DNA from: Actinomycetes bacterium
GTDB taxonomy: Bacteria; Actinomycetota; Thermoleophilia; RBG-16-64-13
Reading direction: 5' to 3'
DNA length: 35,866 bases
NCBI GenBank assembly: GCA_021372435.1
Contig: JAJFUK010000136.1
Location: 1-35,866 of the forward strand
The notes beneath the pieces are model-generated. The model was not told the DNA's origin. It saw only the letters and a program-made list of their open reading frames with translations, and searched no databases. Numbering within the stretch: the stretch's first letter is position 1; each line of letters begins with the position of its first letter. Shown in pieces: positions 1 through 35,866 of this stretch. Both the position numbers and the translations under genes were made by a program.

Positions 1-2454
1 GCTCTGGAGAAGCTCACCGGCAAGACCCTGGGTGACCCCGAGAACCCTCTGTTGCTTTCCGTGCGCTCCGGCGCGGTGTTCTCCATGCCGGGGATGATGG
101 ACACCATCCTCAACCTCGGCCTGAACGACGAGACGGTCGAAGGATTGGCGCGGAGTACGGGCAATCCTCGTTTCGCATACGACTCCTACCGTCGCTTCAT
201 CAACATGTTCGGCGATGTGGTCATGGGGGTCGACGCGCAGCTCTTCGAGGATGCTCTGAGCGAGAAGAAGGTGGAGGTCGGAGCAAAGCTCGATACGGAT
301 CTCACCGCCGACCACCTGCGCGATCTCACCGTCCGCTACAAGCAGATCCTGGCCGAGCGGGCAGGTGAGCAGTTCCCGGCCGACCCGATGAAGCAACTTC
401 ACATGGCCATCGTGGCGGTGTTCAGGAGTTGGGACAATCATCGGGCCAAGGTATACCGCCGCACCCAGGGCATCCCCGACGACCTGGGCACCGCCGTCAA
501 CGTGCAGATGATGGTCTTCGGCAACAAGGGCGAGACCTCCGGCACCGGGGTGGCCTTCACCCGCGACCCCTCCACCGGCGAGAACGTCTTCTACGGCGAG
601 TTCCTGATGAACGCCCAAGGCGAGGACGTGGTGGCCGGCGTGCGCAACCCGCGTCCCCTAGAGGAGTTGCGGGAAGTGCTGCCCGAGGTGCTCGAGCAGC
701 TCTATGTCATCCGGGACACGCTCGAGAAGCACTATCGCGACATGCAGGACATCGAGTTCACCATAGAAGAGGGCAGACTCTTCATGCTGCAGACCCGCAG
801 CGGCAAACGGACCGCCCAGGCTGCGGTCAAGATCGCCGTCGACCAGGTGAACGAGGGTCTGATCAGCAAAGAAGAGGCCCTCATGCGCATCGACGCGGGT
901 CAGCTCGACCAGCTTCTCCACCCGCGGCTCGATGCCGACCAGAAGCTGCCGGTCCTCACCACCGGCCTCGGCGCTTCGCCGGGCGCGGGCGTGGGCAAGG
1001 TGGTGTTCGATGCGGACGAGGCAGAAGAACGGGGCTCGAAGGGGGAGCCGGTCATCCTCGTGCGCTGGGAGACCAACCCAGACGACATCCACGGCCTCGT
1101 GTACGCACAGGGAGTCATCACCAGCCACGGTGGCATGACCTCGCACGCGGCGGTCGTGGCGCGCGGCATGGGCAAGCCCTGCATCGCCGGGGCGCAGGAG
1201 ATAAAGATAGACGCCGAGGCGAGACTCTTCACGGTGGGCGATATCGTGGTCAAAGAGGGCGATTGGGTCTCTATGGACGGCGCCACCGGCCGGGTCTTCC
1301 TCGGGCAGGCCGCGCTGGTGTCCGGCGGTTTCGATGAGAAGGTGGCCACGGTCCTCGGCTGGGCGGATGAAGTGCGGCGCCTGGGCGTCCGCACCAACGC
1401 CGACACGCCTGACGATGCCCGCACGGCCCGCGAGTTCGGGGCCGAGGGGATCGGGCTCTGCCGGACCGAGCACATGTTCATGCAGGCGGAGCGACTGCCG
1501 CATGTGCGCAACATGATCATGGCCGAGACCACCGAAGAGCGGGAGGCGCATCTGGCCAAGCTCCTGCCTTTCCAGCGGGAGGACTTCGACGGCATCTTCC
1601 GGGCCATGGCCGGGCTGCCGGTGACCATCCGCCTGCTCGACCCGCCGCTCCATGAATTCCTACCCAACTACACCGATACCATGGTGGAACTGGAACGCCT
1701 GCGCCTGACGGGGGCTCCCGCCGAGCAGATTGAGGCCCAGGAACTGCTGGCCGCCAAGGTGAAATCCCTGGCCGAAGCCAACCCCATGCTGGGGACCCGT
1801 GGTTGCCGGCTGGGCATCCAGTGGCCGGAGATCTACGCCATGCAGGTGCGGGCCATCATCGAGGCGGCGGCCGACGTGTTGACCGAGACCGGTGAGAAGC
1901 CCCATGTGGAGATCATGATCCCGCTGGTCGGGTTCGAGGAGGAGTTGAAACGCATGCGGGCCCTCACCGTAGAGACCGCCGACGCGGTGTTGAAAGAGCG
2001 CAGGGTGGAGATCGATTACACGGTGGGCACCATGATCGAGATCCCCCGCGCGGCGTTGACCGCCGACGAGATCGCCCGGCAGGCCGACTTCTTCAGCTTC
2101 GGCACCAACGATCTGACGCAGACCACACTGGGCTTCTCCCGGGACGACGCCGAAGGCAAGTTCCTCACCCACTACCTGAAGACCGACCTTCTCAAGAGCA
2201 ATCCCTTCGAGAAGCTCGACCAGGCCGGAGTGGGGCAGCTGATCGAGATGGGCGTGCAAAAGGGGCGGTCGGTGAAGCCTCGGCTCAAGACCGGCATCTG
2301 TGGAGAGCACGGCGGTGAGCCGACCAGCGTGAAGTTCTGTCATCGAGCCGGGCTCGACTACGTGAGCTGCAGCCCGTACCGGGTACCGTTGGCCCGCCTG
2401 GCGGCGGCCCAAGCGGTCCTGGAGGAGAAGACGGCTACGAAGATGGGGGACTGA
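1..2454 (+). CDS. ppdK: Pyruvate, phosphate dikinase (5'-truncated by window edge)
   Basis: Interconverts pyruvate + ATP + Pi and PEP + AMP + PPi in the cytoplasm, working in gluconeogenic or PPi-linked glycolytic direction. The reading frame is open from base 1, so the start codon and the first residues of the ATP-grasp domain lie outside the window; 817 codons are present against a usual 870-900 residues. Visible landmarks are the phosphohistidine swivelling domain with GGMTSHAAVVARGMGKPC (catalytic His codon 1144-1146) and the C-terminal PEP/pyruvate barrel ending in GICGEHGGEP (catalytic Cys codon 2299-2301). The catalytic residues expected of the family are present, so it looks functional. 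It is followed by a strong GC-rich hairpin and then dgt on the same strand. The identification is secure; only the N-terminus is missing. Confidence 0.97.
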   Translation, partial: ALEKLTGKTLGDPENPLLLSVRSGAVFSMPGMMDTILNLGLNDETVEGLARSTGNPRFAYDSYRRFINMFGDVVMGVDAQLFEDALSEKKVEVGAKLDTDLTADHLRDLTVRYKQILAERAGEQFPADPMKQLHMAIVAVFRSWDNHRAKVYRRTQGIPDDLGTAVNVQMMVFGNKGETSGTGVAFTRDPSTGENVFYGEFLMNAQGEDVVAGVRNPRPLEELREVLPEVLEQLYVIRDTLEKHYRDMQDIEFTIEEGRLFMLQTRSGKRTAQAAVKIAVDQVNEGLISKEEALMRIDAGQLDQLLHPRLDADQKLPVLTTGLGASPGAGVGKVVFDADEAEERGSKGEPVILVRWETNPDDIHGLVYAQGVITSHGGMTSHAAVVARGMGKPCIAGAQEIKIDAEARLFTVGDIVVKEGDWVSMDGATGRVFLGQAALVSGGFDEKVATVLGWADEVRRLGVRTNADTPDDARTAREFGAEGIGLCRTEHMFMQAERLPHVRNMIMAETTEEREAHLAKLLPFQREDFDGIFRAMAGLPVTIRLLDPPLHEFLPNYTDTMVELERLRLTGAPAEQIEAQELLAAKVKSLAEANPMLGTRGCRLGIQWPEIYAMQVRAIIEAAADVLTETGEKPHVEIMIPLVGFEEELKRMRALTVETADAVLKERRVEIDYTVGTMIEIPRAALTADEIARQADFFSFGTNDLTQTTLGFSRDDAEGKFLTHYLKTDLLKSNPFEKLDQAGVGQLIEMGVQKGRSVKPRLKTGICGEHGGEPTSVKFCHRAGLDYVSCSPYRVPLARLAAAQAVLEEKTATKMGD

Positions 2455-2465
2455 GGCCGGACCGG

Positions 2466-2502
2466 GGGGCGCCCCGGACCTGGAACAGGTCCGGGGCGCC
2501 CC
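2466..2502. terminator. 16-bp perfect GC-rich hairpin after ppdK
   Basis: Arms 2466-2481 and 2487-2502 are exact reverse complements around a 5-nt loop (ggaac). It lies 11 nt past the ppdK stop and is not followed by a T-run. It may be a GC-rich terminator or attenuator, or an mRNA-stabilising stem between ppdK and dgt. The structure is plain; the function is inferred. Confidence 0.55.
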
Positions 2503-2568
2503 GGACCCGTCCGGTCTGAACAGAGCCGGTGAGGCCGGCGCGGCCGGCAAGGCCGGGGGGGCGGTGAC

Positions 2569-3615
2569 ATGGCAAAACGCGAGTGGGCCGGAAAGGTCGA
2601 GCTGTCCGTCGACCTCTTCGAGGCAGGGCTCTGCGAATGGGCGCAACGTTCGGCGGCTTCCCGCGGCCGGGAGCGTCCGGAAGAGCCCTGCAGCCTGCGT
2701 ACGCCCTACCAGCGCGACCGCGACCGCATCGTGCACAGCAAGTCGTTTCGACGGCTCAAGCACAAGACCCAGGTGTTCATCGCGCCTGAGGGCGATCACT
2801 ACCGCACCCGCCTGACGCACACCCTGGAGGTGTCCGGCATCGCCCGGACCGTGGCCAGGGCCCTGCGGCTGAACGAGGACCTGGCCGAGGCCGTGGCCCT
2901 GGGGCACGACCTCGGGCACACGCCCTTCGGCCACGCCGGCGAGAGCGTCATCGACGAGGTGCTGCGCCGGCTGGGGGCGGGGGGCTTCAGGCACAACGAG
3001 CAGAGTGCCCGGGTGGTGGAAGTCCTGGAGAACGACGGCCGCGGCTTGAACCTCACCTGGGAAGTGCGGGATGGCATCCGCAACCACTCCGGAGAAACCA
3101 AGGCGGCCACCCTGGAGGCTCAGGTCGTGCACCTGGCCGATCGCATCGCCTACGTCAACCACGACATCGACGATGCGCTGCGCGCCGACCTTATCACGCC
3201 GGCGGACCTGCCTGCGGGGCCGGTCGCGCTTCTGGGCGGCACGGGGAGCGAGCGCATCGATGCCCTGGTGCACGACCTGGTCGACACAAGCGCGGGGAAG
3301 GGGGTCATCGCCCAGACCGCGGCCGTCGGCGACGCGCTCGACGACCTGCGGACCTTCTTGTTCCAGACGGTGTACCCGCGCGCCCTTGAGGAAGCAGGCG
3401 GCGAGAAGGTGCGACGGCTGATCACCGAGTTGATGGAGCACTTCCTAGAACACCCTGAAGACCTACCGGCGGCGCCGCCGCTGCGCGGCGGCGCCCCGGC
3501 CGACCGCCTCGAACTGGTGCGGGCCGTCACCGACTACGTGGCCGGCATGACAGATCGCTACGCTCAACGGGTATATCTAGAGTTGTTCATGCCTAGGTGC
3601 TGGGGCAACCTGTGA
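2569..3615 (+). CDS. dgt: Deoxyguanosinetriphosphate triphosphohydrolase-like HD protein
   Basis: HD-superfamily enzyme that cleaves dNTPs to the deoxynucleoside and triphosphate, keeping dNTP pools in balance. The 348-aa protein has the metal-binding set in order: His84 (RLTHTLEV), His113-Asp114 (GHDLGHTPFGH) and Asp191 (LADRIAYVNHD). An N-terminal segment RTPYQRDRDRIVHSKSFRRLKHKTQVF is typical of the type 2 dGTPase-like subfamily. The ATG at 2569 follows a G-rich segment that serves as a weak ribosome binding site. It sits directly upstream of dnaG, an arrangement shared with Coriobacteriia and many Clostridia. The exact dNTP preference cannot be read from sequence. Confidence 0.93.
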   Translation: MAKREWAGKVELSVDLFEAGLCEWAQRSAASRGRERPEEPCSLRTPYQRDRDRIVHSKSFRRLKHKTQVFIAPEGDHYRTRLTHTLEVSGIARTVARALRLNEDLAEAVALGHDLGHTPFGHAGESVIDEVLRRLGAGGFRHNEQSARVVEVLENDGRGLNLTWEVRDGIRNHSGETKAATLEAQVVHLADRIAYVNHDIDDALRADLITPADLPAGPVALLGGTGSERIDALVHDLVDTSAGKGVIAQTAAVGDALDDLRTFLFQTVYPRALEEAGGEKVRRLITELMEHFLEHPEDLPAAPPLRGGAPADRLELVRAVTDYVAGMTDRYAQRVYLELFMPRCWGNL

Positions 3616-3646
3616 AGGCCGGAGCGGCCGACCTGGTGGAACTGCC

Positions 3647-5476
3647 GTGAGCCCATACATCAAAGACGCGAGTGTACAGGCGGTGCTGTCGGCGGCCAAC
3701 ATCGTCGATGTGGTCTCAGGTTACACCAGTCTGCGCAAGCGGGGCGCCACCTACACGGGGCTTTGCCCCTTCCACCAGGAGAAGACCCCCTCCTTCACGG
3801 TGAGCGCCGACAAGGGTCTCTACTACTGCTTCGGGTGTGGCGAGGGAGGCGACATCGTCCGCTTTCTTGAGCACATGGAGAACCTAACCTTCGCCGAGGC
3901 CATCGAGCAGCTGGGAGAGCGGTTCGGCGTGCCGATGGAATACGAGGAGGGCGCAGGACCGGACGCCGGCCGGAAGGACCGGGAGACCCGCCTGCTTTTG
4001 GCGCTCGAGAAGGCTGCGACCTTCTATCAGAGGTTCCTTTGGGAGACGGAGAGCGGCCGGGGGGCCCGTGACTATCTGGAGAAGCGGGGCCTTGGGGAGG
4101 AGGTCTGCCGGACTTTCAGGGTGGGTTATTCGCCGGACGAATGGGGAGGACTTCACCGGCGGGCGGCTAAAGAGGGCTTTACCGATCGAGAGCTCGACGA
4201 GGCCGGCCTCTTGGTCCGTCAGGCCGGTAAGACGTACGATCGCTTCCGGGGGCGTCTCATGTTCCCCCTGGTCGATCAACGTGGACGCGTCCTGGGGTTC
4301 GGGGGGAGGACCTTGAGGGACGAGACTCCGAAGTATCTCAACTCCCCTGAAGGTCCCCTATACCAGAAGGGGCATCTTCTATACGGTCTGTATCAGGCGA
4401 GACGGGCGATCGCCGAGGCCGACGAGGTGGTGGTGGTCGAGGGATACACAGACGTTTTGGGGCTCGTCCAGGCAGGTGTGAGGAATGTGGTCGCTTCCAT
4501 GGGCACTGCGCTTACCGACGCCCAGATCGGGCTCATGATGCGTTTCACCAGCAATGTCACGTTCATGTTCGACGCCGACCGGGCCGGTATCGAGGCGATG
4601 CTGCGCTCAGGAGAACTCGCCCGGAGCCATGCGCTCCGGCCCATGGTGGCCGTTCTGCCCAGCGGCCGGGATCCTGCCGAGGTGGCCGTCCAAGGAGGAC
4701 GGGAGGCGGTGGCCGCGGTGCAGGCCGGCAGGATATCGATGTTGGGGTTCGAACTACGGCAGGCGCTGGCCCGCAGCGACACCTCTACGGCCGAAGGCAG
4801 GGTGCGGGCCTTCGAGGAGGTACGCCGCCTCATGAGCAAGGCGGTCTCTCTCAAGGAACGAGAAGAGCAGATACCTCTGGTGGCCGACCGGCTTCGACTC
4901 TCGTCCGACAGCATCGCGCTGCTGTTGGGTAGTGGATCCCGGGCTGCTTCGAGGGGCAGACGCGCCGGCCGCGCAGGGCAGCCGTCCCTGACCCGGCGCC
5001 TGCTGGACGGCGAGACCGCCGTGGAGCGCGACTTCCTGGTGGCCGCCGCCTGCAACCCGGCCCGGGCCATCAAGATCCTTGAGGCGCTGACCCCCGAGCA
5101 CTTCACCGATCCTCGAAACAGGGAGGTCTTCAACGCGGTCCGGGACGCCTTCGCGCTCGTGACCGACCCGGACGACCATCGAGCGGCGTTCGCCCAACTG
5201 CAGGCCCACGCCCGCGCCGACTCCGAGGCCGGTCCGTTGTTCGTGCGGCTGGTCATGGAAGCCGACGAAGGCCGGTACTCCCCGACGGTACTGGAGGAGC
5301 TGCACCTGCGTCTGCAGGAGCAGTACCTGAACCGGGAGATCGCCGCCCTACGCGCGACGTTGGACGATGGCGGCGACCGGGAGCCCGAGCAGCGCCGTCT
5401 GGTACACCTCGAACGTCTGCTCCAGAGCGTACGGACCGGTCTCAAGAATCTCGATCCCGAAGAAGGGTGGGTCTGA
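3647..5476 (+). CDS. dnaG: DNA primase
   Basis: Synthesises RNA primers at the replication fork. The 609-aa protein has the three expected parts: a CHC2 zinc-binding domain (Cys40, His43, Cys61, Cys64), a TOPRIM catalytic core with Glu265 in [12 protein letters not shown] and the Asp309-x-Asp311 pair in FDADRAG, and a C-terminal helicase-interaction region (from about residue 450). Start is GTG at 3647; no in-frame alternative gives the complete zinc domain. The stop at 5474-5476 is separated by one base from the sigma-factor start, so primase and sigma factor form a macromolecular-synthesis-type operon with dgt. Confidence 0.97.
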
Positions 5477-5477
5477 G

Positions 5478-6560
<1,083 letters not shown>

Positions 6561-6701
6561 GCGCCGCCGCCCCGATTTCGAAGACCGGCTCCCCGGCGAC
6601 GGCTGCCGCAAGGCGGTCTCAGCAAGAGGGAGGCCGCCCTGTCCGGCGGGGGAAAGGTCGCGAGTCCGGGCGCGACTTAGTTTGAAACAGGTCTTCAGGC
6701 C

Positions 6702-6730
6702 TTGACCGGGGCCCCGGCTTCCGCTACTGT
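6702..6730 (+). promoter_or_regulatory. Sigma-70 promoter for the cold-shock gene
   Basis: TTGACC (6702-6707), 17-bp spacer, TACTGT (6725-6730). The predicted transcript start is near 6737, giving a leader of about 88 nt before the TTG start at 6825. Long leaders are common in cspA-type genes, where the RNA itself is temperature sensitive. The rest of 6561-6824 is GC-rich sequence in which I see no gene. Confidence 0.6.
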
Positions 6731-6824
6731 AGCCGGGCGGGCGCGGCAGTATGCCGGGCCGCGTGCATTAGACAGGGGTGGGCCCGCGCTGCGTGTCACC
6801 CCGGAACAGATGGAGGTTGTAGGG

Positions 6825-7025
6825 TTGGCTGAGGGGACTGTCAAGTGGTTTAGTCCCGAAAAGGGCTACGGATTCATTGAGCAGCCGGAGGGGGAGGATC
6901 TCTTCGTCCACTTCAGTGAGATCCAGGTGGAAGGCTTTCGCACGCTTTCCGAGGGACAGGCTGTTCGATTCGACGTGGTTCAAGGGCCGAAAGGCCTCCA
7001 GGCCGCGAACGTATCGCCGCTGTAG
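6825..7025 (+). CDS. csp: Cold-shock protein, CspA family
   Basis: Small single-domain RNA chaperone of 66 aa that binds single-stranded nucleic acid. It has the family opening (AEGTVKWF) with RNP1 (KGYGFI) and RNP2 (LFVHFSEI) and the standard OB-fold length. An ATG at 6810 is in frame, but TTG at 6825 is better: GGAGGT at 6812-6817 stands 7 nt before it and the resulting N-terminus matches the family. It is monocistronic, between its own promoter (6702-6730) and a strong terminator (7052-7079). Which growth condition induces it cannot be told from sequence. Confidence 0.95.
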
Positions 7026-7051
7026 AACGCGCGAAGAGCGAACCTGAGTCG

Positions 7052-7079
7052 AAAAAGCCCCGCTCCGGCGGGGCTTTTT
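7052..7079 (+). terminator. Intrinsic terminator after csp
   Basis: A 12-bp stem AAAAAGCCCCGC / GCGGGGCTTTTT with a TCCG loop, ending in five Ts. It starts 27 nt after the csp stop. The A-tract/T-tract symmetry means it can work in both directions. Confidence 0.9.
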
Positions 7080-7153
7080 GCACGGCCCGACCGCAGCCAT
7101 CGCGCCCTGACGGCGCAGCGTCGTCTTTCAGCAGCCTGTTAAGAACTTCGGTC

Positions 7154-7180
7154 TAAAGTATTGGCGCGAAAGGCCGATAC
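7154..7180 (+). promoter_or_regulatory. Sigma-28 (FliA/SigD)-type promoter
   Basis: TAAAGTAT (7154-7161), exactly 11 bp, then GCCGATAC (7173-7180). The known sigma-28 consensus is TAAAGTTT-N11-GCCGATAA, so each box matches at 7 of 8 positions with the canonical spacing. The predicted start is near 7187. No flagellar gene is in the window. The match is seen directly; recognition by a motility sigma factor is inferred. Confidence 0.7.
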
Positions 7181-7186
7181 AAGGGA

Positions 7187-7250
7187 TGAGAGTTTCCCAT
7201 TCAAACTCTCCTTTCTCCTCTCGGGCGCCTGACCAGGGCGCCCCTTTTTT
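7187..7250 (+). ncRNA. Candidate sigma-28-dependent small RNA
   Basis: Directly after the sigma-28-like promoter, a perfect 8-bp hairpin (GAGAGTTT 7188-7195 / AAACTCTC 7203-7210, 7-nt loop) is followed by a pyrimidine-rich linker and an intrinsic terminator ending in six Ts at 7245-7250. A transcript of about 64 nt would result, with no start codon behind a ribosome binding site. It could act as a trans-acting regulator or an mRNA-binding sponge. An alternative is that the terminator is leaky and the promoter also feeds gatC. No match to a named RNA family is recognised. Confidence 0.45.
7223..7250 (+). terminator. Intrinsic terminator of the candidate small RNA
   Basis: GGGCGCC (7223-7229) pairs with GGCGCCC (7237-7243) around a 7-nt loop and is followed by CTTTTTT. 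It lies upstream of the gatC start, so it ends a transcript that begins between csp and gatC. Confidence 0.8.
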
Positions 7251-7254
7251 CGGC

Positions 7255-7260
7255 TATAAT
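7255..7260 (+). promoter_or_regulatory. Probable -10 box for gatCAB
   Basis: A perfect TATAAT lies just after the terminator T-run and 78 nt before gatC. No good -35 box is seen at 16-18 bp; the region upstream is the terminator stem itself. Confidence 0.45.
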
Positions 7261-7338
7261 CCCGGCGGTCCGGCGTCCCCGGCCCGGCCGCGCCGTGGTC
7301 GCCGGGCGCACGTTGGTCATGTCCAGGAGGGCTGCGCG

Positions 7339-7620
7339 ATGATTTCCCGGCAAGAAGTAGAGCACGTGGCAAGGCTTGCCCGCCTGCGCTTCGAGGAGGA
7401 CGAGCTGACCCGCCTCCAACCCGAGCTGGGGCGCATCATCGACTACGTGCGGCAACTCGCGGAGTTGGACCTCTCCGGTCTGGAGCCGACTTCACACGCG
7501 GTGCCTCTGAAGAACGTGCTGCGCGCGGACGAGCCCGTGCCCGGTCTTAGCCAGGAGGAGGCGACCGGCAACGGGCCGGATGTGGAGCGGGGCCAGTTCG
7601 TAGTCCCACGGATAGCCTAG
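7339..7620 (+). CDS. gatC: Asp-tRNA(Asn)/Glu-tRNA(Gln) amidotransferase subunit C
   Basis: The small subunit that wraps around GatA and GatB and stabilises the amidotransferase turning mischarged Glu-tRNA(Gln) or Asp-tRNA(Asn) into the correct aminoacyl-tRNA. The 93-aa protein begins MISRQEVEHVARLARLRF and carries the family's ILDY-like helix (IIDYVRQLAELDLSGLEPT) and the conserved LRAD near the middle. ATG 7339 is chosen over the upstream in-frame start at 7186, because AGGAGG stands 8 nt before it and this gives the standard length. It heads the gatCAB operon. Confidence 0.94.
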   Translation: MISRQEVEHVARLARLRFEEDELTRLQPELGRIIDYVRQLAELDLSGLEPTSHAVPLKNVLRADEPVPGLSQEEATGNGPDVERGQFVVPRIA

Positions 7621-7626
7621 GCGGCG

Positions 7627-9120
7627 ATGGCGCGGATAGACGTCACCGGCCTCACTGCCCACGGATGCAGGGATCTGCTGGCCGGCGGGGACGCCTCGGC
7701 CGTCGAACTGACCCGCGCCTACCTCGACCGGATCGCAGCGGTCGACGGCTCAGTGCAGGCATACCTGACCGTGGATGAAGAAGGGGCCCTGTCTGCCGCG
7801 GCCGCGGTGGACGCCAAGCCCCGCCGCGAGCGGCTGCCCTGGGAGGGCGTTCCTATCGCTCTGAAGGACATCCTGTGCGTGAAGGGGATGGAGACCACCT
7901 GCGCGTCGCGGATCCTCAAAGGCTATGTCCCGCCCTACGATGCCACGGTGATAGCCAAGCTGCGGGCCGCCGGTCTCGTGTTCCTGGGCAAGTTGAACAT
8001 GGACGAGTTCGCGATGGGCAGCTCCACGGAGAACTCCGCCTTCCAGACTACGCGTAATCCTTGGGACCTCGACCGGGTGCCGGGCGGCTCCAGTGGCGGC
8101 TCCGCCGCCTGCGTCGCCGCCGCCGAAGCCCCTTGGGCTCTGGGCAGCGATACCGGGGGCTCCATCAGGCAGCCGGCGTCTCTATGCGGAGTGGTGGGTC
8201 TCAAGCCGACCTACGGGGCGGTGAGCCGCTACGGTCTCGTCGCCTTCGCCAGCTCGCTCGACCAGATCGGTCCGCTCACCCATGACGTGAGAGACGCAGC
8301 CGCCCTCCTCGACCTCATCGCCGGACGTGACCCACGGGACTCCACGAGCACCGGCCTGCGCGGGCCGGCCGGCGTGCCGGCCCGCGCAGGTCTGGAAGGC
8401 CTGCGCTTCGGGGTCATCAAAGAGTACCTGGGCGACGCATGCGAACAGGGCGTGCTCGAGGTATTCGAGTCGGCGGTGAAGACCGTGGGCGCCTTGGGCG
8501 GTGTCTGCGACGAGGTAAGCCTGCCCAGCGTGGAGCGGGGCGTGGCCGCCTACTACCTGATAGCTCCGTCGGAGGCGAGTTCCAACCTGGCCCGCTACGA
8601 CGGCGTGCGCTACGGCTACCGGCATGCACCGAGCGAAGACCTGTATGACATGTACGTCCGCACCCGCAGCGAGGGTTTCGGCGCTGAGGTCAAACGGCGC
8701 ATCATGATCGGCACCTACGCCCTTTCGGCGGGCTACTACGACGCGTACTACGCTCAGGCGCAACGGACCCGCACTCTCATCATCCAGGACTTCACGGCCG
8801 CTTTTCAGCGCTTCGACTACCTCATCTCACCCACGTCGCCGACCGTGGCCTTCAAGCTCGGCGAGCGCATCGCCGACCCGCTGGCCATGTATCTGTCGGA
8901 CCTGTGCACGATCCCCGTTAACCTGGCCGCCCTGCCTGCCGTCAGCATCCCGGCGGGTTTCGCGGCCGGGTTGCCCGTGGGGCTGCAGATCATCGGGCCC
9001 CACTTCTCTGAGCCGGGGATGCTGGATGCCGCGTACGCGCTCGAGCGGCGGCTGAAGGTCGACACGGTCGCCCCGCTCGCAGCGGGTCCTGGGGTGTCAT
9101 CCGCCGAGGGAGAGCGATGA
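7627..9120 (+). CDS. gatA: Asp-tRNA(Asn)/Glu-tRNA(Gln) amidotransferase subunit A
   Basis: Amidase-signature subunit that releases ammonia from glutamine for transfer to the tRNA-bound amino acid. The 497-aa protein has the Lys80 - Ser155 - Ser179 triad of the family ([27 protein letters not shown]). It starts 6 nt after gatC, and its TGA overlaps the gatB ATG at 9117, so the three subunits are translated together. Presence of gatCAB implies that the organism uses the indirect route for Gln-tRNA and/or Asn-tRNA. Confidence 0.96.
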
Positions 9121-10643
9121 GCGCCGGGCCGGCAGACCCGGGTAGGGCGCGGGGCGCGGGTGTGGGAGGCGGCGCGGGCCGGGATGGCTGGGAAGCCGTC
9201 ATCGGCCTCGAGATCCACGTGCAACTGAGCACCCGCACGAAGATGTTCTGCGGATGCGAGGTCACCTTCGGTGAACCGCCCAACACGCACGTCTGCCCAG
9301 TCTGCCTGGGCCATCCCGGGGTGTTGCCGGTGACGAACGAGAAGGCGGTCGAGTACGCCACCCGCATCGCCCTGGCCCTCGATTGCCGGATCGCGAAACG
9401 CACGATCTTCCACCGGAAGAACTACTTCTATCCCGATTTGCCCAAGGCCTATCAGATCTCCCAGTACGACCTGCCGCTGGGCGTCGGCGGCCATCTTGAT
9501 GTAGAGAGGGACGATGGGAGCATCCTGCGGGTCGGCATCACCCGGGTGCATCTCGAGGAAGATGCCGGAAAGCTCGTCCATGCCGGAGGGGCCAGCGGTC
9601 GTATCGACGGCGCCGATTACTCCTTGGTCGACTTCAACCGGGGCGGCACTCCGCTCGTGGAGATCGTCAGCGAGCCCGATATCTCGACTCCCGACGAGGC
9701 GCGCGCCTGTGTGATGCAACTGCGGAATCTGGTGGAGCAGTTGGGGGTGTCCGACGTCAACATGGAGGAGGGCTCGCTCCGTTGTGACGCCAACGTGTCG
9801 GTGCGCAGGCCGGGAGATCCTTTCGGGACGAAGACCGAACTCAAGAACATGAACTCGTTCCGTTTTCTCCAACGCGGACTGGAAGCCGAGATCGAACGGC
9901 AGATCGCCGCTCTCGAATCGGGAGAGCGGATCGTGCAGGAGACTGTGCACTTCGATCCGGCTACGGGCACGGTGTCGACGCTGCGCAGCAAGGAAGAGGC
10001 GCACGACTATCGGTACTTCCCAGAGCCCGACCTGCCCCCAATCGAGCTCGCTGATGCCTTCGTCGAGAGGGTCCGGGCCTCTCTGCCCGAACTGCCGGCG
10101 GCCCGCAAGGAGCGGCTCATGGCGCAATACGGCCTGTCCTCGAAGGAGGCCGGCCTTCTGGCCGCCAACAAGCCCCTGGGGGATTACTTCGAGGGCTTGG
10201 CCGCCGCTGCCGGTGACGTGCGTACCTCCGCCAACTGGGTCCTGGGCGATTTCTCCGCTCACCTGAACGCGGCCGGACTGGAGGTCGCCCAGAGCCCGGT
10301 GACCGTGGACCGCTTGGCTGAGTTGCTGGGACTGGTCTCGCGCGGCACCCTCTCGGGCAAGATGGCCAAAGAGGTCTTCGAGGCCATGGCAGGCACGGGC
10401 AAACCGGCCGGAGAGATCGTCGCCGAGAAGGGACTGGGTCAGATCTCCGACGCCGGTGAGCTCGAGGCCATCGTCGTCCGCCTTGTGGCGGCAAATCCGG
10501 GGCCTGCTGAGGAGTTCCGGCGGGGTCGGGAGCGGGTGCTGGGGTTCTTCGTCGGCCAGGTGATGAAAGAGACCCGCGGCCAGGCGAACCCGCAGCTGGT
10601 CAATGAACTGCTTCGCAGGCACCTGGGAGGGCCGGGAGGGTAG
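9117..10643 (+). CDS. gatB: Asp-tRNA(Asn)/Glu-tRNA(Gln) amidotransferase subunit B
   Basis: tRNA-binding kinase/transamidase subunit that activates the misacylated amino acid. The 508-aa protein carries the GatB core from about residue 26 ([15 protein letters not shown]), a CGC...CPVC zinc motif, the [18 protein letters not shown] segment and a C-terminal YqeY-like tail. The first 25 residues are Gly/Ala/Arg-rich and not conserved. The ATG is still preferred because it forms an ATGA overlap with gatA. A later start nearer the core cannot be excluded. Confidence 0.95.
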
Positions 10644-10710
10644 AGCGGACTCGGTCCGGTGGAGTTCTTCGGGCGCATGACCGTCGGGTGCATGACCGGT
10701 ACTTCTGCGG

Positions 10711-10739
10711 TTGAAAACCGGGCCCATCTCTGGTACCTT
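10711..10739 (+). promoter_or_regulatory. Sigma-70 promoter for the HxlR-type regulator
   Basis: TTGAAA (10711-10716), 17-bp spacer, TACCTT (10734-10739). The predicted start is near 10746, 77 nt before the GTG start codon. The rest of the gap from 10644 shows nothing else. Confidence 0.5.
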
Positions 10740-10822
10740 GCCTTACCTTTCGGAGCCGGCTACGACCGGAATCCGCGTGAGGGTCTGATAACGCTTGAAC
10801 ATGCCAGGAAGGTGTCGGCATC

Positions 10823-11194
10823 GTGCGATCCACAGATGCGCAGCCGGAATCATGCCCCGTTCTGAAGACCGCGGATATCATCTCAGGCAAGTGGACCCTC
10901 CTCATCCTGCGTGACCTCTCCAAAGGCGTCAACCGTTTCAGCGTGCTCGAACGCTCGCTCGTGGGGATCAGTCCGAAGACGCTCTCCGAGCGGCTCAAGG
11001 GTCTGGAGAAGGCCGGCATCGTCACCCGGAAGAGTTATCCCGAAGTGCCGCCTCGGGTCGAGTACACGCTTACCAGCATGGGCTGGGATCTGATCCCCCT
11101 TATCGATCACATGCGCGACTACGGCGCCAAATGGCTCACCGACGGTCGCTCCGACGCACCCGTTCGGGCAGATGACGACGCGCCCGGCGCGTGA
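10823..11194 (+). CDS. HxlR-family winged helix-turn-helix regulator
   Basis: Small DNA-binding regulator of 123 aa. It shows the HxlR pattern: a Cys near the N-terminus (SCPVLKTADIISGKWTLLIL), then the recognition segment (FSVLERSLVGISPKTLSERL), the wing (GIVTRKSYPEVPPRVEYTLT) and the ending GWDLIPLIDHMRDYG. Some members sense redox or electrophile stress through that Cys. GTG 10823 is preceded by AGGAAGG. The second sigma factor starts 36 nt downstream, so the two may share a transcript and the regulator may influence it. The target is unknown. Confidence 0.88.
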   Translation: MRSTDAQPESCPVLKTADIISGKWTLLILRDLSKGVNRFSVLERSLVGISPKTLSERLKGLEKAGIVTRKSYPEVPPRVEYTLTSMGWDLIPLIDHMRDYGAKWLTDGRSDAPVRADDDAPGA

Positions 11195-11230
11195 TTCTGT
11201 AATCGATCGTACCGGGCACGGAGGCGGGCA

Positions 11231-12352
11231 TTGAACGGGACTCCTGCGTCTGAAGGGTGGCTCATCAATCTGGAAGAGGTCGACGGGCTTCTCGAACTCG
11301 GACGGGGGCGGGGGTTCGTGACCACCGAGGACATCGCCGAGGTTCTTGCCGAACTGGATCTCACCACCGAGCAGATCGAGGCCATGTACACCTCGCTGCT
11401 CGACCAGGGGATCGAGGTCGTCGATGAGAGTTCCCTCGAGTGCGAGGACGATCTGGAACTCGAGGGCTCTTCAGAGCAGGCGGATTGGCGCCGGGTCGAC
11501 GAGCTCGACCTCACCGTCGATGTGCCGACCACGGATCCGGTCCGCATGTATCTCAAGGAGATCGGCCGGGTGAAGCTGCTCACGGCCCAGCAGGAGGTGT
11601 CGCTGGCCAAACGCATCGAACGTGGCGACATCCGGGCCAAGCACGAGCTGACCGAGGCCAACCTCCGTTTGGTGGTGTCTATCGCCAAGCGCTACCACAC
11701 GGACGGTATGAGCTTCTTGGATCTCATCCAGGAGGGCAACCTCGGCCTCATCCGTGCGGTGGAGAAGTTCGACTACCGCAAGGGCCACAAGTTCTCCACC
11801 TACGCCACGTGGTGGATCCGGCAGGCGATCACCCGGGCCATCGCCGACAAGGCCCGGACCATCCGTATCCCCGTGCACATGGTGGAGAAGATCAACAAGC
11901 TCATCCGCGTGCAGCGGCAACTCCTCCAGAACATGGGGCGTGAGCCTTCCCCGGAGGAGATCGCTCTGGAAATGGGGATGACGGACCTCGAGATACGTGA
12001 GATCCTCCGCATCAGCCAGACCACCGTCTCGCTGGAGACGCCCATCGGAGAAGAAGAGGACTCGGAGCTGGGCGACTTCATCGAAGACGAGGACGCCGTC
12101 CGGTCGTTCGACGCCGTAGCGTCGCAACTCGATCGAGACGGGGTCAACGAGGCCCTCTCCCTTCTGCCTTACCGGGAGCGAAAAGTCATCGAGTTGCGTT
12201 TCGGCCTGAAGGGGGAGCACCCCCGCACCCTGGAAGAGGTGGCCAGACGTTTCGGGGTCACCCGGGAGCGTATCCGGCAGATCGAGGCGAAGGCCCTCGC
12301 AAAGCTCCAGGCCATAGATACCACCCGTAACCTGCGGAGCAAGACCCGCTGA
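11231..12352 (+). CDS. Primary-type RNA polymerase sigma factor (sigma-70), copy 2
   Basis: A 373-aa sigma factor with all DNA-contacting regions intact: an acidic N-terminal domain ([21 protein letters not shown]), region 1.2 ([16 protein letters not shown]), region 2 ([24 protein letters not shown]), region 3 and region 4 ([19 protein letters not shown]). It is close to copy 1 at 5478 across regions 2-4 and differs mainly in the N-terminus. TTG 11231 is set by GGAGG at 11220-11224. Which copy is essential cannot be told; this one, behind an HxlR regulator, may be a group-2 or alternative principal sigma. Confidence 0.92.
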
Positions 12353-12417
12353 CCGGCCCACGGCGGGCGCCCGACGACGAGGGCCGGGCGCCGAGTGGCC
12401 GGGGCCGGGTACTGGGC

Positions 12418-12443
12418 GACGAGGGCGGGCGCCCGCCCTCGTC
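12418..12443. repeat. 26-bp perfect palindrome before copA
   Basis: The 13-nt half GACGAGGGCGGGC is followed directly by its reverse complement. It lies 66 nt past the sigma-factor stop and 128 nt before copA. It may be a GC-rich terminator without a U-tract or a regulator site. The region 12353-12417 repeats related GGGCGCC/GGCGGGC words. Confidence 0.6.
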
Positions 12444-12570
12444 CGCGGTTTGACCGGGTGTCTTCCCGGGCACTTCTCGGTCGAGGCGCAGCGCGCTGCG
12501 GCGTGGCCGCCGCGCCGGCGCACAGGACACCGTCGCACCGTGCCGCCGAGGTATCGATCGAGGAGAGCTG

Positions 12571-15174
12571 ATGGAAGCGGAGAGACCGGATCATTCTGGC
12601 GCCGAGCGGGGCCGGAGCGGGCGGCGGGTCTCGAGTGCTGAGGAGACGAAGAGGGGGCGGCCGCCGGGAAGCGTGACCGTCCATCTACCTGTCCTGGGGA
12701 TGAGTTGCGCGGCCTGTGCCGCCAGGGTGGAGAAGGCGGTCGCGTCGATTCCCGGTGTCACCCAGGCGGCCGTCAACCTGGCCACGGAGATGCTTACGGT
12801 CGGTTATCTGCCGGACGTGGTCACTACGGCCGAGATCGCGCGCATCGTCGAAGATGCGGGATACAAGCTCGTTCTGCCTGAGCACGGGACAGGCGGACAG
12901 GTGGGAGACCTGACCGGTCCGGGTGAGGCTGCCGAAGCCGCCCGGAGGAAGAACGTGCGTCTCCTCTTGGTGAAGTTCATCGTCGCCTTGGCGGTGGGGG
13001 CCGTTCTCATGCTCATGATGCTCATCCCCGAATCGTGGCTGAGCAGGGAACGACAATGGCTGATCATGTTCGTGCTGGCCACCCCGGTGCAGTTCTGGGC
13101 CGGCGGGCAGTTCTATCGAGGCGCCTGGGCGGCCCTCCGGCATCGCACCAGCGATATGAACACCCTGATCGCAGTCGGGACCTCGGCGGCCTACCTGTAC
13201 TCGGCCGCCGTGACATTCTTCCCCGGCGCCTTCGAAGAAGCCGCCGGCGCCGGGTTCGAAGCCGCCGTGTACTACGACTCGGCCGTCATCATCATCGGGC
13301 TCATCCTATTGGGCCGCTATCTGGAAGCGCGCGCCAAGGGCCGGACCTCGGCCGCGATGCGGCGGCTCATCGGTCTTCAGCCAAGACGTGCCCGCGTGGT
13401 GAGGGAGGTCGAAGCGCCGGCGGCTCAGAACGGCGCCGGCGGCCGGCGGGACGCGATGCTCGGGCTCGGAGCTGCCGGCGGCGGTGGCCCGGTGACCGTC
13501 GAGGTCGACGTCCCGGTGGAAGAAGTAGCGGTCGGGGACGTGGTCGTCGTACGACCGGGAGAGAAGATCCCGGTCGACGGGGTGGTGCTGGAAGGGCGTT
13601 CGGCGGTGGACGAGTCGATGCTCACGGGCGAGTCGATCCCTGTGGAGAAGGGCCCGGGAGACGAGGTGATCGGGGGGACTCTCAACCGCACGGGGTCGTT
13701 CAGCTTCCGGGCGACCAAGGTCGGCCGCGACACCGCTCTTGCGCAGATCGTCAGGCTGGTGGAGGAGGCCCAGGGCTCCAAGGCCCCCATCCAGCGTACG
13801 GCCGATTACATCGCCGGCATCTTCGTACCCGTGGTCCTCGCGATCGCCGTCGTGACTTTCTTCATCTGGTACTTCGCCGGTCCCGAACCGGCCTTTACCC
13901 TGGCTCTGCTGGCCTTCGTATCGGTAGTCATCATAGCCTGCCCCTGTGCCATGGGCCTGGCCACCCCTACCGCCATCGTGGTGGGGACGGGCAAGGGGGC
14001 CGAGAACGGCATCCTGATCCGCTCTGGAGAAGCCTTGGAACGGGCCCACAAGCTGGATGTCGTCGTCTTAGACAAGACCGGGACCTTGACCCGCGGGAGG
14101 CCGGAGGTGACCGACGTCGTCGCCACCGGCGCGCTGACTGCCCTGACGGAGTCGGTCGCGGAGAGGGCCGATCCTATGTCGCCGACTGCAACGCCGGAGG
14201 ACGAACTGCTGCGTCTGGCCGCCTCGGCCGAGCGAGGCTCGGAACATCCCCTCGGGGAGGCGATAGTCGAAGCGGCGCGTGCCCGCAGCCTACAGCCGCT
14301 TCGCGTCACGGATTTCTCGGCGATTCCCGGGAAGGGCGTCGAGGCCCGGCTGCCCAGAGCGGACGCGCCTGTGCCGGGGTGTGTGCTCGGCGAGGCCCGG
14401 ATGCCGGGGTCGCCCGCGGCGTTCCGCGCGGGCGACCCCGGTCCGCCGGCTTCCGAGCAGCCTGCCTTTCACCTGCTGCTCGGCAACCGCCAACTCCTCG
14501 AGGAGCGCGGTCTGGCTCTTGGAGACCTCGAGCAGGAAGCGAAGAAACTGGCCGAAGCGGGCAAGACGCCCATGTTCGTGGTGGTGGACGACGCGGTCGT
14601 GGGAATGATCGGGGTGGCCGACGTTCTCAAGCCCGACTCGGCGGAGGCGGTCAGAGAGCTGGAGGCTCTGGGCCTCGAGGTGTACATGATCACCGGCGAC
14701 AACCGCCGCACGGCTGAAGCCATCGCCCGGCAGGCGGGGATAGAGAGGGTGTTGGCCGAGGTGCTGCCTGAACGCAAGGCCCAAGCCGTCAAGGACCTGC
14801 AGGCTGCCGGCAAAGTGGTGGCCATGGTGGGCGACGGCATAAACGATGCGCCGGCGTTGGCCCAAGCGGATATCGGCATCGCCATCGGTACGGGCACCGA
14901 CGTGGCCATGGAGACCGCCGACATCACCCTTATCCGAGGGGAACTGACCCTCGTCGGCACGGCCATCCGGCTCAGCCGGGCGACCATGCGGGTGATCAAG
15001 CAGAACCTGGGCTGGGCCTTTGGCTACAACCTCGCCCTCATCCCGGTGGCGGCCGGCGTGCTGTACCCGGCCTTCGGTCTCCTGCTCGATCCGGTCTATG
15101 CGGCGGTGGCTATGGCCCTCTCCTCCGTGAGCGTACTGTCGAACTCGCTGAGGCTGAGACGTTTTCGGGCCTGA
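12571..15174 (+). CDS. copA: Copper-exporting P1B-type ATPase
   Basis: Membrane pump that exports Cu(I) at the cost of ATP. The 867-aa protein has one N-terminal heavy-metal domain with Cys46-x-x-Cys49 ([14 protein letters not shown]), six to eight membrane segments, the metal-gate motif Cys457-Pro-Cys459, phosphorylation site Asp501 in DKTGT, the nucleotide-site His559-Pro and GDGINDAP (Asp755). The last two helices carry GYNLALIP and [14 protein letters not shown], the Tyr-Asn and Met-Ser-Ser signature of the copper(I) subgroup. Gly/Ala/Pro-rich insertions occur in the actuator domain (about 290-308) and nucleotide domain (about 590-628). ATG 12571 has AGGAG upstream. No csoR or copZ gene is seen beside it. 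Confidence 0.95.
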
Positions 15175-15186
15175 CGAAGGGGCGGC

Positions 15187-15266
15187 GACCACCAGGGCCC
15201 GCAGCCGCCAGGGCCTGAGACCGCCCGAGCCCGTGACCACCAGGGGCTGCGGCCGGCAGGGCCCGC
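15187..15266. repeat. Imperfect ~33-bp direct repeats downstream of copA
   Basis: GACCACCAGGG begins two related GC-rich units (from 15187 and from 15234) that both continue as GC-rich GCnGCCGnCAGGGC-like sequence. No reading frame or promoter is evident here. This may be slippage-prone spacer DNA. Confidence 0.4.
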
Positions 15267-15307
15267 GCCCGCCAAAGCCGCGCGAAGCCGGGTGGGTCGT
15301 GCCGCTG

Positions 15308-15337
15308 TTGGCGCCTTCGGGGCCGTACTGCTATCAT
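15308..15337 (+). promoter_or_regulatory. Promoter for tRNA-Val
   Basis: TTGGCG (15308-15313), 18-bp spacer, TATCAT (15332-15337). The predicted start is about 8 nt before the mature tRNA 5' end. Confidence 0.5.
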
Positions 15338-15352
15338 CTTGGCCCCTGACGC

Positions 15353-15427
15353 GGGCGATTAGCTCAGTGGGAGAGCGCTGCATTCACACTGCAGAGGTCA
15401 CTGGTTCAAATCCAGTATCGCCCACCA
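15353..15427 (+). tRNA. tRNA-Val (anticodon CAC)
   Basis: A complete cloverleaf can be drawn: acceptor stem GGGCGAT / ATCGCCC, D-arm GCTC-AGTGGGA-GAGC, anticodon stem CTGCA / TGCAG with loop TTCACAC (anticodon CAC, reads GTG), and T-arm ACTGG-TTCAAAT-CCAGT. Discriminator A and an encoded CCA end it at 15427. The element is integrated at its 3' end, and the serine recombinase stop codon on the opposite strand lies in the anticodon loop. The tRNA itself is intact. Confidence 0.97.
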
Positions 15428-17117
15428 TAAGTTCGTAGTTTGAACCGCCGGCCCGGAGAATCTCCGGGTCGTCGGCATTTCTGGACTCCTGATATCGACG
15501 CCGTTTGGCCTGCTGTTTCGCTTCTTGCTCAAGACGGTCGGGAAGAGAAGGGTCGAGCAGTAACTTGAAAGGCTCCGCCAGTTCATGGGTGACGGACCCG
15601 GTGTCGGAGACGATTAGCTTCTCGAAGAATGCCTGATTGAAGAGTCGCCGCGTTTCCGGTCCTGCATCCTTGTAGGCCGAGTAACAGTCGCGGGCCAGAT
15701 CAAGCGCCCTCTCCACGTTCTTCTCGATGGCGTCATACGATACCGAGACTACTTCGAGTTGCTGCCGTGCCTTCTCCAGTTCGCGAGTGATCCTCTGCAT
15801 TTCCTGCTTGAACAGGTCGGCCGGTAGCGCATCCTCATAGTGCAGGCGAAGGAGCTTCTCCCGTTCCTTGCTCAGGCGATTCATCCGTAGCGTCTCGACA
15901 CGCTCTGCCGCTTCTGCCTCTTCGCGTCTGTCGATGAGCAACTCCCGCAGGACTCCCGTGATCTGGTCGATGCGCTCCGGCAGTATCTGGATGGTCAAGT
16001 AGTGCTCCTCGATCTTCCTCTCGACTTCATCGATAGCCATGACCTTCTGGGTGCAGCTTTGCCGGTTGTACTGACGGCCGAGACAGAAGAAGTAGTGATA
16101 CTTGACCCCGGTTCGATTGCGGGGGTTCATGACGCTCAGCTTGCTGCCGCACTTGCCGCAGAAGATGCTTCCCTTCAGATAATGGTTGTAGCTCTGTTGC
16201 TTCTCACCGGCGTGGCGATGGGCAATCAGGGCAGCTTGTACTTGCTCGAATAACTCTCTCTCCACCAAGGGCTCATGCGAGCCTTGATAGGAAACACCTT
16301 CATAGCTGATCTCACCGACGTAGTACGGGTTCATCAGCATCTTGTGAAAGGCAGAGAGGGTCAACACTTTGGCTGGCGTGCGTGGTCCCGGTCGGGAGGT
16401 GAAGCCCATCTCGGTGAGCTCACGATGCAGCTCTCGGAGCGTCCACTCTCCCGTTGCGTAGAGTTCAAAAGCCATCCTTACGAACGGGGCGCGCTCTGGG
16501 TCAGGCTCGACTGTGCGGACTTCTCGGCCGTTCTCGACCAGTCTGATATGCCGGTATCCCACCGGCGACTTGTTGATGGTGCCCCCGGTCTTGGCCTTCT
16601 GCCGCATACCCTTGGCGACTTCAGTTGCCAGGTTGCGGCTGTAGAACTCGGCAATCGAGCTCATGATGCCGTGGAGCAGGAGGCCGCTGGGGGTCTCGTC
16701 GATGTTCTCAGAACACGACACGAGCACCGCGCCACTTTCTTTGATGGCGATCGTTATGGCTACGTCGTCGGCGCGATTTCGGGCCAAGCGGTCAACCTTG
16801 TGGACTATCACGTAGTCCACTGCGTGATCTCTGAGGTACCGGAGCATTTTGAGTAGCTCTGGGCGGTCAGCTGTCTTGGCGCTCTCGCCCCGGTCGACGA
16901 ACTCTTCCTCGACGAAGGCGTGCAGTGCCTCGGCTTTGCGGGTGCAGGCCGCGCGCTGGGCGGGGATGGAGTATCCCTCGGCCTCGCCGCCCATTTCCGC
17001 CTGTTCCTTGGTGGATACTCTCAGATAGATGAGCGCCCGCGCTTGATCGGTGGGGGCTTTTACCGCGCCGCGCCCGTCACCTTGTATCTTCTCTGCAACT
17101 GACGTGGTGTTGGGCAT
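15384..17117 (-). CDS. Large serine recombinase (integrase) of the element
   Basis: Site-specific recombinase expected to integrate and excise the element. The 577-aa protein has a resolvase catalytic domain with nucleophile Ser35 (ALIYLRVSTKEQ) and the conserved Arg helix (VDRLARNR), a recombinase domain (about 185-290), a Cys4 zinc ribbon (FCGKCG ... FFC ... SC) and a long coiled coil (about 390-480). ATG at 17117 is chosen over an upstream in-frame start because AAGGAGGG stands 5 nt before it. The last 12 residues (GDTGFEPVTSAV) are antisense to the tRNA, and the stop lies in its anticodon loop, so this tail is supplied by the chromosome. It is 38 nt downstream of the XRE gene, a likely shared operon. 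Confidence 0.94.
   Translation of the reverse strand: MPNTTSVAEKIQGDGRGAVKAPTDQARALIYLRVSTKEQAEMGGEAEGYSIPAQRAACTRKAEALHAFVEEEFVDRGESAKTADRPELLKMLRYLRDHAVDYVIVHKVDRLARNRADDVAITIAIKESGAVLVSCSENIDETPSGLLLHGIMSSIAEFYSRNLATEVAKGMRQKAKTGGTINKSPVGYRHIRLVENGREVRTVEPDPERAPFVRMAFELYATGEWTLRELHRELTEMGFTSRPGPRTPAKVLTLSAFHKMLMNPYYVGEISYEGVSYQGSHEPLVERELFEQVQAALIAHRHAGEKQQSYNHYLKGSIFCGKCGSKLSVMNPRNRTGVKYHYFFCLGRQYNRQSCTQKVMAIDEVERKIEEHYLTIQILPERIDQITGVLRELLIDRREEAEAAERVETLRMNRLSKEREKLLRLHYEDALPADLFKQEMQRITRELEKARQQLEVVSVSYDAIEKNVERALDLARDCYSAYKDAGPETRRLFNQAFFEKLIVSDTGSVTHELAEPFKLLLDPSLPDRLEQEAKQQAKRRRYQESRNADDPEILRAGGSNYELMVGDTGFEPVTSAV
15422..15490. repeat. attL: left 69-bp direct repeat
   Basis: Identical to 35594-35662. 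It begins at CCACCATAAG, the tRNA CCA end, and continues into the recombinase 3' coding end. Inside lies a perfect 7-bp inverted repeat, CCCGGAG-AAT-CTCCGGG (15452-15468), a candidate recombinase contact. Past 15490 the two copies drop to diverged homology. Confidence 0.85.
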
Positions 17118-17155
17118 TTGCTCCCTCCTTTCTTGCGACATGGCGCACTAGTTCA

Positions 17156-17545
17156 TTAGCCGGTTTCCGTATCTACGAGGCTGAATCCTCGCTTCTTGGC
17201 AAGTCTCGCCACCAGCTCCTCGATCTTGTTGATGTCTTCGTCGAGCAGTCGGCTGTATTTGGCCATCAGATACGGTTTGAGCGAGGGGAGGTCTGTGGGG
17301 ACCAGGTAGTCGGCCAGAGCATAGACATCGGCGCCGCTCAAACTGAGGGCCTTCGCGACTCTGGATAGCTTGTCTGGATGGGGAGCAAGGATGCTTCCCG
17401 CTTCAAAGCGAACAACGGTCGCCTGATCGATCTCGGCCAGCTTGGCCAGCTTATGCGTTGAGAGGCCGAGCTGTTCGCGTCGCGCCTTCAACATCTGTCC
17501 AAGTGTCTCTGCCTGATCTGGTTTCATTTCGGTTCGATTTCCCAT
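17156..17545 (-). CDS. XRE-family helix-turn-helix regulator
   Basis: A 129-aa protein with a Cro/CI-type helix-turn-helix at about residues 14-70 (LGQMLKARREQLGLSTHKLA ... DQATVVRFEAG) and a helical C-terminus that may mediate dimer formation. It is transcribed toward the recombinase 38 nt away, so it is the natural candidate for controlling integration and excision. Its promoter contains a palindrome (17577-17594) closely related to one in the transfer-operon promoter, which fits autoregulation and element-wide repression. ATG 17545 is used; Met7 is a possible alternative start. Confidence 0.88.
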   Translation of the reverse strand: MGNRTEMKPDQAETLGQMLKARREQLGLSTHKLAKLAEIDQATVVRFEAGSILAPHPDKLSRVAKALSLSGADVYALADYLVPTDLPSLKPYLMAKYSRLLDEDINKIEELVARLAKKRGFSLVDTETG

Positions 17546-17563
17546 GACCTCGATTTCCCCCAG

Positions 17564-17594
17564 ATTCTACCACATTCGATGCGCCTATGCATCA
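17564..17594 (-). promoter_or_regulatory. XRE/recombinase promoter with overlapping operator
   Basis: On the minus strand, an extended -10 TGGTAGAAT ends at 17564. The dyad CGATGCG-CCTA-TGCATCA (17577-17594, plus strand) covers the spacer and -35 region. It matches the operator at 22814-22831 in 12 of 14 arm bases. Repressor identity is inferred. Confidence 0.55.
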
Positions 17595-17602
17595 TTTTTG
17601 GA

Positions 17603-17640
17603 CAATTCTACAACGGGATTTCCAGGCAATTCTGTACAAG
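17603..17640. repeat. CAATTCT direct repeats in the divergent control region
   Basis: CAATTCT at 17603-17609 and 17627-17633, each followed by a (GT)ACAA word, 24 bp apart and upstream of the extended -10 at 17656. This may be a second regulator site. The wider AT-rich gap 17546-17923 holds this, the XRE promoter, a candidate small peptide gene and a hairpin. Confidence 0.35.
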
Positions 17641-17655
17641 ATTGTTGGGGACGCT

Positions 17656-17664
17656 TGTTATACT
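17656..17664 (+). promoter_or_regulatory. Extended -10 promoter, rightward
   Basis: TGTTATACT is a TGn-TATACT extended -10 box. The predicted start falls at about 17671-17673, on the ATG of a small reading frame, so the message could be leaderless. No good -35 box is seen. Confidence 0.45.
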
Positions 17665-17672
17665 ATATTCCA

Positions 17673-17777
17673 ATGAAGTTTTTACTTTTGCTTGCTCGCA
17701 TGATTGGTCACATCCAGGCATATTCTGAGCATTACGCTGAGAAAGTCTATTGGCGACTTCGCCATCCTCTCGGATAG
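17673..17777 (+). CDS. Candidate 34-aa small peptide (possibly leaderless)
   Basis: A short frame starting MKFLLLLARMIGHIQAYSEH. It has a hydrophobic N-terminal stretch followed by an aromatic and basic tail, the build of a small membrane-associated peptide. It begins 9 nt after an extended -10 box with no ribosome binding site, as expected for a leaderless message. It lies divergent from the XRE operon, in AT-richer DNA. A small toxin, a regulator of the element, or chance are all possible. I recognise no family. Confidence 0.35.
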   Translation: MKFLLLLARMIGHIQAYSEHYAEKVYWRLRHPLG

Positions 17778-17847
17778 CATCAGTCGCTCTTCTAGCGTCT
17801 TGACGGGTGCTTGGGGCAATAGCTCTGCCTTCCAGTTTCTTTGTTTC

Positions 17848-17897
17848 CGGGGATCTGGTTTTGGGGCGGTTTGACGCCTCCAGAAATCAGATCCCCG
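17848..17897. terminator. Imperfect long hairpin downstream of the RHH gene
   Basis: Outer arms CGGGGATCTG (17848-17857) and CAGATCCCCG (17888-17897) are perfect 10-bp complements, with a further GC stem inside (GGGGCG / CGCCTC). It lies 27 nt past the stop of the leftward RHH gene, so it may end that operon. It lacks a clear T-run. Confidence 0.5.
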
Positions 17898-17923
17898 TTG
17901 GATTCAGACCCTCAGAGTGTGCT

Positions 17924-18250
17924 TCACCATATGAAGCCTACTGGGTTCCGAGCTCTCGGCTTCTTGTGACCATTGGGCAGCTCGTCGTCTTCGGGCTCGT
18001 CCGAGTGATGGTTGATGCTCTTGATGCCGAACAGCGTTTCGATGGCTGTCTGGCGTTCGCGAGCCTGGCGCTCGATTTCCGAAAGAACATCGTCGGCCCT
18101 CATCGTGAGCGCGGGATCGAGCTTCCGTGACTTGATGTGGTTCTCGATGGCCTCGCGTATCTCGTCGGTGATGGTACGGCCTGCAAGCTGAGCGAGCACG
18201 CTGAGTTGGGCGTGACGCTCTTTCTCCAGGCGGATGGCCAAAGTCTTCAT
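17924..18250 (-). CDS. Ribbon-helix-helix DNA-binding protein
   Basis: A 108-aa protein whose first 45 residues (MKTLAIRLEKERHAQLSVLA ... ITDEIREAIENHI) have the beta-strand plus two-helix pattern of MetJ/Arc-type repressors, antitoxins and plasmid accessory factors. The acidic and then basic C-terminal tail is not recognised. GGAGGT 7 nt before ATG sets the start. Its ATG overlaps the stop of a 17-codon upstream frame. As the last gene of the transfer operon it may bind an origin of transfer or autoregulate the operon. No toxin partner is visible next to it. Confidence 0.75.
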   Translation of the reverse strand: MKTLAIRLEKERHAQLSVLAQLAGRTITDEIREAIENHIKSRKLDPALTMRADDVLSEIERQARERQTAIETLFGIKSINHHSDEPEDDELPNGHKKPRARNPVGFIW

Positions 18251-18300
18251 GCCTTGACCTCCATGTGGCGAACTTGTCGGGGGATCCTTTGTCCGAACAT
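18247..18300 (-). CDS. 17-aa upstream peptide coupled to the RHH gene
   Basis: MFGQRIPRQVRHMEVKA, with a strong GAGGAGG ribosome binding site 8 nt before its ATG. Its TGA overlaps the RHH start codon as ATGA. The layout suggests a leader cistron that couples translation to the RHH protein. It is too short for homology to help. Confidence 0.45.
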   Translation of the reverse strand: MFGQRIPRQVRHMEVKA

Positions 18301-18379
18301 GGCCTGTGCCTCCTCGGCTTGGTGCGGCCCGCGATCACACATGCGATCACGTGTAGAGCCGCACTTGACCGGCGAGGGC

Positions 18380-19393
18380 TCATGTCATCACCTTGGGCGG
18401 TGGGTGCTCATGGCGCGCAAGACGGTCAGCGACCAGTTCCACGAAGGCCGGGTTGAGCTCCACACCCAACCAGCGGCGTCCGTGCCGTGCGGCTACCGAT
18501 GCCACGGTGCCCGAGCCCATGAACGGATCGAGCACGAGTCCAGGTCGCGCCGGTGCATCGCAATCACACTCGGGTGCTATGGCTGCTCGTGTGGCGATCC
18601 GCCCGAAATTCCGTGCGCGGTCTTGGGTCCACGGCCGTCCGCATCGGCTGCATACCTTCTCGGGACAGGTGGCCAGCAGTGGCTTCTCGACCAGTCGCTC
18701 TGGGAAGACGGCGTGGTGCTGCCCACGGTAACCCGCAGTTGCCAACTGCCAGACATCCCCAGGATTCTTGCCCAAGGGATGGCCAACAAGACCCCGCTGC
18801 TTCAGGGTAGTAAGGCCATTGTGTCTACCACTGCTCGGTCCCCGCCACTCATCCGGTACCGACCAGGCCGTCGACACATCGGTGGGCCGCGAGGGCTTGC
18901 CCACGTGAGGCACCCGGATAGTGTCCAGGTCGAAGTAGTAGTGCTTGTCGCGCACAAAGAAGTACACGACCTCATGGGTGCAGCTGAGGCGATCCTTCAC
19001 ACTCGTGGGCATGGGGTTGCTCTTGGCCCACACCACCTTGTTACGAAGTATCCAGCCATCGGCCGCCAACGCCACCGCCAGGCGTTCCGGGGCCAGCACA
19101 AGACTCTTCTCGGCCGCTCCCTCGCTATCGGTGCGGCTGAAGGTGTCACCCACGTTCAGCCAGAATGAGCCGGTCCTCTTGAGCAGGCGCATGAGTTGTC
19201 TACTCACGAGCATCAGTTCTCGCACCCACTCATCCATGTGTTCTTCGAGCCCGATCTGGCGCTCGTCCTGGTAGTTGCGCAGGCGGAAGTAGGGAGGGCT
19301 GGTAATCACGCAGTCCACCGATTCTGAGGGAAGCGTGGTCAGCACTTGGCGGGCATCACCGACAAGCAGTTGGTTATAGGGAAGGCGGCTCAT
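18380..19393 (-). CDS. Site-specific DNA methyltransferase (N4-cytosine/N6-adenine, beta class)
   Basis: A 337-aa methyltransferase using S-adenosylmethionine. Motif IV (TSPPY, 32-35) comes first and the SAM-binding motif I (DPFMGSGT, 289-296) near the end, the beta-class order. A zinc-ribbon-like insert (CPEKVCSRCGRPW ... CDC) precedes motif I. There is no restriction nuclease beside it, so it is a solitary enzyme, probably protecting the element from host restriction or marking its DNA. ATG 19393 has AGGAG 7 nt upstream and overlaps the preceding stop as ATGA; an upstream GTG is less likely. The target base is not decidable here. Confidence 0.9.
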   Translation of the reverse strand: MSRLPYNQLLVGDARQVLTTLPSESVDCVITSPPYFRLRNYQDERQIGLEEHMDEWVRELMLVSRQLMRLLKRTGSFWLNVGDTFSRTDSEGAAEKSLVLAPERLAVALAADGWILRNKVVWAKSNPMPTSVKDRLSCTHEVVYFFVRDKHYYFDLDTIRVPHVGKPSRPTDVSTAWSVPDEWRGPSSGRHNGLTTLKQRGLVGHPLGKNPGDVWQLATAGYRGQHHAVFPERLVEKPLLATCPEKVCSRCGRPWTQDRARNFGRIATRAAIAPECDCDAPARPGLVLDPFMGSGTVASVAARHGRRWLGVELNPAFVELVADRLARHEHPPPKVMT

Positions 19394-20313
19394 GGCTTGA
19401 CTCCTACCATGTGGCACACGACCTCATCGGTCGTGGTCACGTCAAACAGGTTCTCGTAGAGGCCGTGAGCAGCGGAGATCGCACGACCTAGCTGCTCGGC
19501 GCGACGGACTGTCGGTGTTACCCAGAGGACCTTGGGGAAGAGGCCGTGGGTATCCTGCTCGACTCCCGAGCACCAGTAGTCTTGATAGACCCGGCACTTC
19601 CTGGCTACCGAAGCGCTGCTGTGGGTCCCCAGATCGACTTCGACGAACCAGTGATACTGATAGCCTGCGGCCCGGACGGCCACAGCCAGATCTGGCCGCA
19701 GTGTCACCGAGCCCTCCAAGCTCTGCTGAAAGGACCGCCAGCAACCCGGTTCCGGCGTGAGTTCGAGAAGGTCGACGAGGTCCTGGCGGGATATGACCGT
19801 AAGATCAACGGCAAGCTGGCTGATGGCGAGAGTGTGGTCGATGAATGTCAAGGACGGCTCGCGGCGACGGACACGGGCGGCGTCGCCCTGGTGAAGCACG
19901 CGCTGGCCCACACTGCCGAGTCCGTAGATGTATGAGGCAGAGCCCGCCCGGATGCCGCCGACACGTCGCTCAAGCCGGAAGATCACCCCCGTCTCCGACA
20001 GACGCTCCAGCACGCGGCGACAGGTTCGCGCTCCGGTGAGCGGGCTCGTGTGGTCATGGAAATGTAGGTCTTCTATTTGGCTTGCCGTCAGGTAGCGGTA
20101 GAGTTCGATGCTCTTCATGACGGCTAGATCTCTCTGGCTGAGGGACTGCTTGAGTTGCCTGATAGTGCGCCGTCCGGCGCGAGACAGAGTTCTCATGTTG
20201 CTGCTACATGAGAGCGAAGCAGTCGTTGCCACTGTTTCAGTGTTTGCAGCCGATTTGCAGGATGTTGTCACGGGACTCAACCACGCGAACGGTAGTGCGA
20301 CCGGGTAGCTCAT
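19390..20313 (-). CDS. Replication-relaxation (Replic_Relax) family protein
   Basis: A 307-aa protein resembling the Replic_Relax family found on actinobacterial and firmicute plasmids and integrative elements. After a poorly conserved N-terminus, a winged-helix segment (RDLAVMKSIELYRYLTASQI ... RRVLERLSETGVI) is followed by FIDHTLAISQLAVDL and an endonuclease-like strand pattern (LRPDLAVAV ... WFVEVDLG). A role in plasmid relaxation or mobilisation is suggested for the family but not settled. The ATG overlaps the upstream ATPase stop (ATGA), and its own stop overlaps the methyltransferase start. Confidence 0.78.
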   Translation of the reverse strand: MSYPVALPFAWLSPVTTSCKSAANTETVATTASLSCSSNMRTLSRAGRRTIRQLKQSLSQRDLAVMKSIELYRYLTASQIEDLHFHDHTSPLTGARTCRRVLERLSETGVIFRLERRVGGIRAGSASYIYGLGSVGQRVLHQGDAARVRRREPSLTFIDHTLAISQLAVDLTVISRQDLVDLLELTPEPGCWRSFQQSLEGSVTLRPDLAVAVRAAGYQYHWFVEVDLGTHSSASVARKCRVYQDYWCSGVEQDTHGLFPKVLWVTPTVRRAEQLGRAISAAHGLYENLFDVTTTDEVVCHMVGVKP

Positions 20314-22532
20314 GACACCCTCCTTCTGCCGATGGGAGCTTCATCGGGAGAGGAGCCGCCGGCAATGAGTGCGGAGAGTTCCGCCTCGATGTCTTGGAGA
20401 TCGCGTCCATAGGAGCTTCTGCTCTTGGATCTGATGGTGGCAGCCTCGCCGGTGACGGCGGGCGGTTCATAGGTACGGCCGGAGGCATACGGAGTGACGT
20501 TACCCTCGGCCACTAGCGATGAGTAGGTCTCATAGAGTCCGAGGCCCTGCAGGTCATCGGTCGTAACCTCGCTTGATCCAGCGGCGATCAGCTTGGCGTC
20601 CTCGTGGCTGAGCTGGAAGCAGACGCGGGAGCGGGCGTTGGCAAGGACCGCCGACCGCAGAGCCGGAGTCAGCTGGGCCAGATGTTGATGAGCCAAAGTG
20701 AGCCCCACGCCCAGACCTCGGGCTTGAGCCAGTACCTCGGCAAGGTCGGTGGGCAGGTGGAGGTAGTCCTGGAACTCATCGATGTAGATGAAGACCGGCG
20801 ACCGGCGGTCACTTGGTATGCGCACGCGACCGAGCGCCGCCTGCCATAGGTGGGCCACCACCAGCGAGCCGAGCAGTGCTGCGGCCTCTGGACCCAGTAG
20901 GCCCTTGGCAAGCGATACCAGGAGCACCTTCTTTTTGGTGAAGACGCTGTTGATATCGAAGGCCGGTTCGGCCTGGCCGATGACGGCACGCATGCGGGGT
21001 CGAAGCAGGAAGGCCCGCAGCTTGTTCATGACCGGGGCGATAGCCTGTTGGCGTTCGCCTTCACTCAGAGAATCGAACCAGGCCCAGAACGGTTTGAGGG
21101 CGATGCTGTCGGTCACGTCTCCGACCACGTTCTTCCGGAAGCGGCGGTTCGACAGCAGAATAGGAAGCGCGCAGAGAGTCATTCCCGGCTTACCTGCCAG
21201 CGTCAAGAGCGAAGCGTGCAAAATATCCTGGGTGCGCGGTCCCCAGTTCTCACGATAGAGGTCGTGAAAGACGGCCAACACCTGATCGGCGACGAGTTCA
21301 GCCGGACGATTACCGCCCTGCAGCACGTTCAAGCCCACTGGGCGCTTCTCGTCCGCCGGATCGAGGACGACGATGTCTTCTTCGCGCTCTTTGGGTACGC
21401 GCGCAAGTACATCCTCGATGAGGTCACCTTTGGGATCGATGACCGCCACACTGCGACCGGCCGCGATGTCCTGAAGGATAAGGTTGAGCATGAGGGTTGA
21501 TTTGCCGACTCCGGTCGGACCGAGGATGTGGAGGTGCTGCAGGGAGTCGGTCAGCTTAAGGGCGAGTGGACGTTCTTGCCCCGGGTAGGTAGCGACGCTG
21601 ATGACACGTCCACGCTGGGACACGCGGCCGCTTGCCGGTAGACGTCGCGCGGTCGTTCGGACTATGCCGGGATAACTCCCATCACCGAGCGGCCAGCTGC
21701 TGAGCGCCGCCAGTTCGTGCACGTTCACAGCAACGGGCCATGATCTGGGCGCACGCGCCCATGCCAGCCTGTCGGGGTTGTCGCGTCGCAGAGTGAGTCG
21801 CACTCCGGGCGCTTCGACGGTGCGAAGAGCGGCCAGGATGCGGTTGGCGATGGCCTGCGCCGGATGCTGATCACCACCAGCAACACCGATTCGGCAGACA
21901 GCACGGAAGCCGGGCTCTTGTGTCTTCTCGCGCACCGACTTTCGGACGTCGGTTTCAAGTGCAGATGTCTTAACCGCCATCCCTTTGAAGACATCGGACC
22001 ACGATGCCGAGGACGCATCCTGCTTTGGGGCATCGGTGGGAGCGAGACGCGGTCCGAGCAGCCACTGGAAGACGACGGTGTCGTTCTTACCGGTGCTCGA
22101 AAGGGCTGCGATCAGCGCTCTTGAAACGTGGTCGATGTTCGAGGTCTTGAGCGCACGGTGGGTTGGCGTTTGCCGAAGTTGCCAGGCATGACCGGGGCAA
22201 GTGGTCGCCTGATGATCGATGAGCTCAGCGGAAACACCCGGCAGATACGACTGCAGTTGAGCAAGCACGGTTGCGGCATAGTCCTTGGCCAGCCCCAGCC
22301 GATAGGTGAGCCGACCCTCTGCAACGACGGTTTCGAGACCAATGACGTGTCGCCGCCGGTCACTGGCCAGGTTGCGCAGGAAGGCGACGACATCTTCCGC
22401 TTCGATCTCACGGGGCCAGTCGAGCTTGTACCAGAGAGAAGGGGGCTGGGCGCCACCGGCCATGAGGGCCAGGCCGGTAGCGGCCGCACCCGCTCCCAGA
22501 AGACCGATGAGCGCCAGTTCTTGTTCGCTCAT
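20310..22532 (-). CDS. VirD4/TraD-like DNA-transfer ATPase (type IV coupling protein)
   Basis: A 740-aa membrane-anchored P-loop ATPase of the type IV coupling/HerA-FtsK superfamily, expected to pump DNA through a conjugation channel. An N-terminal membrane segment (about 7-26) is followed by a long variable domain, then Walker A GPTGVGKST (Lys344), Walker B VFIYIDEFQD (Asp585-Glu586) and a TraG/TraD C-terminal core (GLGVGLTLAHQHLAQL). It starts in an ATGA overlap with the small acidic ORF. No other mating-channel genes are present, so it probably works with a channel supplied in trans, or performs another DNA-translocation task. Confidence 0.88.
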   Translation of the reverse strand: MSEQELALIGLLGAGAAATGLALMAGGAQPPSLWYKLDWPREIEAEDVVAFLRNLASDRRRHVIGLETVVAEGRLTYRLGLAKDYAATVLAQLQSYLPGVSAELIDHQATTCPGHAWQLRQTPTHRALKTSNIDHVSRALIAALSSTGKNDTVVFQWLLGPRLAPTDAPKQDASSASWSDVFKGMAVKTSALETDVRKSVREKTQEPGFRAVCRIGVAGGDQHPAQAIANRILAALRTVEAPGVRLTLRRDNPDRLAWARAPRSWPVAVNVHELAALSSWPLGDGSYPGIVRTTARRLPASGRVSQRGRVISVATYPGQERPLALKLTDSLQHLHILGPTGVGKSTLMLNLILQDIAAGRSVAVIDPKGDLIEDVLARVPKEREEDIVVLDPADEKRPVGLNVLQGGNRPAELVADQVLAVFHDLYRENWGPRTQDILHASLLTLAGKPGMTLCALPILLSNRRFRKNVVGDVTDSIALKPFWAWFDSLSEGERQQAIAPVMNKLRAFLLRPRMRAVIGQAEPAFDINSVFTKKKVLLVSLAKGLLGPEAAALLGSLVVAHLWQAALGRVRIPSDRRSPVFIYIDEFQDYLHLPTDLAEVLAQARGLGVGLTLAHQHLAQLTPALRSAVLANARSRVCFQLSHEDAKLIAAGSSEVTTDDLQGLGLYETYSSLVAEGNVTPYASGRTYEPPAVTGEAATIRSKSRSSYGRDLQDIEAELSALIAGGSSPDEAPIGRRRVS

Positions 22533-22747
22533 AGGTGTTCCTCCGGGCGCGTGGGCTGCTTGTCGTCGGTCGGGGAGGCCGACGAGTCCGCGTCGCTGTC
22601 TTTCTGGGCCTGCGCCTCGGCTTCGGCCTCGGCCTCAGCTTTGGCTTGGGCCAACTGTATGAGAGCCCGACCGAGCTTGGTGTAGTCGGGCGGATTCTTC
22701 CGTATGGAACGAATGGAGATATGACGTATGGAAGCGTCCTTACTCAT
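22529..22747 (-). CDS. Small Ala/Glu-rich protein at the head of the transfer operon
   Basis: A 72-aa protein with a basic N-terminus (HISIRSIRKNPPDYTKLGRA), a helical AKAEAEAEAEAQAQ stretch and an acidic Ser/Asp tail. GGGGAGGT before the ATG is a strong ribosome binding site. Its stop overlaps the ATPase start. The N-terminal pattern resembles small proteins that precede coupling-type ATPases on actinobacterial elements, but I know no function for them. It may be an accessory factor of the ATPase. Confidence 0.7.
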   Translation of the reverse strand: MSKDASIRHISIRSIRKNPPDYTKLGRALIQLAQAKAEAEAEAEAQAQKDSDADSSASPTDDKQPTRPEEHL

Positions 22748-22807
22748 GGTTACCTCCCCTCTGACCCGCCATTCCCGCGTTACTGGGGCCCACCACGAGT
22801 CAGATTC

Positions 22808-22836
22808 AGTAAATGATGCATTTGTGCATCAGTCAA
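22808..22836 (-). promoter_or_regulatory. Transfer-operon promoter with operator in the spacer
   Basis: On the minus strand, TTGACT (22836-22831), an exactly 17-bp spacer, and TTTACT (22813-22808). The perfect dyad TGATGCATTTGTGCATCA (22814-22831) fills the spacer and touches the -35 box, so a bound repressor would block polymerase. It is related to the dyad in the XRE promoter. The leader is about 55 nt. Confidence 0.7.
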
Positions 22837-22886
22837 GTGCAAATGTCTATTTCACAACACCGACCGGGTAGCCTCGGGCTCTGGTA

Positions 22887-23069
22887 TCACCACCCCTGGC
22901 GACGGCGGATGATGATGGCGACTATCAGCACCAGAACCGCGAACCCGAGTAGAAACGGGATGGCCGGAGCGAGGAAGTCATAGATGATCCTCATGAGCCA
23001 GGCGAGGATCGCGATGACTATGATCGCTCCGGCCACCTTCCCAAGTAGTTTGCTGAACCAGTCACCCAT
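22887..23069 (-). CDS. Small two-helix membrane protein
   Basis: A 60-aa, very hydrophobic protein with two membrane segments (about 12-29 and 36-53) and a basic RRRQGW end. It lies 12 nt after the upstream small gene in a three-gene leftward operon of small proteins. Small membrane proteins in transfer regions may help the coupling ATPase or the membrane pore. No family is recognised. The ribosome binding site is weak. Confidence 0.6.
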   Translation of the reverse strand: MGDWFSKLLGKVAGAIIVIAILAWLMRIIYDFLAPAIPFLLGFAVLVLIVAIIIRRRQGW

Positions 23070-23081
23070 GGGCGGTAGCTG

Positions 23082-23369
23082 TTACCTCGTGCGTCCGCGG
23101 GAGACGGCAGTGTCCTGCGGGTCCCGAGACGCGATGAACGACTCCACGATGAGCGCCTTGCGGGCTTCGTGAGCCTGAGCGTTCAGCCAGGCCTGATGCT
23201 GCAGGGCCAGGGCTTCGAGATTCCTCTGGGTTTCGGCGAGCTCACGCTTGACCCGCTGGACTCGTTTCATGTGGCGGCGCTTCCTCCAGCTGTCGATCTC
23301 GGTGATGGCATTGAGTACCAACATCATTGCGGCTCCCGTACCAAGCGAGAACAAGAGAAACTCGTCCAT
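23082..23369 (-). CDS. Small membrane-anchored coiled-coil protein
   Basis: A 95-aa protein with an N-terminal membrane segment (FLLFSLGTGAAMMLVLNAI) followed by a basic, helical, likely coiled-coil region (KRVQRVKRELAETQRNLEAL) and a charged tail. ATG 23369 lies 2 nt after the stop of the gene before it and is preferred over a much longer frame that would overlap that gene throughout. It probably acts at the membrane with its neighbours. The function is unknown. Confidence 0.6.
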   Translation of the reverse strand: MDEFLLFSLGTGAAMMLVLNAITEIDSWRKRRHMKRVQRVKRELAETQRNLEALALQHQAWLNAQAHEARKALIVESFIASRDPQDTAVSRGRTR

Positions 23370-23371
23370 CG

Positions 23372-23674
23372 CTACCACCTGCTGATGGCCTGGGCAGCGC
23401 CCAGCGCGTAGGCATCGACGATATGCTTGTAGCGCGCGGCCCCAGACGGGGCGATCTTGCAGAGATGATCTTCGAGCTCGCTCAGCGCCCCGGCGTTCTG
23501 CAGGGCCGTGTTGGTGACGTACGCCCGCGCCTGCTCGCGCATGTTGGCCACCAGTCCCCGAGCGATCACGCACTCTACATCGCGCGTGAGCTGGCGCTGG
23601 GTCGGTTTGCTGAGTTGCTCGATGGCCCGGGGCATACCCTCATCGCCGGACAAAACCAGCTGCTTGTTTCCCAT
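23372..23674 (-). CDS. Hypothetical 100-aa helical protein
   Basis: A helical, soluble-looking protein (PTQRQLTRDVECVIARGLVA in the middle, AYVTNTALQNAGALSELEDH after it). AAGGAGG before the ATG makes the start firm. It heads the leftward small-protein operon (23674 to 22887). I recognise no family. A position upstream of two membrane proteins in a transfer module suggests a structural or regulatory partner. Confidence 0.65.
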   Translation of the reverse strand: MGNKQLVLSGDEGMPRAIEQLSKPTQRQLTRDVECVIARGLVANMREQARAYVTNTALQNAGALSELEDHLCKIAPSGAARYKHIVDAYALGAAQAISRW

Positions 23675-23730
23675 CTCGTCCTCCTTGAGCGCTATGCTCT
23701 TTTGTGATTGCCCACCCCTGCCGCGCTTGA

Positions 23731-23759
23731 TTGAGACAGGGACTGCAATCTCGTTATGA
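23731..23759 (+). promoter_or_regulatory. Promoter for the rightward 321-aa gene
   Basis: TTGAGA (23731-23736), 17-bp spacer, TTATGA (23754-23759). It is in the divergent gap between the small-protein operon and the gene at 23843. No operator of the TGATGCA type is seen here. Confidence 0.45.
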
Positions 23760-23842
23760 GTTGAGGCTAAAGTGGGGGAGCGGCTGCTGGGGCGACTGGG
23801 AAGAAAAATGGAAAAGCCCGCAAAAACGGAAGAGCGGGAGGG

Positions 23843-24808
23843 ATGCTGGACGTGGCATTGAACCAGAGCAGCAAGAGAGATGATCTTATCGCGGACCTTG
23901 TGTTTCTGCGCAAAGGACGCGGCTTGACAACCGACAGGATCTTCGGTGCCGGCACGGTTGAAGAAGCGTGCGGTGGTCCGCAGCCTGCGGAGGTCACCCG
24001 AGAGCGGCTCGTCTCAGCTATCTACGCTCTCGCGGATAGTGAGAGCAGAGATGCGCTGCTCGCGGCGTACGGGCTATTGCCGACTACCGAGGGGCTACCT
24101 ACACTGGACGCGCGTCGCAAGGCGTACGGCAGACAGGCAAATCGAGGACCGGATACTCTTGCAGATCGTGAAGATGCCGCCATCAAGGAGCTGGCGCTCA
24201 CACTCCTCACAGCCTACTATGCAGGCTCACCATTTCTCTCGCAGCTACCGATACCCCACGGCGGCTATCTCATGGACTACCTGGTCGTAACCACCATCTA
24301 CCGCGACCGAAGGTTCACAGAGCATCAGCAGAGGCGTCGCATCATCTCGCTCGTTAATGGGGCGGCCTCATTCAAGTACGTGAGCAGCAATGAGAGTGGG
24401 AGTGCGCGTACGGTGCTTCTTGATCCAAGAGGTTGTACGGTGGAGACAGAATACGTCCCCGGCGGCTCTGTGCACGTGCTTCGCTTTCCCGAGCTGAGGC
24501 GAGGCGATGTTCACGAGTTCGGCTTCAGAGAGATGATTGAAGGCTCACAGGCTGAAGAGGATGTGCAGTTAAGTGATTTTGCCGGGCAGTCATTCGAGAC
24601 GCCGACTCTCCTCTATGGGCAGGAGGTCGTGTTTTTGGGGGACAAGCCACCCATCATCTGGGCCTATCAGAATCTATCGCGGGTTGAGAGGCCGAGCACT
24701 CCAGAAAAGAACGAAGTGCTCCAATTCGAGAATAGCGACAGCCTGCGGAAGGAGTCCCGTCATTTGTACGGGGGGCTGTTCTCCGGGATCGCTTGGCGTT
24801 GGCAATGA
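23843..24808 (+). CDS. Hypothetical protein, possibly regulatory (321 aa)
   Basis: Not recognised with certainty. The N-terminus (DDLIADLVFLRKGRGLTTDR) resembles an opening seen in actinobacterial regulator-like proteins of unknown function. The middle is helical (LVSAIYALADSESRDALLAA), and the last 150 residues look beta-rich (GCTVETEYVPGGSVHVLRF). ATG 23843 follows GGGAGGG. It has its own promoter and stands between the transfer module and the restriction cassette, which starts 286 nt downstream. It could control the cassette or be a defence gene of its own. Confidence 0.7.
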   Translation: MLDVALNQSSKRDDLIADLVFLRKGRGLTTDRIFGAGTVEEACGGPQPAEVTRERLVSAIYALADSESRDALLAAYGLLPTTEGLPTLDARRKAYGRQANRGPDTLADREDAAIKELALTLLTAYYAGSPFLSQLPIPHGGYLMDYLVVTTIYRDRRFTEHQQRRRIISLVNGAASFKYVSSNESGSARTVLLDPRGCTVETEYVPGGSVHVLRFPELRRGDVHEFGFREMIEGSQAEEDVQLSDFAGQSFETPTLLYGQEVVFLGDKPPIIWAYQNLSRVERPSTPEKNEVLQFENSDSLRKESRHLYGGLFSGIAWRWQ

Positions 24809-24836
24809 CTCCTTGCCGCAACGTGCGTCTTGTCAA

Positions 24837-24875
24837 TATGCAGTTTTGTGCATCAGTTATACAAGTGGTATAACT
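24837..24875 (+). promoter_or_regulatory. hsdM promoter with an inverted repeat over the -10 box
   Basis: TTGTGC (24846-24851), 17-bp spacer, TATAAC (24869-24874). A perfect 8-bp inverted repeat, AGTTATAC-AAGTG-GTATAACT (24855-24875), spans the spacer and -10 box. A TGCATCA half-site (24849-24855), the same word as in the XRE and transfer operators, touches the -35 box. The leader to hsdM is about 214 nt and holds no convincing gene. Confidence 0.6.
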
Positions 24876-25094
24876 ATATACAGTTCCAGCGCCTATTCCG
24901 CATCGACTGCTGGCCATGCCTGACCTCAGGAGAATGCGATATCTCTCCTTGCCGTCCGGTCCCAGTAGTAGAGTAAGAAGGCGCGTGGCGTTGTCGAGAA
25001 CGTTATCTCGAATCAATTCATCATGAGGCGCGAATATGACAAGAACCAATAGACTTCAAGACGCAACACTGCCATCAGCGCAGAAGGTGGCGAT

Positions 25095-27533
25095 GTGGTA
25101 GTGGCTCTCAAGAAGTCTGACCTCTACGGTTCGCTGTGGAAGAGCTGTGACGAGCTCCGGGGAGGCATGGATGCCTCCCAGTATAAGGACTACATCCTGA
25201 CTCTTCTGTTCGTTAAATACGTTTCCGACAAAGCCAAGACCGACCGGAACAGTCTGATAGACGTTCCCGCCGGAGGCTCCTTCGACGACCTCGTCTCCTT
25301 CAAAGGCGACAAAGAGATCGGCGACAAGATCAACAAGGCCATCGGCAAACTGGCTGAAGCCAATGACCTACAGAAGGTTATCGACCTGGCCGACTTCAAC
25401 GACGAGGAGAAGCTTGGCAAAGGTAAGGAGATGCAGGACCGACTCACCAAGCTGGTTGCCATCTTCCAGGATCTTGACTTCCGTGGCTCTCGGGCTGAGG
25501 GCGATGATCTTCTCGGTGACGCTTACGAGTACCTCATGCGCCACTTCGCTACCGAATCCGGCAAGTCCAAGGGGCAGTTCTACACCCCAGCCGAAGTATC
25601 GCGCGTGATGGCTAAGCTGATCGGCATCACACCAGGTACCCCGGTCTCGGCTACCGTCTACGACCCAACGTGCGGCTCCGGATCACTGCTCCTCAAGGTG
25701 GCAGATGAAGCTCCAAAGGGGCTGACGATCTACGGCCAGGAGAAGGACAACGCCACCTGGGCCTTGGCCAAGATGAATATGATTCTTCACGGCAATGAGA
25801 TAGCCGACATCCGCAAGGGCGACACCATCACCAGCCCGCAGTTCCTGAAGAACGACCAGCTTGAAACGTTCGACTTCCTGGTAGCCAATCCGCCATTCTC
25901 CACTAAGTCTTGGAGCAGCGGACTTGAGAAGGACTACGGCCGCTTCGAGTTCGGAATGCCTCCGGCCAAGAATGGCGACTACGCCTTCTTGCTCCACATG
26001 CTGAAGTCTCTGAAGAGTACCGGCCGGGCCGCGGTCATCCTTCCCCACGGCGTGCTGTTCCGAGGAAATGCTGAGGGGCAGATTCGCAAAGAGATAGTCC
26101 GACGCGGGTATATCAAGGGCATTATCGGCCTACCGCCGAACCTCTTCTACGGCACGGGCATTCCTGCCTGCATTTTGGTTCTGGACAAGAAGGACGCAGC
26201 CCAGCGTCATGGCATATTTGTGATCGATGCCTCCAAGGGCTTCATGAAGGACGGGAACAAGAACCGGCTGAGACCTCGCGATATGCACAAGATCATCGAT
26301 GTCTTTGTTAGGCAATTGGAGGTCCCTGGCTATTCGAGGATGGTTCCTCTCAGCGAGATCGCCAGTCCTGCCAACGACTACAACCTGAATATCCCTCGCT
26401 ACGTTGACTCATCGGAGCCGGAGGATATCCAAGACTTGCATGCTCATCTTCACGGTGGCATTCCCGAGCGGGACATAGATGCTCTAAAGGATTACTGGGA
26501 AGCGTTTCCGGCTCTTCGCCAGAAGCTGTTCAAGTCCCTGCGTGAGGGCTACTTGGAGCTGGCAGTTGATCCGTCGATCGTCCAGCAGACGATCATGAAC
26601 GCAGAGGAATACCTCACTCTGAAAGGCGAGACTGCTGAGGCCGTGCGTCACTGGTGGCAGGGCCATCGTGACAATCTGACTGCTATTGATTCATCGACCA
26701 GACCGACCGACCTCATCGAGTCGCTCTCCGAGAGTCTACTTGTCCTGTTTAGGGGTCGGCCGCTCGTTGATGAGTACGCGGTCTATGAGCAACTGATGAG
26801 CTATTGGAACGAGACCATGCACGACGATGTCGCGCTGATCATGAGTGAAGGCTGGGAGGGTGCCGCAAGGCCTCGGAAGACCCTCGAAGACAAGGATCGA
26901 AAGATGTCCGAGACACCTGACCTGGTGATTGGGTCCGGTCGCAACGCGACGAAGTACAAGATGGACCTGATTCCGCCTCACCTGATTACTTCCAAGTACT
27001 TCCCAGAGCTGCAGACGGAGCTGGATGAGGTAGGTGCGAAGCTTGAGATGGCGACGCAGGCCGTTGACGACTACGCCGATGAACACGGCCACGACGAAGG
27101 ACTGCTTTCGGATGCAGTCGACGATAAGGGAAAACTCTCCCAGAAGGCTGCCAAGGATGCTTTGAAGGAGGCGAAGGTAGCTGACGATGAGGAAACGGCT
27201 GCATGTGCCCAAACGGCGATCGAGCTCCTGCAGGTCGAGGCATCGGCCAAGAAGTCCGTCAAGGACGCGCAGTCGGAGCTCAATCGAAAGGTGCTGTGCA
27301 AATACGGTGAACTCGTCGAGCAAGAGGTCACAGCCATCTTGCTTGATGGCAAGTGGCACAAAACGATATCCCAGCGCGTGATTGTTGAGATTGACGGGCT
27401 CACTCTTGTCCTGGCTAATCGGATCTTGGAGCTCGGCGCACGGTACGGCGAGACGCTTGGGGCACTTGACGCCCGGCTAGCTGACCTGGAATCAAAGGTG
27501 GCCAGTCACTTGGCCACAATGGGGCTTGACTAG
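25095..27533 (+). CDS. hsdM: Type I restriction-modification methyltransferase subunit
   Basis: N6-adenine methylase subunit that, with HsdS, methylates the target and, with HsdR, forms the restriction complex. The 812-aa protein has the N-terminal HsdM helical domain (YGSLWKSCDELRGGMDASQY), SAM motif I (DPTCGSGSLL, Cys193) and catalytic motif IV NPPF (265-268). Residues from about 640 on form an extra charged, coiled-coil region, making it longer than the usual 500-550 aa HsdM; long forms are known. GTG 25095 has GAAGGTGG upstream; GTG 25101 is an alternative. The stop abuts the hsdS start. Confidence 0.95.
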   Translation: MVVALKKSDLYGSLWKSCDELRGGMDASQYKDYILTLLFVKYVSDKAKTDRNSLIDVPAGGSFDDLVSFKGDKEIGDKINKAIGKLAEANDLQKVIDLADFNDEEKLGKGKEMQDRLTKLVAIFQDLDFRGSRAEGDDLLGDAYEYLMRHFATESGKSKGQFYTPAEVSRVMAKLIGITPGTPVSATVYDPTCGSGSLLLKVADEAPKGLTIYGQEKDNATWALAKMNMILHGNEIADIRKGDTITSPQFLKNDQLETFDFLVANPPFSTKSWSSGLEKDYGRFEFGMPPAKNGDYAFLLHMLKSLKSTGRAAVILPHGVLFRGNAEGQIRKEIVRRGYIKGIIGLPPNLFYGTGIPACILVLDKKDAAQRHGIFVIDASKGFMKDGNKNRLRPRDMHKIIDVFVRQLEVPGYSRMVPLSEIASPANDYNLNIPRYVDSSEPEDIQDLHAHLHGGIPERDIDALKDYWEAFPALRQKLFKSLREGYLELAVDPSIVQQTIMNAEEYLTLKGETAEAVRHWWQGHRDNLTAIDSSTRPTDLIESLSESLLVLFRGRPLVDEYAVYEQLMSYWNETMHDDVALIMSEGWEGAARPRKTLEDKDRKMSETPDLVIGSGRNATKYKMDLIPPHLITSKYFPELQTELDEVGAKLEMATQAVDDYADEHGHDEGLLSDAVDDKGKLSQKAAKDALKEAKVADDEETAACAQTAIELLQVEASAKKSVKDAQSELNRKVLCKYGELVEQEVTAILLDGKWHKTISQRVIVEIDGLTLVLANRILELGARYGETLGALDARLADLESKVASHLATMGLD

Positions 27534-28745
27534 ATGTCGGCGGGCACGCTGCCCTCGGACTGGTCGGTGGTCTCAGTCCTCGATGCCTCCGAACGCATCA
27601 TGGACTACCGCGGCCGTACCCCAAAGAAGCTTGGCATGGACTGGGGCGGCGGTGATATCCCCGCGATTTCGGCACGAAACGTGCGCATGGGCCACATCGA
27701 TTTCCGTGAGGAGTTCTACCTTGCATCGGAGGCTCTTTACCGCCGCTGGATGACTCACGGCGACATGCAGGCTGGTGACATAATCGTCACCACCGAAGCG
27801 CCGCTCGGCAATGTTGCTGCGGTTCCCGATGACCGTCGGTATGTTCTGAGCCAGAGGACTGTGCTCATTCGCCCCAAGACTGGGCTGTTTAATAAGACCT
27901 ACTTTCTGAAAGCTCTACAGTCCCCAGCATTTCAGCGTCTTCTCGTGGAGAATGCGACGGGCTCTACGGCCTTGGGAATTCAACGCAAGCGTCTTGAGCA
28001 ACTGCCGGTAGTAGCTCCACCGTTGCCGGAGCAACTATGCATTGCCGAAGCGCTGCAAACAGCCGACGACTTGCTTGACGTTATGGAGCGAGAGATCGCC
28101 AAGAAGCAGGCCATCAAGCAAGGCATGATGCAGGAGCTGCTGACCGGCAGGACGCGGCTATGCGGGTTTAGTGGGGAGTGGACCGAGGTTGCTCTTGGAG
28201 AGGTGTCTACGGTGACTATGGGTCAGTCCCCACCTTCCTATTCGTATAACGGTGATGGCAGAGGTTTGCCGCTGATTCAGGGCAACGCGGACATAAGGGA
28301 ACGGCGAGCCATTGAGCGGATATGGACGACGCAACCGGCAAAGCGATGTCGGGCGGGTGACGTGATTCTGACAGTCAGGGCCCCTGTCGGGTACACGGCT
28401 GTGGCCGGCCGTGATTCCTGTCTTGGCCGTGGAGTATGCGCAGTGAGCGCTCACAAAGACAACCGCTACATCTATCACGCACTCGTTCAGGCTGAATCTA
28501 GGTGGGTGGTGTTTGAGCAGGGCAGCACTTTCACGGCGGTCAACTCACAGCAGGTGCGTACCTTCACCATCCCGTGGCCGGTTGACGCTCTTGAACGTGG
28601 AGCCATAGCTGAGGCAATCGATGATGCTGACTTTGAGCTTCGCGCACTGGCAGAGCAGCTGCAGAAGACGAACGCAATCAAGCAAGGAATGATGCAGGAG
28701 CTTCTGACCGGACGCACGCGCCTGCCCGTGGAGACCCCCTCATGA
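27534..28745 (+). CDS. hsdS: Type I restriction-modification specificity subunit
   Basis: DNA-recognition subunit with two target-recognition domains. Of 403 aa, residues 1-190 form the first half and 212-380 the second; each ends in the same spacer helix, IKQGMMQELLTGRTRL (194-209 and 382-397). The two halves read different DNA half-sites, joined by these helices. The ATG directly follows the hsdM stop. Its own TGA overlaps the next ATG. The near-identical repeats also offer a path for domain exchange by recombination. The recognition sequence cannot be predicted. Confidence 0.94.
   Translation: MSAGTLPSDWSVVSVLDASERIMDYRGRTPKKLGMDWGGGDIPAISARNVRMGHIDFREEFYLASEALYRRWMTHGDMQAGDIIVTTEAPLGNVAAVPDDRRYVLSQRTVLIRPKTGLFNKTYFLKALQSPAFQRLLVENATGSTALGIQRKRLEQLPVVAPPLPEQLCIAEALQTADDLLDVMEREIAKKQAIKQGMMQELLTGRTRLCGFSGEWTEVALGEVSTVTMGQSPPSYSYNGDGRGLPLIQGNADIRERRAIERIWTTQPAKRCRAGDVILTVRAPVGYTAVAGRDSCLGRGVCAVSAHKDNRYIYHALVQAESRWVVFEQGSTFTAVNSQQVRTFTIPWPVDALERGAIAEAIDDADFELRALAEQLQKTNAIKQGMMQELLTGRTRLPVETPS
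28113..28158 (+). repeat. hsdS internal repeat, copy 1
   Basis: About 45 bp coding IKQGMMQELLTGRTR; repeated 564 bp downstream at 28677-28722 with a few third-position and arginine-codon differences. It marks the end of the first recognition half. Confidence 0.85.
28677..28722 (+). repeat. hsdS internal repeat, copy 2
   Basis: Second copy of the repeat at 28113-28158, at the end of the second recognition half. Recombination between the copies would delete or swap a target-recognition domain. Confidence 0.85.
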
Positions 28746-29464
28746 ACACCCAGTGGGCGATCGCCGAGTTGGACAAGTTCATCACCATGACCGTCATGCG
28801 TAACGGCAGCGGCGACGGCTTCTTCACCACAGAGGACTATACAGCTGCGTCTGATGTGGACGTCACCAGACAGGCTCCGGTCGTCGAGAAGATCCTAGAT
28901 CGTGTCATACGAAACTGGCGAACCCAAGTTCCCGATACCTCTGCCAACAACCGTTGGAGTCGGCATCGCGAGGCCGCCCTGCGTGCCCGCGAGGAACTGG
29001 TGCGGGAGCAAGAGGTCAAGGAGAACCTCGGCGAGAACGCACCCGAACTCTCGGCAGCAGAGTTGCATCCGTGGGTATGGAGCGGCGCGTCGTCGCTGTG
29101 GCAGTCCGGACACTTCCGTGAAGCTGTTGAAGGCGCCATCAAGAAGCTCAATGCTGAGACACAGAACAAGGTAGGACGCCGCGATGTGAGCGAGACCGAC
29201 CTGTTCAAGCAGGCATTTAGCCTTGACGCCCCAAAGGAGACTAAGGCGCGTCTTCGCCGCATGAGAGACGACGGCAGCGATACGTACAAGTCAGTACAAC
29301 GCGGGGCGATGAACCTCGCAGAGGGCGTATTTGCGGGCATCCGAAACCCGCTCAGCCACGAGGCCAATCAGGAGCTCACCGAGCAGGAGGCCCTGGAGTA
29401 CTTGGCTGCGCTGAGCGTTCTAGCTCGCTGGGTAGACGGCTCAGCGGTGGAGGTTGCCTCATGA
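28742..29464 (+). CDS. HEPN-like Ymh/TIGR02391 family protein
   Basis: A 240-aa protein resembling the Ymh family (TIGR02391), often found inside restriction loci. The C-terminal half has the family pattern: HPWVWSGASSLWQSGHFREA, then GAMNLAEGVFAGIRNPLSHE. The Arg201-x4-His206 motif (RNPLSH) fits the HEPN RNase signature, so it may be a nuclease that acts if restriction fails. It overlaps hsdS and hsdR by ATGA at both ends and is thus made together with the restriction enzyme. The family role is not established; the RNase idea is inference. Confidence 0.75.
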   Translation: MNTQWAIAELDKFITMTVMRNGSGDGFFTTEDYTAASDVDVTRQAPVVEKILDRVIRNWRTQVPDTSANNRWSRHREAALRAREELVREQEVKENLGENAPELSAAELHPWVWSGASSLWQSGHFREAVEGAIKKLNAETQNKVGRRDVSETDLFKQAFSLDAPKETKARLRRMRDDGSDTYKSVQRGAMNLAEGVFAGIRNPLSHEANQELTEQEALEYLAALSVLARWVDGSAVEVAS

Positions 29465-32400
29465 GCGAAGTCGGCCAAGTTGAGCGAAAGACGCAAGACC
29501 ATGTGGTTGCGCTGTTTCGTGATCAGTTGGGCTATGACTATGCAGGCAGATGGGAAGAGCGCCCCGATAACTCGCATGTTGAGATAGACCTCCTTCAGCA
29601 AAATCTCCAGGCGCGAGGATATGACGACAACCTGATCAACAAGGCTCTTGAAGCTTTGAAGAAGGGAGCATCACTCGGCGGCGGACGCACTCTCTACGAG
29701 GCCAATCATGAGGTGTACGATCTACTTCGCTACGGTGTCAAGGTCCGACCCGGCATGGGCGAGCAACATGAGACAGTCTGGCTGATCGATTGGGCCAAGC
29801 CCGAGGCGAATCACTTTGCTTTGGCCGAAGAAGTCGCGATCAAGGGTGAGCACAACAAGCGCCCCGATGTCGTCCTGTATGTGAACGGCCTTGCGTTGGG
29901 TGTTATCGAGCTGAAGCGCTCGAAGGTTGCGGTTACCGAAGGCATCCGGCAGAACATTGGTAATCAGCAGAAGCACTTCATCCGTCCATTCTTCACCACC
30001 GTTCAACTGCTCTTTGCCGGTAATGACGTGGAGGGACTGCGCTACGGCGTGATTGAAACCCCGGAGAAGTACTGGCTTGAGTGGAAGGAGCCTTCCGACG
30101 TGGAGGAACCACTCGATCGAGCGCTACTCCAGATGTGCGCCAAGGAACGGTTCCTGGAATTGATTCACGACTTCACGGTCTTCGATGCTGGCGTTAAGAA
30201 GACGGCTCGTCATAACCAATACTTCGGAGTGAAGGCCGCCCAGGCTCGTGTCCAGAAGCACGAAGGTGGCATCATCTGGCACACGCAGGGATCAGGCAAG
30301 AGCCTGACCATGGTCTGGCTGGCCAAGTGGATTCGCGAGCATCAGAAGGAAGCGCGGGTCCTGATTATCACCGACAGGACCGAGCTGGACGAACAGATCG
30401 AGGGCGTCTTTGGTGGCGTCAGCGAGGAGATCTATCGAACGTCCAGCGGGGCTGATCTCATCGGCACGCTCAACAGTCATCAGCCCTGGCTGGTCTGCTC
30501 TCTGGTTCACAAGTTCAGGGGTGGCGACGAAGACGCCGAACGGGATGAAGCTCAAGATGACTTCATCAAGGAGCTGAACTCAAGGATTCCTCCCGGATTT
30601 GAGCCCAAGGGCAACTTCTTCGTCTTTGTAGATGAGGCGCACCGCACGCAGTCCGGCAAGATGCATCAGGCCATGAAGAGGCTCATGCCTGACGCCATGT
30701 TCGTCGGCTTCACTGGTACACCGCTGCTCAAGGCGGACAAGGCTACAAGCATCGAGACGTTCGGCAGCTTCATTCACACCTACAAGTTCGATGAGGCCGT
30801 TGCCGACGGCGTTGTTCTTGATCTTCGCTACGAAGCTCGGAACATCGACCAGGAACTGACGAGTCACGAGCAGGTAGATAAGTGGTTCGAAGCCAAGACC
30901 AAGGGGATGACCGACCTCAGCAAGGCTGAGCTGAAGAAGCGCTGGGGCACCATGCAGAAAGTCGTGAGCGCAGAACCCCGCGCTCGTCGGATTGTTCAGG
31001 ACATCCTGCTCGACATGGAGACCAAGCCGCGTCTGATGGACCGGCGCGGTAACGCAATGCTGGTAGGGTCCAGCATTTATCAGGCCTGCAAGTTCTACGA
31101 GATGTTCTGCCAGGCTGGTTTCAAGGGCAAGTGCGCAATCGTTACGAGCTATGTTCCGGCCGCCGGTGACATTTCCAAGGAGGACTCCGGGGAGGGCGCG
31201 ACCGAGGCACTGCGACAATACGATATCTACCGCCAAATGCTGGCCGACTACTTCGATGAGCCCGCTGATCAGGCGATGCTGAGAATCGAGCAGTTCGAGA
31301 AGGACGTCAAGGAGAAGTTCGTCAAAGAGCCGGGCCAGATGCGCCTGCTGATAGTCGTTGACAAGCTGCTCACCGGATTCGATGCTCCCTCGGCCACCTA
31401 TCTCTATATCGACAAGAAGATGCAGAATCACGGCCTTTTTCAGGCCATCTGTCGCGTCAACCGTCTCGACGGCGACGACAAGGAATACGGCTACATCATC
31501 GATTACCGCGACCTGTTCAACTCCCTTGAAGAAGCAGTGACCGACTACACTTCGGGTGCTCTGGACGGCTATGAGCGAGACGATATAGAAGGCCTCTTGA
31601 AGGACCGTACCGAGCAAGGGCGCAAGGATCTCGACGACGCGCTTGAGCGCATTCGCGCACTGTGCGAACCGGTGGAGCCGCCGAAGAAGACGCTGCAGTA
31701 CCAACACTACTTCTGCGCCGCCGAAGCTGGAAACATGGAGCAGCTCAAAGCCAACGAGCCCAAGCGCGTTGAGTTGTACAAGTCGGTAGGCTCGCTGGTG
31801 AGGGCCTATGCAGTCCTCGCGAACGACATGGAAGCTGCGGGCTATTCCGCGAGTGAGGCCCAGACCATCAAGGAAGAGGTTGCCCACTACGCCGCCGTGC
31901 GCGATGAGGTGAAGCTGGGGGCCAGGGAGAACATCGACTTCAAGCAGTTTGAGGCCGGGATGCGCTTCTTGCTTGACACCTACATTCAGGCCGGGGCCTC
32001 CGAGGTTGTGGCTCAGTTCGAGGAGCAAGGCCTCGTCGATCTGATCGTCAACCGTGGCGCTGGCGCTATTGACGCGCTGCCTGAAGGCATCAAGAAGGAC
32101 CCGGAGGCAGTCGCCGAGACGATCATCAACAACGTGCGCAAGGTCATCATCGACGAGCGAGCTCTCAACCCGAAGTACTACGACAAGATGTCAACCTTGC
32201 TCGATGCAATCATCGAACAGCGCCGCAAAGAAGCGCTCGACTACAAGCGATACCTGGAGGAACTCCTGGCTCTCACGACGACAATCGGCAAGAAGGAGTC
32301 ACCGGGCACCGTCTATCCGACCTGGGCGCAGAACGGAGCCCAGAAAGCCCTCGTTGACTTCGGCTTCGACGATTCCGAAACCGCACGGCTGATCGACCAG

Positions 32401-32553
32401 GTGATCATGGACCACAAGCCGCATGACTGGGTCGGTAATCGAATGAAAGAGCGGCTGGTGGCGAGAGCCATTCACGCGGCGTTACCGAGTGACGACTTCG
32501 AGCGGTTTGATGAGCTGTTTGATCTAGTGAGGGCGCGTGATGAGTACCGCTAA
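29461..32553 (+). CDS. hsdR: Type I restriction-modification endonuclease/translocase subunit
   Basis: ATP-driven translocase that pulls in unmethylated DNA and cuts it. The 1030-aa protein carries the N-terminal PD-(D/E)xK nuclease (Asp136, Glu150-Leu-Lys152 in VIELKRS), Walker A QGSGKS (Lys280), Walker B DEAH (391-394), motif III FTGTP and a helicase-type C-terminal core (LLIVVDKLLTGFDAP), followed by a long helical assembly domain. It has the usual length and no broken motif, so the system should be active. Its start overlaps the Ymh-like gene and its end overlaps the metallohydrolase gene by 14 nt. Confidence 0.96.
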   Translation: MSEVGQVERKTQDHVVALFRDQLGYDYAGRWEERPDNSHVEIDLLQQNLQARGYDDNLINKALEALKKGASLGGGRTLYEANHEVYDLLRYGVKVRPGMGEQHETVWLIDWAKPEANHFALAEEVAIKGEHNKRPDVVLYVNGLALGVIELKRSKVAVTEGIRQNIGNQQKHFIRPFFTTVQLLFAGNDVEGLRYGVIETPEKYWLEWKEPSDVEEPLDRALLQMCAKERFLELIHDFTVFDAGVKKTARHNQYFGVKAAQARVQKHEGGIIWHTQGSGKSLTMVWLAKWIREHQKEARVLIITDRTELDEQIEGVFGGVSEEIYRTSSGADLIGTLNSHQPWLVCSLVHKFRGGDEDAERDEAQDDFIKELNSRIPPGFEPKGNFFVFVDEAHRTQSGKMHQAMKRLMPDAMFVGFTGTPLLKADKATSIETFGSFIHTYKFDEAVADGVVLDLRYEARNIDQELTSHEQVDKWFEAKTKGMTDLSKAELKKRWGTMQKVVSAEPRARRIVQDILLDMETKPRLMDRRGNAMLVGSSIYQACKFYEMFCQAGFKGKCAIVTSYVPAAGDISKEDSGEGATEALRQYDIYRQMLADYFDEPADQAMLRIEQFEKDVKEKFVKEPGQMRLLIVVDKLLTGFDAPSATYLYIDKKMQNHGLFQAICRVNRLDGDDKEYGYIIDYRDLFNSLEEAVTDYTSGALDGYERDDIEGLLKDRTEQGRKDLDDALERIRALCEPVEPPKKTLQYQHYFCAAEAGNMEQLKANEPKRVELYKSVGSLVRAYAVLANDMEAAGYSASEAQTIKEEVAHYAAVRDEVKLGARENIDFKQFEAGMRFLLDTYIQAGASEVVAQFEEQGLVDLIVNRGAGAIDALPEGIKKDPEAVAETIINNVRKVIIDERALNPKYYDKMSTLLDAIIEQRRKEALDYKRYLEELLALTTTIGKKESPGTVYPTWAQNGAQKALVDFGFDDSETARLIDQVIMDHKPHDWVGNRMKERLVARAIHAALPSDDFERFDELFDLVRARDEYR

Positions 32554-33265
32554 CGCCTTCATGCAGGTTGCCGGAATCAACGTTGATGTCATCTACAAGA
32601 ACATCAAGAACTTGCACATCGGTGTCTACCCGCCCTTCGGTCGAGTCCGAGTGGCCGCTCCTGAGCGCCTAACAGAGGAAGCGATCCGGCTGGCGATTGT
32701 CCAGCGGTTGGCGTGGATCAAGAAGCAACAAGACAAACTCCGCAGTGCCGAGCGCCAATCGGCTCGTGAGATGGTGTCAGGCGAATCTCATTACGTCTGG
32801 GGCTCGCGTCTTCGACTTGAGATCATCGAGCAGCCGGGCCGCGCGAAAATCGAAACAAGCGGATCTAAGCTCCGGCTCTCCGCACCGCCAGGGACCGAGC
32901 TAGACCAGCGCCGACGTGTTCTCGACGCTTGGTATCGGAAGCGGATCAAGGCAGTCATTCCAGGCCTAATTGAGAAGTGGGAGCCGATTGTCGGCAAAGA
33001 GGTCACCTGCTGGACCGTGCGACGCATGAAGACCAAGTGGGGATCATGCAATCCGAAGTCGGGTCGTATCTCCCTGAATCTCGAACTCGCGAAGAAGCAT
33101 CCGGGCTGTCTGGAGTACATCCTCGTCCACGAGATGACCCACCTGCACGAGCGCAAGCACGGAGACCGATTCACCGCTTTGATGGATGACTACCTGCCGA
33201 ACTGGCGGGCTCTGCGGGACCAGCTGGGCCACACTCCACTGGCGCACGAGGAGTGGTCGGCATGA
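32540..33265 (+). CDS. YgjP-type (DUF45) zinc metallohydrolase
   Basis: A 241-aa predicted metalloprotease of the YgjP/SprT-like group. The zinc site is VHEMTHLHERKHGDRF, with His197-Glu198 and His201 and a downstream His207. The preceding MKTKWGSCNPKSGRISLNLEL segment is typical of the family. ATG 32540 is used, with a 14-nt overlap into the hsdR end. YgjP-like genes are often found attached to type I restriction operons, where they might control HsdR turnover. That role is unproven, and the substrate is unknown. Confidence 0.88.
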   Translation: MSTANAFMQVAGINVDVIYKNIKNLHIGVYPPFGRVRVAAPERLTEEAIRLAIVQRLAWIKKQQDKLRSAERQSAREMVSGESHYVWGSRLRLEIIEQPGRAKIETSGSKLRLSAPPGTELDQRRRVLDAWYRKRIKAVIPGLIEKWEPIVGKEVTCWTVRRMKTKWGSCNPKSGRISLNLELAKKHPGCLEYILVHEMTHLHERKHGDRFTALMDDYLPNWRALRDQLGHTPLAHEEWSA

Positions 33266-33306
33266 CAGCCAAGAGGCGCATGGAGAAGGCGGAGGGGGAT
33301 ATATGA
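33262..33306 (+). CDS. 14-codon minicistron linking restriction and CBASS genes
   Basis: MTAKRRMEKAEGDI. Its ATG overlaps the metallohydrolase stop (ATGA), and its TGA overlaps the nucleotidyltransferase ATG (ATGA again). It spans the only gap between the two systems, so ribosomes could pass from one to the next by re-initiation. The nucleotidyltransferase ribosome binding site (GGCGGAGGGGG) lies inside it. The peptide itself may have no function. Confidence 0.4.
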   Translation: MTAKRRMEKAEGDI

Positions 33307-34175
33307 GTTTGGAAGATACTCTGAGCGGATGGACCGGACCGTCAAGCAACACCGAGCAGGACAAGCAAGACAGAACTGAGCGGATGATATGCGAGGCGGT
33401 CGAAGCGCATGCGGCTTTCAAGGATTGTAGCCTGTCGGTATTCGCCAAGGGTTCCTACCCCAACAACACCAACGTCCGAGCAGATAGCGACGTTGACATA
33501 GCGGTGCAGTGTCATGAGGTGATCTACTGGGATGAACATGAGCCCGGAGCCCATCCGCCGAGCACATCATATACGGGCATTTGGACTCCGGAGAAGCTCC
33601 GGTCGGAATTGCTCACGGCTCTTCGGGCGAAGTTTCCTGGGCAGGTTGATGCATCAGGGAAGGTCGCACTCCATGTGAACTCTGGCTCTTCCAGAGTGGA
33701 CGCTGACGTGGTGCCCTGCTTTGACTATCGTTACTACTTCAGCCCAACCTACTATCGAAAAGGGACCAGGATCGTCTCGACTGCTGGGAAACGTTTCGAG
33801 AACTACCCGGTTCAGCACCTGGAGAATGGAAGAACGAAGAACACGCAGACATACCTCCGCTTCAAGAAGGTAGTCCGGATACTGAAGCGACTTGAGAACG
33901 TGATGGAGTTGGAGGGTGCGCACCGCGAAGTTCCATCATTCCTAGTCGAAAGCCTAGTCTATAACTGCCCAGCCCCGCTGATCTGTCGGAGCACGTGGAC
34001 TGACACCGTCAAGGGAGTCCTCGCCCATGTCTATCATGAGCTTCAAGGTGAGGGCGAAGCCTGGCTTGAGGTGAACGAGTGCAAGTATCTGTTTGGTCCC
34101 GGGCAGAAATGGGCCCAGAAGGATGGCATGGATTTCGCTTTCGCAGCCTGGAACTACTTGGGATTCGGGAAATGA
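33303..34175 (+). CDS. CBASS cGAS/DncV-like nucleotidyltransferase (CD-NTase)
   Basis: Enzyme expected to make a cyclic di- or trinucleotide signal on phage infection. The 290-aa protein has the active-site set of the family: Gly50-Ser51 (FAKGSYPNNTNVRADSDVDIAV), metal-binding Asp63 and Asp65, and a third Asp in RVDADVVPCF (Asp133/Asp135). ATG 33303 is chosen because GGAGGGGG lies just upstream and longer frames run through the metallohydrolase gene. It overlaps its effector by ATGA. The clade and product nucleotide cannot be read from sequence. Confidence 0.88.
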   Translation: MSLEDTLSGWTGPSSNTEQDKQDRTERMICEAVEAHAAFKDCSLSVFAKGSYPNNTNVRADSDVDIAVQCHEVIYWDEHEPGAHPPSTSYTGIWTPEKLRSELLTALRAKFPGQVDASGKVALHVNSGSSRVDADVVPCFDYRYYFSPTYYRKGTRIVSTAGKRFENYPVQHLENGRTKNTQTYLRFKKVVRILKRLENVMELEGAHREVPSFLVESLVYNCPAPLICRSTWTDTVKGVLAHVYHELQGEGEAWLEVNECKYLFGPGQKWAQKDGMDFAFAAWNYLGFGK

Positions 34176-34801
34176 GACCGCGCGCAACTATCCAGATGGC
34201 CGTCAGCGTGGTTATGCTGGTGTTTGCGGTGACGGCCGTGGCCGGCGGTGGGACTCCGAGCTGGGGTTGGCTGGACATCTACTCGTATGCCGTGATGGCC
34301 GCGGTAGTCGTCTACTGGCTTTGGGATAGGGTGATGTGGAAGCGACCGATCGCGCAGCGGCTCAAGATTGCCCCCAGGGATGTCAGTGGAACATGGCGCG
34401 GTACCTTGACTTCATGCTGGATCGACCCCAGTAACGGAGAGCAGTGCAACCCCAAGACCGTCTATCTAGTGGTTCGACAGACAGCTTCTACCGTTTCCGC
34501 CATTCTTCTTACGAATGAGGCCAGATCACTATCTTCACTGGCTTCGGTCAACTCTGAGGATGGGACATCCTCAATCGACTATATGTATGAAGGGGCACCG
34601 GACTTGATGTACCAGGACCGAAGCCGAGTTCATAGGGGGGCCGTACACCTGAACATCATTGGACAACCTGTGGAAAGACTGCGTGGCCACTACTGGACAG
34701 ATCGAGACAGTAAGGGCGAGCTTGAGTTCCTGGATAGAGTGGCCAAGAAAGCCGAAGACACTGCTCAGGCGGAGTCGCTCTTCCATCGCACTGGAGGCTG
34801 A
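34172..34801 (+). CDS. Cap15-like CBASS effector (2TM + beta-barrel)
   Basis: A 209-aa membrane protein with two N-terminal helices (about 8-26 and 34-52) and a beta-rich C-terminal domain (VSGTWRGTLTSCW ... YLVVRQTASTVSAIL ... VERLRGHYWTDRDSKGELEF). This matches the layout of Cap15/S-2TM-beta effectors, in which the barrel binds the cyclic nucleotide and the helices then damage the inner membrane, ending the infected cell. The GxWxG...GxYxTxRxxxG pattern supports this. The start overlaps the nucleotidyltransferase stop. Activity is inferred from the family. Confidence 0.82.
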   Translation: MRPRATIQMAVSVVMLVFAVTAVAGGGTPSWGWLDIYSYAVMAAVVVYWLWDRVMWKRPIAQRLKIAPRDVSGTWRGTLTSCWIDPSNGEQCNPKTVYLVVRQTASTVSAILLTNEARSLSSLASVNSEDGTSSIDYMYEGAPDLMYQDRSRVHRGAVHLNIIGQPVERLRGHYWTDRDSKGELEFLDRVAKKAEDTAQAESLFHRTGG

Positions 34802-34804
34802 CGC

Positions 34805-35461
34805 ATGGCTGCTCAGCGATTCTCGTTGACGTTCGCTGCTAACGCCGAGGGCGAAGGCGGCAAGTGCGAGGGCGAGTTCACCGATGAGGAGTATCAGGCA
34901 ATTCTTGACTACCTTGATCAAGTTGGCGTTCTGGTTCGTTCCAAGCCGGTGAGAGAAGGAATGCCGTGCCAGCTCAAGTTCAAGTTCGAGCAAGGCGTCG
35001 GGCTCACTACGGAGACGACACTCCCAGATGAGGATACTCTCAGCATCCTCCTTCATCGACTGCGTCCATTCATACTCACTAACGAACCGACAAGCTTCGA
35101 CCGCGTCTCTGGCATCATCGGGCGTCGGGTGGAGGCCGAGCCAATCAGGAAACTGCTACACGAACAGCGGGAGGTCTACGACGGCCGGGAGTTTCAGCGA
35201 TTAGTGAAGATGAGCACCCAGGATGGTGTTGTCAACTCCGAAGTGATGTTGCAGACTTGGTTGAACGCTCATGAATATCATCGAGACCCCGACAAGCAGC
35301 AAGCGGTGGCAGAGCTCTTCGCCATGCTGCCCGGTGATTATGCCCAGGGCATCTTTGTCTCTATGCTGATCGACAAAGTAAGGGCAATCAGGAATCTGGC
35401 TGCCATAGCGGCTCTTGTTATCGGAAAGACAACGGAATTGACGTTTGATCTGCATAGCTAG
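34805..35461 (+). CDS. Unknown 218-aa protein, third gene of the CBASS run
   Basis: Not recognised as a known CBASS accessory (no E1/E2/JAB, TRIP13/HORMA or nuclease signatures). The N-terminal third is beta-rich and acidic (SLTFAANAEGEGGKCEGEF); the rest is helical (LLHRLRPFILTNEPTSFDRV; MLQTWLNAHEYHRDPDKQQA) and ends with a hydrophobic helix (AIRNLAAIAALVIGK). GGAGG at 34793-34797 within the effector gene sets ATG 34805, 3 nt after that gene. It may be a third CBASS part or a separate passenger. Confidence 0.72.
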   Translation: MAAQRFSLTFAANAEGEGGKCEGEFTDEEYQAILDYLDQVGVLVRSKPVREGMPCQLKFKFEQGVGLTTETTLPDEDTLSILLHRLRPFILTNEPTSFDRVSGIIGRRVEAEPIRKLLHEQREVYDGREFQRLVKMSTQDGVVNSEVMLQTWLNAHEYHRDPDKQQAVAELFAMLPGDYAQGIFVSMLIDKVRAIRNLAAIAALVIGKTTELTFDLHS

Positions 35462-35555
35462 TCGCTATCGCGATCAATGGCTTCTAGTCTTGTCGTCGGT
35501 CGTATCCGAATTTTCAATACTGCATGCTATGCTAGTAATGAGTAAAGAGACGGTT

Positions 35556-35573
35556 AACCTCTTCCCGGAGGTT
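35556..35573. repeat. Small inverted repeat beside attR
   Basis: AACCTC-TTCCCG-GAGGTT (6-bp arms). It lies 20 nt inside the right end of the element and may belong to the attP recombinase-binding arm. The gap 35462-35593 holds nothing else that I can support. Confidence 0.35.
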
Positions 35574-35593
35574 CAAAAGCTGTCCACTTAGGA

Positions 35594-35662
35594 CCACCAT
35601 AAGTTCGTAGTTTGAACCGCCGGCCCGGAGAATCTCCGGGTCGTCGGCATTTCTGGACTCCT
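35594..35662. repeat. attR: right 69-bp direct repeat
   Basis: Identical to 15422-15490, including the CCCGGAG-AAT-CTCCGGG dyad (35624-35640). To its left is element DNA; to its right the sequence continues as a diverged recombinase 3' end. Confidence 0.85.
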
Positions 35663-35731
35663 TATATTGTCGCCATTTTTCCTGCTGCCTTGCTTCTTGC
35701 TCCAGACGGTCGGGGAGAGAAGGATCGACCG
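35594..35731 (-). pseudogene. 3' remnant of a second, related serine recombinase
   Basis: On the minus strand the sequence codes DPSLPDRLEQEARQQEKWRQ and on to AGGSNYELMV. This aligns with the last part of the element's recombinase (EAKQQAKRRRYQESRNADDP), with several substitutions upstream and identity in the final 69 bp. Homology begins abruptly near 35731, so the rest of that gene is gone. It is the footprint of an earlier element at the same tRNA. Confidence 0.8.
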
Positions 35732-35813
35732 GCGTTCCGCAGCAGATCCCTCCCCTAGACCACATCTGACCGCGCTTGCGCGGATAAGTGCCTGCATATG
35801 GCGTTTTGGCCCC

Positions 35814-35830
35814 TCTTGACCCGGTCAAGA
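35814..35830. repeat. 17-bp palindrome in the right flank
   Basis: TCTTGACCCGGTCAAGA is a perfect odd-centred palindrome, possibly an operator. The remaining flank 35732-35866 shows no gene that I can support. Confidence 0.4.
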
Positions 35831-35866
35831 ACTGGTCAGAAACGCGATTTCACCTAGGCACACATG

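Follow-up and report, generated by a model that had tools for sequence, protein, structure and literature searches.

A conserved, predicted 63-nt RNA behind a WhiG-type promoter in Actinomycetota without flagellins

The interval between the cold-shock protein gene csp and gatC raises the question of which sigma factor would read the sigma-28-type promoter found there, and what the short terminated transcript behind it might do. The window analysed, 35,866 nucleotides long, is one contig of a metagenome-assembled genome (MAG) of 2.8 Mb, and the closest named relatives of this genome are MAGs of Actinomycetota / Thermoleophilia. Its plus strand carries rpoD, which encodes the primary sigma factor (5367–6560, start uncertain; assigned by Pfam/NCBIfam and synteny), csp (6822–7025, Pfam CSD) and gatC (7339–7620, Pfam GatC). 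The promoter is composed of the −35 element TAAAGT (7154–7159) and the −10 element GCCGATA (7173–7179). With a spacer of 13 nt, TAAAGT-N13-GCCGATA agrees with the WhiG/FliA consensus (−35 TAAA(G), −10 GCCGATA(A)) in both boxes and in their spacing. The −10 box ends 8 nt before a predicted small RNA of about 63 nt (7188–7250). This unit begins with a 5′ hairpin of eight perfect pairs and a 7-nt loop, CCCAUUC (7188–7210), which is followed by a 12-nt pyrimidine linker resembling an anti-Shine-Dalgarno sequence, CUUUCUCCUCUC (7211–7222). It ends with the intrinsic terminator GGGCGCCU-GACCA-GGGCGCCC and a U-run (7223–7250), in which the stem (7223–7243) is followed by CTTTTTT. The predicted fold of the 63 nt has a free energy of −25.4 kcal/mol (z = −4.68), and none of 200 dinucleotide shuffles was as stable. 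In this fold the C-rich loop and the linker, CUUUCUCCUC, which is complementary to ribosome-binding sites, are exposed. Judged from sequence, the unit is likely to be a short stand-alone transcript with its own terminator and a conserved structure; the original prediction had described its coordinates, promoter boxes, 8-bp hairpin and terminator between csp and gatC correctly. The TATAAT behind the terminator (7255–7260, plus strand) is probably a separate −10 element for gatCAB.

Two further features of the window were recorded. At 7088–7143, stopping 10 bp short of the −35 box, lies one member of a dispersed repeat (ACCGCAGCCATCGCGCCCTGACGGCGCAGCGTCGTCTTTCAGCAGCCTGTTAAG) of about 50–56 bp, of which the genome contains more than 20 copies. 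A similar sequence is also found upstream of the RNA in one relative (G014, L019). The repeat was rejected as a part of the RNA unit, being a dispersed repeat in its own right. On the minus strand, an open reading frame for a large serine recombinase overlaps a tRNA gene with its 3′ end (features at 15353–15424 and 15384–17141), which may mark an integrated element.

The predicted 63-nt RNA gene is conserved in a single flagellin-free family of Actinomycetota from soil and sediment. The covariance model R1, built from 15 copies and run over 199 genomes of the class, recovered 17 copies, spread over 15 of the 18 family genomes, with scores of 64–91 bits, and found nothing credible among the class genomes outside the family. 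Four matches at 23–25 bits from outside the family were rejected as homologues; they have neither WhiG boxes nor a complete RNA. A DNA search in 60 relatives detected the unit in most members of the family, and only short, unrelated GC-rich matches elsewhere. The RNA is always located between rpoD (or rpoD-csp) and gatC: gatC lies downstream in 15/15 genomes, and rpoD upstream wherever the examined stretch extends far enough. A scan of viral contigs for RpoD returned nothing. The genomes G003 and G002 possess a second, downstream tandem copy (L013 1623–1686 and L014 1370–1433, reverse strand). These second copies have no promoter boxes and an altered linker, with the hairpin and the terminator intact. 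One RNA copy per genome bears the boxes. In G005 and G011 the RNA is missing from the rpoD–gatC interval, where it would be expected, despite the presence of both WhiG and RsiG, which implies that it is an accessory and not a core member of the regulon.

The 5′ hairpin folds identically in the 15 copies folded, its loop reads CCCAU[U/C]C in the relatives, the linker is nearly invariant in the primary copies and the terminator stem is conserved in all copies. The covariation anticipated for the stem at 7188–7210 was found only in part. Two pairs of this hairpin show changes on both sides. Overall the covariation is slight (three pairs), as there is little variation in the sequence: of the eight pairs in each helix, five are invariant in helix 1 and seven in helix 2. 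Pair counts therefore back both predicted helices, but weakly. No Rfam 15 family reached its gathering threshold, the sub-threshold matches being attributable to chance (the best scored 18 of 50 bits, on the opposite strand), and no sRNA of this kind was found in the literature search. By these tools the RNA is a new family of a generally known kind, the small RNAs dependent on a motility sigma factor.

Conservation of both boxes had been named as a test of the promoter, and the boxes have passed it. Upstream of the orthologous RNAs, TAAA is found in 15/15 genomes, the following G in 14/15, GCCGAT in 15/15 and its final A in 14/15. The spacer is not conserved; the commonest base at each of its positions is shared by only 5–10 of the 15 genomes. 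The distance from the box to the hairpin is 8 nt in ten genomes and 9–11 nt in the remainder. Near-invariant boxes over a freely changing spacer represent the pattern of a promoter and not that of a coding region. The pattern TAAAGN14-15GCCGATA was matched 54 times in the 18 family genomes against six matches for the reversed control, and three times against none in the genome under study.

Every genome tested encodes a sigma factor of the FliA/WhiG family, and the one from the present genome exceeds the TIGR02479 cut-off. Its gene (C86:39239–39916), which is accompanied by a Mg-chelatase-like gene, dprA, an xerC-like gene and rpsB, also passes the WhiG equivalog model NF004935 of NCBIfam (353.3 against a cut-off of 343). 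The closest PDB chains, 6pfv and 6pfj, are both entitled only 'RNA polymerase sigma factor'; we take them to be the Streptomyces WhiG-RsiG entries. These sequence-based assignments identify the protein as the actinobacterial WhiG and not the flagellar FliA. The c-di-GMP-responsive anti-sigma factor RsiG was searched for with the Pfam model PF22802. Of the 18 genomes searched, 17 encode it as a short single protein, including 11 of 12 family genomes and the present one (C59:29600–29740, above the cut-off); it was detected in none of 14 control genomes. One genome of the same class, G020, contains six PF22802 matches, of which two form a tandem pair and two lie within long open reading frames; with one exception, each further genome searched has a single match.

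The predicted regulon includes further genes behind WhiG-type promoters. The three strict sites in the present genome precede the major pilin gene (on contig C79), the RNA and a gene for a 258-residue protein (L199 755–1621) with a hydrophobic N-terminal stretch, a Thr/Pro-rich region and no Pfam match. The strict promoter upstream of the major type IV pilin gene recurs in several relatives. Other genes behind the boxes in the family encode minor pilins, a PilT-like ATPase, FlgM-like proteins and PAS-type sensors. The small FlgM-like proteins of L184, L186 and L202 score just below the Pfam cut-off and occur in genomes without flagellin, which suggests a second anti-sigma factor besides RsiG. 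Strict WhiG-type promoters also precede genes for CxxCH-rich proteins resembling multihaem cytochromes (L180, L181 and L193, from G006 and G014); the pilus regulon may have a connection to extracellular electron transfer. In Rubrobacter, RsiG-WhiG has been reported to control type IV pili (Schumacher et al., PMC8325347); of the 20 sites predicted there, 12 had mapped starts, among them the pil operons and genes for c-di-GMP enzymes. With type IV pilus genes behind its WhiG promoters, the promoter set predicted for the family is of this RsiG-WhiG, c-di-GMP-linked type. No flagellin gene was found in the 18 family genomes, although four more distant members of the class have one, and pilus genes carry the promoter in place of the flagellar regulon expected for a small RNA dependent on a sigma-28-family factor.

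These results support the core of the original prediction, with WhiG in place of FliA and type IV pili in place of flagella. The promoter is of the sigma-28-family type, as proposed, and a sigma factor gene of that family is present; its assignment to FliA/SigD was not upheld. The proposed coupling to motility is supported for type IV pili, through a pilin with the same promoter, and not for flagella.

We consider it probable that the unit encodes a WhiG-dependent, trans-acting small RNA which is co-expressed with type IV pili and uses its loop and linker to pair with ribosome-binding sites. Transcription, the dependence on WhiG and c-di-GMP, the pairing mechanism and the target set are all inferred, on the basis of the conserved WhiG-type boxes, the conserved RNA, the presence of WhiG and RsiG in the genome and a pilin with the same promoter. 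According to the proposed mechanism, RsiG would hold WhiG at high c-di-GMP, and its release would free the sigma factor. RNA polymerase bearing WhiG would then initiate at about position 7188, while WhiG promoters of the same type would also yield the type IV pilin and other pilus parts. Termination at about 7250 would leave a stable 63-nt RNA. Its loop CCCAU[U/C]C and linker may pair with purine-rich Shine-Dalgarno and start regions and lower translation, so that the RNA would tune the output of pili or the transition to surface life. It would be tied to a life on surfaces by means of pili, and probably to the messenger c-di-GMP as well. Since RsiG needs c-di-GMP to hold WhiG in the published model, the RNA would be expected to rise together with the pilin as c-di-GMP falls.

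The loop and linker are the exposed and nearly invariant parts of the RNA. Their reverse complement, AGGAGAAAGGAG...UGAAUGGG, reads as a ribosome-binding site rich in purines and followed by an AUG. This antisense relation suggests pairing at translation starts, as in sX13 (PMC3771888). The search for targets covered the linker complement, the pilA leaders, L199 and the neighbours csp and gatC, and revealed no conserved mRNA target. The exact 11-mer complement of the linker, GGAGAAAGGAG, was not enriched above the control beyond the RNA's own copies. Pairing of the linker with pilA leaders exceeded that with shuffled leaders in six of six genomes, weakly (z from −0.1 to −1.9), and this signal may just reflect their Shine-Dalgarno sequence. 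A 12-bp pairing of the linker with codons 10–14 of L199 was rejected as a target since the gene is not conserved, and pairing with the neighbours csp and gatC gave no consistent signal. The wider proposal, that an undescribed RsiG-WhiG-gated small RNA family carries c-di-GMP information to translation by repressing Shine-Dalgarno-rich mRNAs during the type IV pilus programme, is put forward tentatively, as rather less than an even chance.

An action in cis, in which the gatCAB promoter is modulated by transcription or read-through that starts at the sigma-28 promoter, would suit the fixed position upstream of gatC in all RNA-bearing genomes. It would also suit the TATAAT, which in 14 of 15 genomes lies at a distance of 66–107 nt from the 5′ end of the gatC-proximal RNA copy. 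Interference of this kind would however not require the strict conservation of loop and linker, which goes beyond promoter and terminator; the RNA also remains intact in G009, where gatC is about 700 bp further off, and neither a leader ORF nor a known riboswitch was found. We regard this reading as unlikely. It is somewhat less probable still that the RNA serves as a decoy whose linker titrates a protein with a cold-shock domain or some other binder of single-stranded RNA. The linker is indeed pyrimidine-rich and unpaired in the predicted fold, csp lies directly upstream in most genomes, and the lack of a conserved mRNA target would fit. However, the RNA is retained in G014, G008 and G006, where csp was not found at the locus, and the loop is conserved as much as the linker. 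A short minus-strand gene with the ribosome-binding site GGAGAAAGGAG followed by ATG GGA AAC TCT ... (peptide MGNSHPLYR...L) is very improbable. Several genomes do have a 15-codon frame with a perfect ribosome-binding site, whose YR codons and stop the boxes overlap, but frame and stop are not preserved in six genomes (G003, G004, G009, G012, G014 and G016) that keep the boxes intact. Furthermore, it is on the plus strand that the terminator is followed by a U-run, and identical boxes precede pilin genes; the micro-ORF was rejected. Short motifs do arise randomly, as the six control matches illustrate, but a chance sigma-28 match beside a stray terminator hairpin is refuted by the boxes at 15/15 orthologous loci, the conserved RNA and the coherent regulon.

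If the wider proposal of a small RNA family that carries c-di-GMP information to translation is true, the WhiG regulon would have an RNA arm in bacteria without flagellin, and this arm may predate the role of WhiG in sporulation. The family seems to use WhiG, presumably under c-di-GMP control via RsiG, to bring a conserved RNA into its type IV pilus programme. This lends support to the idea that surface appendages were controlled by the WhiG switch in unicellular Actinomycetota. The locus also offers a compact, testable RNA from a little-studied actinobacterial family, in a phylum with few characterised small RNAs.

The known small RNAs of the flagellar sigma clade, from E. coli and Campylobacter, serve flagella. 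UhpU, MotR, FliX and FlgO of E. coli are sigma-28-dependent (PMC10578931) and resemble the predicted RNA in being short and belonging to a motility regulon under a FliA-family sigma factor. They are UTR-derived and flagellar, whereas the predicted RNA is stand-alone and intergenic and belongs to a WhiG-dependent type IV pilus regulon without flagellin. With WhiG instead of FliA and pili instead of flagella, the enterobacterial parallel originally drawn is an analogy only. CjNC1 and CjNC4 of Campylobacter, also short and sigma-28-dependent, exert weak, Hfq-independent repression of 5′ UTR reporters (PMC4626219); their context is flagellar and their phylum unrelated, and homology is not expected. 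The 115-nt sX13 of Xanthomonas, with three stem-loops and reported independence from HrpG/HrpX, pairs through C-rich loops with G-rich motifs near start sites, does not require Hfq and affects many type IV pilus mRNAs (PMC3771888). It is therefore a candidate model for how the predicted RNA may work, through a C-rich loop and pairing at the ribosome-binding-site region, although it has no WhiG promoter, belongs to another phylum and is not homologous by the Rfam search. A further related system is RsiG-WhiG of Rubrobacter (PMC8325347), which shares the sigma and anti-sigma families, the promoter consensus and the type IV pilus and c-di-GMP gene targets. Neither 'small RNA' nor 'ncRNA' occurs in the main text of that paper, and the regulon of the present family differs from it by the addition of a conserved RNA. 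Compared with the known small RNAs dependent on motility sigma factors, the predicted RNA would serve another appendage and respond to another signal.
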